Assembly: GCF_900220965.1 (NCBI RefSeq)
Contig: NZ_OBQC01000013.1
Span: 1-64,000, forward strand
DNA: 64,000 nucleotides
Reading direction: 5' to 3'
DNA from: Ureibacillus acetophenoni
Lineage (GTDB): Bacteria > Bacillota > Bacilli > Bacillales_A > Planococcaceae
Part shown: piece after piece, positions 1 to 64,000 of the stretch
How positions within the stretch are numbered: the stretch's first letter is position 1
Layout: each line of letters opens with the position of its first letter
Position numbers and translations under genes: made by a program
The notes under the pieces: model-generated
Seen by the model: the letters and a program-made list of their open reading frames with translations, nothing else
What the model was told of the DNA's origin: nothing
Database searches by the model: none

Positions 1-158
1 TTTAAGTGCGCTTAAAAAAGGAAATTGAGATGTTGAATGCTTAATGAATTTCCAATTTTGATGTTTTTCTAGGTTGACATTTCACCACTGTGCTTATTAA
101 AGATACGGATTATTCCTTTTATGGTTACGTTTAAAATGGTTCGAACGATACTAGAAGA
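1..158. other. Left-edge stretch, no gene recognised
   Basis: No frame on either strand stays open for more than about 35 codons. The first 16 bases form a short near-palindrome (TTTAAG ... CTTAAA) followed by an A-run, which could be the remains of a terminator for a gene outside the window. Confidence 0.4.
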
Positions 159-863
159 TTAACACTTTTGAAGAAGCGCAGTTAAAAAACCTGACACTCC
201 AAACTTATGATTTGGTTGTTCATATTCGACCATTTTTCGAATTTCGATTTCCTTGAAATCTTTAAATATTTCTCTCAACTTTTCTACGGTGTAACCTAAG
301 CCACCATGAAGGCTCCTTTGTCGATAAACTTCCCAATCAGTTATATTTGCACCACCGTACTCTCCGCCTTGTTCGAAGCAAGTGATAGCAAAGTAACCAT
401 TTTGTTTCAAAGAATTGTTCACTAATGTTATGTAACTCATTCTACGATGAGGTGCAATCTGATGAAAACAACCAGAATCATATACAAAATCATATGTTCT
501 TTTTTCAATTTCTAGGTCAAAAATGTTTTGATAGATAAAGTTAATTGAAACTTTTTTTTCATTAGCTCGTTCTCTAGCCCAATTAAGAGATTCAACGGAT
601 AAATCTACTGCATCCACATTGCACCCTTGTTCTGCTAGATAAATAGCATTACGACCCGGACCACATCCAAGTTCAAGAACTTTTCCTTGTTTAAGTATTC
701 CGCTTTCAAAGTAACTTACTAGATTTTCATCTGGTGAATTGACAAAGAAGGGGATCTTTTTAGAACGATCAGCATAAAAACTATCCCAAAATTGAGACGG
801 CTCTCTTAATAAAGAATCTAACATCTGTAACAAATCATTATAATTATAAATGGTCTCTTTCAT
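159..863 (-). CDS. Class I SAM-dependent methyltransferase
   Basis: A 234-residue Rossmann-fold methyltransferase. Motif I (VLELGCGPGRN, residues 62-72) binds S-adenosylmethionine, and the acidic VDAVDLS stretch about 20 residues later fits motif II. The overall layout resembles the TehB/UbiE-like Methyltransf_25 group of small-molecule methyltransferases. The substrate cannot be told from sequence. The start is supported by GGAGG six bases upstream. It lies 10 bases downstream of the P-loop kinase gene, so the two are probably co-transcribed. Confidence 0.85.
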   Translation of the reverse strand: MKETIYNYNDLLQMLDSLLREPSQFWDSFYADRSKKIPFFVNSPDENLVSYFESGILKQGKVLELGCGPGRNAIYLAEQGCNVDAVDLSVESLNWARERANEKKVSINFIYQNIFDLEIEKRTYDFVYDSGCFHQIAPHRRMSYITLVNNSLKQNGYFAITCFEQGGEYGGANITDWEVYRQRSLHGGLGYTVEKLREIFKDFKEIEIRKMVEYEQPNHKFGVSGFLTALLQKC

Positions 864-873
864 TTTTCCTCCA

Positions 874-1389
874 TCAATGATTTACTGTAATTGAATTGTT
901 CAATTGATTTATAATTAAATCTAATATTTCGTTTTGGGACATTTCAGCTGTCAATTTCGTTTCTCCGTCGACTCCAAGATAATCCTTCTCTATCCACCAA
1001 GAACGTAAAGATTCCTCTCCAAAATCGTCTTTTTTCGCGCGAGTATTGTGGCGTCTAACCGTTTCTTCAAAGGGTAAATCGAAATAATATGTAAATGCTT
1101 TATTGTTAAAAAACTGGATTAAGTTCTTTAGCATCTCACAATAAAATTTTGAATATAGTATTCCTTCCACAATTACAATTTCACATTTTCCTTTTCCGTA
1201 CTCTGCGATTTGGCGAATTAAATCAATCGAAAGGTTTCCTTCTCGATCATTAACCTTTAACATTTCACGACGAATAATATCCTGGGAAACTAAAAGAGTT
1301 CCACGTCCAAAATGAGTTTGAAGACAATTTGCAATGGTTGTTTTACCACTGCCCGAATTTCCTCGAAGGATGATTAGTTTAGATTCCAT
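874..1389 (-). CDS. P-loop kinase (zeta-toxin/AAA kinase-like)
   Basis: A 171-residue protein with an N-terminal Walker A, GNSGSGKT at residues 10-17, followed by a DIIRRE segment and a lid-like region (TRAKKDD). This fits the small predicted-kinase/AAA_33 family, which phosphorylates nucleotides, antibiotics or other small molecules. An in-frame ATG lies 18 bases upstream (position 1407). The ATG ending at 1389 is preferred because AAAGGAG sits eight bases before it, inside the longer reading. It is the first gene of a two-gene unit with the downstream methyltransferase. The substrate is unknown. Confidence 0.75.
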   Translation of the reverse strand: MESKLIILRGNSGSGKTTIANCLQTHFGRGTLLVSQDIIRREMLKVNDREGNLSIDLIRQIAEYGKGKCEIVIVEGILYSKFYCEMLKNLIQFFNNKAFTYYFDLPFEETVRRHNTRAKKDDFGEESLRSWWIEKDYLGVDGETKLTAEMSQNEILDLIINQLNNSITVNH

Positions 1390-1591
1390 CTTCCACTCTC
1401 CTTTCATCAGATACTATTAAATAGAAAACTAAAAATATCGATTGTTTTAACAAAATAAGAGCTGCCTTTAACTCATATTATCCATTTATTCCCTACCTTT
1501 AGATTATCATATTTCAAAATATTCTTTGTACATAATTATTCAACGTTCCAGAAATAATTCTATGGAACTATTTTCATTCACAAATAAACAT

Positions 1592-1625
1592 AAAAAAAAC
1601 AACCATGCATTTTTACATGATCGTT
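1592..1625 (-). terminator. Rho-independent terminator after the M20 hydrolase gene
   Basis: On the minus strand a 10-bp stem (AACGATCATG / CATGGTTGTT, with G-U pairs) and an 8-base loop are followed directly by a run of eight T. It lies 24 bases beyond the stop codon of the M20 hydrolase. Confidence 0.75.
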
Positions 1626-1648
1626 TTACAAAACATAATAAAATTAGA

Positions 1649-2896
1649 TTAACTAATGATTGATTCCTTTTTAGAATAATGAATAATCAATTCTTCTAAC
1701 ACATCTATTCCTAACATAATATCATCAATCTCTGTAAACTCTTCTGGATGGTGACTAAGACCTTTTACTGATGGCACAAAAATAAGTCCAGTTGGGCATA
1801 ATTTCACCATATTCATAGCATCATGACCTGCGCCACTTACCATCACATTGTAAGGGATGTCTTTATTAGAACAAATTGATTCAGCCTCGTTAATAATATC
1901 TTCAGATAGCAATACAGGCTCCTCAGAGGCTAACTCCTTACTTAAAATTTTAAGCTGTCTTGTTTCTCCGACAAATTCAATTACTTGATGCAAATGATCA
2001 ACTACCCTTTGTCGTGATTCAATTGAAGTCGAACGAATGTCTACTTTTATTTCTACTTCTCCTGGTACAACATTCATTGCACCTGCTTGAATTGTTAAGA
2101 CACCAACTGTCGCTACAGTCCCATACACTTGTTCTTCTTTAGCTATTTTTTCAAGTTCTAGTGCGATTTCAGAAGCACCTAATAATGCATCACTTCTCAT
2201 ATTCATTGGAGTTGTACCTGAATGGGAAGGAGTACCTTGAATTTTAATGAAATATCGAACTGGTGCTGCAATGCCAGTAACGATACCGATTTTTTTATTT
2301 GCATTTTCTAAAACAGGACCTTGTTCTACGTGTAATTCGAAGAACGCTTTTATCTTCTCATTTTTTCTACTAGCATTTTCAACGCTATCAATTTCTAAAG
2401 CATATAATGATAGAGCTTCTTCTAATGTTACGCCATTGCGATCTTTAAGATAACGTACTTTATCTTTATCAAACAAACCAACCATCGCTTTACTTCCTAA
2501 TGTAGAAACGCCAAATCTTGCAGACTCTTCACAGGCAAATGAAATAACTTCAATTGGATGATCAGTTACAATGCCCTTTTCATTTAATCTTTTCACTACT
2601 TCTAATGCAGCAGTAACACCTACCACTCCATCATACTTTCCCGCTTGATAAACAGTATCTAAATGAGAGCCCATTAATATAGGGGGAAGATCGTTAAAAC
2701 GTCCTTCCCTTCTAGCTATGACGTTTCCACATTCATCCATACGAATGTCTAGTCCTTCTGCTTTACACATTCGCATAAACGCTTGTGTACAAGCTTGTTC
2801 TTCATTTGTATAAGCAACTCTTGTAATTCCTATGTCACCTGAGCTATATTGATTAATTTTATTAAATAGTATTTGATATCTTTCCTTCGTATCCAT
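1649..2896 (-). CDS. M20-family amidohydrolase (allantoate/N-carbamoyl amino acid hydrolase)
   Basis: A 415-residue Zn-dependent M20D-type hydrolase. Metal-binding signatures are visible: GSHLDTV (about residue 82), CEESARFG, ELHVEQGPVLE and GAGHDAM near the C terminus. The family cleaves N-carbamoyl groups or allantoate, releasing ammonia and CO2. It is a divergent paralogue of AllC at 11287-12531. It sits just beyond the terminator that closes the allC-allK operon, so it has its own transcript or depends on read-through. It may act on allantoate, ureidoglycolate or a hydantoin-derived carbamoyl compound. The sequence does not settle which. Confidence 0.85.
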   Translation of the reverse strand: MDTKERYQILFNKINQYSSGDIGITRVAYTNEEQACTQAFMRMCKAEGLDIRMDECGNVIARREGRFNDLPPILMGSHLDTVYQAGKYDGVVGVTAALEVVKRLNEKGIVTDHPIEVISFACEESARFGVSTLGSKAMVGLFDKDKVRYLKDRNGVTLEEALSLYALEIDSVENASRKNEKIKAFFELHVEQGPVLENANKKIGIVTGIAAPVRYFIKIQGTPSHSGTTPMNMRSDALLGASEIALELEKIAKEEQVYGTVATVGVLTIQAGAMNVVPGEVEIKVDIRSTSIESRQRVVDHLHQVIEFVGETRQLKILSKELASEEPVLLSEDIINEAESICSNKDIPYNVMVSGAGHDAMNMVKLCPTGLIFVPSVKGLSHHPEEFTEIDDIMLGIDVLEELIIHYSKKESIIS

Positions 2897-2982
2897 TCAG
2901 ATATCCCCTATCATAACTTTTTATACTTATATTATCTCATATGTAACTAAACTTTAAATGGTTAAAATATTATTATGCTATA

Positions 2983-3031
2983 GAAAAAAGTCTGTTTACA
3001 CTATATGTTGAAATATAGTGGTAAACAGACT
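2983..3031 (-). terminator. Strong terminator closing the allantoin/oxamate operon
   Basis: A long inverted repeat with arms of about 18 bases (AGTCTGTTTAC-ACTATAT and its complement, one bulge) has a 6-base loop and a T-run on the minus strand. It lies just after the carbamate kinase stop codon. Confidence 0.9.
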
Positions 3032-3040
3032 GTAATTAAA

Positions 3041-3985
3041 TTATTTATTGTTTACGATACGAGTACCAGTTTTTCCTTCAAGAGCTTCTTGAAGTTTGTC
3101 AATTGAAGTGATGATACAGTTTTTTCCACCTTTTTGTAGGAAAAGAATAGCAGCTTCAATTTTTGGTCCCATGCTTCCTTTAGGGAATTGACCTTCGTCT
3201 AAATAACGAAGCGCGTCATCAATTGTCATTTCTAGTAAATTCTCTTGGTTTGGTTTACCGAAGTTAATCGCTACTTGTTCAACACCTGTTAAGATGAATA
3301 GGTAATCTGCGCTAATATCAGCAGCAAGTAAAGCACTTGCGAAGTCTTTGTCGATAACAGCTTCGATACCTTCGATTTTGCCGTCGTTTTCAACTACAGG
3401 AATACCGCCACCGCCAGTTGAAATTACAGAAATTCCATTGTTTAATAATGTTTCGATTGCTTCTTTTTCAACAATACGAACTGGTTTTGGAGATGCAACA
3501 ACACGTCTATATCCACGACCTGCATCTTCAACGAATGTTAAGTTTTCGTCAGAAGCTACGATTTTCTCCATATCTTCTTTAGAATAGAATGGTCCGATAG
3601 GTTTTGTCGGGCTTTGGAATGCTGGATCTTCTTTATCTACAACTGATTGAGTTACAACTGTAGCAATTGTTTTATTAATATTACGAGCTGACATTTCATT
3701 TTTAAAGATTTGTTGGATTAAATACCCGATGTTCCCTTGCGTTTCAGCACCATAAACATCTAAAGGATACTCAGGGATAACAGATTTAGCCATTTCCCCA
3801 CGGATTAATGTATTACCAACTTGTGGACCATTTCCGTGAGTAATTACTACTGTATGACCTTGATCCATTAAATCAAGAACAGGCTTAGAGCTCTCAAGTA
3901 AGTTTTGTCTTTGTTCTTCAATTGTACCTTTTTGTCCTTCTTTAATGATGGCATTTCCACCAATCGCTAGAACGATTTTGCTCAT
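3041..3985 (-). CDS. allK: Carbamate kinase
   Basis: A 314-residue amino acid kinase family protein. The N-terminal glycine-rich GGNA (residues 9-12), THGNGPQVG and the STGGGGIPV loop are typical of carbamate kinases. The enzyme makes ATP from ADP and carbamoyl phosphate, releasing carbamate that decays to ammonia and CO2. It is the last gene of the allC-allK operon, directly after the three oxamate carbamoyltransferase genes. Its job is therefore very likely to harvest carbamoyl phosphate from oxalurate, as E. coli AllK (YbcF) does, rather than arginine breakdown. TTAGGAG lies upstream of the ATG. Confidence 0.93.
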   Translation of the reverse strand: MSKIVLAIGGNAIIKEGQKGTIEEQRQNLLESSKPVLDLMDQGHTVVITHGNGPQVGNTLIRGEMAKSVIPEYPLDVYGAETQGNIGYLIQQIFKNEMSARNINKTIATVVTQSVVDKEDPAFQSPTKPIGPFYSKEDMEKIVASDENLTFVEDAGRGYRRVVASPKPVRIVEKEAIETLLNNGISVISTGGGGIPVVENDGKIEGIEAVIDKDFASALLAADISADYLFILTGVEQVAINFGKPNQENLLEMTIDDALRYLDEGQFPKGSMGPKIEAAILFLQKGGKNCIITSIDKLQEALEGKTGTRIVNNK

Positions 3986-4008
3986 ATAAACACTCCTAAA
4001 TCATTTCG

Positions 4009-4908
4009 TTAATTTGTTTTTTTAGTTTTGAATGAAAGCATACCAATTAGTATACCAAATAATGTATCAAGTCCTGAACTGTGTCCAACTCCAAGTAAAT
4101 TTTGAAAATCTTTCTCGAAGTTCTCGTTCTCTCCATTAGCAAGTGTATTAACCATATCAGATACAGTCGAACTGTACTCTTGTTTCACTGCATAACGTAA
4201 ATATTCTTTTGCCACATCAGTAGTAATTGACTCATTTTCTATTAGTTCAGAAAGTTTGTCATAAAATCGAGTGGATAAAAAATGTGTGACAGCATCAAAA
4301 GCAAGTAGTCCTACGATCATATCGTCACCTGATGGAGTTAAACCATTACCTCTGCCAAGAAAATAACGGAACGCCTTGTCCATTAACGACTCATCACTTG
4401 TAATAGCCGCTTTTATTAATAGCATAAGGTACATATCAATACCAGTTGTATCCTGATCATTGAAACCTTTATAGTTATTAATAAAATCACGGATTGAAAC
4501 ATCTAAACCAGTTCGTTCTTCTATGCTCATTAAATGGGTACTAAATCGGGTAAAACTACTTTCAAAAACTTGATCATTTTTAAGTTCAGATATTTCATTT
4601 TTAAAAGGATTTGCCCGATCTAAGCTAATCATAAAATTTTGAAATTCGATGGAATTTGTTCTCTCATTCCAACTTACTGCCTCTCCATTATTAACAGAGA
4701 AAACAGCTAATGCTGTATCTCTTTCATTGAGATGAATTCCGAATGGAAGAAAGCCGTTTTTAGTTGTTCCAATAAAAATAAGCGAATCACCCATTTTAAT
4801 GTTTAAACCATTTGTAAAACGGCTATGAACAATTCCATTACCTTTTTTAAAAAGAAGGAGAGGAATTAGATGACTATATCCCTCTCCAAAAAGAGTATGT
4901 TTATTCAT
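4009..4908 (-). CDS. allH: DUF2877 protein, oxamate carbamoyltransferase subunit AllH
   Basis: A 299-residue DUF2877 protein (E. coli YlbF/AllH type) with the conserved LGRGNGLTPSGDDMIVG block in the middle and a GVGHSSG(L)D motif near the C terminus. In E. coli, AllF, AllG and AllH together form the oxamate transcarbamylase, which converts oxalurate and phosphate to oxamate and carbamoyl phosphate. The gene starts right after the allG stop codon (TAA-ATG) with no room for a strong ribosome site, which implies translational coupling. Assignment rests on the conserved block and the order F-G-H-K. Confidence 0.88.
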   Translation of the reverse strand: MNKHTLFGEGYSHLIPLLLFKKGNGIVHSRFTNGLNIKMGDSLIFIGTTKNGFLPFGIHLNERDTALAVFSVNNGEAVSWNERTNSIEFQNFMISLDRANPFKNEISELKNDQVFESSFTRFSTHLMSIEERTGLDVSIRDFINNYKGFNDQDTTGIDMYLMLLIKAAITSDESLMDKAFRYFLGRGNGLTPSGDDMIVGLLAFDAVTHFLSTRFYDKLSELIENESITTDVAKEYLRYAVKQEYSSTVSDMVNTLANGENENFEKDFQNLLGVGHSSGLDTLFGILIGMLSFKTKKTN

Positions 4909-6183
4909 TTATTGTGGGTCAATTAGACCAAGTTTTACAGCATAAGCTTCAATTGCTTTTTCGAAACATGCTAATGGAGCACGTACAGTACCTGCACCGA
5001 TTTGACCAACGCCTGCTTCTTTATGTGCAATACCAGTGTTGATAATTGGCTCGATACCAGTTTCAACAACTTTTCTTGCGTCGATTCCAAGAGTAGCACC
5101 TTGGAAATCCCATGTTGGAATTGAGAAGTTTGGATTGTGATCAATACAGATTTCCATCATTTCGTTACTTGTAGTAACTGCATCGTCCATACCACCTGCA
5201 CCAACGAAACGAGTAACACCAGGAGCCGCGATCATAGCGAATCCACCAACACCAAATGTTTCAGTGATAGCACTATCTCCCATGTCAGGACAAGCCATGT
5301 CTTGATCATATCCTGTGAAGAATAAACCTTGAGGTGTGTTAACTGGCGCTGTAAACCATTCGTCACCCATACCTGCAATACGGATACCAAATTCATAACC
5401 GTTACGGCACATTGCAGTTACAACTGTACCATGTTGAATTTGTCTAGCTGTATCCATTACTGCTTTACCAGTAGCCATTGCAATATTTAAGAAGAATTGG
5501 TCAGTATCTGCTAAGAATTGAATAACGTCTAGTTTGTCTTTTTCATTTACATCTGTTTGTAAGATGTATGGAGTAATATCTTTTAAGAAAATTAATGAAC
5601 CTGCGATATTACGTTGGTGGAACTCATCACCCATTGTAATTGCTTTTGCCATCGCAACGTTTACGTTTAAGCCATCGCCTTTTACTTTTAGAGCTTTAGC
5701 AATTGTTGGTCCAAGTACATCTCTGAACCATTTTAAACGGTTAATAACTTCATCAGAGTATGCTCCGAAACGTAATACCGCACCGATACCTTCGTTCATA
5801 GTACAGTAAGCACGGTTTCCACCGTCACGGTTTTCTACTACTAGAACTGGCATGCTTCCAGAAGTAATACCACCCATTGGTCCAACTGCGTTTACATGGT
5901 GACAAGGGATAAATGTAATTTCGCCATTTTCAAGCATTTTGCGAGCTTCGTCAGCATCATTTGCCCAACCTTCGAAAAGAGTGGCACCTACACAAGAACC
6001 TTGCATTGGGCTAGTCATGTTTTCCCATTTAATTGGTGGACCAGCGTGTAAAATTACTTTACCATTTAGTTCTTCAATAACAGATTTAGCTGGAACAACA
6101 TCCACTAAAAATGGAGAACTTGATACAACTTTATCGATAACCGCTCTGTTTGCTTCATCAATTGTTTTATATTGTCCGTACAT
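4909..6183 (-). CDS. allG: DUF1116 protein, oxamate carbamoyltransferase subunit AllG
   Basis: A 424-residue DUF1116 protein (E. coli YlbE/AllG type). Visible hallmarks are GAPPIKWENMTSPMQG-like and GAGGMDDA segments. It acts as one subunit of the oxamate carbamoyltransferase with AllF and AllH. The reading frame is open 45 bases further upstream, but the start ending at 6183 is chosen because CAGGAGG precedes it by seven bases. It follows allF after a 195-base gap that holds a strong hairpin, and it abuts allH. Confidence 0.9.
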   Translation of the reverse strand: MYGQYKTIDEANRAVIDKVVSSSPFLVDVVPAKSVIEELNGKVILHAGPPIKWENMTSPMQGSCVGATLFEGWANDADEARKMLENGEITFIPCHHVNAVGPMGGITSGSMPVLVVENRDGGNRAYCTMNEGIGAVLRFGAYSDEVINRLKWFRDVLGPTIAKALKVKGDGLNVNVAMAKAITMGDEFHQRNIAGSLIFLKDITPYILQTDVNEKDKLDVIQFLADTDQFFLNIAMATGKAVMDTARQIQHGTVVTAMCRNGYEFGIRIAGMGDEWFTAPVNTPQGLFFTGYDQDMACPDMGDSAITETFGVGGFAMIAAPGVTRFVGAGGMDDAVTTSNEMMEICIDHNPNFSIPTWDFQGATLGIDARKVVETGIEPIINTGIAHKEAGVGQIGAGTVRAPLACFEKAIEAYAVKLGLIDPQ

Positions 6184-6304
6184 TATAATTCCTCCTGAAC
6201 ATTCATTAATTCCAAATATTTGCATCAATCCAACTTCAAAGATTAACCCCTATGTACAAGATCGCTCGTATTATTGTCGACCTAATATTACAAAGCCGAT
6301 CCGC

Positions 6305-6331
6305 CACAAAAGGTGATGAACACCTTTTGTG
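6305..6331. other. Perfect 11-bp hairpin inside the operon, between allF and allG
   Basis: CACAAAAGGTG and CACCTTTTGTG are perfect complements around a 5-base ATGAA loop. No T-run follows on either strand, so it is not a classical terminator. It is placed to act as an RNA processing or stability element that could set allF against allG expression. Confidence 0.7.
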
Positions 6332-6378
6332 AGGTATGACTAATTAAAGGGTTTAAATAGAAGTTTTAGAATTCGAAA

Positions 6379-8124
6379 TTATTTAAGTAAGCTTAAAATT
6401 TTACGCATTCTTGGGTTACCGCCAGCAACTGGACGCCAGTCGTATTGAACAACTCTTCCACCAGTAGCAGTAATCGCTTCAGTAAATTTCTTTAACCCTA
6501 CGTTAACTACGTTTGGTTTTTCAGTTAATAATTTTTCGATTGCTTCTGAAACTGTAACATCTACTTTTGCTACTTCAGGACCAGCTACTACTTCTTTTTG
6601 AACTTCTTCAATTTGCATGTCTAACATAGCTAAAGCTGTTAATACTGCTTGGTTGTTACTATCACGGATAATTACGCCAGCTTTTTGTAATTTAGCTTTT
6701 TGATCATCAATTCCTTGTGGATCTTGGTCAGTACCACATACAGTTGCAACAAAGTAAATGTTTTTGCCATTTGCTTGTGCTTCTTTTTGGATTTTTTCAA
6801 TTCCAGGAATTAATGCACTAGCCATATCTTCATGAGAACCATATCCAAGAACAACATCAAAAAGAATAATTGCAGTAGACTCATCTTGAGCTGCTTTTTG
6901 GAAGTATTGAATTCTTGTATCAGGGTCAATCATTGGGTGTGGTTTACCTTGAGTATAAATATCATCTCCAAGGTCGATTACTTCAAATCCGTCAGTACTT
7001 AATAAGTAACCTTCTTCGTGAGCACCTGAATTATCATAGTTTAGGCCTCTAGCAATAAGAGTAGCTGCTTCGTATCCTAAAGTTCCACCTGAATATAAAG
7101 CTTTAATTGTTTTTTGTTCAGGTTTTAGCTCAACGCTTGGTACTTCACCTTGTAAAGTGTTGTAGTTAGCTTTAACTTCGTTACCTTTAGCAAGATCAAC
7201 AGCAATTGCAGCTGTTTCTTCAAGAGTATTTGCATAGTAAACATTACCTTCATGGTTGTGTGGCTCTTCACCAAGGAAGATCGCTACTACTGGTTTTGAA
7301 AGACTTTGTAGTAATTGAACTACTTGGTCACGTACTTCTTTTGCAGGTGGCTTAGAAATTAATGTAATAACTTCAGTTTGGCTATGTTGTGCTAATGCTT
7401 TAATACCATCTAACATTGTAATAGCACCGATTTTATCGTTTAAGTCACGTCCACCAGTTCCGATTGCATGGCTAATACCAGCACCTAAACGGTCGATTTG
7501 TGTAATAACTTCTTGAATACCAGTACCAGAAGCACCGATTACACCTATTTTTCCAGTTTTCATAACGTTTGCAAATGCAAGAGGTACACCAGAAACGATT
7601 GCTGTACCACAGTCAGGACCCATTACTAATAGACCTTTGTCATGTGCTTTTTCTTTAATACGACGCTCATCTTCAACAGTTACGTTGTCACTGAAAATTA
7701 ATACGTGCATATCACGATCAATAGCCTTTTCAGCTTCTTCTGCAGCATATTGTCCAGGTGTAGAGATAATTGCTAAGTTTGCACCTGGTAAAGCTTTTGT
7801 TGCTTTATCCCAAGAACGAACAGTTTCGAAAGCTTCTTTGCTACCTGCAATAGCTTGGTTATTTAAATAGTTATCTACTTCATCAAGTACCTCTTGAATT
7901 TTTTCTTCTGAGTCAGTGTCAACAACGATACACATATCGTTTGAAGCAGCGCCTTCAAGCTCCTCAGTATAAAGACCAGATCCTTTGAAGATATCTTTGT
8001 TCGCAGGAGTTCCCATCATAACTTGAACTTTGTTAATGCCTTCCATAGTAGAGATTTTGTTTGTAAGAAGCATTAAGTTAACTGAATCCTGATATGAATT
8101 CTGTTTTACAATTGTATAAAGCAT
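6379..8124 (-). CDS. allF: FdrA/AllF, acyl-CoA-synthetase-like subunit of oxamate carbamoyltransferase
   Basis: A 581-residue FdrA-family protein. It has the fold order of succinyl-CoA synthetase alpha: a CoA-binding-like half with GPDCGTAI and GASGTGIQE, then a ligase-CoA-like half with LGYGSHED. In E. coli this is AllF of the oxamate transcarbamylase. A GTG four codons upstream (8136) is in frame, but the ATG ending at 8124 follows GAGGTG with good spacing and is preferred. It is followed by allG, allH and allK in the same order as in E. coli. Confidence 0.9.
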   Translation of the reverse strand: MLYTIVKQNSYQDSVNLMLLTNKISTMEGINKVQVMMGTPANKDIFKGSGLYTEELEGAASNDMCIVVDTDSEEKIQEVLDEVDNYLNNQAIAGSKEAFETVRSWDKATKALPGANLAIISTPGQYAAEEAEKAIDRDMHVLIFSDNVTVEDERRIKEKAHDKGLLVMGPDCGTAIVSGVPLAFANVMKTGKIGVIGASGTGIQEVITQIDRLGAGISHAIGTGGRDLNDKIGAITMLDGIKALAQHSQTEVITLISKPPAKEVRDQVVQLLQSLSKPVVAIFLGEEPHNHEGNVYYANTLEETAAIAVDLAKGNEVKANYNTLQGEVPSVELKPEQKTIKALYSGGTLGYEAATLIARGLNYDNSGAHEEGYLLSTDGFEVIDLGDDIYTQGKPHPMIDPDTRIQYFQKAAQDESTAIILFDVVLGYGSHEDMASALIPGIEKIQKEAQANGKNIYFVATVCGTDQDPQGIDDQKAKLQKAGVIIRDSNNQAVLTALAMLDMQIEEVQKEVVAGPEVAKVDVTVSEAIEKLLTEKPNVVNVGLKKFTEAITATGGRVVQYDWRPVAGGNPRMRKILSLLK

Positions 8125-8171
8125 GTTAATATGCACCTCTTCTTCAATTTTGTACTTTAATGATTTCCATA

Positions 8172-8201
8172 GAAAAAGGACGACTTATTTAATAGCCGCC
8201 C
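8172..8201 (-). terminator. Weak internal terminator between allD and allF
   Basis: On the minus strand GGGCGGCT and AGTCGTCC form an 8-bp stem with two G-U pairs and an 8-base loop, followed by TTTTTC. It sits about 20 bases after the allD stop, inside what otherwise reads as one operon. It may be leaky and lower allFGHK expression. Confidence 0.5.
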
Positions 8202-8222
8202 CTTCTACAGCAACTTTACTTT

Positions 8223-9272
8223 TTATTTTGCAAACGGGCTTTTATGATCATATGCGTTGTTATGGATAACATCAGAAGTTAAATAGTCATAGATATGATC
8301 GACAATTTCAATGCCGTCTTTTTCGTATGCTGCTTCTCTTTCTGCACTTCTTTGTCCAGGATAGTAAACTTGGTTATATCCTGGTGCAGGTTTGATGTCG
8401 TTTAAATCTTGCATTGTTTGTGAGATTGCTTCTTTAAACGTATCTAAATTTGTAAAGAATTCTGGGTTAATAACGATATGTAATTGACCCAAATTACGAC
8501 CTTCCGTTAAGTCATGGTACATAGAAGATACATTCTTACCAAATGGTAATCCTAATAGAATTCCAGATAATACGTCTACCATCATCATAAGACCATAGCC
8601 TTTTGGTCCTGAGATTGGAAGTAAAGCATTTACTTTAAATGGATCTGTAGTTGGTTCTCCGTTACTATCTACTGCCCATGTTTCAGGGATTTGTTCGTTT
8701 TTCGATCTAGCATGAAGAATTTTACCCCAAGCTTGTACTGTAGTTGCCATATCAAATGTAATATGTTTACCATCTTTACCTGGTGCGGCAAAAGCAATTG
8801 GGTTTGTTCCATAATAAGGTTCAGCTCCACCAAAAGGAACTACCATTGGATCGGACTGACATAAAGATATACCGATTAAATCTGCTTCAGCAGCTTGTTG
8901 TACGAAATAAGAAAGTGCACCACTATGGCCAATTCTACGGACACCTACTACAGCGACTCCGTTTTCTTTTGCCATCTTGATCGCTTCATCCATCGCTAAT
9001 TTTGCAGCTACATGTCCTACACCGTTGTCTCCATCGAATATTGCAGAAGAAGGACCAGTCTTTTCAAATGTAAAGTTTGGATTATGTGTGATTCCGCCTT
9101 TTGCAATACGTTCAGCATAGTATTCTACACGCATAGCACCATGGGAGTGTACTCCTCGTGCATCAGCATGAACTAATACATCTGCAACACCAGCTGCATG
9201 TTCTTCTGTTAAACCAGCTTTATGAAGCTTATTGGAAATTAATTCTTTTAATTTTTCTTTACTTACTCTCAT
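8223..9272 (-). CDS. allD: Ureidoglycolate dehydrogenase AllD
   Basis: A 349-residue Ldh2/malate-lactate dehydrogenase family oxidoreductase. It oxidises (S)-ureidoglycolate to oxalurate with NAD(P)+. The family blocks DARGVHSHG, GHSGALSYF, DPMVVPFGGAEP, TFDMATT and GPKGYGLMMM are present. In ISLCQSDPM it is closer to E. coli AllD than its neighbour is. It is the downstream member of a tandem pair, 32 bases after its paralogue at 9305-10354. Together with AllFGH it commits ureidoglycolate to the oxalurate branch, since no ureidoglycolate lyase is seen here. Confidence 0.9.
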   Translation of the reverse strand: MRVSKEKLKELISNKLHKAGLTEEHAAGVADVLVHADARGVHSHGAMRVEYYAERIAKGGITHNPNFTFEKTGPSSAIFDGDNGVGHVAAKLAMDEAIKMAKENGVAVVGVRRIGHSGALSYFVQQAAEADLIGISLCQSDPMVVPFGGAEPYYGTNPIAFAAPGKDGKHITFDMATTVQAWGKILHARSKNEQIPETWAVDSNGEPTTDPFKVNALLPISGPKGYGLMMMVDVLSGILLGLPFGKNVSSMYHDLTEGRNLGQLHIVINPEFFTNLDTFKEAISQTMQDLNDIKPAPGYNQVYYPGQRSAEREAAYEKDGIEIVDHIYDYLTSDVIHNNAYDHKSPFAK

Positions 9273-9304
9273 CCCACTTCACCACTTTCCTATGAGAAAC
9301 CTAT

Positions 9305-10354
9305 TTACTCAGCAAACGGGTCTTTATTATCATATTTGTTGTTATGAACTACGTCAGAAACTAAATATTCATAAATGTCATCGACAATATCGATTCCATC
9401 TTTTTCATACTTTTCAATTACTTCATCATTGTTTTGACCAGGGTATAAAACTTTAGTAAAGCCTGGAGCAGGTTTAATACCATTTAAATCTGTCATTGTT
9501 TGAGTAATATTTTCTTTAAACTTATTTAAGTCAGTAAAGTATGATGGATTAATTACGATGTGAAGTTGACCTAATTTGCGATATTCAGATAAATCGCTGT
9601 ACATAGAAGTCACCTTGTTACCAAATGGTAATCCAAGAAGAACTCCTGATAATACGTCAACCATCATCATAAGCCCATATCCTTTTGGACCTGAAATCGG
9701 TAATAATGCATTTACTTTATGTGGATCTGTAGTTGGGTTTCCATTAGCATCAACTGCCCATGTATCAGGGATTGATTCATTTTTCGATCTTGCATACAAG
9801 ATTTTACCCCAAGCTTGAACAGTAGTTGCCATATCTAAAGTAATTTTTCTTCCATCACTACTTGGCGCTGCAAAAGCAATTGGGTTTGTTCCATAATAAG
9901 GTTCAGCCCCACCAAATGGAACTACCATTGGATCAGATAAAGTAACACTAATTGCAACTAAATCTTCATCCGCTGCTTGTTCAGTAAAGTATGATATTGC
10001 ACCACTATGTGACATGTTTTCAACACCAACGATAGCAACACCATTTTCTTTAGCGATATTAATCGCCTCAATCATTGCTTCTTTCGCAGCTACAAGTCCT
10101 GATCCTCCATCAGCGTGAAATACACCAGAACAAGGACCAGTTTTTTCAAATTGGAAATTTGGACTTGTATTAATTCCACCCTTTGCAATTCGTTCTGAAT
10201 AGTACTCTACACGCATTGATCCATGTGAGTGAATTCCACGAGCATCAGCAAAAACTAAAACGTCTGCTGCTGTATCTGCATGACTTTCAGTTAAACCTGC
10301 TTTATGCAGTTTATTTTTAATTAATTCTTTTAACTTTTCTTTTGTAACTCTCAT
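9305..10354 (-). CDS. allD: Second AllD-like ureidoglycolate dehydrogenase
   Basis: A 349-residue tandem paralogue of the preceding allD, of identical length and mostly the same sequence. It differs around the substrate pocket: the NMSHSGAISYF loop replaces the GHSG form, and AISVTLSDPM replaces SLCQSDPM. All cofactor blocks are kept, so it should be active. It may act on ureidoglycolate with a different affinity or cofactor, or on another 2-hydroxy acid. AGGTG lies upstream of the ATG. It sits between allE and the first allD in the operon. Confidence 0.87.
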   Translation of the reverse strand: MRVTKEKLKELIKNKLHKAGLTESHADTAADVLVFADARGIHSHGSMRVEYYSERIAKGGINTSPNFQFEKTGPCSGVFHADGGSGLVAAKEAMIEAINIAKENGVAIVGVENMSHSGAISYFTEQAADEDLVAISVTLSDPMVVPFGGAEPYYGTNPIAFAAPSSDGRKITLDMATTVQAWGKILYARSKNESIPDTWAVDANGNPTTDPHKVNALLPISGPKGYGLMMMVDVLSGVLLGLPFGNKVTSMYSDLSEYRKLGQLHIVINPSYFTDLNKFKENITQTMTDLNGIKPAPGFTKVLYPGQNNDEVIEKYEKDGIDIVDDIYEYLVSDVVHNNKYDNKDPFAE

Positions 10355-10420
10355 TATTTAGACACCTACTTTTTATGTTGACCAGCTGTATTAAGTAATT
10401 ACGAAATTTTGGTGTTAAAA

Positions 10421-11194
10421 TTATTTTTTCTCTAGAGATGCGTCACGGTTACAATCTTTTGAATATACATAAGCTAGTGGTTCTCTACCAACTGCGTAAG
10501 CTGCTTGGTGTACATAAGGACCCATAAAGATATAGTCACCTTTTTTAACAGGAATCCATTCATTATCAAGATTGTACATACCTTCACCAGAAAGTAAGTA
10601 AGCTCCGTGCTCTTGGTAGTGAGTTTCGATAAATGGATGGCTAGCCGCTGGATCAAACGATAAGATATGGAAGTTCATATCGAAATCGATATCTGTTGGT
10701 AATAGATCTTTAATATGAACGTTGTGCATATCATCATAATCTCTGAACTCAATTTGGTTAGCATGTCCAGATACTGTCCATGGTTTTTTACCTTCAAGTG
10801 GTTTGTATTTTTGTTTGTAAAGGAATAGACGAGAATCACCAGATTCTTGGTTTTCTAAGTACATTTTCACACCAGGTGGGCAGTATAAGTAACCACTTTC
10901 TTCTAATACGAACTCTTCGTCGCCAGCTTTTGCCTTTACTTTACCGTTTAATACATAAACAAAGCTTTCTACATCTTCTTCACCACAGAAACCTTGGCTG
11001 TTTTTTCCACCTTCGTGCATAGTTACGATGTAGTCAACGAAGCTAGCACCTAATCTTGGTGAACCTAAAATAGAAATTGTACAATTTTCAAATCCAGGAA
11101 TAATATTATTAACTAAACCTTCTGGAGTAATTAAAGCGTATAAACCGTGTTTAATAATTGATCTGCTTGTTAGTATATCTTTTGGGTATCCCAT
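10421..11194 (-). CDS. allE: (S)-ureidoglycine aminohydrolase AllE
   Basis: A 257-residue bicupin protein (E. coli YlbA/AllE family). It converts (S)-ureidoglycine to (S)-ureidoglycolate and ammonia with a bound metal ion. The N-terminal block LGSPRLGASFVDYIV and the second-cupin motif ETHYQEHGAYLLSGEG, holding the predicted metal ligands, are clear. TAGGAG precedes the ATG. It sits directly between allC, which makes its substrate, and the two allD genes, which use its product. Confidence 0.93.
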   Translation of the reverse strand: MGYPKDILTSRSIIKHGLYALITPEGLVNNIIPGFENCTISILGSPRLGASFVDYIVTMHEGGKNSQGFCGEEDVESFVYVLNGKVKAKAGDEEFVLEESGYLYCPPGVKMYLENQESGDSRLFLYKQKYKPLEGKKPWTVSGHANQIEFRDYDDMHNVHIKDLLPTDIDFDMNFHILSFDPAASHPFIETHYQEHGAYLLSGEGMYNLDNEWIPVKKGDYIFMGPYVHQAAYAVGREPLAYVYSKDCNRDASLEKK

Positions 11195-11286
11195 TTTTCT
11201 ATCTCCTATCTGTAAGTTACATCACTATAATCTATTTAAAATTAAAAATTGTTACCTGTTTCTTCTTTTAAAAACTCTGAATTAAA

Positions 11287-12531
11287 TTATTTATAGCCTA
11301 ACTCATATAGTGCACCGATAAGACCTTTAACACCTTCTGCTAAATCTTTCGGTTCTGTATATTCTGCAGGATTGTGACTGATGCCTTTACGACTTGGTAC
11401 AAATAGCATAGCTGTAGGTACATGAGGTGCAAATATTTGAGAATCATGACCGGCACCGCTGTGCATTAATTTATAATTAAGTCCATTATCCTTACATTGC
11501 TTTTCAATTAGTTCAACGACTTTTTGGTCCATTGGAACCGGATCTTCATCCATCCATAGATCAATATTCATTTCAACTTCATGTTCTTTAGAGATATCTT
11601 CCATTCTTGCTGTCATCTTCTCAGTGAAAGAAACAATAGCTTCTTTTTCAGTATGACGTACATCAATTGTGAAAATCGCTTTACCAGGTACAACATTTAC
11701 GATGTTAGGATAAGCTTCAAATTTTCCAACCGTTGTTACAAGTGGATCTCCCGTTTCTTTAGCCATAGAGATTATTTCATGAATCATATGGCTTGCAGCA
11801 TAAACAGCATCTTGTCTATAACCCATAGGCGTCGTACCAGCATGATTTGCTTCACCCGTTAACTCAACTGTGTATCGTCTTTGACCAACAATGTTGTTAA
11901 CTACACCTACAGCAATTTGTTCTGTTTCCAAAACTTTCCCTTGTTCAATGTGTACTTCCACGAATGCTTTTAAATCTTCTCGTGGACCTTTTGATTCATC
12001 TCTGAAATTAAATCCAGCTTTTTTCATCGCTTCAACAAACGGAACACCTTCGAAGTCAGAAATGTTTTCAACATCTTCACGTTTTGCTAAACCAACGATG
12101 TTTTTAGAACCCCAGAATGAGTAAGGGAAACGACTTCCTTCTTCTTCTGCCATAGATACAACTTCGATGTTTCTAAGTGGTTCACCGAAATGCTTTTTCA
12201 AATATTTCAATGCAATAATTCCGGCTACAATCCCGTATGCGCCGTCTAAACGACCACCATTAGTTACAGTATCCACATGAGATCCAGTTAGAATCGTTTC
12301 GTTTGTATTTTTACCTTTTAACGTACCAAATAGGTTTCCAATATCATCAAATTGAGCTTCTAAGCCTTCGCTTTCCATCCATTCTTTTAATGCATGTTGA
12401 CCTTCAACCCACTCTTTTGTATAGAGTAAACGAGAAACACCGCCTTTTGGATCTTTCCCGAATCCTGCTAACCATTCAAGTCTGCTATCTGTTTCTTCAG
12501 TTAAGTCAAGATTTTGAATAATGTCTTTCAT
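11287..12531 (-). CDS. allC: Allantoate amidohydrolase AllC
   Basis: A 414-residue M20-family amidohydrolase that turns allantoate into ureidoglycine, ammonia and CO2. It is strikingly like E. coli AllC: GSHVDTVTNGG, AEEEGSRFPY-FWGSKN, VEVHIEQGKVLE, GQRRYTVEL and GAGHDSQIFAP. Metal ligands are all present. A GTG three codons earlier (12540) is also possible. The ATG ending at 12531 is preferred because AGGTG lies six bases before it. It is the first gene of the operon that runs through allK and has a full cre match about 150 bases upstream. Confidence 0.93.
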   Translation of the reverse strand: MKDIIQNLDLTEETDSRLEWLAGFGKDPKGGVSRLLYTKEWVEGQHALKEWMESEGLEAQFDDIGNLFGTLKGKNTNETILTGSHVDTVTNGGRLDGAYGIVAGIIALKYLKKHFGEPLRNIEVVSMAEEEGSRFPYSFWGSKNIVGLAKREDVENISDFEGVPFVEAMKKAGFNFRDESKGPREDLKAFVEVHIEQGKVLETEQIAVGVVNNIVGQRRYTVELTGEANHAGTTPMGYRQDAVYAASHMIHEIISMAKETGDPLVTTVGKFEAYPNIVNVVPGKAIFTIDVRHTEKEAIVSFTEKMTARMEDISKEHEVEMNIDLWMDEDPVPMDQKVVELIEKQCKDNGLNYKLMHSGAGHDSQIFAPHVPTAMLFVPSRKGISHNPAEYTEPKDLAEGVKGLIGALYELGYK

Positions 12532-12678
12532 ATCGTTCACCTATTTCACCACCCTTTTTTTGCGCTATGTAATTATAATAATTTTTCTGGTAACCCTATT
12601 TATTGTTTGTAATACATGAGGATAGTATGCACTGAATAATCTTTCATTGAATGTATTGACTTAAGGTTCACTATTAAA

Positions 12679-12693
12679 TTGTAAACGGTGCCA
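12679..12693 (-). promoter_or_regulatory. cre box (CcpA site) upstream of the allC operon
   Basis: Read on the plus strand, TTGTAAACGGTGCCA matches the relaxed cre consensus WTGNAANCGNWNNCW at every defined position. It lies about 150 bases upstream of allC in a 12532-12860 gap that holds no gene. This implies catabolite repression through CcpA/HPr-Ser-P. No clear -35/-10 pair was found nearby, so whether it blocks initiation or elongation is open. Confidence 0.6.
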
Positions 12694-12859
12694 CTTTAAT
12701 AGTCTTTGGCAAAGATGGATAAAGATTAATCTCATATACTGTAGATTTGGATAAATTAGATAAAAAAACAAGTTTCAAACACTTTGCTTGGACTAATTAT
12801 TCGGATCTACATTATTTATTTATCATTACTATCGAGACTATGTATTGTTGTATTAAAAT

Positions 12860-12890
12860 AAAAAAGCTTGGGAGAATTAACTCTCCCAGC
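12860..12890 (-). terminator. Terminator after the NCS2 permease gene
   Basis: GCTGGGAGA and TCTCCCAAGC form a GC-rich stem with one bulge, followed on the minus strand by a T-run. It lies 60 bases past the permease stop codon. The plus strand has a short CTTTTC tail, so it may also work weakly in that direction. Confidence 0.8.
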
Positions 12891-12949
12891 CTTTTCAAAG
12901 TATATCTTTATATTAGTTTTTTTCGGTTTTGCTATCCCAGTAAGTTTTT

Positions 12950-14263
12950 TTATTCTTCACCGTACTTATCCCATTTAATTAGATTTTCAAGGATAAGAGC
13001 TATAATAATCCCTACCAGTAACCCACTACTTAACACCGGACGAATTACATCTGGAATTGTAACGAAATATGAAGCAGGAAGAGTCATTACAACAACACCA
13101 ACAAACATTGGTACGGCAGAACGGTACACGTTGACCGTATTAAATTTAACTTGTTTAAAGAAATTCAATGATGAATTTAAAAGTAGTAAATACGAAACAA
13201 ATAAGGCAGCACTACCAACACTTAAAGGTAATTGTGAGAAAAAGTGACCAATAGGTGGAATAAGGCCCATTACTAAAAACATAAATCCACCTAGCACAAA
13301 TGGGATCCTTTTAATAATACCCGTTTGGCTTAAAAATCCGATTGAAGAAACGTAAGGTGAATTCGGAACAAGTCCAAAGATCCCAGCAATAAAAGTGAAA
13401 ACACCAGTAATTGTAAGTGAAGCTCTATATTCCTTCTTAGTTGTTTTCACATTGTACATACTTTCGGTTCCTTTTAATGCTCCAAAAGTATTTGCAATGT
13501 TTAATAAACCAGCGATAACAGTCGTAATAATAATTCCTAGATCCCATGCAGGCTCTCCTAATGGGAATAACTCAAGCCCGAACGAAGTAGATTCACTAAC
13601 AGGGTTTTCAGGCTTGAAAATAAGTACATAAGCGATCCATCCGACAATAATTCCAATAAGTAAACCATAACGGCGAACACTTGCATGTGCCTTCACACTA
13701 ATAAAGATTACAAGAATCGCTATAGCAATTGATAATAATGAAACTGCTACATCAATTTGTGCACTTTCAGCTTGGTTACCAAAAGGTATACCTAGCATAC
13801 CTTTTAAAAATATGCCGATTAACTGACATCCAAATAAAAACATAAATACGCCCATAACCGCAGGATTGAATAATTTAGCTATTTTAGGTCCAAATCCAGT
13901 TAAACCAATGATAAGAGTAATAATTGAGGTAATAATAATACCTACAGTTAAACTTCCGCCCAAAATATCTAATGGCATCCCTTGTGCTACTGCCGTAGTA
14001 CATAGAGTTAAGATGACGCCCCACCATAGTCCAGATTGGCCTTCCATAATAGCTCTTTTGTGACCTAAAAATGCTTGAACTATACATGCTAATCCAGTCA
14101 CGATAAAGGATAGTTGTAGCATATTTACAATCGTGCCTGATGAAAGTTCGAATGCTGCTCCTACGGTGATTGGAATGACCACTATATTAGTGAAAATAAA
14201 AAAGAGCCACTGTAAGCCCGAGATCCAATTGCTTGATTTTAATAATTCGTTAATAACTATCAC
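12950..14263 (-). CDS. NCS2 purine permease (YbbY-like)
   Basis: A 437-residue nucleobase:cation symporter-2 membrane protein with about 12-14 hydrophobic segments. The blocks SGLQWLFFIF, GHKRAIMEGQSGLWWG and PNSPYVSSIGFLSQTG closely resemble the E. coli allantoin-cluster permease YbbY and B. subtilis PucJ/PucK. It probably imports a purine such as urate, xanthine or hypoxanthine with a cation. The start is uncertain: GTG at 14263 overlaps its own AGGTGAT site, and an ATT or GTT a few codons later would fit the spacing better. It is divergent from pucR. Confidence 0.85.
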   Translation of the reverse strand: MIVINELLKSSNWISGLQWLFFIFTNIVVIPITVGAAFELSSGTIVNMLQLSFIVTGLACIVQAFLGHKRAIMEGQSGLWWGVILTLCTTAVAQGMPLDILGGSLTVGIIITSIITLIIGLTGFGPKIAKLFNPAVMGVFMFLFGCQLIGIFLKGMLGIPFGNQAESAQIDVAVSLLSIAIAILVIFISVKAHASVRRYGLLIGIIVGWIAYVLIFKPENPVSESTSFGLELFPLGEPAWDLGIIITTVIAGLLNIANTFGALKGTESMYNVKTTKKEYRASLTITGVFTFIAGIFGLVPNSPYVSSIGFLSQTGIIKRIPFVLGGFMFLVMGLIPPIGHFFSQLPLSVGSAALFVSYLLLLNSSLNFFKQVKFNTVNVYRSAVPMFVGVVVMTLPASYFVTIPDVIRPVLSSGLLVGIIIALILENLIKWDKYGEE

Positions 14264-14422
14264 CTTTTCATTTGAATAATTCGACCATATTTATATAGAA
14301 CATATTAAAGTTCATGGTCATCGATTATATTAGTCTACAAGTCTAAAATAAATTTGTCATTGTTTACTATGACCAATTTATCCTTTGATTTTTGTTTATA
14401 TTTAACGTAAAATATTCACCAT

Positions 14423-14441
14423 TGGACTAAATGATGGTCCA
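14423..14441. promoter_or_regulatory. Dyad TGGAC-N9-GTCCA upstream of pucR
   Basis: A 5-bp inverted repeat (TGGAC and GTCCA) lies 30-50 bases before the pucR start, in the intergenic region shared with the divergent permease. TGGTCA- and TGACCA-containing stretches occur about 50-110 bases further left. It could be an autoregulatory PucR site, but the repeat is short. Confidence 0.3.
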
Positions 14442-14469
14442 CGGAAATCTTTTAAGCGAGGATACACGT

Positions 14470-16128
14470 ATGAAAACCATTAATGATTTATTTATTTTGG
14501 AAGGTATGAAGGAAGGTATTGTACTAGCTGGCCACCGTGGTTTGACAAGAAATGTACAATTTGTAAATATATCTGATACTCCTGATGTTATTAATTTTTT
14601 GTCTGAAAACAACCTTCTTTTAACAACGGGTTATGCATTTAAAGACGATACAGAAAAATTTTGCGAGTTAATTAAACAAATGCACGAATTGAATTGTTCA
14701 GGCATTGTCATTAAAATCAGTCGATTTTTCCAACAATTGCCGCCAGAAGTGAAATTATTGGCAGATAACCTTGCATTTCCGATTATTGATTTACCTACAA
14801 AACATACATTGGGTGAGGTTTCCCGTCATATTTTAAATTATTTGAATGATCACGAGGCAGAGCAATTGTATTATGCACTACATGTACAAAAAGAGTTTTC
14901 AAATATGCTCATAAAAGGATACAGTTTAAGTGCTTTGGTAGAACAGTTAGGGCACCTAATTGCCCGTCCAACCTTATTATTAAATCATAGAGGAGAGGTA
15001 CTGGCACAAAGTCATGACTTCTTAAAGGAATCTATGAAAGATATTAAACTAGAAATTCTTCAAAAGGTAAAAGAAGATTTACATGTCATACGTGAAGGTT
15101 CGACATTTTCAATCCCATCAAAGGAACAAGTAAGTCTTACGTCTTTTCCAGTTTATACAAAGCGTCAATATCCAAGTATGCTCGTCATTTATGATTCACG
15201 CTCCTTACCCTACCCGTCATCGCAAATGGCAATTGAACAAGCTGGTAATGTTATTTCATTTACTATTGTAAAAGAACAAGCAATCGAAGAAAATGCAAGA
15301 TTGTTAAAAAACAACTTTTTCTCTGACTTAATCGAAATGAAAATCCAGTCAGACGAAGAAATTTATAACCGTTCAAATTATTATGGATTACAAAAGGATT
15401 CTGAAAATATATGTATTGTTTGTACGATTGATACCCAAGGAGAAATGTATGAAACAATGCAGTTATACGAAAAAAAAATCGGTGAGTTGCATAATACGGT
15501 ATATGATCAACTGGAAGATGAAATTATTCACGAGAACTTAAATGCAACATTATTTACAAAAGGAAAGTATTTCGCTATAATTTTACAATTTCCAAAATAT
15601 AGTGATGAAGAAATCGATAAAATTTCACAGTTTATTGAAAATGTACAAGCGAACTTCAATGGAGATTTTAATCTTTCCTTTGGTGTTAGCCATTCTGTGC
15701 CATCCCTAAAAGAGATACCAACCATTTATTATGAAGCTGTGGAAGCAATCGTAACAGGTTATGAACAAAATTTGAAAGGGTTTATAAAGTTTTACAAAAC
15801 GAGAGATTTAGAAGAATTGTTAAAATCACTTCCGCGTAAAGATTTAAAAGCTCTTTATGAAAATACATTAAAATCATTAGCATTTCCTAAAACAAAAGAG
15901 GAACAAGAATTAGTTAAAACTATTCAAGTATATTTGGATACACAATGCGAAATTTCAGAAACATCGAGAAAACTATTCGTTCATCGAAATACAGTGAAAT
16001 ATCGTATTGCAAAAGCGGAGGAAATATTAAACTGCTCTCTTCGTGATCCAGCTGACTCTTTGAGAATTCGTGTTGCACTAATTATTGGGGCAATACTAAA
16101 TGAAGACGAAAGTATTCTTAACCAATAA
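14470..16128 (+). CDS. pucR: PucR-family transcriptional regulator
   Basis: A 552-residue purine-catabolism regulator. The N-terminal PucR domain (about residues 5-125, with NNLLLTTGYAF) senses a ligand, a CdaR/GGDEF-like middle follows, and the C-terminal PucR helix-turn-helix (SETSRKLFVHRNTVKYRI) binds DNA. By analogy with B. subtilis PucR it should activate the allantoin genes when allantoin, allantoate or ureidoglycolate is present. An ATG 39 bases upstream is in frame, but GAGGA precedes the ATG at 14470. It is transcribed away from the NCS2 permease. Confidence 0.88.
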   Translation: MKTINDLFILEGMKEGIVLAGHRGLTRNVQFVNISDTPDVINFLSENNLLLTTGYAFKDDTEKFCELIKQMHELNCSGIVIKISRFFQQLPPEVKLLADNLAFPIIDLPTKHTLGEVSRHILNYLNDHEAEQLYYALHVQKEFSNMLIKGYSLSALVEQLGHLIARPTLLLNHRGEVLAQSHDFLKESMKDIKLEILQKVKEDLHVIREGSTFSIPSKEQVSLTSFPVYTKRQYPSMLVIYDSRSLPYPSSQMAIEQAGNVISFTIVKEQAIEENARLLKNNFFSDLIEMKIQSDEEIYNRSNYYGLQKDSENICIVCTIDTQGEMYETMQLYEKKIGELHNTVYDQLEDEIIHENLNATLFTKGKYFAIILQFPKYSDEEIDKISQFIENVQANFNGDFNLSFGVSHSVPSLKEIPTIYYEAVEAIVTGYEQNLKGFIKFYKTRDLEELLKSLPRKDLKALYENTLKSLAFPKTKEEQELVKTIQVYLDTQCEISETSRKLFVHRNTVKYRIAKAEEILNCSLRDPADSLRIRVALIIGAILNEDESILNQ

Positions 16129-16140
16129 ATGTATGATGTA

Positions 16141-16177
16141 AAAATGAGTTTGTGTGTAAAACACAAACTCATTTTTA
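16141..16177 (+). terminator. Terminator after pucR
   Basis: AAATGAGTTTGTGT and ACACAAACTCATTT form a long stem around a short loop, followed by TTT on the plus strand, 12 bases past the pucR stop codon. Confidence 0.8.
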
Positions 16178-16184
16178 CATTACA

Positions 16185-16231
16185 AAAAAAACAATACCTC
16201 ATGGAAATATATCCATGAGGTATTGTTTTTT
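16185..16231. terminator. Bidirectional terminator between pucR and the allantoin permease
   Basis: A perfect stem ACAATACCTCATGGA / TCCATGAGGTATTGT with a 6-base loop is flanked by an A-run on the left and a T-run on the right. It can stop transcription from both sides and lies just after the permease stop codon. Confidence 0.9.
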
Positions 16232-16235
16232 AATA

Positions 16236-17618
16236 TTATTTAAAAGATGTTCCGTTTTTGAAGCTAGAACCTTTAAACGCATATTTATTTAATAAATAGT
16301 AAGTAAGTCCAGCAACAACTAATCCAATAATCCATGCAATATCAACTACAATAAATGCTGCAGCAGCACCAACAAACATTGCAATTAAACCTGCTGGATT
16401 AAACCCAGCGAACGATCCTTCGTCATTGTATAAATCTTGTAAATCAACCTTTTGTTTACGAATAATATAATAATCCACTAAAAGTATAGCGATAACTGGT
16501 CCTAAAAATGCTGAGTAAATAAGTACGAACATATTTAGTCCTGCAGCTGATGACTCTTGTACAAGTAACCAAGGGAATGCAGCTAGAGCAAGTAAACCAG
16601 CTAAAATTGCAGATGGTTTATATTTTAATTTAGTAAGTAATGTAATTACATAAGTTGGTGGAATAACGTTAGCCACCATATTTGTAGCGATTACTGTAAA
16701 TACGATAAATGCTGATACTGCTACAGCAAGAATATCGTTATTAAGCACAATTGGTAATGCGATTGCAGGATTAGTAACACCTGTTGCAGATGCTAACATT
16801 GCACCAATAACAATAACAAAACCATATGAAAGCGTGATTGGAATAAAGTATAATGCTCCACGCTTAGAATTACTTAAACCAGTTTTCAGCTCTCTCGAAT
16901 AGTCCGCAGCACTTACGAAAATACCAGCATAGTTCCCTAAGAACACCATAATTAGAGCGAAGAACGGTAATCCCCAAGTACCTTCAGCTTGTACCCAAGT
17001 TGTAGTAATTTCAGTACCATATTGTGTTACAAGGATATAGAATACATAAATAAGCCCGATAATAAATACTACTGATGCAATTGTCTCAACCCACTTAATA
17101 GCGTGGAAACCATATAATGAAATAACAATTTGTACTAATTGAAGAACTACGAAACAGATAAAAATATTGTCAAAAGATCCATTAGTTACAATCTTAGCTA
17201 TTTCGTTTAACGCGGTACCACCAATCCAACTTTGAATACCGTACCAAACGATAGCAGGTACCCCTCGTAGTAAAGATGAAATAATTGTCCCTTTTGTACC
17301 GAAAGCCATTCTAAGTTGGACAACGTATGGAATACCTGTTTTATAACCTAGACGGTCATTTAATGCGAAAATTGTTGAGATAATTGCGATAGAAATTAGC
17401 GCTGCTAAAATAGTTTGGAACAAGTTTAACGTTGCGATCCCCGCTATGATTACACTGGCACCTAACGTCATATTTCCTATGTTAACTCCATCACCAATCC
17501 ACATGAAGATATAGTCTTTTGAATTAACCGTTCTTTCCTGGTCAGTTTTTGGATGAAGTGAATCATCTAATGCTGACACATGTTCAATGTTTGTCACATT
17601 TGCTTCTTTTGTTGACAT
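16236..17618 (-). CDS. pucI: Allantoin permease (NCS1 family)
   Basis: A 460-residue NCS1 nucleobase:cation symporter with about 12 membrane segments. The N-terminal NSKDYIFMWIGDGVNIGNM block and the RGVPAIVWYGIQSWIGG helix are typical of allantoin/hydantoin permeases such as PucI, YbbW and Mhp1. It most likely brings in allantoin with a cation. GGGAG precedes the ATG. A cre box lies about 200 bases upstream in the gap shared with the divergent NCS2 permease. Confidence 0.9.
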   Translation of the reverse strand: MSTKEANVTNIEHVSALDDSLHPKTDQERTVNSKDYIFMWIGDGVNIGNMTLGASVIIAGIATLNLFQTILAALISIAIISTIFALNDRLGYKTGIPYVVQLRMAFGTKGTIISSLLRGVPAIVWYGIQSWIGGTALNEIAKIVTNGSFDNIFICFVVLQLVQIVISLYGFHAIKWVETIASVVFIIGLIYVFYILVTQYGTEITTTWVQAEGTWGLPFFALIMVFLGNYAGIFVSAADYSRELKTGLSNSKRGALYFIPITLSYGFVIVIGAMLASATGVTNPAIALPIVLNNDILAVAVSAFIVFTVIATNMVANVIPPTYVITLLTKLKYKPSAILAGLLALAAFPWLLVQESSAAGLNMFVLIYSAFLGPVIAILLVDYYIIRKQKVDLQDLYNDEGSFAGFNPAGLIAMFVGAAAAFIVVDIAWIIGLVVAGLTYYLLNKYAFKGSSFKNGTSFK

Positions 17619-17820
17619 ATGACATACTCCCTTTTTCTTGATGTATTTTTAACTACGTTATATGAATCGATAAGTAAAAGTTCAAACAAGAGATTTGTTA
17701 TATATTTCACATCACAAGAATAGTGTTTGCATTTTAAAAAGTAATTTCCTCACCAATATTAGGTAGTTTCACTTCAATCTGCCTAATAACGTATTACCTT
17801 ATTTCAACTTAACAGCCTAT

Positions 17821-17835
17821 CGAAAACGTTTTCAT
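17821..17835 (-). promoter_or_regulatory. cre box upstream of the allantoin permease
   Basis: On the minus strand ATGAAAACGTTTTCG matches WTGNAANCGNWNNCW except at the last base, and its core GAAAACGTTTTC is a perfect palindrome. It lies in the 564-base gap 17619-18182 between divergent transporter genes. That gap holds no other gene and is AT-rich. It could serve the permease on the left, the NCS2 permease on the right, or both. Confidence 0.65.
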
Positions 17836-18182
17836 CTTTTGAACATTTTTTATTATACATAGATTAATTCCATTGGTCTTTATGTCAAATAAACAAAATG
17901 CACAAGCATGAGCTATTAACAGTGCATAACTTTATTCCCATAACTGCTTTTTTGTACAACCATTTGTTCAGTTTAAACAACGATTTTTGGTGAAAATAAT
18001 GGAAATTTGTCGAAAAAACACACCTAAATAACGATTATTATGACAATCTAAAATCTTCCGAAAATTAGAATTACAAATGAGGAATAGTTTAAGGTTATAA
18101 ATCCAATCTATCTTTTGTAGATATCAAAGAGTTTATGTTGCTAGTCGCTATGTAAATTTTCAGGAAAGTCGAAGTGGAATAG

Positions 18183-19508
18183 ATGAAAAAAGAATTAACA
18201 AAAGCAGATAACTGGCTTGGCGGTTTACAATGGTTAATGTTTATTTTTATCAACACTGTTGTCGTACCAATTACTGTTGGAGCTGCATATGACTTAACCG
18301 CAGAACAAATTGTAAGTACGATGCAATTTTCATTTATCATCGGTGGAATTGGATGTCTATTACAAGCGATTATCGGTCATAGAAGACCAATTATGGATGG
18401 ACCTTCCGGATTATGGTGGGGTGTAATATTAGCACTTTCATCAATGTCGGCTGCACAAGGAATTCCTTTATCTGAAGTTGGAGGAAGTATTGCTGTTGGT
18501 GTAATCATTGCTGGTATTTTAACAATCCTAATCGGTATTACAGGTTTTGGCTATGTTTTAGAAAAGTTATTTAACCCGAGTGTAATGGGTACTTTCATGT
18601 TACTATTCGGTGTATCACTTTGTATCAGTTTCTTTGAAGGTATGTTTATATCAGCTGAAGGCACAATTGATATAGGAATGGGACTTTTATCTATTGTTAT
18701 TGTTTTATTGGTGCTAATTTTATCTGTTAAAGGTTCGAAAAAAATAGCACAATATTCAATGTTAATAGGTATAATTATCGGCTGGCCTTTATTTGCCATA
18801 CTTTTAGGTTCTAGCAGTCAACTAGGTGGTGATGTCCCCCTTACTCTTGAATTATTTTTATTCCCTCTCGGTGAACCAGCATGGAATATGGGGATTATTA
18901 TCACGGTAGTGGTCACTGGGATTTTAAACCTTTCTAAACAATATGGTTCAATTAAAGGTACAGATATTATGTATCCCGATCAGCCATCAACAAGTAAAGA
19001 CTATCGTAACTCATTTGTGATTACTGGTATTCAAAGTCTCTTATCTGGTGTATTAGGTTTAGTACCATATTCACCATTTGTATCATCTATCGGTTTCATC
19101 CAACAAACTAAAATATATGAAAGAATGCCATTTATCTTCGGTTCTGTTATGTTCTTTATCATGGGGATTATCCCTCCAGTAGGTTATTTCTTCACACTAC
19201 TTCCATTAAGTATCGGTAGTGCTGTTTTATTCGTATCGTACGTAACACTGTTTGGCTCTGCACTTGAGTGGTATGAAAAGGTATCATTTAACTCTACAAA
19301 CGTTTATCGTGCAGCAATTCCATTGTTTATCGGTTTAGTATTGTTTGCGATACCAGGTTCTGCATGGTCAACTTTACCCCAGTTTGCTCAACCTTTACTA
19401 TCAAGCGGACTATTGATGGGTACGATTATAGCTATTATCGTTGAAAATACAATGAATTGGGACAAGATTGGAATAGAAGATAGTGCAAATGTTCAAAAGA
19501 ATGTATAA
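18183..19508 (+). CDS. Second NCS2 purine permease (YbbY-like)
   Basis: A 441-residue paralogue of the NCS2 permease at 12950-14263, with the same blocks: GGLQWLMFIFINTVVVPITVGAA, shortened here to its GLQWLMFIF core, GHRRPIMDGPSGLWWG and PYSPFVSSIGFIQQT. About 12-14 membrane segments are visible. It should transport a purine base or urate. The ribosome site before the ATG is weak (AAGTGGAA). It is divergent from the allantoin permease and convergent with ridA. Having two YbbY-like permeases suggests different purine substrates. Confidence 0.85.
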   Translation: MKKELTKADNWLGGLQWLMFIFINTVVVPITVGAAYDLTAEQIVSTMQFSFIIGGIGCLLQAIIGHRRPIMDGPSGLWWGVILALSSMSAAQGIPLSEVGGSIAVGVIIAGILTILIGITGFGYVLEKLFNPSVMGTFMLLFGVSLCISFFEGMFISAEGTIDIGMGLLSIVIVLLVLILSVKGSKKIAQYSMLIGIIIGWPLFAILLGSSSQLGGDVPLTLELFLFPLGEPAWNMGIIITVVVTGILNLSKQYGSIKGTDIMYPDQPSTSKDYRNSFVITGIQSLLSGVLGLVPYSPFVSSIGFIQQTKIYERMPFIFGSVMFFIMGIIPPVGYFFTLLPLSIGSAVLFVSYVTLFGSALEWYEKVSFNSTNVYRAAIPLFIGLVLFAIPGSAWSTLPQFAQPLLSSGLLMGTIIAIIVENTMNWDKIGIEDSANVQKNV

Positions 19509-19519
19509 TGCTTGAAAAA

Positions 19520-19565
19520 ACGCAACTGTATGACAATGTTTATATAGTTGCGTATTTGAGTTTTT
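19520..19565 (+). terminator. Probable terminator after the second NCS2 permease
   Basis: ACGCAACT and AGTTGCGT form an 8-bp stem, extended by TAT/ATA pairing. The T-run (GTTTTT) comes only after an 8-base spacer, so efficiency may be low. Confidence 0.5.
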
Positions 19566-19572
19566 ACTATAT

Positions 19573-19617
19573 AAAAAACGCTATTAAAAAGTCGTCTAAT
19601 AACAACTCTTTAATAGC
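19573..19617 (-). terminator. Terminator after ridA
   Basis: On the minus strand GCTATTAAA and TTTAATAGC close a hairpin that is followed by GTTTTTT. It lies about 40 bases past the ridA stop and ends the dehydrogenase/allB/pucR2/ridA run. Confidence 0.8.
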
Positions 19618-19658
19618 CATTTTAACCTATATATTACTAATTACTGCTTTATTTACTT

Positions 19659-20042
19659 TTATGCTGTTCTTTTAGCAACTAATTCAATTTCAACTTCTGC
19701 CCCTAATGGCAATGCTAACACAGCTACACACGTTCTAGCTGGATATGGATCGTTGAAGAACGTTTTATATACTTCATTCATCGCATTAAAGTTATTCATA
19801 TCAGTTAAATATACATTTACTTTAACTACATCATCTAATGTTAAATTAGCTGTTTCAAGTACTTCAATTAAATTTGTAAAGCAACGCTTTGTTTGTTCAG
19901 CAATATCTCCTTTTAAATCTTCAACATTCTCTGAGTTCATTGCCGTTTGTCCAGAAAGATATACAAATGGATCTGCATCAACTGCATGAGAATATGGGCC
20001 AGATGCTGTTACACTTTTACCTTTATACGTTTTTCTAACCAT
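19659..20042 (-). CDS. RidA-family enamine/imine deaminase
   Basis: A 127-residue YjgF/YER057c/UK114 protein. The family signature PARTCVAVLALPLGAEVEIELVA shortens here to its PARTCV and EVEIELVA ends, which carry the catalytic arginine and the conserved glutamate. RidA proteins hydrolyse reactive 2-aminoacrylate-type enamines. RidA-like members in purine clusters may also act on unstable pathway intermediates. The ATG ending at 20042 is preferred over the in-frame GTG nine bases earlier because AGGAG spacing fits. It follows the pucR-like gene by 20 bases. Confidence 0.88.
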   Translation of the reverse strand: MVRKTYKGKSVTASGPYSHAVDADPFVYLSGQTAMNSENVEDLKGDIAEQTKRCFTNLIEVLETANLTLDDVVKVNVYLTDMNNFNAMNEVYKTFFNDPYPARTCVAVLALPLGAEVEIELVAKRTA

Positions 20043-20062
20043 TAATAACACTCCTATAAAAG

Positions 20063-21727
20063 TTAATATTTATTGATTTTCTCACGTTCAAGTAGTTCGA
20101 TTATTTTTAACCCAATTTGAACTAATAACATTTCTTCTGCATCCTCAAAATTCATGCCGGTAATTTCTTTAATCCGTTCAATACGGTAAACAGCTGTTTT
20201 ATGATGGATAAACAGTAGTTGAGATGCCTTTGTTGCATTTTGATTGCACTGTAAAAATACTTTTAATGTAGTAAGCAAATCTGATTTATTTGCTTGTTGA
20301 TATTCTAATAACGTCTGTAAGGATGGTGGAATAAAGGACTTTAAATCTTCACTATTAGTGAACTGACCTAGCATTCTAAAGACACCTAATTCAGAATATG
20401 ATGTAATGGATTCTTTCCCATTTAAAACTTCACCGTATTCTAAGGCATCTCGCGCCTTAATATAACTGTCTGAAATATTGTTAACATCTTCTGCTAAGGT
20501 CCCTATCCCAACTTGAATCATTATTTCGTTGTCTTGTTTTTTCACCCAATCAATGATTGATGTAACTCGATCTTTAATCTTATTTAACCATTGTTCGCTC
20601 TCTACATTAACTCTCCACAGGACTACTTTTAACCCGCTTTTATTCCCAGTAATTGCATTAGGTAAATAGCGATGTATACTCTCATCTAGTAACGTTTCTT
20701 CATTACCATTTGAAATTCTACGTTTAGTTTTTTTCGTTAAATTTTGGTCTTTATTTTTTCTAATTTTAAATAATACAACTGCAAAGGCCCCTTCTATATC
20801 CCACCCAATTAAATTGGCATCGTGATAAAGTAAATTCGTAGGTAACTTCCCTTCAATCAGTTGTTCTAGTAAATCATTTTTAAACCGTTTGTCTACCTCA
20901 GCAATTGCGAATTTTTTAACTAATTCGAGGGATAGCGAAGTAGCGGCATTTTCAACAGCTATAAAGTCAAGTTCATGTAATGGTTTATTCATTTCTCCGA
21001 TTAATAAATAAGTTTTTATATGATTAATCGTTTCAATTTGGACAACTATTTGGTGTCCAATTTTTTCTTTTTCTTCATAATACTTAACAACTTGACGATA
21101 ATGTGGAAATTTCATTAATTCACTTTTGTCTACATGAAAATTCTTTTCAACAATCTCGAAATTCGTTAAATGAGGAGAGGTTGTTGCTAAACATAAAAAA
21201 TTTCGGTCAAATAAAGCAACTGGATTGCCAATTAAATTCTCTAATGTTTTTATAATTTTCTCTTCACTTTCATTTGCCAAAGATAATGCTGTAAATTGAT
21301 CATGTATTTCTTTATAATACTGAAGTCTTTTTACTTGAATATCTAATATCTCTTCCATTACTGGATACATAATATCTACGTAAGGAACTTCTTTTGGAAT
21401 TTGTATGATTGGTAACTTACATTTTTCTGCTTCATCTATAATAGACTGGGGAATTTCCTTTACAAAACGATGCGTTTTAATAATTAGAGCACTAATGTCC
21501 TTATCAGCTAATTTAGCTATAAACTCCCGCTGTTCTTTTTCATTAAATGAAAGAATAGGGTAAAGACTCGTTAGGATCAGTTCTCCACCATTTAGCCAAT
21601 CTGTTATATCTGGCGCTTCCATAATTGTTGAACCTTTAACAATTTTATGTAAATATTGTTTTCCACTTAGAACGATTGCATTTTTGAGAGATGATAATGA
21701 TAACAAATCCTTAACAGAAAACTCCAA
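20063..21727 (-). CDS. Second PucR-family transcriptional regulator
   Basis: A 554-residue PucR-type regulator: N-terminal PucR domain (about residues 1-125, GGELILTSLYP), middle CdaR-like region, and C-terminal HTH (ATKASQLLFIHHKTAVYRI). It is a distant paralogue of the regulator at 14470-16128. The start is TTG, supported by GGAGG eight bases upstream; no in-frame ATG is near. It lies downstream of the two allantoinase genes and 20 bases ahead of ridA, so it may regulate its own operon. Confidence 0.87.
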   Translation of the reverse strand: MEFSVKDLLSLSSLKNAIVLSGKQYLHKIVKGSTIMEAPDITDWLNGGELILTSLYPILSFNEKEQREFIAKLADKDISALIIKTHRFVKEIPQSIIDEAEKCKLPIIQIPKEVPYVDIMYPVMEEILDIQVKRLQYYKEIHDQFTALSLANESEEKIIKTLENLIGNPVALFDRNFLCLATTSPHLTNFEIVEKNFHVDKSELMKFPHYRQVVKYYEEKEKIGHQIVVQIETINHIKTYLLIGEMNKPLHELDFIAVENAATSLSLELVKKFAIAEVDKRFKNDLLEQLIEGKLPTNLLYHDANLIGWDIEGAFAVVLFKIRKNKDQNLTKKTKRRISNGNEETLLDESIHRYLPNAITGNKSGLKVVLWRVNVESEQWLNKIKDRVTSIIDWVKKQDNEIMIQVGIGTLAEDVNNISDSYIKARDALEYGEVLNGKESITSYSELGVFRMLGQFTNSEDLKSFIPPSLQTLLEYQQANKSDLLTTLKVFLQCNQNATKASQLLFIHHKTAVYRIERIKEITGMNFEDAEEMLLVQIGLKIIELLEREKINKY

Positions 21728-21754
21728 TAACCATCCTCCTTCCCTATTGAAGAA

Positions 21755-21783
21755 AAGGGCAGAGAAAAATTACCTCAGCCCTT
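21755..21783 (-). terminator. Possible weak terminator between the PucH-type allantoinase and the second pucR
   Basis: AAGGGC-GAG and CTC-GCCCTT form a stem with one T-T mismatch, followed by TTC on the minus strand. The T-run is poor, so it may only attenuate read-through into the regulator. Confidence 0.4.
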
Positions 21784-21815
21784 CGTCTTCTTTTACTACC
21801 TTGTCATGTAGCGAC

Positions 21816-23144
21816 TTATTTTACATTTGGAAAAGCGCCGTTTTCGAATACAACTTCACCATTTACAATTGTAGTTTTAACTTTCCCATTAAACGTCATT
21901 CCTACATATGGTGAATGTTGATGACGATAGAATAAGTCATCATTTTCTAATGTAAAGCTTTCATTTAAGTTCACAATTGCGATATCTGCATCGAAACCTG
22001 CAGCGATATTACCTTTTTTCGCTAAACCAAATACTTTTGCTGGATTTGTTGCCATTAATGTAACGATTTTCTCTAAAGGAAGGTTGCGTTTAAAATGTCC
22101 CTCTGTTAGTAGTACATTCAAAGTAGATTGTGCACCTGAAATACCGCCCCAACCTTCAAAGTAATTATCTGTAACAGTTTTCATTGAAGTTGGCGCTGGT
22201 GAATGGTCAGATGCAATCATATCTACCTCACCATTTAGTACTGCTGTCCATAAATCATCCACTTCGTCTTGATCACGTAGTGGTGGAGCACATTTCGCTA
22301 AGCCACCTTTTTCTTCTAAATCTTTTACTGTTAGAGATAAATAGTGGGCACATGTTTCAACAGTAATATCTACACCTTTTTGTTTTGCTTCATTGATTAC
22401 ATCAACGACTTTTTTACTACTTGCATGAACAACATGGACTTTACAGCCTGTTGCTTCAGCATAAGAAATAAGTCTTCGAACGGCTTCAATTTCAGAAATA
22501 ATCGGTCGAGATTCAACAAAGTCACGTGCTGATGTTTTGCCTGCTTTAATCTTTTCTGTTGCAAGTTGGTCGCACATAACTGTACTTTCTGCGTGTACAG
22601 CAAGTCTAGATCCAATTGCCGCAATTTCTTTCATCCCTTTATATAGGGTTTCATCGTCTGCACGATTGAAATCATCAATACCACTTGGAGACATAAATGC
22701 TTTAAATCCGATTACTCCATTTTCATGAAGTTCTTTTAATTTATCAATATTTTCTGGTACTAGTCCACCCCAGAAGTTAGGGTTTACAACTGATTTTTCA
22801 GCAGAAAGTTTTCTCTTAATATCTAAGTTTTCTTTATCAATCGTTGGAGGTGTACTGTTTAATGGCATATCAAAATATGAAGTGACACCACCAGCAGCTA
22901 AACTCTTACTCCCAGTTTCAATCCCTTCCCATTCTGTTCTTCCAGGTTCGTTAAAATGTACATGCGTATCAATTAACCCAGGGAAAACATGAAGACCTTC
23001 TGCATTAATTTCTTTTGTTGCTTGTCCATTAATTTCTGAAGCTACTTCAACGATTTTGCCATCCTTAATGGCAATATCACCTTTTGAAACAGATTCTGAA
23101 GTTACAATTTGACCATTTCTAATTATTAAGTCGTAGTTTGTCAT
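21816..23144 (-). CDS. Allantoinase, PucH-type
   Basis: A 442-residue amidohydrolase superfamily enzyme that opens the allantoin hydantoin ring to give allantoate. All binuclear-metal ligands are visible: DTHVHFNEPG, the carboxylated lysine in IGFKAFMSP, VHAES, VHVVHASS and ASDHSPAP. In detail it resembles B. subtilis PucH more than E. coli AllB. It lies 40 bases downstream of the E. coli-type allantoinase and shares its transcript. Functional overlap, or use of another cyclic ureide, is possible. Confidence 0.9.
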   Translation of the reverse strand: MTNYDLIIRNGQIVTSESVSKGDIAIKDGKIVEVASEINGQATKEINAEGLHVFPGLIDTHVHFNEPGRTEWEGIETGSKSLAAGGVTSYFDMPLNSTPPTIDKENLDIKRKLSAEKSVVNPNFWGGLVPENIDKLKELHENGVIGFKAFMSPSGIDDFNRADDETLYKGMKEIAAIGSRLAVHAESTVMCDQLATEKIKAGKTSARDFVESRPIISEIEAVRRLISYAEATGCKVHVVHASSKKVVDVINEAKQKGVDITVETCAHYLSLTVKDLEEKGGLAKCAPPLRDQDEVDDLWTAVLNGEVDMIASDHSPAPTSMKTVTDNYFEGWGGISGAQSTLNVLLTEGHFKRNLPLEKIVTLMATNPAKVFGLAKKGNIAAGFDADIAIVNLNESFTLENDDLFYRHQHSPYVGMTFNGKVKTTIVNGEVVFENGAFPNVK

Positions 23145-23184
23145 ATATATGATCTCCCTTTACTACAAAATTCAAAAAGCTACC

Positions 23185-24543
23185 TTATTTAGATGCACTT
23201 AGTAGTTTACCGATTGGTTCGCCAACAATACCTTGTTCTAAATCAAAAACAACATGACCACGAACGATCGTTTTTGTTACGCGACAATCAATTTTACGTC
23301 CTTCATAAGCAGAGTGTTTATTTTTATAATATAAATCTTCTCTTTTTACAACATAAGATTGATTTGGGTCTACTAAAATAATATCTGCATCTTTTGTAAC
23401 TGCAATTTCACCTTTGTTTGGTAAATTGAATCTTTGTGAAGGGTTATAAGAAATTAAATCAACGAATTTTTCAACTGCTAAACCACGTTGTTTAACAGCT
23501 AAATCAAACATTAAATCAACGTTGTTTTGAACTCCGCTAATGCCGCCCCATGCTTCAAAGATATTCCCTTGTTTTAAATCTTCAGTACATGGTGAATGGT
23601 CAGAAGTTAACCAGTCGATATTTCCGCTAAGTAATTCTTCCCATAGTTTTTCTTGGTCTTTTGCTCTACGTAATGGTGGTTGACATTTTGCTCTCGGACC
23701 AATCTCAGGTAGCATTTCAGCATTCATAGCAAAATAATGTGGACATGACTCAACTGTTACGTCAACACCTTCAGCTTTTGCATTTTGAATCACTTGAATT
23801 GCTTCAGATGTACTGATGTGTACTAAATGTAATTTACAACCTGTTTCTTTAGCAAATAAAATTGCACGTTGAACAGCTTCAACTTCTGTGAATGTAGGAC
23901 GAGAATCTACATAGTCTTCTGCTGATGTACGACCTTCTTTAATCATTTCTTCAGTAAGTTTTTTTGTTACATTTGGGTTTTCAGCGTGAATACATAAAAT
24001 ACCGCCTAAATCAGCAATCTTTTGCATCCCTTTGTACATCGTATAATCGTCCACGTGAGTAAAATCTCCTGGTACATCACTCGTAATGTCTGAAAGGAAA
24101 CATTTAAATGCTAAAACACCCGCATTTGCTAATTCTTCAAGTTTATCTAGATTTTCAGGTACTAGTCCGCCGTAAAATCCATAGTCAACATAGTTTTGGT
24201 TAACTGCTGCTTCAAGTTTAAGATCTAGAGCTTCTTTGTTAATTGTTGCAGGAAGTGCATTTAGTGGCATTTCAACATAACTTGTTGTACCACCAGCTGC
24301 CATTGCTTTTGAGCCAGTTTCAAATCCTTCCCAATGAGTACGACCTGGTTCACTAATATGAACATGCGTGTCCACCATACCAGGCATTACATATTGTCCA
24401 GTTGCATCAATTACTTCTTTTGCATCGTCTGTAATAACTTCTGCGATACAATAAATCTTTTCATTTTTCACTCCGATATCCACTTTACGGACACCATCAC
24501 GAAATACAACGTTACCGTTTTTAATAATTAAATCATAAGTCAT
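23185..24543 (-). CDS. allB: Allantoinase AllB, E. coli type
   Basis: A 452-residue allantoinase. Metal-ligand motifs are DTHVHISEPGRTHWEG, LAFKCFLSD, CIHAEN, LHLVHIST and TSDHSPC. The C-terminal ITKTIVRGHVVFDLEQG closely mirrors E. coli AllB. It catalyses allantoin + H2O -> allantoate, feeding AllC. A TTG five codons upstream lies in the ribosome site itself, and GGAGG before the ATG ending at 24543 fixes the start. It sits between the 2-hydroxyacid dehydrogenase gene and the PucH-type paralogue. Confidence 0.92.
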   Translation of the reverse strand: MTYDLIIKNGNVVFRDGVRKVDIGVKNEKIYCIAEVITDDAKEVIDATGQYVMPGMVDTHVHISEPGRTHWEGFETGSKAMAAGGTTSYVEMPLNALPATINKEALDLKLEAAVNQNYVDYGFYGGLVPENLDKLEELANAGVLAFKCFLSDITSDVPGDFTHVDDYTMYKGMQKIADLGGILCIHAENPNVTKKLTEEMIKEGRTSAEDYVDSRPTFTEVEAVQRAILFAKETGCKLHLVHISTSEAIQVIQNAKAEGVDVTVESCPHYFAMNAEMLPEIGPRAKCQPPLRRAKDQEKLWEELLSGNIDWLTSDHSPCTEDLKQGNIFEAWGGISGVQNNVDLMFDLAVKQRGLAVEKFVDLISYNPSQRFNLPNKGEIAVTKDADIILVDPNQSYVVKREDLYYKNKHSAYEGRKIDCRVTKTIVRGHVVFDLEQGIVGEPIGKLLSASK

Positions 24544-24568
24544 TAGTTGTTCCTCCAAACTAAGTTGT

Positions 24569-25537
24569 CTATTTAATTACGCCATTTACTACATAGAGAG
24601 GTTCTTCATTATTTAATACTTTCACTATATTTTCAGCTGCCATGACTGCCATGTCATCACGAGCTTCAAATGTAGCATTTCCTATATGAGGTGTTAACAC
24701 AACATTTTTAAGTTTCTTTAACTCTTCTCCAATGTGCGGTTCGAATTCAAAAACATCTAGTGCTGCGCCTTCAATTAAACCTTCTTTTAAAGCATTTACT
24801 AAAGCTGCTTCTTCTACAATTGGTCCGCGGGCACAATTAATTAAATAAGCGGTTCTTTTCATCATTTCAAATTGTCTCGAACTAAACATGTGTTTCATGC
24901 TTGGATTATAAGAACAGTTAAGTGTAATAAAATCTGATTGTTGAAGTAATTCATCAAAAGTGACATATGTAGCATTTAATGATTTCTCAACTTCTTCGCT
25001 TTTTCGATTTGGACTATAGTATAAGATGTTCATATCAAAAGCAGCTGCTCTTTTTGCTACAGCTTGTCCGATTTGTCCAAAACCGACAATCCCAATTGTT
25101 TTGCCAGTTACTTCGCGCCCTCTAAAAAATAGAGGTGCCCATCCGTTAAACCCTACTGTACGGCACACTTCGTCACCTTCTACTATTCTTCTTGCAGCTG
25201 CTAATAAGAGCCCAATGGTTAAATCGGCTGTTGCTGCAGTTGATGCAAATGGTGTATTTGTTGTAGGTATACCTTTAGATGCAGCATATTCGAAGTCTAT
25301 ATTGTTGTAACCTGCACCGTAATTTGCAATTATTTTCAAATTCGGCGCAAGATCAATAACGTCTTTCGTTACAGCTGTAGACAGTAAGCTTAAAAGAGCA
25401 TCCTTATCTTGAATTCGTTCTTTTAATTCTTTTTCAGAAATTAGTTGTTCACCATGAAAAACTTCCACTTCATGTTTTTCGGTTAACAAGTCTAAACCTT
25501 TTTGCGGTATATCCCCTGCTACTAAAATTTTCGCCAT
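24569..25537 (-). CDS. D-2-hydroxyacid dehydrogenase (glyoxylate/hydroxypyruvate reductase-like)
   Basis: A 322-residue NAD(P)-dependent enzyme. The Rossmann motif GIVGFGQIG and the catalytic triad are visible: Arg in NCARGPIV, Glu in VFEFEP, and His in TPHIGNAT. The family interconverts 2-keto and D-2-hydroxy acids. As first gene of the allB operon it may reduce glyoxylate or a related keto acid and reoxidise the NADH made by AllD. That role is inferred from position only. GAGGGG precedes the ATG and a cre box lies about 95 bases upstream. Confidence 0.85.
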   Translation of the reverse strand: MAKILVAGDIPQKGLDLLTEKHEVEVFHGEQLISEKELKERIQDKDALLSLLSTAVTKDVIDLAPNLKIIANYGAGYNNIDFEYAASKGIPTTNTPFASTAATADLTIGLLLAAARRIVEGDEVCRTVGFNGWAPLFFRGREVTGKTIGIVGFGQIGQAVAKRAAAFDMNILYYSPNRKSEEVEKSLNATYVTFDELLQQSDFITLNCSYNPSMKHMFSSRQFEMMKRTAYLINCARGPIVEEAALVNALKEGLIEGAALDVFEFEPHIGEELKKLKNVVLTPHIGNATFEARDDMAVMAAENIVKVLNNEEPLYVVNGVIK

Positions 25538-25628
25538 TTTTAAGACCCCTCTTCAATATTTTTGATGTAAGGATCATCACCTAACAATAAGTTATTCCCT
25601 GAATCTAAACATTTTATATGTCATAGAC

Positions 25629-25643
25629 CGGAAGCGCTTTCAA
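25629..25643 (-). promoter_or_regulatory. cre box upstream of the dehydrogenase/allB operon
   Basis: On the minus strand TTGAAAGCGCTTCCG matches WTGNAANCGNWNNCW except at the last base. It overlaps a possible -35 (TTGAAA), with a TATAAA at 25613-25618, but the spacer is 19 bases, longer than ideal. The 25538-25944 gap holds no other feature except the promoter of the next plus-strand gene. Confidence 0.6.
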
Positions 25644-25944
25644 CCTATATGATAATTTTAGTAAATGGAAGTTTGTTCATGCATTTGGTTAAGTGGATAA
25701 AAGTGAAATATTTTTTTAGTCGTAAAGGATAAAAATATTATTAAATTTTTCATTTTATTTTTAGAAATTCACAAGTTTTTATATCTCTTTTGAGCAAATT
25801 CGAATGATTTATGAACGAATTTACTTTAATTCCAAAAAGAACCCACAACATAAGTGATAGTCAAAGTATTTTAGCGTTTTGGTCAATTTTTGGTTACACT
25901 ATAATGGATAAATGATTATATATTTAAAGGTGTGTTACAACAAG

Positions 25945-26802
25945 ATGAAAACAACTGTCGTATATAAAAAAGCTCAAAATTTTGAAATACAAGGGGATTT
26001 TTACCCGACTTCAATACAGTCTGCTCCTGTTATTGTTTATATACATGGAGGCGGTCTTGTTTGGGGTTCTAGAGAGGATATAAAGTCTGAACAAGTTGAT
26101 TTTTATTTAGATGCGGGATTCAATGTGTTTTCAATAGATTATCGACTTGCACCTGAAACAAAGCTCCCTGAAATAAAAACAGATATTGAAGATGCATTAA
26201 AATGGTTGAAAGAAGACGGAATAAAACAGTTTGACTATAATCCAGACAAAATAGCTGTAATTGGTGGCTCCGCTGGCGGGTACCTTGCACTTTTAACTGG
26301 AACGTTTGATGTAAAACCAAGTGCAATTATTTCTTTTTATGGATACGGTGATATTTCAGGGGAATGGGCGCATACACCAAGTCTTCATTATTCTAAGATG
26401 ACAGCAGTTCCAAAAGAACTTGCGGATATGCTTGTCTCTAATGAAGTGATTACAGTAGGACCAATTCAAAAAAGGTATGCGATTTATATGCATGGTAGAC
26501 AAAGTGGAGATTGGATTAGAAAAGTAACTGACATAAACAATACTGAGCTAAAATCTTATTGTCCACTATATTTAATTGAACCGACTTACCCACCTACTCT
26601 AATGTTACATGGTACGATGGATGAGGATGTGCCTTACGAACAATCTGTGCTCATGTCTGAAGCATTAACAAATGTATCTATTGAAAATCAACTAATCACT
26701 ATTCCAAACGGCAAACATGTATTTGATGAAGCTTGGGGAGATCCAGTTGTACAGGATGCATTTAATGAAGTAATAGGATTTTTAAGAAAACATCTGCAAT
26801 AG
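25945..26802 (+). CDS. Alpha/beta hydrolase (esterase-like)
   Basis: A 285-residue serine hydrolase. HGGG (oxyanion hole, in IHGGGLVWGS), the nucleophile elbow GGSAGG, a late Asp (DEDVPY) and a C-terminal His (NGKHVF) fit the hormone-sensitive-lipase/BD-FAE esterase group. A perfect TATAAT at 25900-25905 puts transcription start near the alternative ATG at 25912, so the ATG at 25945 with AAAGGTG upstream is preferred. It is divergent from the allB operon and may not belong to it. The substrate is unknown. Confidence 0.82.
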   Translation: MKTTVVYKKAQNFEIQGDFYPTSIQSAPVIVYIHGGGLVWGSREDIKSEQVDFYLDAGFNVFSIDYRLAPETKLPEIKTDIEDALKWLKEDGIKQFDYNPDKIAVIGGSAGGYLALLTGTFDVKPSAIISFYGYGDISGEWAHTPSLHYSKMTAVPKELADMLVSNEVITVGPIQKRYAIYMHGRQSGDWIRKVTDINNTELKSYCPLYLIEPTYPPTLMLHGTMDEDVPYEQSVLMSEALTNVSIENQLITIPNGKHVFDEAWGDPVVQDAFNEVIGFLRKHLQ

Positions 26803-26833
26803 ATGTGTGGCTGAATCTTTTAGGTAACGAAAT

Positions 26834-27300
26834 ACGAGACATTTTCTGGTGATTTACCGAGAGTTGTCTCGTAATGTTGCTATTTAGACAGGTTTTCGGA
26901 ATTTGAATGTATGTTGGCTAAATAACGCTGTTTATTAGACACTTTCATGAAAAATTACTGAAAGTTGGCTAGATAACCTAGTATTCTCGACACTTATTCT
27001 TAAATACAATAAAAAATGTCTAGATAAGGCTGTTTATTAGACATTTTTTAGTAGAAACAACGAAAGTTGGCAAAATACTGTTGTTTATTTGACAATTATC
27101 CGGAAAATCATTAAAAGTTGGCAAAATTAGACCTTTTATTAGACACTTTTTCGGAAATTCACTGATATTTGTCCTGTAAAATTCAAATACGAGACACTTT
27201 AACTGAAAATCACCGATTTCTGTCTCGTAAAAGCAGTTTACGAGACACTTTTACAATGAAGCACTGATTCCTGTCTCGAAGGATTTGATTTTCTTGACAC
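26834..27300. repeat. Degenerate tandem array, 51-bp period, about 10 units
   Basis: The anchor nnnnGACAnTTT recurs at 26834, 26883, 26934, 26985, 27036, 27087, 27138, 27189, 27240 and 27292. Seven of the nine steps are exactly 51 bases; the first is 49 and the last 52. Late units carry TGTCTCGTAAA and TTACGAGACA, which are inverted repeats able to form hairpins. Middle units drift to TTGGCTAGATAA and ATTAGACA. No coding frame runs through it. It fills the 554-base gap between the hydrolase and the next gene. Confidence 0.85.
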
Positions 27301-27356
27301 TTTGAACAAAATCTCATAATGAGCGCAAGATCAAACCTTAAGAGAACGCTTGTAAA

Positions 27357-27731
27357 TTATTTATCACTAATTACTAGCGAAAATGCGTTAGGATCTAAAT
27401 TGTATTCCTTAATTATTTCATAGAAAATGGTTTTTACTTTCTCTTGTTCTTCTTCTGTTGCTTCATTATTGTATAAAACAATTTTTACCTGTATATCATT
27501 TAATGAAACGCCTGCTATTGTTGCTTGAAATGCATATCCATTTTCCAATAGTTCACTATTCACTTTATTCATTACTCCAGGATCTCCATAGAGTAAATTC
27601 TCTATTTCCTCAAATTCTTTTTTATAGTCTTCTACAGAATTTACAGGAAGTTGTATTCTAGTAACGTTTGACAATGAATTATTAATTATCAAGAAAGTTA
27701 ATAAAAATAAAATCAAAACTATCCCGAACAT
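27357..27731 (-). CDS. Small membrane-anchored protein of unknown function
   Basis: A 124-residue protein with one hydrophobic N-terminal segment (about residues 2-20, FGIVLILFLLTFLII) followed by a charged soluble part rich in Glu and Asn. It looks like a single-pass anchored or exported protein. No family was recognised. AAAGGGT lies upstream of the ATG. It is alone between the 51-bp repeat array and the ASCH gene, all minus strand. Confidence 0.6.
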   Translation of the reverse strand: MFGIVLILFLLTFLIINNSLSNVTRIQLPVNSVEDYKKEFEEIENLLYGDPGVMNKVNSELLENGYAFQATIAGVSLNDIQVKIVLYNNEATEEEQEKVKTIFYEIIKEYNLDPNAFSLVISDK

Positions 27732-27810
27732 AATAATTGTACCCTTTTTCAGCTAGTACACTTCCTTTTTAACTAAGTATATGACTTTAAATAGAGAATT
27801 AGCCTAAAAA

Positions 27811-28251
27811 CTACAAAGGATATACCTTCCTAAATCGCTCACAAACTACTAACATTTCAGGTGAAAACGCTAGATTGTATTCTTTTAAAGCATCAGTAAA
27901 GAATTTTTCATGGGCATCCCACCAATATTGGTAAGAGTCTAACCCTTCCGCTAATGCAAATTCCTCTGTTACTTCATTCATTGGTACTACCTCGACGGAT
28001 TGAATCTCTATAACTGCTACTGGCTCATTACGACCGTCTAAAACAATATAATATTCTTCAGCCTTTGGTAGTTCTGCATTTTCTATTTCATAAAATAAAA
28101 ACCCTGAAGTAGTTGCCGTCTTTTTCCCTTCCACAACCATTTCAGCCAACCAATCTGCAGATGAACCAAATTGAAAAGCTTCTTTATAGTTCAATCCTTC
28201 TTTATTATTTTCAACACAATAATCGTACCAAAATTGATCAACTTTACTCAT
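27811..28251 (-). CDS. ASCH domain protein
   Basis: A 146-residue protein. The segment EMVVEGKKTATTSGFLFYE, cut here to its GKKTATTS core, and the later VIEIQSVEVVP strand are typical of ASCH domains, a PUA-like fold linked to RNA binding or to hydrolysis of modified nucleosides. AGGGGATG precedes the ATG. It stands alone between terminators. Confidence 0.82.
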   Translation of the reverse strand: MSKVDQFWYDYCVENNKEGLNYKEAFQFGSSADWLAEMVVEGKKTATTSGFLFYEIENAELPKAEEYYIVLDGRNEPVAVIEIQSVEVVPMNEVTEEFALAEGLDSYQYWWDAHEKFFTDALKEYNLAFSPEMLVVCERFRKVYPL

Positions 28252-28293
28252 ATGTGCTCATCCCCTAAACATTTTATATTCACTTTTATAATC

Positions 28294-28328
28294 AAAAAAG
28301 GGCGTTCATCCTTCTGGAGACACCCCTA
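28294..28328 (-). terminator. Terminator after the DUF2332 / small-protein operon
   Basis: GGGTGT and ACGCCC pair at the base of a hairpin with an inner TCC/GGA pairing, followed on the minus strand by TTTTTT. Confidence 0.7.
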
Positions 28329-28337
28329 TACGATGCG

Positions 28338-28658
28338 TTAAAAAGTGAATTTTTTCTTTATTTGTACAAAATCTTCTTCGAATATCTCATTCTTATCACT
28401 TACTAATAGTGATTGGAACTGATTAAATAACTGCTGGATTTCCTTCTCTTTATTAATCAATGCAATACTTTTATTATACTCTTCTTCATCTTTATATCTT
28501 GTAATTTCTATCCACTTTGTTTCGTCTTCATTGCTATTTAGATACATAGTTTCGGATTGAATATACTTACTATAAATCGCCGATGCTTTTTCTTGAATCA
28601 AAAAATACTCTTCTACTTTATTTTTTTGTAGGTAAAATTGATATACTTTAACATACAT
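28338..28658 (-). CDS. Small protein with possible dimeric alpha/beta-barrel fold
   Basis: A 106-residue soluble protein. Its pattern (YVKVYQFYLQ strand, helix, WIEITRYKDEEEYNK) resembles antibiotic-biosynthesis-monooxygenase-type dimeric alpha/beta barrels, but no diagnostic residue identifies a function. The ATG ending at 28658 is chosen because AAAGGAG lies eight bases upstream. The in-frame GTG nine bases earlier is too close to that site. It follows the DUF2332 gene by 18 bases and is probably translated from the same mRNA. Confidence 0.6.
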   Translation of the reverse strand: MYVKVYQFYLQKNKVEEYFLIQEKASAIYSKYIQSETMYLNSNEDETKWIEITRYKDEEEYNKSIALINKEKEIQQLFNQFQSLLVSDKNEIFEEDFVQIKKKFTF

Positions 28659-28676
28659 AGTCCCCACTCCTTTACA

Positions 28677-29696
28677 TCAATTTAGCCAATGATAGTGTTT
28701 ACCATGACCATCCACTCCTTGTAATACCTTCTTTTCGTAAGTTTTAGAGTGGGTTACATAGTCAACATGTAAATAGCTATCGTACATATTGTTGTAAACG
28801 TGATAAATAGGGTACTGTTCACTGATTGATTCTATCATCTTTAGTAGTTCTTGTTTTAATTGTTCATTCAGCTGATTTGCAACATGGGTGTGAAATAGAA
28901 CGAGTTGTGTATTCGTATCATGTTTTTCTATAAAAGATGGTATTAGCTTTAAAAAGTCACCTTTGTATAGTTTTTTAGGAACGTTTTTATTTAGTTCACG
29001 CACCGTTTTCAATAATTCTTTTCTTTCGGTTTGTTCTGGCCATATGAGGGCTTGCATCCAATCAAAGTCTTCTTCCTTGTTTAGATCAACAATATTTAAA
29101 TCAATGCCAATCCTTTCCTTCACTTCAAATGGTTTGATTTCCGATAAAGGCTCCCCAAAATTTTCTGCTCTTACGACAACAGTACTTTCCGTTTCTCCAT
29201 AGCGATGAACCAAACCATTTTCTGAAATTTCATAACCATAATGGTCAAGATTTAATAACAATCCCGCGCTTGTACCGATTTCTATCAGTGTTAATGGCTT
29301 GTCGGATTCATGAGCAATTTCACTAAAAATAGGATATAAATAAGAACTACGATTCAGTTCATTTGTTTGAATAAGCCTAGTTTGAAAGCAATCTAAAATT
29401 TCTTCTTCATGATGACGAACAAAATCTTTTAAGTGTTGGTAACTTTCTTCTAAAAAACTTTCTGATCGGTCAAAGTTAGTGTAATAATAATTAAGAGGGT
29501 GGTTTTTCTTTGATGCTAAGTATTGAACACTAGCAAATAACATGTTTGGTTTTGGTTGAGATGCTGGTATATAGGATACTAGTTTAAGTATTTCATAATC
29601 TTCTGCAACTTTCTTGCTCCAGTACGCATATAAAGGGCTACTTTTTTGTGCTTCAAGTTCTCCAAAACGACTAAATATCTTCACTAATCTGTCCAT
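28677..29696 (-). CDS. DUF2332 family protein
   Basis: A 339-residue protein of the DUF2332 family. Recognisable parts are an N-terminal helix bundle with SPLYAYWS, the LTLIEIGTSAGLLLNLD block, which looks like a methyltransferase motif I, and LVLFHTHVANQL. The fold is probably Rossmann-like, but no reaction is established. An in-frame ATG 18 bases upstream is less likely because GAGGTGA sits just before the ATG ending at 29696. It is divergent from the LysR regulator next to it, which may control it. Confidence 0.8.
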   Translation of the reverse strand: MDRLVKIFSRFGELEAQKSSPLYAYWSKKVAEDYEILKLVSYIPASQPKPNMLFASVQYLASKKNHPLNYYYTNFDRSESFLEESYQHLKDFVRHHEEEILDCFQTRLIQTNELNRSSYLYPIFSEIAHESDKPLTLIEIGTSAGLLLNLDHYGYEISENGLVHRYGETESTVVVRAENFGEPLSEIKPFEVKERIGIDLNIVDLNKEEDFDWMQALIWPEQTERKELLKTVRELNKNVPKKLYKGDFLKLIPSFIEKHDTNTQLVLFHTHVANQLNEQLKQELLKMIESISEQYPIYHVYNNMYDSYLHVDYVTHSKTYEKKVLQGVDGHGKHYHWLN

Positions 29697-29806
29697 TAAA
29701 ATCACCTCTTTCAATCTTGTATTTTTAGTTTATAATGTTTGGTAAAATAAAGAAATTAATTAAATATAATGAAATTGATTAATAATTTTAATCAAAAGAG
29801 GTGCTT

Positions 29807-30691
29807 ATGGAGATTAAATGGCTAAAGTCATTCGTTACAGCGGTAGAATGCGGAAATTTTCGGTTAGCAGCAGAAAAGCTTTATATTTCACAACCAAGTA
29901 TTACGGTTCATATTCATCAGTTAGAAGAGAGTTTACAAATATCTTTATATGAACGTAACCATACTCAACTTACTTTAACGGACGAAGGACAATATTATTA
30001 TTATCTTGCAAAGGATATTTTAAAGAAAATAGAAGATAGTAAAAGAAAACTAAGCCTGTACTCAGTTCAAAAACGCACCCTGCTTAAAGTTGCGATTTCA
30101 CCTATTTTAGTGGAAACAAATCTACCAAACATACTGTTTCAGTTTACGCTTCGAAACCCGAATTTTGAAATTCAAATTATCGTTGAAGATTCGAAATATA
30201 TGGATGAAATCATATTAAAAGATGAAGTCAACTTAGCCATTGGCATTGGAACTAGTAAGCAAACTATTATTCATTCTGAAAAGTTATGCTCAAGTCCAAT
30301 GCAACTAATTTATCCTAAGGGTCAGGATTCTTCTACTAGTAAAAGGTTAATTCAATTGGAAGATTTATTTGAAAGATATCCTCTATTTACAGGGCACCTA
30401 GATGAAGCAGTCTCGTTTGAAGCCCAATTAGAATTGCATTTTCCAACTATGCGTAAAATGAACATTTCTCAAAGTTACATCGTTAAACAATTTGTAAAGG
30501 ATGGTTTAGGAATGGCTTTTTTACCAAATTTCATTGTCTATCAAGAGGCAAAAAATGGACTTTATAACATATTCCATTTCGATCGATTCCTTTTACCAAC
30601 AATCGATTTGTATATTCGACATATTAAAGAGAATGAAAAAATTACACCCCTGTTAGAAACTATTAGGAACAGCTATAATTCTATTAAATAA
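29807..30691 (+). CDS. LysR-family transcriptional regulator
   Basis: A 294-residue LysR regulator. The N-terminal winged helix (FRLAAEKLYISQPSITVHIHQLE, here cut to AAEKLYISQPSITVH) is followed by a periplasmic-binding-like effector domain. The ATG at 29807 follows GAGGTG closely, and a GTG six bases earlier overlaps that site. It is transcribed divergently from the DUF2332 gene across a 110-base gap, the usual LysR arrangement, so that gene is its likely target. The effector is unknown. Confidence 0.88.
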   Translation: MEIKWLKSFVTAVECGNFRLAAEKLYISQPSITVHIHQLEESLQISLYERNHTQLTLTDEGQYYYYLAKDILKKIEDSKRKLSLYSVQKRTLLKVAISPILVETNLPNILFQFTLRNPNFEIQIIVEDSKYMDEIILKDEVNLAIGIGTSKQTIIHSEKLCSSPMQLIYPKGQDSSTSKRLIQLEDLFERYPLFTGHLDEAVSFEAQLELHFPTMRKMNISQSYIVKQFVKDGLGMAFLPNFIVYQEAKNGLYNIFHFDRFLLPTIDLYIRHIKENEKITPLLETIRNSYNSIK

Positions 30692-30697
30692 ATAACG

Positions 30698-30736
30698 ACT
30701 CCATTTTGATTTAGAAATGATCAAAATGGAGTTTTT
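30698..30736 (+). terminator. Terminator after the LysR gene
   Basis: ACTCCATTTTGAT and ATCAAAATGGAGT form a perfect 13-bp stem with a 9-base loop and a following TTTTT. Confidence 0.92.
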
Positions 30737-30750
30737 AAATATCCTAATTC

Positions 30751-31965
30751 CTATTTTATTAAACGTAAAAATCTTTTTTTACCGATTTGGAGTACCTCTC
30801 CATTCATAAGGACACGATCAAGTTCATCTTCACTTATTTTTTCTTTATTAAGTTGGACGCCGTTTTGGTTTAATAAACGTACGAATTCACTCTTACTTTT
30901 AACAAAGCCTAATTCTACTATTTCAGGAATGATATCTAGTAATGTTTCTTTTCCTATTTCAATTAGCAATTCTGGTATATCATCTGGTATTTCTTTTTTG
31001 TGAAAGGCTGTGTCAAAGTATGAAATTGCTCGTTTCGTTTCCTCATCTCCCCAGTATAAATTCGTAATAATTTCCGCTAGTTTTAATTTGATGTCCCTTG
31101 GATTTGCTCCCTGTACCAACTGGCGTTTAATGTTTTCAATTTCATCCGGATGTTCATCTGTTGCTAATTCAAAGTATTTGAGAATAAGTTGATCTGGTAT
31201 TTCCATCACTTTTTTAAACATGACTTCTGCAGGCTCATTAACACCAATGTAATTTCCAAGACTTTTACTCATTTTCTCTACACCATCCAGCCCTTCAAGT
31301 AGCGGCATAAAGATTGCAATTTGCTTTTCTAAGCCCCAATGTTTTTGAAGCGTGCGACCCATCAAAATGTTAAAGGTTTGATCTGTCCCACCTAATTCAA
31401 TATCCGCATCAATCTCCACAGAATCGTAAGCTTGCATAAGTGGGTAGAAAAATTCATGAATACCAATGGGTACTTGATTGTTGTAGCGTTTTTGGAAGTC
31501 ATCACGTTCTAGTATTCTTGCAACTGAAGTCGTTGCTGCTAATTTAAGAACTTCTTCAAATGATAATTTGGATAACCATTCACTGTTGTAACGAACTGTT
31601 GTTTTTTCCCCATCTAACACTTTGAAGATTTGTTCAAAATACGTTTCCGCATTCTCTTTAACTTGTTCTTCACTTAAAGCGACACGTCCCTTTGCTTTCC
31701 CAGTTGGATCACCAATACGACCTGTAAAATCACCAATAATAATGACCACACGATGCCCCAAATCTTGCATTTGTTTAATTTTTCTTAAAACCACTGCATG
31801 ACCTAAGTGAATGTCAGGTGCAGAAGGATCAAGCCCTAACTTAATCGTCAGAGGTTTTTGTAGGTTGTAGGACTTTTCTAATTTTTCGAGTAACTCTTCT
31901 TCATCAATAATTTGATGAACGCCTTTTTTAATGATTTTTAACTGTTCTTCTGGTTTACGCAACAT
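30751..31965 (-). CDS. tyrS: Tyrosyl-tRNA synthetase (TyrZ type)
   Basis: A 404-residue class I synthetase that charges tRNA-Tyr. HLGH (residues 53-56) and KMSKS are the ATP-binding signatures. A C-terminal S4-like RNA-binding domain ends the protein. The N-terminal EEQLKIIKKG block places it with the TyrZ rather than the TyrS subtype of B. subtilis. The frame is open for 25 more codons upstream, but GGAGATG right before the ATG ending at 31965 fixes the start. It is preceded by a T-box leader with a tyrosine specifier. Confidence 0.95.
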   Translation of the reverse strand: MLRKPEEQLKIIKKGVHQIIDEEELLEKLEKSYNLQKPLTIKLGLDPSAPDIHLGHAVVLRKIKQMQDLGHRVVIIIGDFTGRIGDPTGKAKGRVALSEEQVKENAETYFEQIFKVLDGEKTTVRYNSEWLSKLSFEEVLKLAATTSVARILERDDFQKRYNNQVPIGIHEFFYPLMQAYDSVEIDADIELGGTDQTFNILMGRTLQKHWGLEKQIAIFMPLLEGLDGVEKMSKSLGNYIGVNEPAEVMFKKVMEIPDQLILKYFELATDEHPDEIENIKRQLVQGANPRDIKLKLAEIITNLYWGDEETKRAISYFDTAFHKKEIPDDIPELLIEIGKETLLDIIPEIVELGFVKSKSEFVRLLNQNGVQLNKEKISEDELDRVLMNGEVLQIGKKRFLRLIK

Positions 31966-32040
31966 ACGAACATCTCCTAGGAATATTATTTCTAACATTG
32001 CAAGCTCTATAAGAACTAGGTATTGAAAAACACAAATCAC

Positions 32041-32078
32041 TCAAATATGCGTGTAGGTTTTCTTACACGAATATTTGA
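32041..32078. other. Extra inverted repeat between T-box terminator and tyrS
   Basis: TCAAATAT-CGTGTA and TACACG-ATATTTGA form a stem of about 15 bp with one mismatch and an 8-base loop. It lies downstream of the T-box terminator and 75 bases before the tyrS start. No T-run directly follows, so it would be part of the read-through mRNA. Confidence 0.7.
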
Positions 32079-32081
32079 AAT

Positions 32082-32116
32082 AAAAAAAACGCCCTTTTGG
32101 ATTAACCAAAAGGACG
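32082..32116 (-). terminator. T-box regulatory terminator
   Basis: CGTCCTTTTGG and CCAAAAGGGCG form the terminator stem around TTAAT, followed by eight T on the minus strand. The T-box sequence just upstream overlaps the competing antiterminator. Confidence 0.92.
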
Positions 32117-32404
32117 ATTCATCTCGTGTTACCACCTTTAATTCGTAAGCAACTCACATTACTTACCTTTGAAAGTACAGTCGTATAGACGATACTCCAG
32201 CACATGATTACGGGTGCTTCACCGGTGTAGCCTACTAGATTTCGGTACACAGCTCAAAGATGTATTCACAATCGTTCAACATGCACCTCTCATCAACCGG
32301 TTGCTTTCTGTTTGTTTACGTGATTGCTACTCGTTCTTATCATAGCCTTTGTTCTTATACTCCGAAATGTTTTAAACAAATCTTCGTTATGCACATATTA
32401 ATTG
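32082..32404 (-). promoter_or_regulatory. Tyrosine T-box leader of tyrS
   Basis: On the minus strand AAGGTGGTAACACGAGA (about 32122-32138) is a T-box sequence that pairs with the NCCA end of uncharged tRNA. An AGTA-containing stem I segment lies near 32330. The likely specifier is TAC at 32262-32264, in the typical GAA-TAC-A setting, reading tyrosine. Low charged tRNA-Tyr would favour antitermination and tyrS expression. Confidence 0.9.
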
Positions 32405-32410
32405 TAATTA

Positions 32411-32438
32411 ATTTTATCCATTAATTAAGTTTTGTCAA
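32411..32438 (-). promoter_or_regulatory. Promoter of the tyrS T-box transcript
   Basis: TTGACA (32433-32438) and TAAAAT (32411-32416) on the minus strand, 16-base spacer. This places transcription start near 32404, just ahead of T-box stem I. The rest of the gap to 32642 shows no gene. Confidence 0.8.
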
Positions 32439-32641
32439 CAGTTAAAAAATTCTTTCAATATATTAAAATGATATTCTTTACATTAAAAGCATTCTAGCCC
32501 ATGATATATCAACTTCTTCAATTAACTTTTTCGTCAACACAGTTTACAATAACTTCTTTTCTACCATACTCAGCTTTAGTAGATGCCAGTTTAGTTCCTC
32601 TTTATATACCCTTGTCTTCATTTAGCAATCCTACATTAATC

Positions 32642-32686
32642 AAAAAAACTGCAGACAATTCAAAAGTCTCTTTGAATTTGTCTGCA
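32642..32686 (-). terminator. Terminator after the secreted-protein gene
   Basis: TGCAGACAAATTCAAA-like and its complement form a stem of about 16 bp, followed by seven T on the minus strand, 34 bases past the stop codon. Confidence 0.9.
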
Positions 32687-32719
32687 ATCTAAACTTAAAC
32701 ATTTGCACTATTCAGTTTA

Positions 32720-33841
32720 TTATTGTTGATTTTCGAGATTTAATAATGCTTCTTCTTCGATTTCCATTAGTACTTCAAATGGTAGAACATCTTCACTAGA
32801 TGGAATTCCGATTGAAAAATCAAATTCTTCATTTACATTCGATTTTGATTGAACGAATGATAATTTAACATTAAATGAACCTTCATCTTCTACAGAAACA
32901 GTAAAGTCAATCGTTCCCTCATCATAACTAATATAGTTATCTTCAGTAATAACAATAATCTCATCTAATTGATTAATTGTTAAGTATTTATCTAATTTTG
33001 TTAGTAGTTCATCTACTAATTCATTAATACTAATACCTTCTTCAGTAAATGAATCCTTTAATTCTTTTAATGTTTTAATATCTTCAACAGTTAAACCAAG
33101 AGCTTTTATATACTCAGGGTTTTTAAATAGTTCAACATACTTAGGTAATAGTTCATTAACAACTTTCTTAATAAACGGTTTAAGTGTTTCATTTGTAATT
33201 TCAAACTTAATTACTTTATCTACTTCTACACCTTCAGGGATTGTGACAGAACTTGAATCTACTTCTTTATAAAAATCTTTTCCTAGTACATCAAAAAATA
33301 GATTGTAAATTTCTGTCGTTAACTTTTGCTGTAAATCATAATCAATAGTAGCAGGTTGTCCCGAAATTTCAGCTAATTCTACTAGATTAAATTCAATAAA
33401 CTTCCCCTTCACCTCTTCAGGTAATGGTAAGAATGGAGTATCTGGATATTTAATCCACATCTTTTCTTCAGTCATAACTATAGGCATAGAAAATGTTGTT
33501 TGCAAATCACCTTTTAAAGTAAGGTCGATAGTTGCTTCAATTTGCATTGGGTCTTTTTTGTAAGCACCTGAAATATCTACTTGAATATCTTTCAACAATT
33601 CTAAAATCATTCCAATTTCCGGATCGATTTCATCTGTTTCAGATAATTCTAGACCTAAATTCAGACTACCTTCAAATTTGTACGAATTTAAATTTTGCTC
33701 ATTCGTATAAACTTCTTTTAATAATTCAGTAACAGTGTTCTTTGAGTCATCTTTCGAATCAGCAGCGTTAACTTGTTGAAATGGTAAGGCAAAAATTAAA
33801 AGAAGTGCAAATAGAAACGGTACAACTCTTGTTTTTCTCAT
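32720..33841 (-). CDS. Secreted protein of unknown function
   Basis: A 373-residue protein with a classic signal peptide: RKTR, then a hydrophobic core (VVPFLFALLLIFALPF), and a likely cut at VNA-AD. There is no lipobox cysteine. The mature part is acidic, with alternating short strands (LNLGLEL, IDLTLKG, EKMWIKYP, IDFTVSVEDEG). This recalls LolA/LppX-like or DUF6612-like cell-surface proteins, but the match is only by pattern. The frame is open 26 codons further upstream. GAAGGAG before the ATG ending at 33841 fixes the start. Confidence 0.7.
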   Translation of the reverse strand: MRKTRVVPFLFALLLIFALPFQQVNAADSKDDSKNTVTELLKEVYTNEQNLNSYKFEGSLNLGLELSETDEIDPEIGMILELLKDIQVDISGAYKKDPMQIEATIDLTLKGDLQTTFSMPIVMTEEKMWIKYPDTPFLPLPEEVKGKFIEFNLVELAEISGQPATIDYDLQQKLTTEIYNLFFDVLGKDFYKEVDSSSVTIPEGVEVDKVIKFEITNETLKPFIKKVVNELLPKYVELFKNPEYIKALGLTVEDIKTLKELKDSFTEEGISINELVDELLTKLDKYLTINQLDEIIVITEDNYISYDEGTIDFTVSVEDEGSFNVKLSFVQSKSNVNEEFDFSIGIPSSEDVLPFEVLMEIEEEALLNLENQQ

Positions 33842-34015
33842 AATAATCTCCTTCTTCAATTTTTTAGAATTTCCTACAACACAGGAAATTATAACATAGT
33901 TTACCATATATTTCTTCACATTCTTTAAAATGTTATTTTTATCCTACAAAGAGTTTTTAAGTTTAATAGTTACAACAAACTACTATCAAGTATCTTAGTA
34001 GCCAATAATTATTAC

Positions 34016-34035
34016 AAATCCATGCAAATGGATTT
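34016..34035. other. Small hairpin in an otherwise empty gap
   Basis: AAATCCAT and ATGGATTT are perfect complements around GCAA. It is the only structure seen in the 328-base AT-rich gap 33842-34169, which must also hold the two divergent promoters. Confidence 0.45.
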
Positions 34036-34169
34036 AGGAACACGAATCCTCTAACATTTAGCGGTTAATTACAGAAACAGTTTGTATAAACTAATATATA
34101 TAAACTCATTATTATGGTGTATATTGTTGAAAGAGATGTAATTATTAATTAATGATAAGGTGGATTATC

Positions 34170-34592
34170 ATGACGAAATTTCAAGAAGTAACTGTAGAAA
34201 CGACAATACAAGCGCCAGTTGAAAAGGTATGGGAATACTGGACAGAGCCTACGCATATGACAAAATGGAGCTTTGCTTCAGATGAATGGCATTCACCATT
34301 TGCGGAAAACGATCTTAGGGTCGGTGGTAAATTCGTTTCAAGAATGGAAGCGAAAGATGGAAGTATGGGATTTGATTTTGGTGGCACGTATGACGAAGTA
34401 AAATTGTATGAGCTAATTTCTTATACGATGGGAGATGGCAGAAGCGTAAAAGTCGCTTTTAGAGATCTTGGCAATGAAACGAAAGTGATTGAAACATTTG
34501 ACGCTGAATCTGAACATCCAGTTGAGTTTCAACAACAAGGATGGCAAGCAATTTTAGATAACTTTAAAGATTACGCTGAAAAAACTTTTTAG
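34170..34592 (+). CDS. SRPBCC / AHSA1-like START-domain protein
   Basis: A 140-residue activator-of-Hsp90-ATPase-1-like protein. The family pattern is clear: an N-terminal IQAPVEKVWEYWTEPTHM, here cut to APVEKVWEYW, then W..PFAENDLRVGGKF, DFGGTYDEV and a C-terminal GWQAILDNF helix. The fold makes a hydrophobic ligand pocket; the ligand is unknown. AAGGTGG precedes the ATG at 34170, and an earlier in-frame ATG at 34152 lacks a site. A second SRPBCC gene follows on the opposite strand. Confidence 0.85.
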   Translation: MTKFQEVTVETTIQAPVEKVWEYWTEPTHMTKWSFASDEWHSPFAENDLRVGGKFVSRMEAKDGSMGFDFGGTYDEVKLYELISYTMGDGRSVKVAFRDLGNETKVIETFDAESEHPVEFQQQGWQAILDNFKDYAEKTF

Positions 34593-34610
34593 TAAATAAT
34601 CAAAATAAAG

Positions 34611-34644
34611 ATGGCGAGCTCAGTCCAAAGAGCTTGCCATGTTT
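34611..34644 (+). terminator. Probable terminator after the first SRPBCC gene
   Basis: ATGGCGAGCTC and GAGCTTGCCAT make an 11-bp stem with one G-T pair and an 8-base loop. Only GTTT follows, so strength is moderate. Confidence 0.55.
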
Positions 34645-34696
34645 AGCCTTATTTCTTTTTGTTGAAATGTATTCATTGCCAACTCATAAGGAAGTA

Positions 34697-35158
34697 TTAA
34701 TTCACAATAGCGTCAGGAAATTTATCCGCAACAAGATTTAAGATGACATTATGTTCTAAGTAAGCTTTTAACCCACACAGAACGATCGTATATCCTCCTA
34801 TTGAGTCAATCACTTGGTGAACGATTTCGTCTGGACTACCTTTGAATCCAGTATTTGTAATTGTGACAAATGTTCCTTCAGTACGAGGTGTAAAGATCCA
34901 CTCTGCTGTCGTTTCGTCGTCAAATTTTATGAGAATTCTTTTATTTTGTTCAACTTTTAAAACATCTAGTTCTGCGGATACGCCATACATCTCCCAATCC
35001 CAACGAATCCGCTTTCCTTCTTCTAAATTTCCACTACTTTTTGTAAACCAAAACTTTGTTGTGATTAAGGGGTTAATAAAAGCCTCGAACACTTCTTCTA
35101 CAGGTTTTCTAATTAGCATTTCAGCTTTTGCAATCGTCACTTCATTCGATAATGTCAT
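34697..35158 (-). CDS. SRPBCC domain protein
   Basis: A 153-residue AHSA1/SRPBCC-type protein: IRKPVEEVFEAF at the N terminus, TKFWFTKSSG, IRWDWEMYG, and a C-terminal Y-rich helix. It is convergent with, and only distantly similar to, the SRPBCC gene at 34170. Ligand and role are unknown. TAGGAG precedes the ATG. The 130-base stretch to the next gene shows no feature. Confidence 0.83.
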   Translation of the reverse strand: MTLSNEVTIAKAEMLIRKPVEEVFEAFINPLITTKFWFTKSSGNLEEGKRIRWDWEMYGVSAELDVLKVEQNKRILIKFDDETTAEWIFTPRTEGTFVTITNTGFKGSPDEIVHQVIDSIGGYTIVLCGLKAYLEHNVILNLVADKFPDAIVN

Positions 35159-35289
35159 TTTCGTTGCTCCTATCCACTAAATATTAAGGATTAGATAAAT
35201 GCTCTTGAATATAGTCAATGTAGCTCCATTTCAACTGTTCGTTCAAAGATTACAAATAATGGAGCTTCTTTGAATTTCCGTAAGGAGGC

Positions 35290-35724
35290 TTATAAACTTT
35301 TCTTAAAACAAATAATACGATTCGCTTCTGTAAAGCCCAATGAAAGATGCACAGCTAAACTTGTTTCATTGTCTAGCTCGCAGTCACTTGCAAATTCTTG
35401 ACATCCTTTTTGCTTCGCCCAATTTTCGCAAGCATTTACTAATTGTTTTGCATAACCTTGTTTACGAAATTCTTCTTTTACGTAAAGTCCTTCTAAATAT
35501 CCAACGGGGCTTGTACTTGTCCCTTCTACGTAATCATATCGAAGTTGACATTGTGCAAACCCAACTACTTTTTGATCATGATAAGCTAAAAAAATAATTG
35601 CATCAGGCTGTGTAATGAAATTCGTCATTTCTAAAGTAAATTCTTCTAAAGTATGATTTGGCCAAAGTAGTATAGCCATTTGAGCAGCTTCTTTTGCATC
35701 AGATAATGTAGCCTCTTTAATCAT
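35290..35724 (-). CDS. GNAT acetyltransferase, aminoglycoside 6'-N-acetyltransferase-like
   Basis: A 144-residue GNAT protein. The acetyl-CoA loop (R-K-Q-G-Y-A, in EEFRKQGYAKQLV) and especially the order YLEGLYVKEEF, GCQEFASDCELDNE and HLSLGFTEANRIICFKK mirror AAC(6') aminoglycoside acetyltransferases. It may transfer acetyl from acetyl-CoA to an aminoglycoside or a natural polyamine-like substrate. GGAGG precedes the ATG. It is a single gene before the YciI pseudogene terminator, with no mobile element nearby, so it is probably an intrinsic chromosomal gene. Confidence 0.82.
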   Translation of the reverse strand: MIKEATLSDAKEAAQMAILLWPNHTLEEFTLEMTNFITQPDAIIFLAYHDQKVVGFAQCQLRYDYVEGTSTSPVGYLEGLYVKEEFRKQGYAKQLVNACENWAKQKGCQEFASDCELDNETSLAVHLSLGFTEANRIICFKKSL

Positions 35725-35741
35725 TTACAATCCTCCAGTTA

Positions 35742-35770
35742 AAATGAAAGCTGCCATACGCTGGCAGCTT
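35742..35770 (-). terminator. Terminator between the YciI pseudogene and the AAC-like gene
   Basis: AAGCTGCCA and TGGCAGCTT are perfect 9-bp arms with a 5-base loop, followed by TCATTTT on the minus strand. Confidence 0.75.
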
Positions 35771-35789
35771 AGATTCTAGAATAATAGAT

Positions 35790-36088
35790 TTATTTCCTCA
35801 TTAATGCTACGCGATAAGGGAATAAAGTTCGTTCCATCATTCCCTCTGAAATAGCTGGATCCTCTTCCATGAATTGTTTTGCACTATGCTCGAGAGTCGT
35901 CTTCAAAAATGACAATCCCAAATTGGCATTTATCTTCATTTATAGTACGACCAGCCAAGATGACTTTGCCTTCATCAGTAAATTTCTTTTAACCTTAAAA
36001 AATGACGATTAATAATTTCTTCTTCTTTCTCCGTCCAATTTTCACTTATATAAGGTTTTAACCTTAATTTCTATAAGTATTGTTCCAT
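35790..36088 (-). pseudogene. YciI-like (YCII-related domain) protein, broken by frameshifts
   Basis: Pieces of one protein are found in successive frames on the minus strand: ISENWTEKEEEIINRHF, then TDEGKVILAGRTINEDK and CQFGIVIFEDDS, then EHSAKQFMEEDPAISEG and MMERTLFPYRVALMRK before a TAA at 35790. Together they spell a YCII-related protein of about 97 residues. At least three or four small insertions or deletions break the frame, including near the start (MEQYL-stop). AAGGTAG before the ATG ending at 36088 is kept. The gene is dead unless these are sequencing errors. Confidence 0.8.
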
Positions 36089-36211
36089 TTCTCATCTACC
36101 TTACTTTTGTATATGTACATCATAATTATTAGCTCTAATGAAAATATTCAACAAATATTGGAAAAATCCTTCACCTAATTGATGAATGACTCAACTTGTA
36201 ATTAGAAAATG

Positions 36212-36553
36212 TTACTTTTTATCTTCTTCATTCGCATCGTTTTCTGGATCTTTATTGAACCGTAATTTTGCATATTCCTCGAACTCATAGAGCTCAAATT
36301 GTTGTACAAACTCTTCGATAATTGCTTGAGTTGCTTTTAACTCCCCAACGATAATTGAGTTAATAGATTGTAATTCAGGTGTTGTCAATTGCTTTTTCAA
36401 TATCGATTCTTTCGTTTCCAAATGCTCTAAAAACATAATTGCTCGTTTGCGGCGGAAGGTTTTAGCCCCTTCTGTTTTAACCTCATTATGTTCACTGCGA
36501 CGGCCACGATGTCTTCCTTCATGATGATGTCCCTTATGTTCTTCTCGTCTCAT
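36212..36553 (-). CDS. Small His/Arg-rich N-terminus protein behind a repressor-type promoter
   Basis: A 113-residue protein. It begins with a basic, histidine-rich tail (EEHKGHHHEGRHRGRR) and continues with a helical part (KTFRRKRAIMFLEHL, LQSINSIIVGELKATQ) and an acidic end. From memory, the helical part recalls C-terminal extensions of some PadR-type regulators, but there is no winged helix here, so function is unassigned. GGAGGG precedes the ATG ending at 36553. The promoter holds two GTATAC-N4-GTATAC elements. Confidence 0.6.
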   Translation of the reverse strand: MRREEHKGHHHEGRHRGRRSEHNEVKTEGAKTFRRKRAIMFLEHLETKESILKKQLTTPELQSINSIIVGELKATQAIIEEFVQQFELYEFEEYAKLRFNKDPENDANEEDKK

Positions 36554-36570
36554 CAAGAACCCTCCATGTC

Positions 36571-36630
36571 GTATACAAGCGTATACATTCAATTTATTCC
36601 AGTGTATACGTTCGTATACTTTCTAGTCAA
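36571..36630 (-). promoter_or_regulatory. Promoter with two paired GTATAC operators
   Basis: TTGACT (36625-36630) and TATACA (36603-36608) on the minus strand are 16 bases apart. GTATAC hexamers occur at 36571, 36581, 36604 and 36614, making two GTATAC-N4-GTATAC units 33 bases apart. One unit fills the promoter spacer and the other covers the start of the transcript. This looks like a pair of TetR- or PadR-type repressor sites controlling the gene at 36212. Confidence 0.7.
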
Positions 36631-36660
36631 TATATAATGAAATAACGTGACAATTCATTA

Positions 36661-37052
36661 GATATCTGAGGAATTCTATCCCATAAAATCAAGTTACGAG
36701 ACACTTTATCAGAAATCTCGGGAATTCTGTCCCGTAAAATCAAGTTACGAGACACTTTATCAGAAATCTCGGGAATTCTGTCCCGTAAAATCAAGTTACG
36801 AGACACTTTATCGGAAATCTCGGGAATTCTGTCCCGTAAAATCAAGTTACGAGACACTTTATCAGGAATCTCCGGAATTCTGTCCCGTAAAACCAAGTTA
36901 CGAGACACTTTATCAGAAATCTCGGGAATTCTGTCCCGTAAAATCAAGTTACGAGACACTTTATCAGGATTCTCGGGAATTTTGTCCCGTAAAATCAAGT
37001 TACGAGACTCCTTACTAGGAAACTCAGAAATACCGACACTTAAAATTAAACA
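36661..37052. repeat. Tandem array, exact 51-bp period, seven units
   Basis: ACGAGACAC (or a near variant) recurs at 36696, 36747, 36798, 36849, 36900, 36951 and 37002, always 51 bases apart. Units are about 90% alike in the middle and decay at both ends. Within each unit, TGTCCCGTAA and TTACGAGACA are near-complements around AATCAAG, so each can fold as a hairpin. Because 51 is divisible by three, a long minus-strand frame stays open, but it has no plausible start or ribosome site. Confidence 0.92.
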
Positions 37053-37086
37053 ACGAGCCAAAATATTAAGAATCTTAATAAAAGAC

Positions 37087-37110
37087 AAAAGTCAGAGCAT
37101 TCACGCTCTG
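37087..37110 (-). terminator. Terminator after the PEP-synthase-like gene
   Basis: CAGAGC and GCTCTG close a short GC hairpin followed by ACTTTTG on the minus strand, 8 bases past the stop codon. Confidence 0.65.
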
Positions 37111-37118
37111 CCTTCATT

Positions 37119-39386
37119 TCATTCACTTTCTTTAACTGTAACAATTCCCTTTGTTCCGTCTACAATGACGATATCTCCATTTTTAAGATATGTTAAACAA
37201 CTTCGGACACTCATTACTGCAGGAATCCCGACTTCCCGCGCAGTGACAGCCCCATGGGATAATGGTCCGCCTGATTCAGTGATTAATCCCCTCGCAGAAT
37301 AAAACAATGTCGTCCAAGCAGGATTCGTTGTACGCGTCACCAAAATGCTTCCTTCTTTCACATCTTTAAACTCTTCTACGCTTCGGACAATGCAAACTTC
37401 CCCCTCCACGATTCCTGCACTCCCTGGTACTCCCTTTAAAATACCATCTGTTGATTGGACATCCACTTCGCCTTGTTCGGAATAATTCCAAACAGGGGAA
37501 GTTGTTAAAAGTTTTTGATATGCCTTCCTTTTCCGAATCAAATCCTGCTTATTTACTGCTTTACCATCTAACAATTCAAAAAGTTCATTTTTAGTTAAGA
37601 AAAATAAATCGTACGGATCATCTAAACCGAGTTTATTTCCTAATCGACCTACTGATTTTCGAGCTAATAAATTTACACGAGTCGTTTGGAAATGTTCTTC
37701 ATCATCTAATTCTGTATATGAAATTGCTAGTTTCGCCAGTTTATATAATGCGCTAGAAACTTCGACAGTTGAAACTGAAAGTAACTCTCGTAACGTTTGA
37801 ATACCCGCATCCGAATTATCAGTTTTCATTTGATTCGGAATGACTAAATCCATTAACACTTCTGGTTTTTCTGCCCATGTTGGATAATAATAGTCGAATG
37901 TGAGTTCACGATGACCGTATTTTTCTAGGAATAAAACAAACTTTGGATTCGTTAAACTTCTTTCATTAATGCTTACTAGTTCTGCATTAATATTCGCTGT
38001 ACGAATCGTTGCCAACGATAAAAGATTGTCTAACTTCGCCTTAGCAATCAGTTGATCACCATAAGCGTGCACCAAAGCTTCAAACAACGTTCCAATTAAA
38101 AAACTTTGTGTCATAGAAATTGCGATATTTGGCTTAAAGTAATCGTTTGCCGTATAAAATAATCGCTCGAAATATTGTTTAAAGTTTTCCAGTGAATCTG
38201 TTGCTGATGGCATTCTATGAAGTTCCCCAATTCGTGTTAAATAGAGCGATAAATCATCTTTCCATTGTTTTGCTAAACTCTCTGCCCAAAAGTATTTTTC
38301 ATCTATTAGGACTACATCCTCTAATTTTGTAACTTTGAGAGGACGTTTCATCGCAAGAATTTCTACAGCTGTTTGATTTCCATAGACGAATCCTTCTCTC
38401 ATCGTAAACCATGGTTTTGTTGGAAGATCAATGTTCATTAATTTTAGTGAATACTCTAGTGAACTATTAAACCCTTCTTCAACAAAATCCCATGTTAGTG
38501 GCGTGATCGCATCTGGGAAGCGTTCTGCAGATTCATCTCTTGTAAAGTATGCAGGAATTATTGTTTGAGGTCTTGATTGAAGTAGATAAATTTCATCTTC
38601 ATAAATAGCCCACTCAATATCCTGTGGTGATTCATAATGCTTTTCGATTTGTTTTGCTAGTTTGGCAATTTTCAATACTTCTTCATGAGATAAACTCGCT
38701 TTTTTATCTGCTAAGTTTTCCTTAATACTGCTGTCCTTTGTATCAACAACCCACGTATCCGTTAATGTTTCACCCCCAACAACATTTTCTCCAAGACCAA
38801 AGCTTGCTTCGATTAAAACTCGACTAAACTTCCCACTAATTGGATCTACAGAAAATGCTACACCAGCACTTTCACTCGGAACCATTTTTTGAATAACAAC
38901 TGCCATACTTGCTTCATCTTGCGAGAAACCTCGTTCGTTTCTATACACGACTGCATGCATGTTCCATAAAGAGGCAAAACATTCTTTAATTTTTTCTTCT
39001 AACTGGTCCAAAGAAACATTTAAATAAGTTTCGTGTTGTCCAGCAAATGCGGAACCTTCCAAATCTTCAAATGTAGAAGAAGATCTTACAGCGTATAAAA
39101 ATTCTGGATTGATGTATTTTTTTAATTCGTCAATTAGTTTAGAAGGTAATACTTCGTCCATCACTTTCTTTTGCATGTATTCACACTGTTTCTGTAATTC
39201 CTCTGTATCTACATAAGTAAATGCGATCGGTTTTTCATAATGTTCTTGATAGAAGTTTGCATGAAGAACGATTCCTTCTGGAACGTTAAAGCCACTTTGC
39301 GTTAGCACTTTTAGATTGTGGCCCTTCCCACCATCTTGCTCAATACTTCCTTGCTCATGAAATGTAGAAATATATTTTTTCACCAT
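37119..39386 (-). CDS. PEP synthase / rifampin phosphotransferase-like phosphotransferase
   Basis: A 755-residue protein. The N-terminal PPDK ATP-grasp domain (GGKGHNLKVL near residue 20, AVRSSSTFEDLEGSAFAGQ around 100-118) and the C-terminal swivelling His domain (GGPLSHGAVTARE, His about 711) are intact. A long middle domain resembles the rifampin-binding part of Rph more than the PEP-binding barrel of true PEP synthases, and the protein is shorter than either. It may phosphorylate an antibiotic or other small molecule, using ATP and a phospho-His. AAAGGAG precedes the ATG. It is 27 bases after the acyltransferase gene. Confidence 0.82.
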   Translation of the reverse strand: MVKKYISTFHEQGSIEQDGGKGHNLKVLTQSGFNVPEGIVLHANFYQEHYEKPIAFTYVDTEELQKQCEYMQKKVMDEVLPSKLIDELKKYINPEFLYAVRSSSTFEDLEGSAFAGQHETYLNVSLDQLEEKIKECFASLWNMHAVVYRNERGFSQDEASMAVVIQKMVPSESAGVAFSVDPISGKFSRVLIEASFGLGENVVGGETLTDTWVVDTKDSSIKENLADKKASLSHEEVLKIAKLAKQIEKHYESPQDIEWAIYEDEIYLLQSRPQTIIPAYFTRDESAERFPDAITPLTWDFVEEGFNSSLEYSLKLMNIDLPTKPWFTMREGFVYGNQTAVEILAMKRPLKVTKLEDVVLIDEKYFWAESLAKQWKDDLSLYLTRIGELHRMPSATDSLENFKQYFERLFYTANDYFKPNIAISMTQSFLIGTLFEALVHAYGDQLIAKAKLDNLLSLATIRTANINAELVSINERSLTNPKFVLFLEKYGHRELTFDYYYPTWAEKPEVLMDLVIPNQMKTDNSDAGIQTLRELLSVSTVEVSSALYKLAKLAISYTELDDEEHFQTTRVNLLARKSVGRLGNKLGLDDPYDLFFLTKNELFELLDGKAVNKQDLIRKRKAYQKLLTTSPVWNYSEQGEVDVQSTDGILKGVPGSAGIVEGEVCIVRSVEEFKDVKEGSILVTRTTNPAWTTLFYSARGLITESGGPLSHGAVTAREVGIPAVMSVRSCLTYLKNGDIVIVDGTKGIVTVKESE

Positions 39387-39413
39387 GTTCTCCTTTTGAA
39401 TAATTAATCTATA

Positions 39414-40286
39414 CTAATCTATACCAGCTGCATCTTTCCATTTTCGATAAGTAAAAAAGCCAATAAGGGTAATAAACAAATACCCTACAAGTAGCCAAGG
39501 ATTCCAAATAAAAAAGACAATATAAATCAATAATTGCAAAATAAAAGAAGGTACTCCAGAAAGAATTCTCCATAGTGTAATTACGTTATTATCATCGGCA
39601 AATTTTTTCGCTACAAAATAAGGAATAATTAATGTCAGTAGATTTGTAACAAAAAATAAAAGAACGATAGGGAATAAACTAATCGCTAGCAATCTATTCC
39701 GTTTCGGTAAATTAAATTCATAATGATCGTTGTAAACCCTCTCTAATTGGGCTTTAATTTCTTCTGTCATTTTCTTTTTATCATTTTCAACTAGTGAAAC
39801 TGGTTCTCCAATATGAACAAATACTTTACTTCGAAAGCTCCATCCTTTTTCATAATGAAGTCCAATGGGAATAATTTTTCGTTCACTAAGTGACGAAACA
39901 ACATGGGCAACCCCTTCTCTAATTTCAAGAAGACCTTTTCCTAAATGACTCGTTCCTTCGGGAAACATTAAAACACTCGTACCGTTTTCAATTTCAGGAC
40001 GAATTCTACTTAATTCTTTTTTGTTATGGCGCATTTCTGCCATGTTTTCTGGATAGCGGTAAATTTTAAGTTGTTTTCTGAAAAAGAATTTTGAAAAGCG
40101 TGTTTTTGTTAGATTTTTTCCTATGACTGTAATCATTTTTTGTTTAAATAGCGATAATATAACAAGTCCATCAACTACACCATTTCGATGATTACTCACA
40201 TAAAAAGATGCATTTTCGGGAAATGTTCCTCTTACCGCAATTTTACTAAAATAAATTTTCGCAAGTAGACGGATAAGCATCCTCAT
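39414..40286 (-). CDS. PlsC-like acyltransferase with C-terminal membrane segments
   Basis: A 290-residue 1-acyl-glycerol-3-phosphate acyltransferase family protein. The catalytic HX4D box is NHRNGVVDG, and the FPEGTSH motif binds the phosphate. Three hydrophobic segments at the C terminus (about residues 205-285) go beyond the usual PlsC length. The acceptor could be lysophosphatidate or another lipid. It is co-directional with the PEP-synthase-like gene 27 bases downstream, an unusual pairing. AAAGGA lies 12 bases before the ATG. Confidence 0.82.
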   Translation of the reverse strand: MRMLIRLLAKIYFSKIAVRGTFPENASFYVSNHRNGVVDGLVILSLFKQKMITVIGKNLTKTRFSKFFFRKQLKIYRYPENMAEMRHNKKELSRIRPEIENGTSVLMFPEGTSHLGKGLLEIREGVAHVVSSLSERKIIPIGLHYEKGWSFRSKVFVHIGEPVSLVENDKKKMTEEIKAQLERVYNDHYEFNLPKRNRLLAISLFPIVLLFFVTNLLTLIIPYFVAKKFADDNNVITLWRILSGVPSFILQLLIYIVFFIWNPWLLVGYLFITLIGFFTYRKWKDAAGID

Positions 40287-40388
40287 ATTTCTAGCTCATC
40301 CTTTCTTGTTTAATTTAAAATACCTACATTTAATTCTTATTCTATTAATCAGTTAATAGAATTATAAAGGAAAAATTACCCAGTCAAT

Positions 40389-40856
40389 TTAAATATCCAG
40401 AGACATCTTTCTACTAACTGTTTTCATTTGAAATGATTCATAGAACGAAATTGCCTTTTCATTAAATTCCCAAACATTTAGTTCTAATGATGAAGCACCC
40501 ATATTTTTTGACCATTCAATACATGCTTCAAATAACAATCTGCCAATTCCACGTCTCTGAAATCCACTTTTCACTCCAAAATCATGCATATATGCATAAA
40601 CTCTTGGCGTCATTGACTTAAAAGGTGGAGATTCCACTAGTTCCATTACTGCAAATCCAACAATTTCATCATTTATTTTAGCAATTAATATATCTGAATT
40701 TGGGTCTTCTAATAATTCATTAAAATAAGATTCTGGCATTACTTGTTTAACCTTTCTAAATATATTAGGTAACGCTTCGGCATGTTCATCTTGCCCTTCT
40801 TTTACGATTAGATTGACCGCGGTAAAGTCATGTTTTTGTGCTATTGTTATAATCAT
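40389..40856 (-). CDS. GNAT family N-acetyltransferase
   Basis: A 155-residue GNAT protein. The acetyl-CoA-binding loop is SGFQRRGIGRLLFEA, and the C-terminal ASSLELNVWEFNEKAISFYES is the usual strand and helix. It transfers an acetyl group to an unknown amine, perhaps a protein N terminus, since it resembles RimI-like members. GGGGATG precedes the ATG. It is a single gene. Confidence 0.85.
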   Translation of the reverse strand: MIITIAQKHDFTAVNLIVKEGQDEHAEALPNIFRKVKQVMPESYFNELLEDPNSDILIAKINDEIVGFAVMELVESPPFKSMTPRVYAYMHDFGVKSGFQRRGIGRLLFEACIEWSKNMGASSLELNVWEFNEKAISFYESFQMKTVSRKMSLDI

Positions 40857-40894
40857 TTCGCATCCCCTTCTTAATATAGTGACATTTCTACCGA

Positions 40895-40927
40895 CAAAAA
40901 AGGCATTTCTTTTTCACGGAAATGCCT
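40895..40927 (-). terminator. Terminator after the YdaF-like acetyltransferase
   Basis: AGGCATTTC and GAAATGCCT form a perfect 9-bp stem followed by TTTTTTG on the minus strand. Confidence 0.88.
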
Positions 40928-40949
40928 AATAATTCAAATCGTGTTTTCT

Positions 40950-41492
40950 CTAATTTGTATAATCTACTCTAGTTAACCCAAATACATAATGATCAACATA
41001 CTTATCATAAAGCCACTCTACACTTCGGAGACATCCTTCCTTCTGGAAACCGAGCTTTTGTGGTATCGCTTGACTTTTCTCATTTTCAGTTGCCACACGT
41101 ATTTCTACTCTATTTAACTTTAATTCTTTAAAACAGTAATCTACTACGGCTTTACAGGCATTTGTCATTAAACCGTTCCCTTGGAAGTTCTCCCCTAACC
41201 AATATCCTATGGAAGTCGATTTATTCGCCCAATTGATTGAATGTAGACCAATAACACCAGCTAATTCCCCTTTATACCATATCCCTGCTTGAAAGCCATT
41301 ATTACTAGAAAACTGTTTCATCGTTCCTTCAATGTATTGTTTTGAATCATTTTCATTTTGTGTAAAGTCCACCCACGGTAACCATTCTCTTAAATAAGTT
41401 CTTGATTCATCAGTTAATAAAAAAAGTTCTTCTGCATGTCTAACTTCCAATAATCGCAATTCAGTCTCGTCATTAATTTTATATGTAAACAC
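40950..41492 (-). CDS. RimJ/RimL-type N-acetyltransferase (YdaF-like)
   Basis: A 180-residue GNAT protein. Landmarks are RLLEVRHAEELF, LREWLPWVD, IGYWLGENFQGNGLM (acetyl-CoA loop) and NRVEIRVATENEKSQAIPQKLGF, here named only by their cores. It looks like ribosomal-protein or small-amine acetyltransferases such as B. subtilis YdaF. The frame continues 18 codons upstream to an ATG. The GTG ending at 41492 is chosen because GGAGGGG lies just before it and homologues begin there. Confidence 0.85.
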   Translation of the reverse strand: MFTYKINDETELRLLEVRHAEELFLLTDESRTYLREWLPWVDFTQNENDSKQYIEGTMKQFSSNNGFQAGIWYKGELAGVIGLHSINWANKSTSIGYWLGENFQGNGLMTNACKAVVDYCFKELKLNRVEIRVATENEKSQAIPQKLGFQKEGCLRSVEWLYDKYVDHYVFGLTRVDYTN

Positions 41493-41605
41493 TGTATCCC
41501 CTCCCAATTCGACATTATCTGTATATGATTCTACAAACTTAATCAAAATCCTCGTTTAAATTAAAACTAATAGAAAAAGCCACCAATTCGGCAGCTAGAT
41601 GTGTC

Positions 41606-41643
41606 AAAAAAAAGAGCTCAATACCCCACTGGAATTGCGCTCT
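41606..41643 (-). terminator. Terminator after the prolyl 4-hydroxylase
   Basis: AGAGC-CAAT and ATTG-GCTCT pair around a GC-rich loop, followed by eight T on the minus strand. Confidence 0.8.
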
Positions 41644-41674
41644 TTCATATAAACTTATTGATATCGTTTACTTT

Positions 41675-42325
41675 TTAATTTACTCTTTGTCTTCTCATCC
41701 ATTGTGTGGCAATCCACTTTTCACCTTCTACAACAGGTGCTCCTGCGTGTAGTGTTAATTCGTTCAACAATGGATCATTATAGAAATATTCAAAGTATAC
41801 TGCCATACCCTTTTGAGGACATACAGTTAACCCTAACTTTGGAAATGTCGTTGTTCCGCCTTCTTCCACATCATTTAAGTATAGGACTAGCGTGCTGATG
41901 CGATTGTTCTTCGCTGCTTTACTTGTAGGCGCGAAATAATCGTAATGTGCTTTGTATTCTTGACCAGGTTTATAATTTAATATATGAAGTCCTTCTCCAT
42001 GTTCAGTCGGAATTCCCATTATTGCAGAAACCCTTTTTTCTACCCTAGCCAAGATTTCATTATTGACGTCTGTTAAAAATGCGCCACTACTTGTTCGTAT
42101 ATCACTCACTTCTTTTGTACTTCCGATTTTCGAACGCTGAAGTCGCTCTTTTGACAATTGAATAAGCGCTTCACATTCCTCATCATCTAGTACTGAGCCT
42201 AAAACAACAACTAGCGGTTCTTCAAATCTAGCAATGATATTTATGTCTCTGTCTTCTGTCTTAATTCTGTTACCATTATGGCTAAATATAGTTTGTTCCT
42301 TAACTTGTGCACCTTTAACAACCAT
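41675..42325 (-). CDS. Prolyl 4-hydroxylase (2-oxoglutarate/Fe(II) dioxygenase)
   Basis: A 216-residue P4H-like dioxygenase. The iron triad is visible: His127 and Asp129 (HYD in YKAHYDYF) and His193 (LHAGAPV). Lys203 would bind 2-oxoglutarate. It hydroxylates proline in a peptide or protein using O2. Bacillus homologues act on collagen-like or elongation-factor substrates; the target here is unknown. The ribosome site is weak (GGGG 14 bases upstream), so the start is less sure. Confidence 0.9.
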   Translation of the reverse strand: MVVKGAQVKEQTIFSHNGNRIKTEDRDINIIARFEEPLVVVLGSVLDDEECEALIQLSKERLQRSKIGSTKEVSDIRTSSGAFLTDVNNEILARVEKRVSAIMGIPTEHGEGLHILNYKPGQEYKAHYDYFAPTSKAAKNNRISTLVLYLNDVEEGGTTTFPKLGLTVCPQKGMAVYFEYFYNDPLLNELTLHAGAPVVEGEKWIATQWMRRQRVN

Positions 42326-42556
42326 CTTTCATTCATCAACCCCTATTTCTTATGGAATATTTTTTATAATACTACAAAAAGTGTTTATATACCTTCTTTT
42401 TTTCTTCTAATCAGAAAACTTTTTTTCTTGATTTTTTTAGTAATATCTGTCCACTTGTACCGAAATTCAGAGAGGTATTCCCATCCATATAACCAATTTA
42501 CTTATCTAAATTCTGATAAGTTAGAATTTAAAGCTTTCTACAGATTCCTTGGGTAC

Positions 42557-42588
42557 AAAAAAGCGCAGATCCTTTATGAATCCACGCA
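42557..42588 (-). terminator. Probable terminator after the lipoprotein gene
   Basis: GCG-GAT and ATC-CGC pair with an internal TG/TG mismatch, followed by TTTTTT on the minus strand, just past the stop codon. Confidence 0.6.
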
Positions 42589-42593
42589 ACTGT

Positions 42594-43736
42594 TTAGTAA
42601 AAATCATTTTCATACATGTAAACGTCTACCACATTTCCAAAATAGTTTAATCGTTTCCAAGCTTCAATACGTAACGTTTCATCATCTTCAGAATACATAT
42701 ATTTTTGAAGCGCTTCCGAAGACTCGTCAATCCAATCTAATACAACTTTGTCTCTAGCAAATTCTTTAAGATCTGCCATTCCATCTAACGTTCTTTTTGC
42801 GTCTACCTTTGTTTCAAAGTATTCTGTATAAAAGTTCTTACCATATGATCGAACCAGTGTTATTACTATGCCGAAAAGTTGCTCTTCCGTTGGTTTCACA
42901 GTTTCAAAAGAATGATCAGGTGCTCGGAATAGGGTTTTCGAATCTTTGTAAAATGAATAACCATTTTCATAAAATACAATTCCTGAATAACCCTCAGGTT
43001 CATCTCCTTCCTTTGGGGCCTCTGGTAGCTCATAATTAAGCAATAAGTTGTAAAATTCCTTTTGAGCGTCATCGAACGATATTTGTACAATCGTGTCTAA
43101 AGTGTGTTCATAATCAAAGCAATAAACGTCTTCTTCCTTACAAATAGATGGATCCTTAACAACCGTTAAATCATCTCTCGATTGTAGCTCTGCATTTAAT
43201 TTATCTATATATTCCTGCCTAGCTAACTCGGAAGCTGTATTCCGATTTACATTTAGAAGTATAGCCAAATCATCGATTACGTTATTTAATTCGTACATCA
43301 AATCAATTAAATTTTCTGTATCTTCCTCTTTCTGAATACTATCAGCAAGTAGTGCCATCATGTCTAATTTCTCAACAACATCTGGATTTTTTTCTTGTGC
43401 AGCGTAGTGTCTTGCATGAACCTTTATTTGATAGCCAAAGCCATGTAGATTATGTTTAGCAAAACCATTTACACTGTCATTAGAAATATTTTGAATTTGA
43501 TCTTTTATGCTAAATAAAAACTCACTTATATATATAAAATCAGGTTCTGTAAGAATATGATATTGTCGATCTATTGGTGATACTTCTGGCACTGTAGATG
43601 CCTCTTCAGATTCCACATTTGTTTGGCTTTGATCAACATCATTCCTTTCATTAGGTTGATCAGGTTTGCTAAAAGAACACCCCACAAGAAAAATGGATAA
43701 AACGAATACAGAATATAAAAGTATTAATTTGAACAT
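42594..43736 (-). CDS. Lipoprotein of unknown function
   Basis: A 380-residue protein with a lipoprotein signal: a hydrophobic stretch (LILLYSVFVLSIFLVG) ends in the lipobox LVGC, so Cys20 should be lipidated and the protein held on the outer face of the membrane. A Ser/Asn/Asp/Glu-rich linker (about residues 24-50) leads to a mostly helical, acidic body with a second cysteine pair (CKEEDVYCFD). No known family was recognised. AAGGGA precedes the ATG. Confidence 0.72.
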   Translation of the reverse strand: MFKLILLYSVFVLSIFLVGCSFSKPDQPNERNDVDQSQTNVESEEASTVPEVSPIDRQYHILTEPDFIYISEFLFSIKDQIQNISNDSVNGFAKHNLHGFGYQIKVHARHYAAQEKNPDVVEKLDMMALLADSIQKEEDTENLIDLMYELNNVIDDLAILLNVNRNTASELARQEYIDKLNAELQSRDDLTVVKDPSICKEEDVYCFDYEHTLDTIVQISFDDAQKEFYNLLLNYELPEAPKEGDEPEGYSGIVFYENGYSFYKDSKTLFRAPDHSFETVKPTEEQLFGIVITLVRSYGKNFYTEYFETKVDAKRTLDGMADLKEFARDKVVLDWIDESSEALQKYMYSEDDETLRIEAWKRLNYFGNVVDVYMYENDFY

Positions 43737-43869
43737 AAAATCTAAATCCCTTCTATCAAACTAATTCTTAATTAGTACGAATTGGTCTGGGTTTGGTTTC
43801 AAAATTTTCCAATTTAACAATAAATAGCACTTAAATCACTAGCATGTAGTTGGAGAAATTTAGCTAAAT

Positions 43870-43913
43870 AACGAAAAAAGTGAAATCGCCACTGTGATTC
43901 CACTTTTTTCGTT
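43870..43913. terminator. Bidirectional terminator-like hairpin
   Basis: AACGAAAAAAGTG and CACTTTTTTCGTT are perfect 13-bp arms with further inner pairing (AATC/GATT). It carries T-rich arms on both strands and lies in the 292-base gap between the lipoprotein and the SLC13 transporter; nothing else is seen on its left. Confidence 0.7.
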
Positions 43914-43970
43914 TAATTAGCCGATTACATCTTACCCTTGTAAAGTGCAATAGACTTCTTTAATAGATAG

Positions 43971-44017
43971 AAAAAAAGAAGAACAAACACCGTAAAAGTG
44001 CTGTTCTCCCTCTTCTT
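43971..44017 (-). terminator. Terminator after the SLC13 transporter
   Basis: AAGAA-GAACAGCAC and GTGTTTGTTCTTC pair, followed by a T-run on the minus strand, 11 bases past the stop codon. Confidence 0.8.
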
Positions 44018-44028
44018 ATTCTATAATT

Positions 44029-45681
44029 CTATTGTTTAAATACTTCTGGCACTGAGTGTAAATCGATTCCCCATAATAACGGAAGTAAGAAGTAAATCGA
44101 TGCTGTAATCAGGATAATAGCAAACACATTCAGTGCAAAACCTGCTCTCATCATATCGGTAATCTTTAAATACCCCGAACCAAATACAGCCGCATTTGGA
44201 GGTGTTGCAACAGGTAACATGAATGCGCTTGATGCAGAAACGGCAGCAGCAATCATAAGTGCATATGGGTGAATACCAAGAGCTACTGCTAGTGTTGCCA
44301 TAATTGGGAACATCATAGATGCTGTTGCAGTATTTGATGTAACCTCAGTTAAGGCTAAAACAAGTGCACACACTAGGAAAATCATAACAAGAACATTCAT
44401 ACCTTCAAGACCCATTAACTGTGAACCAACCCATTCAGTTAATCCTGTACTAACGAATCCAGAAGCAATTGCAAGTCCACCACCGAATAATAGAAGGATA
44501 CCCCAAGGTAATTTCACAGCCGTATTCCAATCCATTATACGATCGCCTTTTCTATTTACTGAAGGGATTACAAATAGAACAATAGCGAAGAAAATCGCAA
44601 TTAAACCATCACTTAGTCCAGGGATAAATTTACTTAGGAAGAATGAACGTGTAATCCAAGCAAAAGCTGCTAGTATAAATACAACAAAAACAATCTTTTC
44701 TTCAGCTGACGCTTTTCCTAATTTCTCTTTTTCTTTTATGATAACTTCTCGTCCGCCTGGTAACGATTTCAATTTAGACGGATAAGCAAACTTAACAAGG
44801 TAGAACCATGTAATAAATAAAAATACCCAAGCAAATGGCACCCCGAATAACATCCAGCTAGCAAATGACAATTCAATACCATACATCGTATTAATAGCAC
44901 CTGCAAGTAGTGTGTTTGGTGGTGTTCCGATTAATGTTGCAATACCACCTATTGAAGCTGAATATGCAATACCTAACATTAATGCTTTACCAAACGCGAA
45001 GTTTTCTTGTGATGTATCAATACTTTTATCATCTTTTAAAGCATCAGCAACTTGTTTGATAATAGCAAGTCCAATTGGAATCATCATCATAGCTGTAGCA
45101 CTATTAGAAATCCACATAGAAAGGAAACCTGTAGCAATCATAAATCCAAGAACAATTCGGTCCATATTTGTACCAACTGCCGAAATAATTGTCATTGCAA
45201 TACGTCGATGCAAATTCCATTTTTCTAATGAAAGGGCAATAATAAAACCACCCATGAATAGGAAAATCGTTGGATCACCATATGATGCAGCAGCAGTTTT
45301 CATATCTAAACTTTCTGTCAATGGAAATAGTACCAATGGTAATAATGAAGTTGCCGGAATTGGAATAGCTTCTGTAATCCACCAAGTAGCAATCCATAAA
45401 GTACTTGCTAATACACCCCTAGCTTCAGGTGAAAGCCCTTCTGGGTGAAAGAATAATAATGTTAATGCAAATAATACCGGGCCTAAAATAAGACCAATTA
45501 ATTGAGCTTTCGAATAAGTGCGTTTATACTCTCCTCCGCCATTGCTATTCGTAGCTTTTGAACTTTCACTTCCAGTTGTTTTAGACACCATTTTAGAAGT
45601 GTTCGGACTTACAAAAAAACGGAACAAGTCTTTTACTTGATCATGCATAACCCATAAACGGTTCCATGTTGAAGATAACAT
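44029..45681 (-). CDS. SLC13/DASS family anion:sodium symporter
   Basis: A 550-residue transporter with about 11-12 membrane segments and a 60-residue soluble N terminus. The two sodium-binding SN(S/T)AT motifs are clear: SNSATAMMMIPIG and SNTATASMMFPI. Prolines and the GTPPNTLLAG loop fit DASS members, which import di- or tricarboxylates or sulfate with sodium. It may bring in succinate, malate or similar acids. AAGGGGG precedes the ATG. A 20-bp palindrome lies 40-60 bases upstream. Confidence 0.88.
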   Translation of the reverse strand: MLSSTWNRLWVMHDQVKDLFRFFVSPNTSKMVSKTTGSESSKATNSNGGGEYKRTYSKAQLIGLILGPVLFALTLLFFHPEGLSPEARGVLASTLWIATWWITEAIPIPATSLLPLVLFPLTESLDMKTAAASYGDPTIFLFMGGFIIALSLEKWNLHRRIAMTIISAVGTNMDRIVLGFMIATGFLSMWISNSATAMMMIPIGLAIIKQVADALKDDKSIDTSQENFAFGKALMLGIAYSASIGGIATLIGTPPNTLLAGAINTMYGIELSFASWMLFGVPFAWVFLFITWFYLVKFAYPSKLKSLPGGREVIIKEKEKLGKASAEEKIVFVVFILAAFAWITRSFFLSKFIPGLSDGLIAIFFAIVLFVIPSVNRKGDRIMDWNTAVKLPWGILLLFGGGLAIASGFVSTGLTEWVGSQLMGLEGMNVLVMIFLVCALVLALTEVTSNTATASMMFPIMATLAVALGIHPYALMIAAAVSASSAFMLPVATPPNAAVFGSGYLKITDMMRAGFALNVFAIILITASIYFLLPLLWGIDLHSVPEVFKQ

Positions 45682-45720
45682 AGATGTCCCCCTTTACTAC
45701 TTTCTGTATTATTTTGTCGA

Positions 45721-45740
45721 ACATTGTTATATAACAACGT
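45721..45740. promoter_or_regulatory. Near-perfect 20-bp palindrome upstream of the SLC13 gene
   Basis: ACATTGTTATATAACAACGT has one mismatched pair, with a perfect 14-bp core TTGTTATATAACAA. Its position 40-60 bases before the start fits an operator. The rest of the 45682-46093 gap is very AT-rich, with no gene seen. Confidence 0.55.
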
Positions 45741-46093
45741 TAGTATTTATTTTCCACGAATAATATTAAATTGACAATAGGTTGCTAAATATTCAGAAAA
45801 AATAGAAAAGTGGTTATCGTACTATAATACTTAAAAGAATGTTTGAAAAATCTAATAATATTCTAATATATTGAGAAACATAATATGAACTTGATGTTAT
45901 AAGGGTCATTAAGGAATATAGGTTTTATTAATATAAGATTATTCTGAACCCTTATTTGAAGTAATTTGAATATTATGATTGAATCGTATCGGAACTTATA
46001 AAATTCAGAATATTAATAATATAGGACTTTAACAATTTATAACTCTAATATAATATTCATCGCACCTATTCTTATAAATTGAAAAGCATTAGC

Positions 46094-46135
46094 AAAAAAA
46101 TAAGGAGTTGACGAAATCTTATTGTTCGTCAACTC
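46094..46135 (-). terminator. Terminator after the small secreted protein
   Basis: GAGTTGACGAA and TTCGTCAACTC form a perfect 11-bp stem with a 9-base loop, followed by CTTATTTTTTT on the minus strand. Confidence 0.88.
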
Positions 46136-46139
46136 TTCC

Positions 46140-46556
46140 TTAATCGTATTTATTTGGATTTTGATTAATAAACTCTATAATATCACCTTTCATATATGAA
46201 ATAGCATAATCATAATAAAAGTAACGATCGATTTCTTCATTCTTTAATGCTTCATCTAATGCTTGGAACTGTTTTTCTGCTAAATATAATATCAATTGAT
46301 GAAAAGGAATGTTCTGTTCTTTCGCCATATCAATGATTGTCTTTCCACTTTCCCATTTCGATTTATACACTTCTTCAGTAATAGTAAGGAATTCGTAAAG
46401 CTCATTATAATCGTATTTAAATTGAAAAGTTTGTGGAGCTTTCCTGTTATATAACTCATTAAATTTTTCATTCTGTTCATTTGCATTAACTACTGTGAAA
46501 TTAGTTCCAAAACTTAAAACACTAACAACTAGTAGTAAAATAAAATATCTGTTCAA
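46140..46556 (-). CDS. Small secreted protein of unknown function
   Basis: A 138-residue protein with an N-terminal signal peptide (YFILLLVVSVLSFGTNF) and a likely cut at VNA-NE. The mature part is helical and rich in Glu, Lys and Tyr. No family was recognised. The start is a TTG, with GGGGAGG 10 bases upstream; no in-frame ATG or GTG fits better. It stands alone between two terminators. Confidence 0.62.
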   Translation of the reverse strand: MNRYFILLLVVSVLSFGTNFTVVNANEQNEKFNELYNRKAPQTFQFKYDYNELYEFLTITEEVYKSKWESGKTIIDMAKEQNIPFHQLILYLAEKQFQALDEALKNEEIDRYFYYDYAISYMKGDIIEFINQNPNKYD

Positions 46557-46636
46557 CTTTCACTAACCTCCCCTCAAATCTACAAATATTCTTACTATGG
46601 AGAGCTTGATTTATTCAAAAAGTTTAGCTCAAAAAT

Positions 46637-46664
46637 AAAAAAGGATATCAGTCATGACATCCTT
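46637..46664 (-). terminator. Terminator after the nitroreductase
   Basis: AAAGGAT-TCA and TGA-ATCCTTT form a stem with one G/T mismatch around TGAC, followed by TTT on the minus strand. Confidence 0.75.
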
Positions 46665-46681
46665 TTGATATTTACGTTCTA

Positions 46682-47314
46682 TTAGTACCCATTAAAACTA
46701 ACAAATTCCCCCACAGGTTTACGGTAACCACGAGGTCTTACTTTATCGACACTTTTACCGATAGTGATCATCATAATAGGTTCTAAATAGTTGGGAATAT
46801 TAAATTCTTTTCTTAGTTCCTCTACATTGTGGACATGCATTGGACATGTATCAAATCCATAATGCTTCGCACTTAACATAAATAGCATTGCATGGATGCC
46901 TACGTTTCGAGCTAATTCAACATCTAAATCCTTATCATTTGCTGTTAGTTTTTCTTTAAAGCCTTTAATTTGTTCCATTGTCATTTCATAGTCCAATTCG
47001 TCCATCATTTTTAACATCTTCATTGGGCCATAAATTTTTTCGGCCTCAACTTCTTCAACACTACTCTTATTTCCCATAACAATTATGACAGCACTTGCAG
47101 TATGTATTTTATATTGGTTATGACTTAACTCTTTTACTCTTTCTTTTTTCTCTTCGTCCGTTATGACAAGATAATGTGTAAACTGTAAGTTGTATGCGCT
47201 TGGTGCTAATTTTGTTAATTCAAAAATTTGCTTGAAATCTTCTTCAGTCATTTTTTCATTTTCTTTAAAATTGACTGCCGAATGACGTGTTTTAACTAAA
47301 TCTGGAAAAGTCAT
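46682..47314 (-). CDS. MhqN-like nitroreductase family oxidoreductase
   Basis: A 210-residue FMN-dependent nitroreductase. TRHSAVNF, LAPSAYNLQ, MLSAKHYGFDTCPM and the end RPRGYRKPVGEFV mirror B. subtilis MhqN (YdfN), which belongs to the quinone-stress regulon controlled by MhqR. It probably reduces quinones or nitroaromatics with NAD(P)H. It is 50 bases after the PAS-GGDEF gene, upstream of which lie two MhqR-like operators. AATGGGG precedes the ATG. Confidence 0.85.
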   Translation of the reverse strand: MTFPDLVKTRHSAVNFKENEKMTEEDFKQIFELTKLAPSAYNLQFTHYLVITDEEKKERVKELSHNQYKIHTASAVIIVMGNKSSVEEVEAEKIYGPMKMLKMMDELDYEMTMEQIKGFKEKLTANDKDLDVELARNVGIHAMLFMLSAKHYGFDTCPMHVHNVEELRKEFNIPNYLEPIMMITIGKSVDKVRPRGYRKPVGEFVSFNGY

Positions 47315-47365
47315 ATTTCTTTACCCCATTTCTATTTTACGAATTAATGTAATTTACGGTTTTTC

Positions 47366-48634
47366 TTATAGTTTACTATTACTCTCATCATAAAATTGAT
47401 AAGTATTACGAGTGATTTTAGCTTTATATAGTGCTTCATCAGAACGCTGAATTAGTTTCTTTGAATCAATACCATCTTGAGGAAAAAGTGAAATTCCAAT
47501 ACTTGATGATATTTCAATTTTAGTATTATTAATTATAAAAGGCTTCTTGCTTTCATTGTTTAATTTAGAAGCAATTATAGCTGCATCATTTTTATTATTT
47601 AACCCGTTTAATAATACTAGAAACTCATCTCCTCCAACTCTGCAAATAATGTCGCTATTGCGAACACTTTCTTTTAATCGTATTGCAAATTGTTTTAGTA
47701 ATTGATCGCCTATTTCATGGCCAAGCGAATCATTAATCGCTTTAAATCTATCCAAATCGATATACATGATTCCAAGTATTTTACTGTCATTTGCATCCTG
47801 TTCCAGTTCCCGGTTGATTTGTTCTGTAAAATATCGTCGATTTGACAACCCTGTTAACGGGTCGTGGTATGCTAAGTACTCGAGTTGTTGTTGGTAATTT
47901 TTCTTTGCTGTTACATCACGTACTAATATTTGTAGAACTTTATCGTCTTTAAATTCAATTTGCATCGTAATAATTTCACCCCAAATGTGCGTTCCATCAA
48001 AACGATATATTTGTTCAATAATTGGTTTATTCGACAATGAAGATTCTCTTATTCTATTTAGGAATTGTTGAGACATATTTTCTGGAACTAATTGGCTAAT
48101 CGGTTTTCCAATTATCTCTTCTGCCGTAGCTGCTCCGACTAACTTTATAGCTGGCTGATTCACAAAGGTAATTTGTCCATTCTTTTCTATAAAAATAGAA
48201 TCTGGAATGAATTCTACCAAATTTCTATAACAGTCCTCACTTGCCTGAAGTCTCCGCTGAATTTCCATTTGTTCTGTGAAATCTTTATACATCCCTACTG
48301 CAAGTACTTCCCCTTTGTTAATAGCACGATAAGAAGCGAGAATATCTAATACAATTCCATCTTTTCTTTTTCTTTTAGTTACATAGTAAGGAATATCATT
48401 GCCTTCTTTAAAAGAAGATAACAATTGTTTATGCTCCTCATCTGTCATATTAGAGAAAAATGGAAAACAATTATGTTTATTAAAATCTTCTTGTACCCAC
48501 CCTAAGATTGATGTAAAAGCAGGATTAGCAGAAAGTATTCGTCCATCATAACCTATTGTGAAAATAGCATCATTTGTATTATTCCATACTAGTTTTAATA
48601 TATTTTGATCGATATTTGTTTGTCTTGTTGTCAC
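47366..48634 (-). CDS. Diguanylate cyclase with two PAS domains
   Basis: A 422-residue cytoplasmic sensor. PAS domains cover about residues 8-125 and 130-250, and a GGDEF domain covers about 255-420. The active site GGDEF is intact. An RNSD placed five residues before it matches the inhibitory RxxD I-site. It should make cyclic di-GMP from two GTP in response to a PAS-sensed signal. The start is GTG with GGGAGG seven bases upstream. An intrinsic terminator lies only 30 bases ahead of the start. Confidence 0.9.
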   Translation of the reverse strand: MTTRQTNIDQNILKLVWNNTNDAIFTIGYDGRILSANPAFTSILGWVQEDFNKHNCFPFFSNMTDEEHKQLLSSFKEGNDIPYYVTKRKRKDGIVLDILASYRAINKGEVLAVGMYKDFTEQMEIQRRLQASEDCYRNLVEFIPDSIFIEKNGQITFVNQPAIKLVGAATAEEIIGKPISQLVPENMSQQFLNRIRESSLSNKPIIEQIYRFDGTHIWGEIITMQIEFKDDKVLQILVRDVTAKKNYQQQLEYLAYHDPLTGLSNRRYFTEQINRELEQDANDSKILGIMYIDLDRFKAINDSLGHEIGDQLLKQFAIRLKESVRNSDIICRVGGDEFLVLLNGLNNKNDAAIIASKLNNESKKPFIINNTKIEISSSIGISLFPQDGIDSKKLIQRSDEALYKAKITRNTYQFYDESNSKL

Positions 48635-48660
48635 CTATAAACCTCCCCGTGTAGCTCGGT

Positions 48661-48691
48661 AAAAAAGGCTAATCGAAGTATACGATTAGCC
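48661..48691 (-). terminator. Intrinsic terminator in the leader of the GGDEF gene
   Basis: GGCTAATCG and CGATTAGCC are perfect 9-bp arms around TATACTT, followed by six T on the minus strand, about 30 bases before the GGDEF start. A second copy of GGCTAATCG lies at 48742-48750 and could compete for the same 3' arm. It may be an attenuator or a leftover of a lost upstream gene. Confidence 0.8.
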
Positions 48692-48780
48692 TATATGATT
48701 GAAGTAGTACCTTGATAATGGTTTTTAGACCAATTAAAACTCGATTAGCCCTACCCTTGCTTCAATATTTGTTTGTTTTG

Positions 48781-48926
48781 ATTATAGATATCTCAAATTC
48801 GAGATATAAACCGAAAAAATAGTTGTTTGCTTGTTGAATTCAAGTGAATAGTGTACGGACTGTTCCCTTGAAATCGAAAGTCTCTAATTCGAGATAAATT
48901 TAACATAATTACATATCAGCTGTCAA
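48781..48926 (-). promoter_or_regulatory. Two MhqR-like operators with promoters
   Basis: Operator 1, ATATCTCAAATTCGAGATAT (48788-48807), has one mismatched pair and lies just upstream of a TATAAT (48781-48786, minus strand). Operator 2 (48880-48896) reads TATCTCGAATTAGAGAC on the minus strand. It lies just after a promoter with TTGACA (48921-48926), a 17-base spacer and TTAAAT (48898-48903). Both fit the MhqR box as recalled for B. subtilis, tATCTcgaAtTCgAGATa. The rest of 48692-49001 shows no gene. Confidence 0.7.
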
Positions 48927-49001
48927 TATTTGCACATAGTATCCTTGAGAGGACTTACGGTGTACCATAACCTCACTGTTTTCCCCCAACAGAAACCAAA
49001 G

Positions 49002-49032
49002 AAAAGGGATTAATCCAAAAGGATCAATCCCT
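49002..49032 (-). terminator. Terminator after the phosphotransferase gene
   Basis: AGGGATTGATCC and GGATTAATCCCT form a 12-bp stem with a TTTT loop, followed by TTTTC on the minus strand. Confidence 0.85.
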
Positions 49033-49076
49033 ATTTGATATTTTACAAGAAAATAGATTTATGTAATCTCATTTCT

Positions 49077-49907
49077 CTAAAGTCTTTCTCTTATTTCATT
49101 CACTAGTAACTGTTTTTCTTCCTCCGAAATCGCATCTGCATAAAGTTTGCGAACTGCAATTGGAAGGATCCAGGGATCAATGTCATTGTAGGTGACCCCC
49201 GTACGCACTGTATACTCATTCATAAATACTTCTATGATTGTTTCTCTAACGGACTCAAATATACTAACAATACTTTGTGGAGTATCAGATGGGAGTATTG
49301 CAAATTTTATCATGACGATAAATTCAGCTACATCTGCCTCTGGATTTCCGATTGTTGCATCATTCCAATCAATTAATACAAGCTCGTCATTACGAACAAT
49401 TAAATTATTTGGATTAGGATCCCCGTGACAGATTTGTTGTTTTAGAGGTAATTGGTCTAAAATTTTTAATACACTCGTCTTTTCTTCATCACTTAAATAT
49501 TTAATATTCAATATTTGCCACTTTAATAGTTCCCTTTGTGGTCGCAATTCAACATGTTGTAGTTCATGTATTTCACTTAATAAACGAGCGGTATTTTGAA
49601 CATCGCTCAAATCAATGCGAGGCTGAGGATTATTCATTTGCTTTATAAAACTTTTGAATAACCGCTCTTTTATTGTCTTTCCAACAATTCTTTCAAATAT
49701 AATTCCAGGGCGATTATTAACTTCTATTATTTCAATAGGCTGTGGAACGGAAAGTCCTAAATTCCAAGCAATAAAGTTATTCTTAAATTCTCTCTGAATG
49801 TCTGATAGTTTGGTATTGGGTTTTGCCAATTTAAGAATTTTACTTTTACCTTCCCACTCAAATACTTCGGAAGTTCCACCTTCACCTATTTTCCTACCTA
49901 GACTCAT
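49077..49907 (-). CDS. Aminoglycoside phosphotransferase/choline kinase-like protein
   Basis: A 276-residue APH-fold kinase. The catalytic Brenner motif CHGDPNPNNLIV and the metal-binding LIDWNDA are intact. An N-terminal GEGGTSEVFEW glycine loop binds ATP. The substrate is uncertain: homologues phosphorylate aminoglycosides, choline or sugars. It follows the Nudix gene by 12 bases as a two-gene operon. AAGGGGG precedes the ATG. Confidence 0.82.
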   Translation of the reverse strand: MSLGRKIGEGGTSEVFEWEGKSKILKLAKPNTKLSDIQREFKNNFIAWNLGLSVPQPIEIIEVNNRPGIIFERIVGKTIKERLFKSFIKQMNNPQPRIDLSDVQNTARLLSEIHELQHVELRPQRELLKWQILNIKYLSDEEKTSVLKILDQLPLKQQICHGDPNPNNLIVRNDELVLIDWNDATIGNPEADVAEFIVMIKFAILPSDTPQSIVSIFESVRETIIEVFMNEYTVRTGVTYNDIDPWILPIAVRKLYADAISEEEKQLLVNEIRERL

Positions 49908-49919
49908 TGAATCCCCCTT

Positions 49920-50369
49920 TTAGAAGAATTGTGAAAAATGGTTAATCAAGTTTTTAATTAAAGGATTCAGCCCCTCAGGTAATTCATTAATTTTGAAAAA
50001 CTTAGCTTCTGTAGTTTCCAAACCATCTGCCTTCAATGATCCACCTTTAATTTCTCTTGAAACATAGGCGATAGTTACAGGATAGAATTCATCGCCATTA
50101 GGTAGTTTTACAAAGTGTTCTTTTCCTGAAAAAACTCCTACTAAATTAAGTTTGCCTACTTCGATTCCTGTTTCCTCTAATACTTCTCTTCTACCAGCTT
50201 CTTCAGTAGATTCACCCAATTCCATAAATCCTCCAGGAACGCCCCACTGTCCTACTTTTCGTTTTTGCAATAAAATTTCACCAGATTCATTTATTACAGC
50301 CAACGCTACACCAACAAGAATGAGCGGCTGATTGCCCACAACTTTTCGAAGGTTTTCAATATATCCCAT
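49920..50369 (-). CDS. Nudix hydrolase
   Basis: A 149-residue Nudix protein. The Nudix box GX5EX7REUXEEXGU is complete (GGFMELGESTEEAGRREV, continued by LEETGIEVG). The family hydrolyses nucleoside diphosphates linked to another group; the substrate is not evident. GGGAGG precedes the ATG. It leads a two-gene operon with the phosphotransferase. Confidence 0.9.
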   Translation of the reverse strand: MGYIENLRKVVGNQPLILVGVALAVINESGEILLQKRKVGQWGVPGGFMELGESTEEAGRREVLEETGIEVGKLNLVGVFSGKEHFVKLPNGDEFYPVTIAYVSREIKGGSLKADGLETTEAKFFKINELPEGLNPLIKNLINHFSQFF

Positions 50370-50454
50370 AAATATCCTCCCATAGAAAATTACTTATAGA
50401 TGTATATTTCTAGAAGCAATAAAAATCCCCTTTATATTCCTAATTCATGAATAG

Positions 50455-50488
50455 AAAAAAGGCATCAACTCATTGTAGAGTCAATGCC
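50455..50488 (-). terminator. Terminator after the MarR/GNAT operon
   Basis: GGCATTGACTC and GAGTTGATGCC form an 11-bp stem with one G-T pair, followed by TTTTTT on the minus strand. Confidence 0.85.
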
Positions 50489-50521
50489 CTGTAACTATTA
50501 CTAAAAATTCACTCATTTAAG

Positions 50522-51040
<519 letters not shown>

Positions 51041-51061
51041 TTACTAGCGCTCCTTAACATT

Positions 51062-51514
51062 TTAATAAATTCTCTTGTTACCCTTTTTTACGAATTCCCA
51101 GTCTACTTCTACATTCTTTCGAATTCGTTGAAGAAGTTGGAGAATGGTCCTTGCTTCTTCTTCTGAGAATCCAGATAGTGCCACATTGTTCGAGTGGTCA
51201 TTTTCCCTTTTAATAAATGGATAGACTTGGTTTCCTTTTTCGGTAGGGAATAGTTTTTTAATTTTTTTATTTTGTTCATCGTCTTTCTTTTCAATAAAGC
51301 CATTCATTTCGAGTTTTTTAATGGCTCGCGCAGTTGTAGTGCGATCTACTTTTATCAATTCAGCTAACTTTTCCTGAATGATTCCCGGGTTTTCACAAAT
51401 TCGCACAAGGTATAAATATTGTCCTTTAGTGAGGTCGAATTCCTTGAATTCGATATTACTAATTGAATCAAGTGCCCTTGCAATCATCCCGATTTCACGG
51501 AGAATATCTTGCAT
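51062..51514 (-). CDS. MarR-family transcriptional regulator
   Basis: A 150-residue winged-helix repressor. The recognition region LAELIKVDRTTTARAIKKLE and the wing (KKDDEQNKKIKKLF) are typical. It is the first gene of an operon with a GNAT acetyltransferase. Its promoter spacer is filled by an 18-bp near-palindrome, so autorepression is likely. AAAGGAG precedes the ATG. The ligand is unknown. Confidence 0.9.
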   Translation of the reverse strand: MQDILREIGMIARALDSISNIEFKEFDLTKGQYLYLVRICENPGIIQEKLAELIKVDRTTTARAIKKLEMNGFIEKKDDEQNKKIKKLFPTEKGNQVYPFIKRENDHSNNVALSGFSEEEARTILQLLQRIRKNVEVDWEFVKKGNKRIY

Positions 51515-51540
51515 ATTGTACTCCTTTGAATGTGATTTTA

Positions 51541-51596
51541 TTGTAAATACAACAATGTTATGGATTAAATTTACAACAATTATGTTGCATTTGCAA
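51541..51596 (-). promoter_or_regulatory. MarR operon promoter with operator in the spacer
   Basis: TTGCAA (51591-51596) and TAAATT (51568-51573) are 17 bases apart on the minus strand. The dyad TACAACAATTATGTTGCA (51572-51589), with CAACA/TGTTG arms, fills the spacer. A second smaller palindrome, TTGTA-AA-TACAA (51541-51552), lies downstream of the start point. This is the expected layout for MarR autorepression. Confidence 0.7.
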
Positions 51597-51622
51597 TATA
51601 ATTAGGATTAAATTTTAGTTAT

Positions 51623-51769
51623 GAGCGACTTTATTGGGGATATGAGCAACTTTGAAGTGAATACGAGCGACTTTGAAGTGAATACGAGCGACTTTGGACC
51701 GGAATTGAGCAACTTTCGAAGAGATACGAGCAACTTTTGCCTAGATATGATCAAGTGGTAATTTTTAGC
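51623..51769. repeat. Tandem array, exact 21-bp period, seven units
   Basis: GAGCGACTTT or GAGCAACTTT recurs at 51623, 51644, 51665, 51686, 51707 and 51728, with a decayed GATC unit at 51749, always 21 bases apart. The second half of each unit (for example GAAGTGAATAC) varies. It lies in the 387-base gap 51515-51901 between the MarR promoter and the VOC gene terminator, and no coding frame with a ribosome site runs through it. Confidence 0.88.
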
Positions 51770-51855
51770 CCTCGAGAAGCGGTCTCGTAGACACTATTTC
51801 GTATTTCTTGATTTTTTTATCCTTGAAAAGCAGTATTTAAATGCGTCAAAAGATC

Positions 51856-51881
51856 AAAAAGAGATGCCTAAAGCACCTCTT
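51856..51881 (-). terminator. Terminator after the VOC gene
   Basis: AAGAGGTGC and GGCATCTCTT form a 9-bp stem with one G-U pair and a TTTA loop, followed by TTT on the minus strand. Confidence 0.75.
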
Positions 51882-51901
51882 ACCGGAATTAGATTTTATT
51901 T

Positions 51902-52366
51902 TTATCTCACACTACCAACTAAATTCTCCCACTCTTCGAATGAGAGCTTGTCAGTTATATGTTTTAATTCATCAGGAACATCAATGTAACACATTAACTC
52001 TAAACTATTTCCATCAGGATCGTTAAAATATACCGATGCATTTCCTTGATCCGGTCTTATGAAAGGCTGAATGGATGTCCGTCCACCAAATGGAACAGCT
52101 TCAACTTGGATCGATTCAAGCCATGTTAATGATTGTTTTAAATCCTCATAGTCAACTCGAAATGCAATATGTCGTAAAGATGGATGATAAGGTGTTTGGT
52201 GTTCTTCCCCTACCCATAGGCCAATCCAACTAATCCCTTCTTCGATCCAGAAAAAAGCGGTATCTTCATCACGCCAAGCAAACCAAAACCCTAGTTTTTT
52301 ATAAAATTCTATGGATCTTTCTAAATTACTTACTGGTAAATGGGCTTCATATAATCCTTTAATCAT
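51902..52366 (-). CDS. VOC-family (glyoxalase/dioxygenase fold) protein
   Basis: A 154-residue vicinal-oxygen-chelate protein made of two beta-alpha-beta-beta-beta units. EAHLPVSNLERSIEFYKKLGF is cut here to HLPVSNLERS, and the late NDPDGNSLELM is the usual metal/ligand strand. It could be a resistance protein, a glyoxalase-like enzyme or a dioxygenase. AAAGGGGG fixes the ATG ending at 52366 over a TTG two codons earlier. It is divergent from the HTH/F1-beta gene. Confidence 0.85.
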   Translation of the reverse strand: MIKGLYEAHLPVSNLERSIEFYKKLGFWFAWRDEDTAFFWIEEGISWIGLWVGEEHQTPYHPSLRHIAFRVDYEDLKQSLTWLESIQVEAVPFGGRTSIQPFIRPDQGNASVYFNDPDGNSLELMCYIDVPDELKHITDKLSFEEWENLVGSVR

Positions 52367-52678
52367 TAACAATACCCCCTTTATTAAATAATACCAATAT
52401 CAATGATTATTTTGTTTCGTAAAAAAGTAGTAGAAAAAAGCCATCCATTTGAAATGAACGACCTACGTTTTTCTTTATCTTTCGGAGTACGAGAGCCCCC
52501 AATATTGTGCTAGGTGTACTTTACAATTCTTTTTTACATTTGACCATTAAAAAATTAATGGATGGCTTATTTATGCAAACAATTTTACATTGGATAAATC
52601 CCTTAATCCACTTTCTTGCTTTGAAAACTTAATCACAACCGCCACAATTATTCTCAAGCGTAATAAAAATTATATTTA

Positions 52679-52721
52679 GGTGTAATTTCCTATTGCATTA
52701 CACCGTAATTTTATTTACTAT
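52679..52721 (+). promoter_or_regulatory. Promoter and dyad upstream of the HTH/F1-beta chimera
   Basis: TTGCAT (52693-52698) and TACTAT (52716-52721) are 17 bases apart. GGTGTAAT (52679-52686) and ATTACACC (52697-52704) form a perfect 8-bp inverted repeat with a 10-base spacer that overlaps the -35. It is a good candidate site for autoregulation by the downstream HTH protein. The rest of the 52367-52746 gap shows no gene. Confidence 0.6.
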
Positions 52722-52746
52722 TTAAAGTAAGTAAAGGAGGGAAGTT

Positions 52747-53799
52747 ATGGAAAATGTGGATGATTTAAGGTTAAATGTCAGTTTGTTAAGAAGGAGAGTA
52801 CCTAATTTAACAAGTGCAGCCCGGCAAGTAGGTTTGCGACCAGCTACTGTTTCAAATCTGTGCACAGGAAAAATTCCTGTTGGGAGAGCTGAGGTTCGAA
52901 CATTAGTTGCACTTGCGTCATTAGCCGATTGTAGTTTAGATGATTTGATTATCAGAGGGGAGAAAATCGAAATGATCGAAACGAAAATTAAGACGTTGGA
53001 TTTATTTGCACCTTTAGCAAAAGGTGGCACTATCGGTTTAGTTGCACGTCCTGGAATGGGGCAACTTGTTGTTTTATCTGAATTACTCTATCGCCTGAAA
53101 AATGAAGCCTATAAAACGATTCTTTTAATGCCTGAAGGTGAACACCAAGGAATTAGTGATATTGTTGAAAATGTTGAAATTATTACAAAGACTGTTGATG
53201 AAACATATGAGCAGATTGCCGCTATTGGTGGAGACCAAGATATTTTATTCGTGGCGGACAGAACTCACGTGATTACAGGTGATATCCAGCAATTGCAAGA
53301 GAAATTACTTGGAATTGGTATTCACTCTGTTACAACTTTCCTTGTAGATTTAACAGGCGACGTAGTTGATGAAGATTTACCTTATGGACCACTTGAAACT
53401 ATATGGCAATTTGACGCAGATCTTGCAGCAAGACATCGTTTTCCAGCAGTTAACCCTCTGAGCTCGACATCATCTGTTTTAGAAGGTGCACATATCGATC
53501 AAGAACACTTCACAGTTCAACAAAAAGCAATAAAAGTACTACGCCGTTATCGTGAACTCCGCGCATTAGTAAATGTACGAGGAATTGAAAGAATTCCTGC
53601 TTCTGAGTTACAAACCTATATAAGAGGCGAACGACTAGAAGCTTATTTAACCCAACCTTTCTATGTTGCTGAACCTTATACAAAAAAAACTGGTGAATCT
53701 GTTAGTCTTCAAGATACAATAAAAGATGTTCAAGAAATATTAAACGGAGCTGTAGATTCTAAAGAAATTTCAGAACTTGAATATATAGGAAAAATTTAA
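52747..53799 (+). CDS. HTH domain fused to a degenerate F1-ATPase beta-like domain
   Basis: A 350-residue chimera. Residues 8-72 are a Cro/Xre-like helix-turn-helix (TSAARQVGLRPATVSNLC). From residue 78 it follows the F1-ATPase beta subunit: ETKIKTLDLFAPLAKGG, Walker B-like DILFVAD (Asp171), FPAVNPLSSTSSVL (232-245), RYRELRALVNVRGI and LTQPFYVAEPYT (301-312). The N-terminal beta barrel is gone. The P-loop GXXXXGKT has become ARPGMGQL (100-107), losing the Lys and Thr needed for catalysis. Glu132 of the GER motif remains. It may bind nucleotide without hydrolysis, or bind none, and act as a regulator. AAAGGAGG precedes the ATG. Confidence 0.85.
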   Translation: MENVDDLRLNVSLLRRRVPNLTSAARQVGLRPATVSNLCTGKIPVGRAEVRTLVALASLADCSLDDLIIRGEKIEMIETKIKTLDLFAPLAKGGTIGLVARPGMGQLVVLSELLYRLKNEAYKTILLMPEGEHQGISDIVENVEIITKTVDETYEQIAAIGGDQDILFVADRTHVITGDIQQLQEKLLGIGIHSVTTFLVDLTGDVVDEDLPYGPLETIWQFDADLAARHRFPAVNPLSSTSSVLEGAHIDQEHFTVQQKAIKVLRRYRELRALVNVRGIERIPASELQTYIRGERLEAYLTQPFYVAEPYTKKTGESVSLQDTIKDVQEILNGAVDSKEISELEYIGKI

Positions 53800-53806
53800 T
53801 TATTTA

Positions 53807-53837
53807 AAAGAGCATTAACCCATCTCGGTTAATGCTC
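53807..53837. terminator. Terminator shared by two convergent genes
   Basis: GAGCATTAACC and GGTTAATGCTC are perfect 11-bp arms with a 6-base loop. On the minus strand TTTT follows. The Nudix stop codon lies inside the right arm. Confidence 0.85.
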
Positions 53838-54233
53838 TCGATTTATTAAAGACTGGATATTTAAAGCCACTACTCTAGGTCTAACATCAATTGAATTTAA
53901 AGTGTCAATATTCACCCACATAGGCAAATAAGTTCCACGTTCTCTCTCTTTATCTATAAACTCTTCACCTTGTCCAGTTCCGAATGTTCCTCCGATAATA
54001 TTTGCTAAGAAATAGGATTGAGTTCCGTTAAATTGTACTTTTGCAAAACATTCATGGATCTCTACTTGTACCCCTAATTCCTCATATGCTTCACGTTTTG
54101 CTGCGTCTTCTGGTGTTTCCCCACTTTCGATTCCTCCACCAGGAAAAACGTAATAAACACTCGCCTCTCTAATTCTTTTAATAAGTGCAACCTGTTTATT
54201 TTCTATAATTACTACCGAACTTCTGTGTCTCAT
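53829..54233 (-). CDS. Nudix hydrolase
   Basis: A 134-residue Nudix protein. The Nudix box is complete (GGGIESGETPEDAAKREA, continued by YEELGVQV). The substrate is unknown. It lacks extra domains. AGGGTGTGG lies before the ATG. Its stop codon sits within the stem of the terminator it shares with the convergent HTH/F1-beta gene. The 54234-54442 stretch upstream has no gene. Confidence 0.9.
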   Translation of the reverse strand: MRHRSSVVIIENKQVALIKRIREASVYYVFPGGGIESGETPEDAAKREAYEELGVQVEIHECFAKVQFNGTQSYFLANIIGGTFGTGQGEEFIDKERERGTYLPMWVNIDTLNSIDVRPRVVALNIQSLINREH

Positions 54234-54442
54234 AAAACCACACCCTAATAAATTATTAAAATTGGTGATTTAAGATTTTATTCAATAAATCTACTTATTC
54301 ACACATATAAATCCAATCGTTACTTATTGATTAATTTAATCCTTTTCAATTTCGGAATTACCACTAGTAAATTTTAGAAATTGTCTTTTGGAACTATTAT
54401 TATTGCGATTACTAAAAGTATTAACCCTTCAAAGAAATGAAT

Positions 54443-54478
54443 AAAAACCTAAGAGAAATGTCTATTTCTCCTAGGTTT
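54443..54478 (-). terminator. Terminator after the DsbA-like gene
   Basis: AAACCTAGGAGAAAT and ATTTCTCTTAGGTTT form a 15-bp stem with one mismatch and an AGAC loop, followed by TTATTC on the minus strand. Confidence 0.75.
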
Positions 54479-54486
54479 AAATCAAA

Positions 54487-55128
54487 TTATTTCCCTTTTT
54501 CTTCCCAAACTTTGTCTAATACTTGTGTAAAGTATTCTGTTGGTCGTGCTCCAGAAAGTGCATATTTGTTGTCGAACACAAAGAAAGGTACACCTTGCAC
54601 GCCTACTTGACGTGATTCTGATAAATCTTGTGTCACTTCATTTGAATAGGCTTTGCTTTCAATTATCTGACGCACTTTAGTTCCATCTAAACCGACTTCT
54701 TCAGCTAAACGAACAATGGTTTCTTCATCACTTAATACTTCACCTTGGTTAAAGTGTGCTTCGTAAAAGCGCTTGAAGAATTCATTTCCTTTCCCTTGTT
54801 CTTTAGCGTATTGGAATACATGGTGTGCTGTTACTGTATTTGTAAATTTAGCAATATCGTAATTGATGTTCACGCCAGATTTCTCTGCCATATCTAAAAC
54901 TTGTTGCATCATAGCCTTAGATTGTTCTAAAGATACTCCTTTTTCATCGGCAAATGCTTGGTAGTAGTTTTTTCCTGGAGTATATTGTGATTCTGGTGAT
55001 AGTAAGAAACTTTTATATTCGATTTCAACTTCATCGGCATGTTCAAAGTTCTCTAACGCTTTTTGTAAATAGGACTCTCCGATGTAGCAGAATGGGCAAA
55101 CAAAATCTGACCAAATTGTAATTTTCAT
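54487..55128 (-). CDS. DsbA-family thiol oxidoreductase (FrnE-like)
   Basis: A 213-residue thioredoxin-fold protein of the FrnE/DsbA group. The redox motif is C11-P-F-C14, and GVPFFVF holds the cis-proline. It has no signal peptide, so it acts in the cytoplasm, as FrnE members do, exchanging disulfides or isomerising a small thiol compound. The start overlaps the stop of the upstream two-cysteine gene by one base (TAATG), so the two are translationally coupled. GAGGAAG serves as ribosome site. Confidence 0.88.
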   Translation of the reverse strand: MKITIWSDFVCPFCYIGESYLQKALENFEHADEVEIEYKSFLLSPESQYTPGKNYYQAFADEKGVSLEQSKAMMQQVLDMAEKSGVNINYDIAKFTNTVTAHHVFQYAKEQGKGNEFFKRFYEAHFNQGEVLSDEETIVRLAEEVGLDGTKVRQIIESKAYSNEVTQDLSESRQVGVQGVPFFVFDNKYALSGARPTEYFTQVLDKVWEEKGK

Positions 55129-55313
55129 TATTCTTCCTCTTTCTCTTGAGTAACTGGTCCGCAAATACCTGTGTTAATATCACACATAAATCCGCCTGCT
55201 GAATCGTCATTCTCAAGCATTGTTAATTCTTGGATCGTTTTAATTTCAGTAACCGATCCTTTTAATTCCTCATTTTGTAGGTTTATTGAATCTCTATCCT
55301 TTTCATTGAACAT
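55128..55313 (-). CDS. Tiny two-cysteine protein coupled to the DsbA-like enzyme
   Basis: A 61-residue acidic protein. The C-terminal part has two cysteines in FMCDINTGICGPV (Cys44 and Cys51, CX6C), preceded by an acidic linker. AAGGGGTGG before the ATG ending at 55313 decides the start; the frame is open 22 codons further upstream without a site. Its last base is shared with the start of the DsbA-like gene. It may be a redox partner, a substrate, or a precursor peptide. No family was recognised. Confidence 0.72.
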   Translation of the reverse strand: MFNEKDRDSINLQNEELKGSVTEIKTIQELTMLENDDSAGGFMCDINTGICGPVTQEKEEE

Positions 55314-55454
55314 CAATATCCACCCCTTAAACATTGTATGAAAATCTATTATTATTTCATTTATTTTTTGCTGACTCATAATTTAATTATAACTTAGAAA
55401 TAATTTTATTACGTTTTAAATGCTTATGAGAAACATTGCCAGGCACTCAAACAA

Positions 55455-58400
55455 TTAAATCATTAAAATTTCACGTATAACTTCTTCCGTTAGAGTTGTC
55501 GTCGATTGATCTTCAAATTCAAGAATGTCTGCTATGAGATTTTTCTTTTTTTCTTGCAGCTCATTCATTTTTTCTTCGATCGTACCACGGGCTACAAGTT
55601 TAATGACCTGTACAGTATTTTTCTGCCCCATTCGGTGGGCACGGCTTGTTGCTTGATCTTCTACAGCTGGATTCCACCATGAATCATATAATATTACCGT
55701 ATCTGCACCAGTTAAATTTAACCCTGTACCCCCAGCCTTTAATGAAATTAAAAACATATCCCGCTCTCCCGCATTAAATCGGTTACACAGTTCCACTCGT
55801 TCTTCTGAAGGTGTTTGGCCGTCAAGATAGAAATACAATTGGTTGCTCTTAGTAATCTCTCGACCAATTAGTTCTAGCATTTTTGTAAATTGAGAGAAAA
55901 TTAACACCCTTCTTCCAGAAAGTTTGGCCTCCTCAAGTATTTGTAGCAACTGCTCAAATTTTGCTGAACTTCCCTTATAACCATCCACAAACAAACCTGG
56001 ATGACAACAAATTTGGCGCAATCTCGTCAAGCCGGCTAAGATACGAATCTTATTTTTATTTAAGGTTTCTTTATCAAGGTGCTTCAATGCGTCAAATCGA
56101 AGCTTTGCTAAGAAAGCAGCATAAAGTTGTTTTTGTTCAGGAAGTAACTCTGAAACTCCAAGTTCTTCATTTTTATCTGGTAATTCCCCTAGTACATCTT
56201 CTTTTCTTCGACGAAGTAAAAATGGGCGAACTCTGCTCGAAATTGATTTTCTAGTTAAATAGCTGTATTCTTCCAGTCCTTGGAAAAGCTGTGGGAAAAC
56301 AACATGATAAATCGACCATAATTCGATCTCACTATTTTCGATGGGTGTACCTGTAAGTCCAAATCGGTTATCAGCTTTTATCTTTTTAACAGCACGGGCC
56401 GTTTGAGTCGTTGGATTTTTAAAGACTTGCGCTTCATCAAAAAACACTGTATGAAATGTTTGTTTTGCATACCATGCAATATCCCGACGAAGTAGTGGAT
56501 AGGATGTAATGAGGACGGTTATTTCACTATTTTCAATAGATTGTTGTAATTCTTTTCGTGTTTTTAGATCTCCATCCATAACAATTGCTTGAAGGTCAGG
56601 TGCAAATTTCATGATTTCGTGTAACCAGTTATATGTCAAAGAAGAAGGACACACAATTAGAACTGGCTTCTTAGAAGCACGGATGTTTTCTAATTCTGAC
56701 ACAATGAACGCAATACTTTGCACCGTCTTCCCAAGACCCATTTCATCAGCTAATACGCCACCAAATCCGTAGGTAGAGAGGGCTTTCATCCATTTAAATC
56801 CTTGCTTTTGATAATCTCTTAAGACCTCTTCAAAACTATGTGGAATTTCAAATTCCAACGTTTCTGGATGAAGTAATTGATCTAGAAACTGTCGGAATGA
56901 TTCCTCTGGTGTAAACACTTTACTGTTATCAATCAACTCAAGAAATTTCAAGCTTTCCATTATTGGCATATTTAATGTTGTCTCAATTTCATCATCTTGG
57001 ATTGGTCCTGCTTGCAGGAAGCGGCGAACCTCTTCCATTTCTTTTGTTGTTAGGGATAGCAAAGAGTCATTCGGTAGACGATAATATTTCTGTTTAATTT
57101 CAAGTGCTTGTAAAATTTCCTTCACTTGTTTATCAGATACACCGTCCATCTCAAATTTAAATTCCAACCAATTTGTACGTTCTTTGTTTACCTTCACAGT
57201 AATTTTAGGAAATACGCTTTTTTTAACTAGTCGATTGCGTACAGCCGTTGTCGCATAAATTTGTGCAAGTGATTGGAGCTTTGGTAAAACATCATTTAAA
57301 AAATCAAACTCCAATTCTTCATTTTGCATAAAATATCCGCCATCCGTTTTCATAAATCCACTATTATCCATTATATTAATGATTTCTTGTTCCTTCTTAT
57401 AATCTCTTATAATCCTCGGACCCTTTGGTTGATCAGCCTGTTCTAATGGTTGAATAACTACATGTTCATAATGAAATTCGAGTCCCACTAGCAATCGGTT
57501 TTTAAGTCTGTCCAAGTAAATCTTGGCGACAAGTGGCGTTTTCTTCATTTCCTCTGTTAATTGTTCAGATAGATGAACTTGCCCAATCTTTCTCAATCCC
57601 GGTACAACTTTGTTCAGAAACATTTCCATTTGTTCAACTGGAATTAGAATCGTATTCGTACTTGGTACTGCAAGCATATGTTGAAGTTCCGTTAAGCGTT
57701 CACAATCTTGTGCCTCTATCTGATAAAGTTTGCCATCTATTAATACGGCATTATATGAACTAAAAAGTAACATCCGATCGAATCCTTGTATAGTCAATTG
57801 ATATTCACTTTCTATTGAATCTATTAAGAATTGTAAAGGTGGTACTCCATCAACAAATTGTAGACGTTGAGTTGGTTGTCCATCTTTTTCAATCAATACA
57901 ACATGCGTTTGTTCGAGTAAAGAACTAAGCCCAACCCAAGCAGATGGTGGTATAAGTAATAAGTCATCCCTAACAAGGATCGAATTGTTATTTGGTAGTA
58001 CATTTAAAAAAGTAATTTCGTCACGGGCTACGCGAATTAATTGGTGTAGGACCGCGTCAACTTCGTTATTAAAGCAATGCTCGTTTGGGTCAAAGTATAA
58101 TGTTGGAGTTAAAATACAAGGTTTCCCCAGCTTTATGTGTTGAAGAAAATTACGTATAGACGGAATTTTAGTTTGACCGATAAATACTTCCACACCAAAC
58201 AAATTTTGCCCCACCCCAATTTGGCAAGGTTTAAGCAAAAATTGAACGTCAAGAATATCTCTTTTCTCAAAATGAAGTTGATGACGGCTTTTTCGAATCG
58301 GTTCGTCCTGAAACAGTGTCAGAATGCCCTCTGACAGTAATCCTTCTTGTGAGTGTGAATCGAGTGTACCTGTTGCTTCATTCCCCTGCCGTTTCTTTTC

Positions 58401-58667
58401 AAAGATAGCTAGTAAAACAGCCGCAACATGTTGACAACTCTTGCTAAAGTTTTCTAAACTAGGACAGCTACAGGATGCTTGAATATTTCCAGAAGCACTT
58501 TCAATTGTGACATTGAATTCTTCTGCTCCATAAACAGTTGCTGTACATAGATTTCTGCTGTAATCGTTAATTTTCACCTTATTAGCTTGATAATAAGAAT
58601 CGCCTCTTTTATAGGATACGGTACCACACATTTCTTTGATAATTTTTTGATTGATTTTAATGTCCAT
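55455..58667 (-). CDS. SWIM zinc-finger Snf2-family helicase
   Basis: A 1070-residue Snf2/RapA-like ATPase. A SWIM finger lies at residues 66-80 (C66, C68, C78, H80). After a 500-residue middle domain comes the Snf2 motor: DEMGLGKTVQ (Walker A), FFDEAQ (DExQ-type motif II), LTGTPIEN, then the helicase C domain with FSQFTKMLE, LISLKAGGTGLNLT and HRMGQ. It translocates on DNA and may remodel RNA polymerase or repair complexes. An ATG 18 bases upstream lies in the ribosome site; AAGGAG fixes the start at 58667. It is a single gene. Confidence 0.92.
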   Translation of the reverse strand: MDIKINQKIIKEMCGTVSYKRGDSYYQANKVKINDYSRNLCTATVYGAEEFNVTIESASGNIQASCSCPSLENFSKSCQHVAAVLLAIFEKKRQGNEATGTLDSHSQEGLLSEGILTLFQDEPIRKSRHQLHFEKRDILDVQFLLKPCQIGVGQNLFGVEVFIGQTKIPSIRNFLQHIKLGKPCILTPTLYFDPNEHCFNNEVDAVLHQLIRVARDEITFLNVLPNNNSILVRDDLLLIPPSAWVGLSSLLEQTHVVLIEKDGQPTQRLQFVDGVPPLQFLIDSIESEYQLTIQGFDRMLLFSSYNAVLIDGKLYQIEAQDCERLTELQHMLAVPSTNTILIPVEQMEMFLNKVVPGLRKIGQVHLSEQLTEEMKKTPLVAKIYLDRLKNRLLVGLEFHYEHVVIQPLEQADQPKGPRIIRDYKKEQEIINIMDNSGFMKTDGGYFMQNEELEFDFLNDVLPKLQSLAQIYATTAVRNRLVKKSVFPKITVKVNKERTNWLEFKFEMDGVSDKQVKEILQALEIKQKYYRLPNDSLLSLTTKEMEEVRRFLQAGPIQDDEIETTLNMPIMESLKFLELIDNSKVFTPEESFRQFLDQLLHPETLEFEIPHSFEEVLRDYQKQGFKWMKALSTYGFGGVLADEMGLGKTVQSIAFIVSELENIRASKKPVLIVCPSSLTYNWLHEIMKFAPDLQAIVMDGDLKTRKELQQSIENSEITVLITSYPLLRRDIAWYAKQTFHTVFFDEAQVFKNPTTQTARAVKKIKADNRFGLTGTPIENSEIELWSIYHVVFPQLFQGLEEYSYLTRKSISSRVRPFLLRRRKEDVLGELPDKNEELGVSELLPEQKQLYAAFLAKLRFDALKHLDKETLNKNKIRILAGLTRLRQICCHPGLFVDGYKGSSAKFEQLLQILEEAKLSGRRVLIFSQFTKMLELIGREITKSNQLYFYLDGQTPSEERVELCNRFNAGERDMFLISLKAGGTGLNLTGADTVILYDSWWNPAVEDQATSRAHRMGQKNTVQVIKLVARGTIEEKMNELQEKKKNLIADILEFEDQSTTTLTEEVIREILMI

Positions 58668-58769
58668 GAATCCCGCTCCTTCCATGCGATTTTTACTAGA
58701 AATTTCTTTATTAATAACTAATGCTTATTTTATCATGTATTTTAGTGGCTATCGACAAATAGTAAAGAC

Positions 58770-59200
58770 TACTGGGAATTTAAGGATGGTCATCCGGTTA
58801 TTAGTGGAATGCTGCTCGTTTCGGGGGCAGATAAATGGAGATTTTACTGTTATCGGCAGAATCCTGCTCGTTTCTGGAGTAAATAAGGGGAGATTTTACT
58901 CTTATTGATGTAATCCTGCTCGCTCCGGGGGCAGATAAGCGGAGATTTTACCCTTATTGATGTAATTCTGCTCGCTTCAGGGGCAAATAAGCGGAGGTTT
59001 TACCCTTATTGAGGCAATATTGCTCGCTCCGAGGACAGATAAGATGATTTTTTACCCTTATTGAGGCAATCATGCTTGCTACAGTTGCAGATAAGCGGAA
59101 TTTTCACCCTTATTGATGTAATCCAGCTTGCTCCAGGGGCAAATAAGCGGAGGTTTTCCGGTTTTCTATGTCTTACGAGCTGATTACCGGAAACTCTCCG
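58770..59200. repeat. Tandem array, exact 52-bp period, seven or eight units
   Basis: The anchor before TGCTCG occurs at 58803, 58855, 58907, 58959, 59011, 59063 and 59115, always 52 bases apart, with a decayed unit after it. Each unit holds GGGGCAGATAAGCGGAG and TTTTACCCTTATTGATG in order. It fills most of the 588-base gap 58668-59255 between the Snf2 and acyl-CoA carboxylase genes. No coding frame fits, since 52 is not a multiple of three. Confidence 0.92.
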
Positions 59201-59255
59201 CCTATTTTGACTATTAATTATTTATTATCGAGAAAAACTATCCCTAAGTCAGTAG

Positions 59256-60794
59256 TTATACTGGACGCACTCCATGCTTTTTATCTACACGGTCAACTTG
59301 TTTAGATTTATAAACATCCAGTCGTCTTTCTAAAGCTTCTCTTAGTTTATTTGGTTCAATGACTTCGTCAATAATAAGTTCTGATGCAAGTTTATAAATA
59401 TCGATTTCTTCTCGATATTCATTACGTTTATTTTCAATGAAACTTGCTTGCTCTTCTTTTGGCATATCTGCAATTTTGTTTGCATAAACAGCATTTACTG
59501 CTGCTTCCGGCCCCATTACTGCAATTTGTGCACCTGTTAAAGCTATACATACATCAGGTTCAAACGCTGGACCAGCCATTGCATATAGCCCTGCACCGTA
59601 TGCTTTTCGCACAATCACTGAAATTTTTGGCACCGTTGCCTCACTCATTGCAAAAATCATCTTAGCACCATGACGTATAATCCCTAATTTCTCTACTTGT
59701 GTCCCAATCATAAAGCCTGGAACATCCGCTAAGAAAATTAATGGAATATGGAACGCATCACAAAGTGAGATAAATTTAGCAGCCTTGTCTGCTGAATCGT
59801 GGAATAATACTCCACCTTTTACTCGGGGTTGGTTTGCAATAATACCAACGGATTGACCGTTGATGCGTGCAAGGCCTGTAATAATTTCTGCAGCAAATAA
59901 TTTCTTCACTTCACAAAATGAACCTTCATCGATAATTCGATCGATTAAATCATACATATTAAACGCTGCGTTTTGATTTTTAGGAATAATTTCATCAAGT
60001 GTTTTTTCAAAGTTAGCTGGGACCTTTGGCGTTTCTATATTCGGTTTAATTTTAAAGTTATCTGGGAAGTAACTAATATAACGACGTGCATAGTCAATGG
60101 CTTCCTCTTCTGTTTTCACCAAAACATCTCCACAACCCGAAATTGTGCAGTGCATTCTTGCTCCGCCCATCGTTTCTAGATCCACCTTTTCTCCGATGAC
60201 CATTTCAGCCATACGAGGCGAACCTAAATACATCGAAGCATTTCCTTCAACCATTACAACTACATCACAGAATGCCGGGATATACGCTCCACCTGCTGCA
60301 GATGGTCCAAACAGTAAACATATTTGTGGTATTTTTCCTGACAATCTCACCTGATTGTAAAAAATACGTCCAGCCCCTCGACGCCCTGGGAACATTTCTA
60401 TTTGGTCAGTAATACGAGCACCTGCAGAATCTACTAAATAAAGTATTGGTACCCCTAATTTTTCCGCCATTTCTTGAATTCGGATTATTTTTTCAACAGT
60501 ATGAGCACCCCAAGAGCCAGCTTTCACAGTTGAATCATTTGCCATCACACATACAGTTCGTCCGTGAATTTTCCCAATTCCAGTTACAACACCATCTGCA
60601 GGTAAATCTCCAGAAAGAACGTTTGCAAACGCGCCGTCCTCTACTAGTAACCCTTCGTCAAAAAGTAATTCAAGTCGTTCACGGACAAACAATTTCCCTT
60701 GTTCTTTATTTTTTGCGTGATATTTTTCTTTTCCACCTTTTTTAATTGCTGCTTCATATGCTTTATGTTTATTTTCAACAGATAGATTTGTCAT
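59256..60794 (-). CDS. yngE: Acyl-CoA carboxylase carboxyltransferase subunit (methylcrotonyl-CoA type)
   Basis: A 512-residue carboxyltransferase. It moves CO2 from carboxybiotin to an acyl-CoA, here most likely 3-methylcrotonyl-CoA given its neighbours. The crotonase-type oxyanion blocks GPSAAGGAYIPA and KAYGAGLYAM are clear. The ATG ending at 60794 is chosen over one nine bases earlier, which would touch the AAAGGGGG site. It is the last gene of the operon. Its closest named counterpart is B. subtilis YngE. Confidence 0.9.
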   Translation of the reverse strand: MTNLSVENKHKAYEAAIKKGGKEKYHAKNKEQGKLFVRERLELLFDEGLLVEDGAFANVLSGDLPADGVVTGIGKIHGRTVCVMANDSTVKAGSWGAHTVEKIIRIQEMAEKLGVPILYLVDSAGARITDQIEMFPGRRGAGRIFYNQVRLSGKIPQICLLFGPSAAGGAYIPAFCDVVVMVEGNASMYLGSPRMAEMVIGEKVDLETMGGARMHCTISGCGDVLVKTEEEAIDYARRYISYFPDNFKIKPNIETPKVPANFEKTLDEIIPKNQNAAFNMYDLIDRIIDEGSFCEVKKLFAAEIITGLARINGQSVGIIANQPRVKGGVLFHDSADKAAKFISLCDAFHIPLIFLADVPGFMIGTQVEKLGIIRHGAKMIFAMSEATVPKISVIVRKAYGAGLYAMAGPAFEPDVCIALTGAQIAVMGPEAAVNAVYANKIADMPKEEQASFIENKRNEYREEIDIYKLASELIIDEVIEPNKLREALERRLDVYKSKQVDRVDKKHGVRPV

Positions 60795-60810
60795 TTCTCC
60801 CATCCCCCTT

Positions 60811-61590
60811 TTATTTACCTCTATATACAGGCGAGCGCTTTTCCTGAAACGCTCTTAATCCTTCCAAACGGTCCTCTGTATATAGCAATCGGCTATAGGC
60901 TAATGATTCAATTTGTAAACCCGTCGTAATATCTGTTTGTAAACCCTTATTGATGGCCGTTTTTGCCTGAACAAGTGAAAGCGGTGCATTTTTAGCCATT
61001 TCAGCCCCAAGCGCTTTAGCTTCAGCCGTTAAATTGCTAGATGGAACAACCTTCTCTACTATGCCGTACTCCAAAGCTTCATTTGCGGTTAATTGACGAG
61101 CAGTATAAATAAGCTCTTTCGCCTTACCTACCCCTATTAAACGAGGTAAACGTTGAGTTCCTCCTGCTCCTGGAATAATGCCGAGTGCTGTTTCGGTTAA
61201 TCCAACCCTTGCATTGCTACTTGCAATTCGAATATCGCAAGCGAGTGCCAATTCTAAACCACCACCAAATGCGACACCATTGATTGCGGCGATGACTGGT
61301 TGTGGAAGCAATTCAAAATGACTCACCGTACGTCCAATTAATGCAACTGTCTGCCGTACTTGATCTTCACTCATCTCTTTACGCTCTTTTAAATCAGCAC
61401 CAGCACAAAACGCCTTTTCTCCATCGCCTGTCACAATGACAACACGAACTGAAGAATCATATTGAATTTTTTCTAAAGCTTCATTCATTTCGTGTAACAT
61501 TTGAATTGATAGAGCATTAGCAGCTTCGGATCTCATGAGTATTACAATTGCAATTCCGTCCTCTACTACTACATTTACGAAGTTTGACAT
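60811..61590 (-). CDS. yngF: Enoyl-CoA hydratase family protein (methylglutaconyl-CoA hydratase)
   Basis: A 259-residue crotonase. AINGVAFGGGLELALACD and GIIPGAGGTQRLPRLIG (oxyanion hole and catalytic Glu region) are typical. In this operon the expected step is hydration of 3-methylglutaconyl-CoA to HMG-CoA, between the carboxylase and the lyase. It corresponds to B. subtilis YngF. GGGGAGG precedes the ATG, and the gene begins two bases after the HMG-CoA lyase stop. Confidence 0.9.
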   Translation of the reverse strand: MSNFVNVVVEDGIAIVILMRSEAANALSIQMLHEMNEALEKIQYDSSVRVVIVTGDGEKAFCAGADLKERKEMSEDQVRQTVALIGRTVSHFELLPQPVIAAINGVAFGGGLELALACDIRIASSNARVGLTETALGIIPGAGGTQRLPRLIGVGKAKELIYTARQLTANEALEYGIVEKVVPSSNLTAEAKALGAEMAKNAPLSLVQAKTAINKGLQTDITTGLQIESLAYSRLLYTEDRLEGLRAFQEKRSPVYRGK

Positions 61591-61592
61591 GA

Positions 61593-62495
61593 TTACTCCT
61601 CCCCACGTGCAATCATTACTTGTTTTGAGGATAATTTTTTTCCTAACACATTTTCCATCGAAAGTGCCACCTCAGTTACGCGTTCAAGCTGCACACCAGT
61701 TTCAATTCCCATTTCTTGCAACATATACAATAAATCCTCCGTTGCCACATTACCTGAAGCACCCTTTGCGTACGGACAACCGCCTAACCCACCAATCGAA
61801 CTATCAAATTTCGTAATACCATGCATTAAACTGGTCATGACATTTGCTAGTGCGGTACCTCTTGTATCATGGAAGTGCATTGCGAGTTGTTCTGATTTAA
61901 AATGCCGTAACATTTCTATTAGCAAAGTATCTACTTGTGTTGGCACACCAACCCCAATTGTGTCACCTAAAGAAATTTCGGTAACTCCCATTTCAAATAA
62001 TTTTTCCGCGATTCGTACCACTTGAGTAGGCTCTGTATATCCGTCGTATGGGCAGGTAATCACAGTTGAAACATAGCCACGTACGTTCTTTCCAGCAGCT
62101 AATGCCCCCTCTACTACTTCCTTTAAAATTGGAAATGTTTCATTAATTGATTTATTAATATTCGCTTGGTTATGCCCTTCGCTTGCTGACATAAATATGC
62201 TCACTTCATCAACATTGCACTCTAATGCTCGCTCTAGACCTTTCATATTTGGTACAAGCGCTGCATATGTCACATTGGGATTACGTTTAATTGACTTTAG
62301 AACTTTTACCGCATCTGCCAATTGCGGAATCCATTTTGGATGTACGAAGCTCGTTACTTCGATATAATCGAGCCCCGTTTCACTTAAACGATCAATTAAT
62401 TTGATTTTTTCCTCTGTTGGAATAAATCCTTTTTCATTTTGTAATCCGTCACGTGGACCTACTTCCTTTAGTTGAACTCGTTTTGGTAGCTCCAT
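61593..62495 (-). CDS. yngG: Hydroxymethylglutaryl-CoA lyase
   Basis: A 300-residue TIM-barrel lyase that splits HMG-CoA into acetoacetate and acetyl-CoA, the last step of leucine breakdown. KEVGPRDGLQNEK near the N terminus binds the metal, MHFHDTRGTA carries the metal histidines, and GGLGGCPYAKGASGN holds the catalytic cysteine loop. It corresponds to B. subtilis YngG. AGGGAG precedes the ATG. Confidence 0.95.
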   Translation of the reverse strand: MELPKRVQLKEVGPRDGLQNEKGFIPTEEKIKLIDRLSETGLDYIEVTSFVHPKWIPQLADAVKVLKSIKRNPNVTYAALVPNMKGLERALECNVDEVSIFMSASEGHNQANINKSINETFPILKEVVEGALAAGKNVRGYVSTVITCPYDGYTEPTQVVRIAEKLFEMGVTEISLGDTIGVGVPTQVDTLLIEMLRHFKSEQLAMHFHDTRGTALANVMTSLMHGITKFDSSIGGLGGCPYAKGASGNVATEDLLYMLQEMGIETGVQLERVTEVALSMENVLGKKLSSKQVMIARGEE

Positions 62496-62508
62496 CTACA
62501 AGTCTCCC

Positions 62509-62721
62509 TTACTCGATTTCTACTAAATCTGCTTCACTGTTAATGAAGTCCCCTTCAGCCACAATGACTCGTTTTACTGTACCACCTACTTCTGTAGCAA
62601 TAGGAATTTCCATTTTCATGGACTCCAAAATAACAACATCTTGCCCAGCTTCTACAATATCACCTTCTTGAACTAAAACTTTCCATACCGTCCCCGCCAT
62701 ATCTGCTTTTATGATTGTCAT
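62509..62721 (-). CDS. yngHB: Biotin carboxyl carrier protein (BCCP-like)
   Basis: A 70-residue biotinyl/lipoyl attachment domain. The ESMKMEIP motif carries the lysine (about residue 34) that receives biotin. It shuttles CO2 from the biotin carboxylase upstream to the YngE-like carboxyltransferase downstream. It corresponds to B. subtilis YngHB. GGAGGG precedes the ATG. Confidence 0.93.
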   Translation of the reverse strand: MTIIKADMAGTVWKVLVQEGDIVEAGQDVVILESMKMEIPIATEVGGTVKRVIVAEGDFINSEADLVEIE

Positions 62722-62792
62722 ATTTAGCCCTCCGTCGATTTAATAAATTAATAGAACATTCCAAATTAACTGTCTATACTGCCTTCAAAACC

Positions 62793-64000
62793 TTATTTTG
62801 ATAAATAATATTCCTCTACGAAATTCGTTGTGGTTACTCCTTTTATAAATTGTGGATGAGTAACAATACCAAGTAACATCGGGATATTCGTTTTTATTCC
62901 CTCTATTACATAGTTTCGTAGAGTATTTGCCAATTTCACACATGCTTCTTCTCTCGTCTTTCCAAATACAATCAATTTCCCAATCATTGGATCGTAAAAC
63001 GGTGTTACCTCGCTACCAGATTCAACTGCGATTTCATGGCGAATACCATCACCCTCAGGTAATTGAAGATACGTAATTTTTCCTGGCGATGGGAAAAACC
63101 TCACTGGATCTTCAGCATAAATGCGCACTTCAATTGCATGCCCATTTCTTTTAAGGCTTTCACGTGTAACATTTAACGTTTCCCCATTCGAAATTTTCAA
63201 CTGTTGTTCGACTAAATCCAAACCAGTAATCTCTTCTGTCACTGGGTGCTCTACTTGCAAGCGTGTATTCATCTCTAAAAAATAAAAGTTTTGCTCACTA
63301 TCTACTAAAAACTCGATAGTTCCTGCATTCGTATAACCTATATGCTTCGCTGCTTTTACTGATGCATCGAGCATTTTTTGTCTTGTCTCCTCTGAAATGA
63401 ATGGTGACGGAGCTTCTTCTACAACTTTTTGGTTGCGTCGCTGAATCGAACATTCTCGTTCAAAAACCGGTACGACATTACCGTATTTATCAGCCAATAC
63501 TTGCACTTCCACATGATGAGGCTGGTCAATATATTTTTCGATAAACATTGTTCCATCGCCGAAGAAGCTTTGTGCTCTCTTTTGATTGCCTTCAAATGCT
63601 TTTCGTAATTCCTCTTCGGTATGAACAAGCTGCATTCCAATTCCACCGCCACCTGCTGATGCTTTTAACATCACAGGAAAACCGATATTTTCTGCAATTT
63701 TTACAGCTTCATCTACGTCTGATATGGGATTATTGACACCTTGCACAATAGGAACTCCCGCTTGCTCCATTGTTTTACGTGCCTCAATTTTACTCCCCAT
63801 AGCGCGAATAACATCTGATGAAGGACCTATAAATACAATACCTGCTTCTTCTACTCGTTTAGCAAAATTCGCGTTTTCAGATAATAATCCGTAACCTGGA
63901 TGTATTGCATCAGCACCGGATTGTTTTGCTACCTCTAAAATCGCATCCATATTTAAATAACTTTGTGCAACGGGAGGCTTACCAATTAAATAACTTTCTG
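62793..64000 (-). CDS. yngH: Biotin carboxylase subunit, cut by the window edge
   Basis: At least 402 residues of a biotin carboxylase; the start lies beyond 64000. The frame stays open to the edge, and the extra residues (SYLIGKPPVAQSYLNMD) match the family, so the ATG at 63950 is internal. ATP-grasp landmarks are KASAGGGGIGM, ERECSIQRRNQKVVEE, EMNTRLQVEHPVTE and RIYAEDP. It carboxylates the biotin on the adjacent carrier protein using ATP and bicarbonate. It is the most upstream visible gene of the operon, 71 bases before the carrier gene. Confidence 0.95.
   Translation of the reverse strand, partial: ESYLIGKPPVAQSYLNMDAILEVAKQSGADAIHPGYGLLSENANFAKRVEEAGIVFIGPSSDVIRAMGSKIEARKTMEQAGVPIVQGVNNPISDVDEAVKIAENIGFPVMLKASAGGGGIGMQLVHTEEELRKAFEGNQKRAQSFFGDGTMFIEKYIDQPHHVEVQVLADKYGNVVPVFERECSIQRRNQKVVEEAPSPFISEETRQKMLDASVKAAKHIGYTNAGTIEFLVDSEQNFYFLEMNTRLQVEHPVTEEITGLDLVEQQLKISNGETLNVTRESLKRNGHAIEVRIYAEDPVRFFPSPGKITYLQLPEGDGIRHEIAVESGSEVTPFYDPMIGKLIVFGKTREEACVKLANTLRNYVIEGIKTNIPMLLGIVTHPQFIKGVTTTNFVEEYYLSK

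Follow-up and report, generated by a model that had tools for sequence, protein, structure and literature searches.

A conserved family of Bacilli proteins joining a Cro/C1-type helix-turn-helix to a shortened, catalytically degenerate F1-ATPase beta domain

Main finding

The open reading frame at positions 52747..53799 of the window, i.e., the whole 64,000-nucleotide stretch of DNA analysed here, is predicted to encode a 350-residue protein in which a Cro/C1-type helix-turn-helix (HTH) is followed by a shortened F1-ATPase beta-like domain (this and the parts of the gene and its promoter given below lie on the forward strand). By its sequence it belongs to a conserved family of HTH proteins with a shortened, catalytically dead F1-beta part. 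An array of operator-like palindromes in the gene's own promoter is a new addition of this analysis. Together these features suggest a one-component autorepressor whose F1-beta-derived domain would oligomerise on the array, possibly tuned by an adenine ligand, a reading that we consider probable while leaving considerable room for others. Old enzyme domains frequently serve as parts of one-component regulators, but we know of none built on the catalytic subunit of rotary ATP synthase. If the reading is confirmed, a copy of an essential and very conserved motor part has lost its catalysis and taken on a new role, and the gene, its operator array and a single-gene reporter would make a directly testable system.

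A helix-turn-helix in place of the beta-barrel

The reading frame is intact and is preceded by a ribosome-binding site, read off the sequence (AAAGGAGGG, 52733..52741). Residues 9-69 (52771..52953) match the Cro/C1-type profile HTH_26 (PF13443; E 8.5e-5, 23.2 bits, above the cut-off of 22), an HTH match at E <=1e-3 is found in 14 of the 26 members of set A1, and the predicted model shows five helices in this region, with pLDDT mostly 65-87. The remainder, residues 72-350 (52960..53796), is delimited as a shortened F1-beta-like domain by sequence profiles and weak models. As originally predicted, this C-terminal part is a relative of F1 beta, matching the NCBIfam model TIGR01039 (atpD) at 2.4e-34 and 118.9 bits, short of the equivalog cut-off of 462.85 bits, and F1 beta in the PDB at 2.4e-29. 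For residues 72-350, 58 F1-type beta subunits stand among the best 60 of 85 PDB matches (1.5e-39 to 1.7e-29), followed by V-type A at 1e-9. Assignment to a different RecA-like family was considered and rejected, V-type A, FliI, SctN and Rho scoring far lower, and the profile search that had been proposed as a check thus leaves F1 beta with the best score. The predicted protein models, of low confidence (pLDDT 64.8 and 62.7; pTM 0.44 and 0.51), also find F1 beta as a relative.

Alignment with the AtpD of the same genome places the HTH, and no beta-barrel, in residues 1-71, which bears out the replacement of the barrel by a Cro-like HTH. This genome also has a normal, intact AtpD, 30% identical to the protein over residues 179-340, and the regulator gene is located outside the atp operon. 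The gene is followed by a terminator-like hairpin with a 12-bp stem (53809..53838; -17.7 kcal/mol, z -5.8), and a strict rule, which misses the window's own hairpin, places such a hairpin no more than 110 bp past the stop codon in 40 of the 58 distinct copies; the gene is therefore probably often transcribed alone.

Family-wide loss of catalytic residues and a largely retained adenine pocket

Residue counts were made on 72 full proteins aligned with the AtpD of the window's genome, leaving out L039, L074, L075, L128, L129 and L130, which are fragments or have no HTH in frame; L076, which ends at a contig end, is counted in the 73 unique proteins and excluded from the 72. The degenerate P-loop ARPGMGQL (residues 100-107, 53044..53067) has Gln-Leu where GKT would be expected, in agreement with the original prediction, and its MGQ recurs in 73/73 unique proteins. 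The Lys position is Gln in 72/72, the Thr position is Leu in 60, Val in 11 and Phe in 1, and GxxxxGK(T/S) is absent. A survey of homologues, likewise proposed at the outset, yielded none with an intact P-loop among the 73 unique proteins, and since Gln stands for the P-loop Lys in 72/72, the dead P-loop is a trait of the family and not decay. The Arg of the beta STSR motif is replaced by Ser (58 of 72) or Thr (14) and is never present. The glutamate of the GER motif had been thought to be kept, and this did not hold: the aligned position, E130, is Glu in only 37/72, an Arg follows it in 2/72, and the GER motif is thus missing (the E130 stretch falls outside the HMM alignments shown against the PDB).

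Other parts of the site are better conserved. The Walker-B-like strand DILFVAD (residues 165-171, 53239..53259) ends in D171, which is Asp in 70/72 proteins and Asn in 2. The adenine-pocket aromatics are kept in the window protein, as had been claimed for F232 and Y311: F232 (53440..53442), which aligns with the beta Tyr of YPAVDPL, is Tyr in 54 and Phe in 18 of the 72 proteins; F305 (53659..53661), the Phe of QPF, is Phe in 67 and Leu in 5; and Y311 (53677..53679) is Phe in 46, Tyr in 17, Trp in 1, Val in 5 and Leu in 3. Two blocks of the F1 beta C-terminal domain, RYREL and QPFxVAE, are also kept, and about 50-60 residues are deleted around Walker B, in the stretch that links it to the P-loop helix and directly behind it. 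The supposed loss of the DELSEED segment is half right, in that the acidic motif has been replaced but the segment itself is not deleted, ERIPASE (residues 281-287, 53587..53607) aligning ungapped with the genome's own AtpD.

Read against the known roles in F1 of the P-loop, Walker-B, GER, STSR, YPAV and QPF residues, these sequences indicate that catalysis is lost family-wide and that most of the adenine-pocket wall remains. Because the Walker-B Asp and the aromatic pocket are retained, an adenine ligand would be permitted; an adenine-containing ligand may occupy the old pocket, and ligand sensing by the F1-beta-derived domain is plausible. Nucleotide binding and ATP/ADP sensing, as had been proposed, may occur, but the phosphate-binding Lys/Thr, the STSR Arg and GER are lost.

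Patchy distribution under purifying selection

The family is patchy over Bacilli. One scan of genome contigs gave 34 loci, in Bacillus-like genera, Oceanobacillus, Lysinibacillus, Sporosarcina, Bhargavaea, Gottfriedia and others. With the window's own genome always counted, carriers amount to 2/25 genomes in the genus, 56/261 genomes and 8/19 genera in the GTDB family (the order-level search covers the same 261 genomes), 19/398 genomes and 16/145 genera in the class sample, and 3/398 genomes in the phylum sample. The closest named copy is that of Ureibacillus manganicus (L029, 93%), while a Paenibacillus copy (H1, 55%) is carried by a replicon of 0.9 Mb and, as the one annotated copy examined, is called a hypothetical protein; the family has no name in the copies of Pfam and NCBIfam searched.

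Ratios of dN/dS of 0.03-0.11 in 11 homologue pairs (0.063 for the window's gene against L005) indicate purifying selection. With the hydrolysis residues gone and selection maintained, the sequences fit the non-hydrolysing F1-beta relative fused to a DNA-binding head that had been proposed. A decaying duplicate of atpD that gained an HTH by chance would explain the broken P-loop, and broken or cut copies do occur (L039, L074, L075 and L130, variously a fragment, without HTH in frame, at a contig end or with an inner stop), but the dN/dS values and the presence of MGQ in all unique proteins over many genera led us to reject this scenario, which the conserved promoter array also opposes and which we regard as scarcely credible.

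An operator-like array over the promoter

Upstream of the gene lie three to four 16-bp palindromes of the form TTAC-N8-GTAA, in steps of 22-23 bp. In the window these are S1 (TTATTCTCAAGCGTAA, 52648..52663), S2 (TTATATTTAGGTGTAA, 52670..52685) and S3 (TTGCATTACACCGTAA, 52693..52708), each with 7/8 consensus bases, and S4 (TTACTATTTAAAGTAA, 52715..52730), with 8/8. The original prediction had pointed to a dyad at 52679-52704; it exists, but consists of the halves of S2 and S3 that face each other, is confined to the window and is absent in the sister L005. S3 contains a putative -35 (TTGCAT, 52693-52698) and S4 a putative -10 (TACTAT, 52716-52721), 17 bp apart. Since S3 starts with TTG in 45/47 cases, S4 and S2 being mostly TTA, S3 is read as also serving as the -35, so that S3 and S4 would overlap the -35 and -10 of a promoter with a 17-bp spacer. 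This putative promoter is absent from the output of a consensus promoter scan (3 + 4 of 12 consensus positions by eye).

The array is conserved well beyond the window. Among 59 promoters examined, 52 could be anchored by a site of 7-8/8 near the start codon, and three or more in-register sites occur in 50 of the 52, as against at most 2/52 in 200 shuffles; in 35 promoters a spacing of 22 bp was seen 39 times, where shuffling gave 0.58 on average and 3 at most, the shuffles in both comparisons keeping base composition only. In a kinship-reduced set of 15 promoters (proteins <75% identical), the threshold was reached at period 22 in 11/15, at period 23 in 11/15 and at period 21 in 7/15, with 0-1/15 at every other period from 14 to 33. 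The outermost register, S1, is present in 23/52 anchored promoters, 66-67 bp from S4. Seven promoters have no anchor: good sites stand at the outer positions in L010, L033 and L032, those of L038 and L073 are weaker, and L091 and L076 show no site in register; in these last two, where the array is missing, the gene closely follows another gene. Further class-level rows show an array (>=3 or 2 sites) in 10/12, the exceptions being L117, with no site, and L121, with a single good site; the arrays of L121 and L127 are incomplete.

The conservation of this operator array in front of the gene makes autoregulation likely. How the protein would bind the array, oligomerise there and repress, and what part any ligand would take, is inferred as follows. 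The N-terminal Cro/C1 HTH would bind the 16-bp palindromes over the gene's own promoter; the protein would occlude the -35 and -10 and so repress its own gene; the F1-beta-derived domain, having lost hydrolysis and the rotor-contact motif, would have been retained for oligomerisation, through which several dimers would bind the array together; and a ligand containing adenine, seated in the former adenine pocket, would possibly tune the oligomer. If the sole target of such an autorepressor is itself, however, repression alone gives no explained benefit. A more ambitious variant, to which we give limited credence, makes the dead F1 beta an energy- or adenine-sensing module: a homo-oligomer, forming an arc or ring like the hexamers of F1, FliI and Rho, would place three to four HTH dimers on operators separated by about two turns of the helix, and a bound adenine ligand would change its shape. 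If that were true, a piece of ATP synthase would report the energy of the cell to transcription.

Search for further targets

The exact double palindrome occurs in the window's own genome a single time, at the gene's own promoter. Over 20 genomes, a relaxed scan for pairs (<=2 mismatches, fixed 6-bp spacer) found 171 matches to the forward pattern and 305 to its reverse, used as control, and hence no excess; the forward count was the higher one in 3/20 genomes, including the window's own, G000 (14 vs 11). A second array is nonetheless still conceivable, because the fixed spacer misses even own promoters whose sites are spaced by 21 or 23 bp and because the matches listed include non-own pairs with 1 mismatch (e.g., in G073, G657, G660 and G662). 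Strict single sites in 16 genomes likewise showed no excess (27 forward vs 44 control). The 27 comprise 10 own promoters and 17 others, all of which were read: one recurs in both sister species, 28 bp behind a ResC/CcsB-like ORF assigned by eye (L150, G000:C16:46155; L151, G010:C15:36388), and in G073 a strict site lies 44 bp before a peroxiredoxin-like ORF. Upstream of the genome's own atp operon, between 77567 and 78448, there is no site of at least 7/8.

That no recurrent second operator site emerged from these target scans would suit a decoy or inhibitor subunit of the host ATP synthase or of another ring ATPase, its HTH only limiting its own level, and so would the retention of much of the beta C-terminal domain (RYREL, QPFxVAE). 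We nevertheless judge such a role improbable, as the protein has no beta-barrel crown, which F1 assembly requires, and carries another sequence in place of the DELSEED motif, the gene lies outside the atp operon and the host's own AtpD is intact.

Genomic neighbourhood and probable transfer

Clustering of 49 loci revealed no neighbour common to all clades. A Caa3_CtaG gene (cytochrome oxidase assembly) adjoins the regulator in two clades, in different arrangements, at 6 + 3 of the 49 loci (L016, L017, L020, L021, L025, L027 and L081, L083, L088), and represents a possible link to respiration, drawn post hoc from neighbours assigned by clustering with a Pfam check on one copy per clade. This adjacency, the strict site behind the ResC-like ORF in both sister species, and the conserved aromatic pocket and Walker-B Asp would all be compatible with an adenine-nucleotide-responsive global or respiratory regulator, in which ATP, ADP, AMP or another adenine compound would alter DNA binding and whose further targets would carry single or degenerate sites missed by the scans. 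Such a regulator seems unlikely to us given the loss of phosphate-binding and catalytic residues in 72/72, the strict sites that stay below their control in the 16 genomes, the lack of a site of at least 7/8 upstream of the own atp operon and the post hoc nature of the neighbour links. Two distant copies, L007 and L038, have the same ORF family directly downstream (acetamidase/formamidase-like by eye).

Across genera, alignment is limited to the array and the gene (window 52643-53799 and similar). The left flank of the sister L133 is unrelated, and its contig ends 45 bp past the homology; another contig, L168, opens with the hairpin seen here and runs on into the helicase-like gene that lies downstream in the window. 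The sister's right-hand neighbour is thus probably the same as the window's, and a mobile-cassette reading was dropped on this account. The tree places two g18 genomes (L069, L070) within the g12 copies (SH-aLRT 97) and apart from the other g18, which makes some transfer between genera likely. A phage origin was rejected, as 25 viral stretches matched a pattern and none encoded a relative; in the phage collection, the 19 matches all lie from query residue 73 onwards and leave the HTH uncovered. Among the best 20 of 110 plasmid records, 5 have at least 80% query cover and H1, from Paenibacillus, is the sole match into the HTH.

Patchy presence (2/25 in the genus), the position of the two g18 copies and the varying neighbours between genera would be expected of a selfish or mobile self-regulating gene of little use to its host. 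This we think very unlikely, for no transposase, phage or viral relative was found, the best 20 of 110 plasmid records yield a single plasmid/chromid case, purifying selection is strong, and the sister's right-hand neighbour is probably shared.

Comparison with known systems

With F1-ATPase beta (AtpD; TIGR01039, PF00006, PF22919) the protein shares sequence and probably fold in the nucleotide-binding and C-terminal parts, including the adenine-pocket aromatics and the RYREL, STS and QPFxVAE blocks. Unlike F1 beta, it lacks the beta-barrel and GER, has Gln for the P-loop Lys, Ser or Thr for the STSR Arg, a replaced DELSEED and about 50-60 residues fewer around Walker B, has gained an HTH, and is encoded outside the atp operon. 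With Cro/C1 (XRE) one-component regulators (PF13443 HTH_26) it shares the N-terminal HTH and, as far as the sequence indicates, palindromic operators over its own promoter, differing from them in that its effector part is an F1-beta remnant. The G1-ATPase beta/MMOB1670 of Mycoplasma, MSC_0618 and the alternate F1 beta (NCBIfam) are also beta relatives outside the standard ATP synthase; in contrast, these paralogue models represent full-length ATPase subunits, and they score 102-105 bits here vs 118.9 for atpD. To our knowledge none of these paralogues carries an HTH, nor are we aware of any architecture of an HTH with an F1-beta remnant; a literature search, at the level of search results, found none.

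Tandem repeats

The window also contains tandem arrays with 51-52-bp units at 26913-27254, 36645-37008 (7.1 copies at 93%) and 58798-59157 (6.9 copies). An 81-bp tandem array rich in TCGCAA(G/A)TAAA lies right after atpC, behind the atp operon of the same genome (L131 9894-10999, G000:C25).
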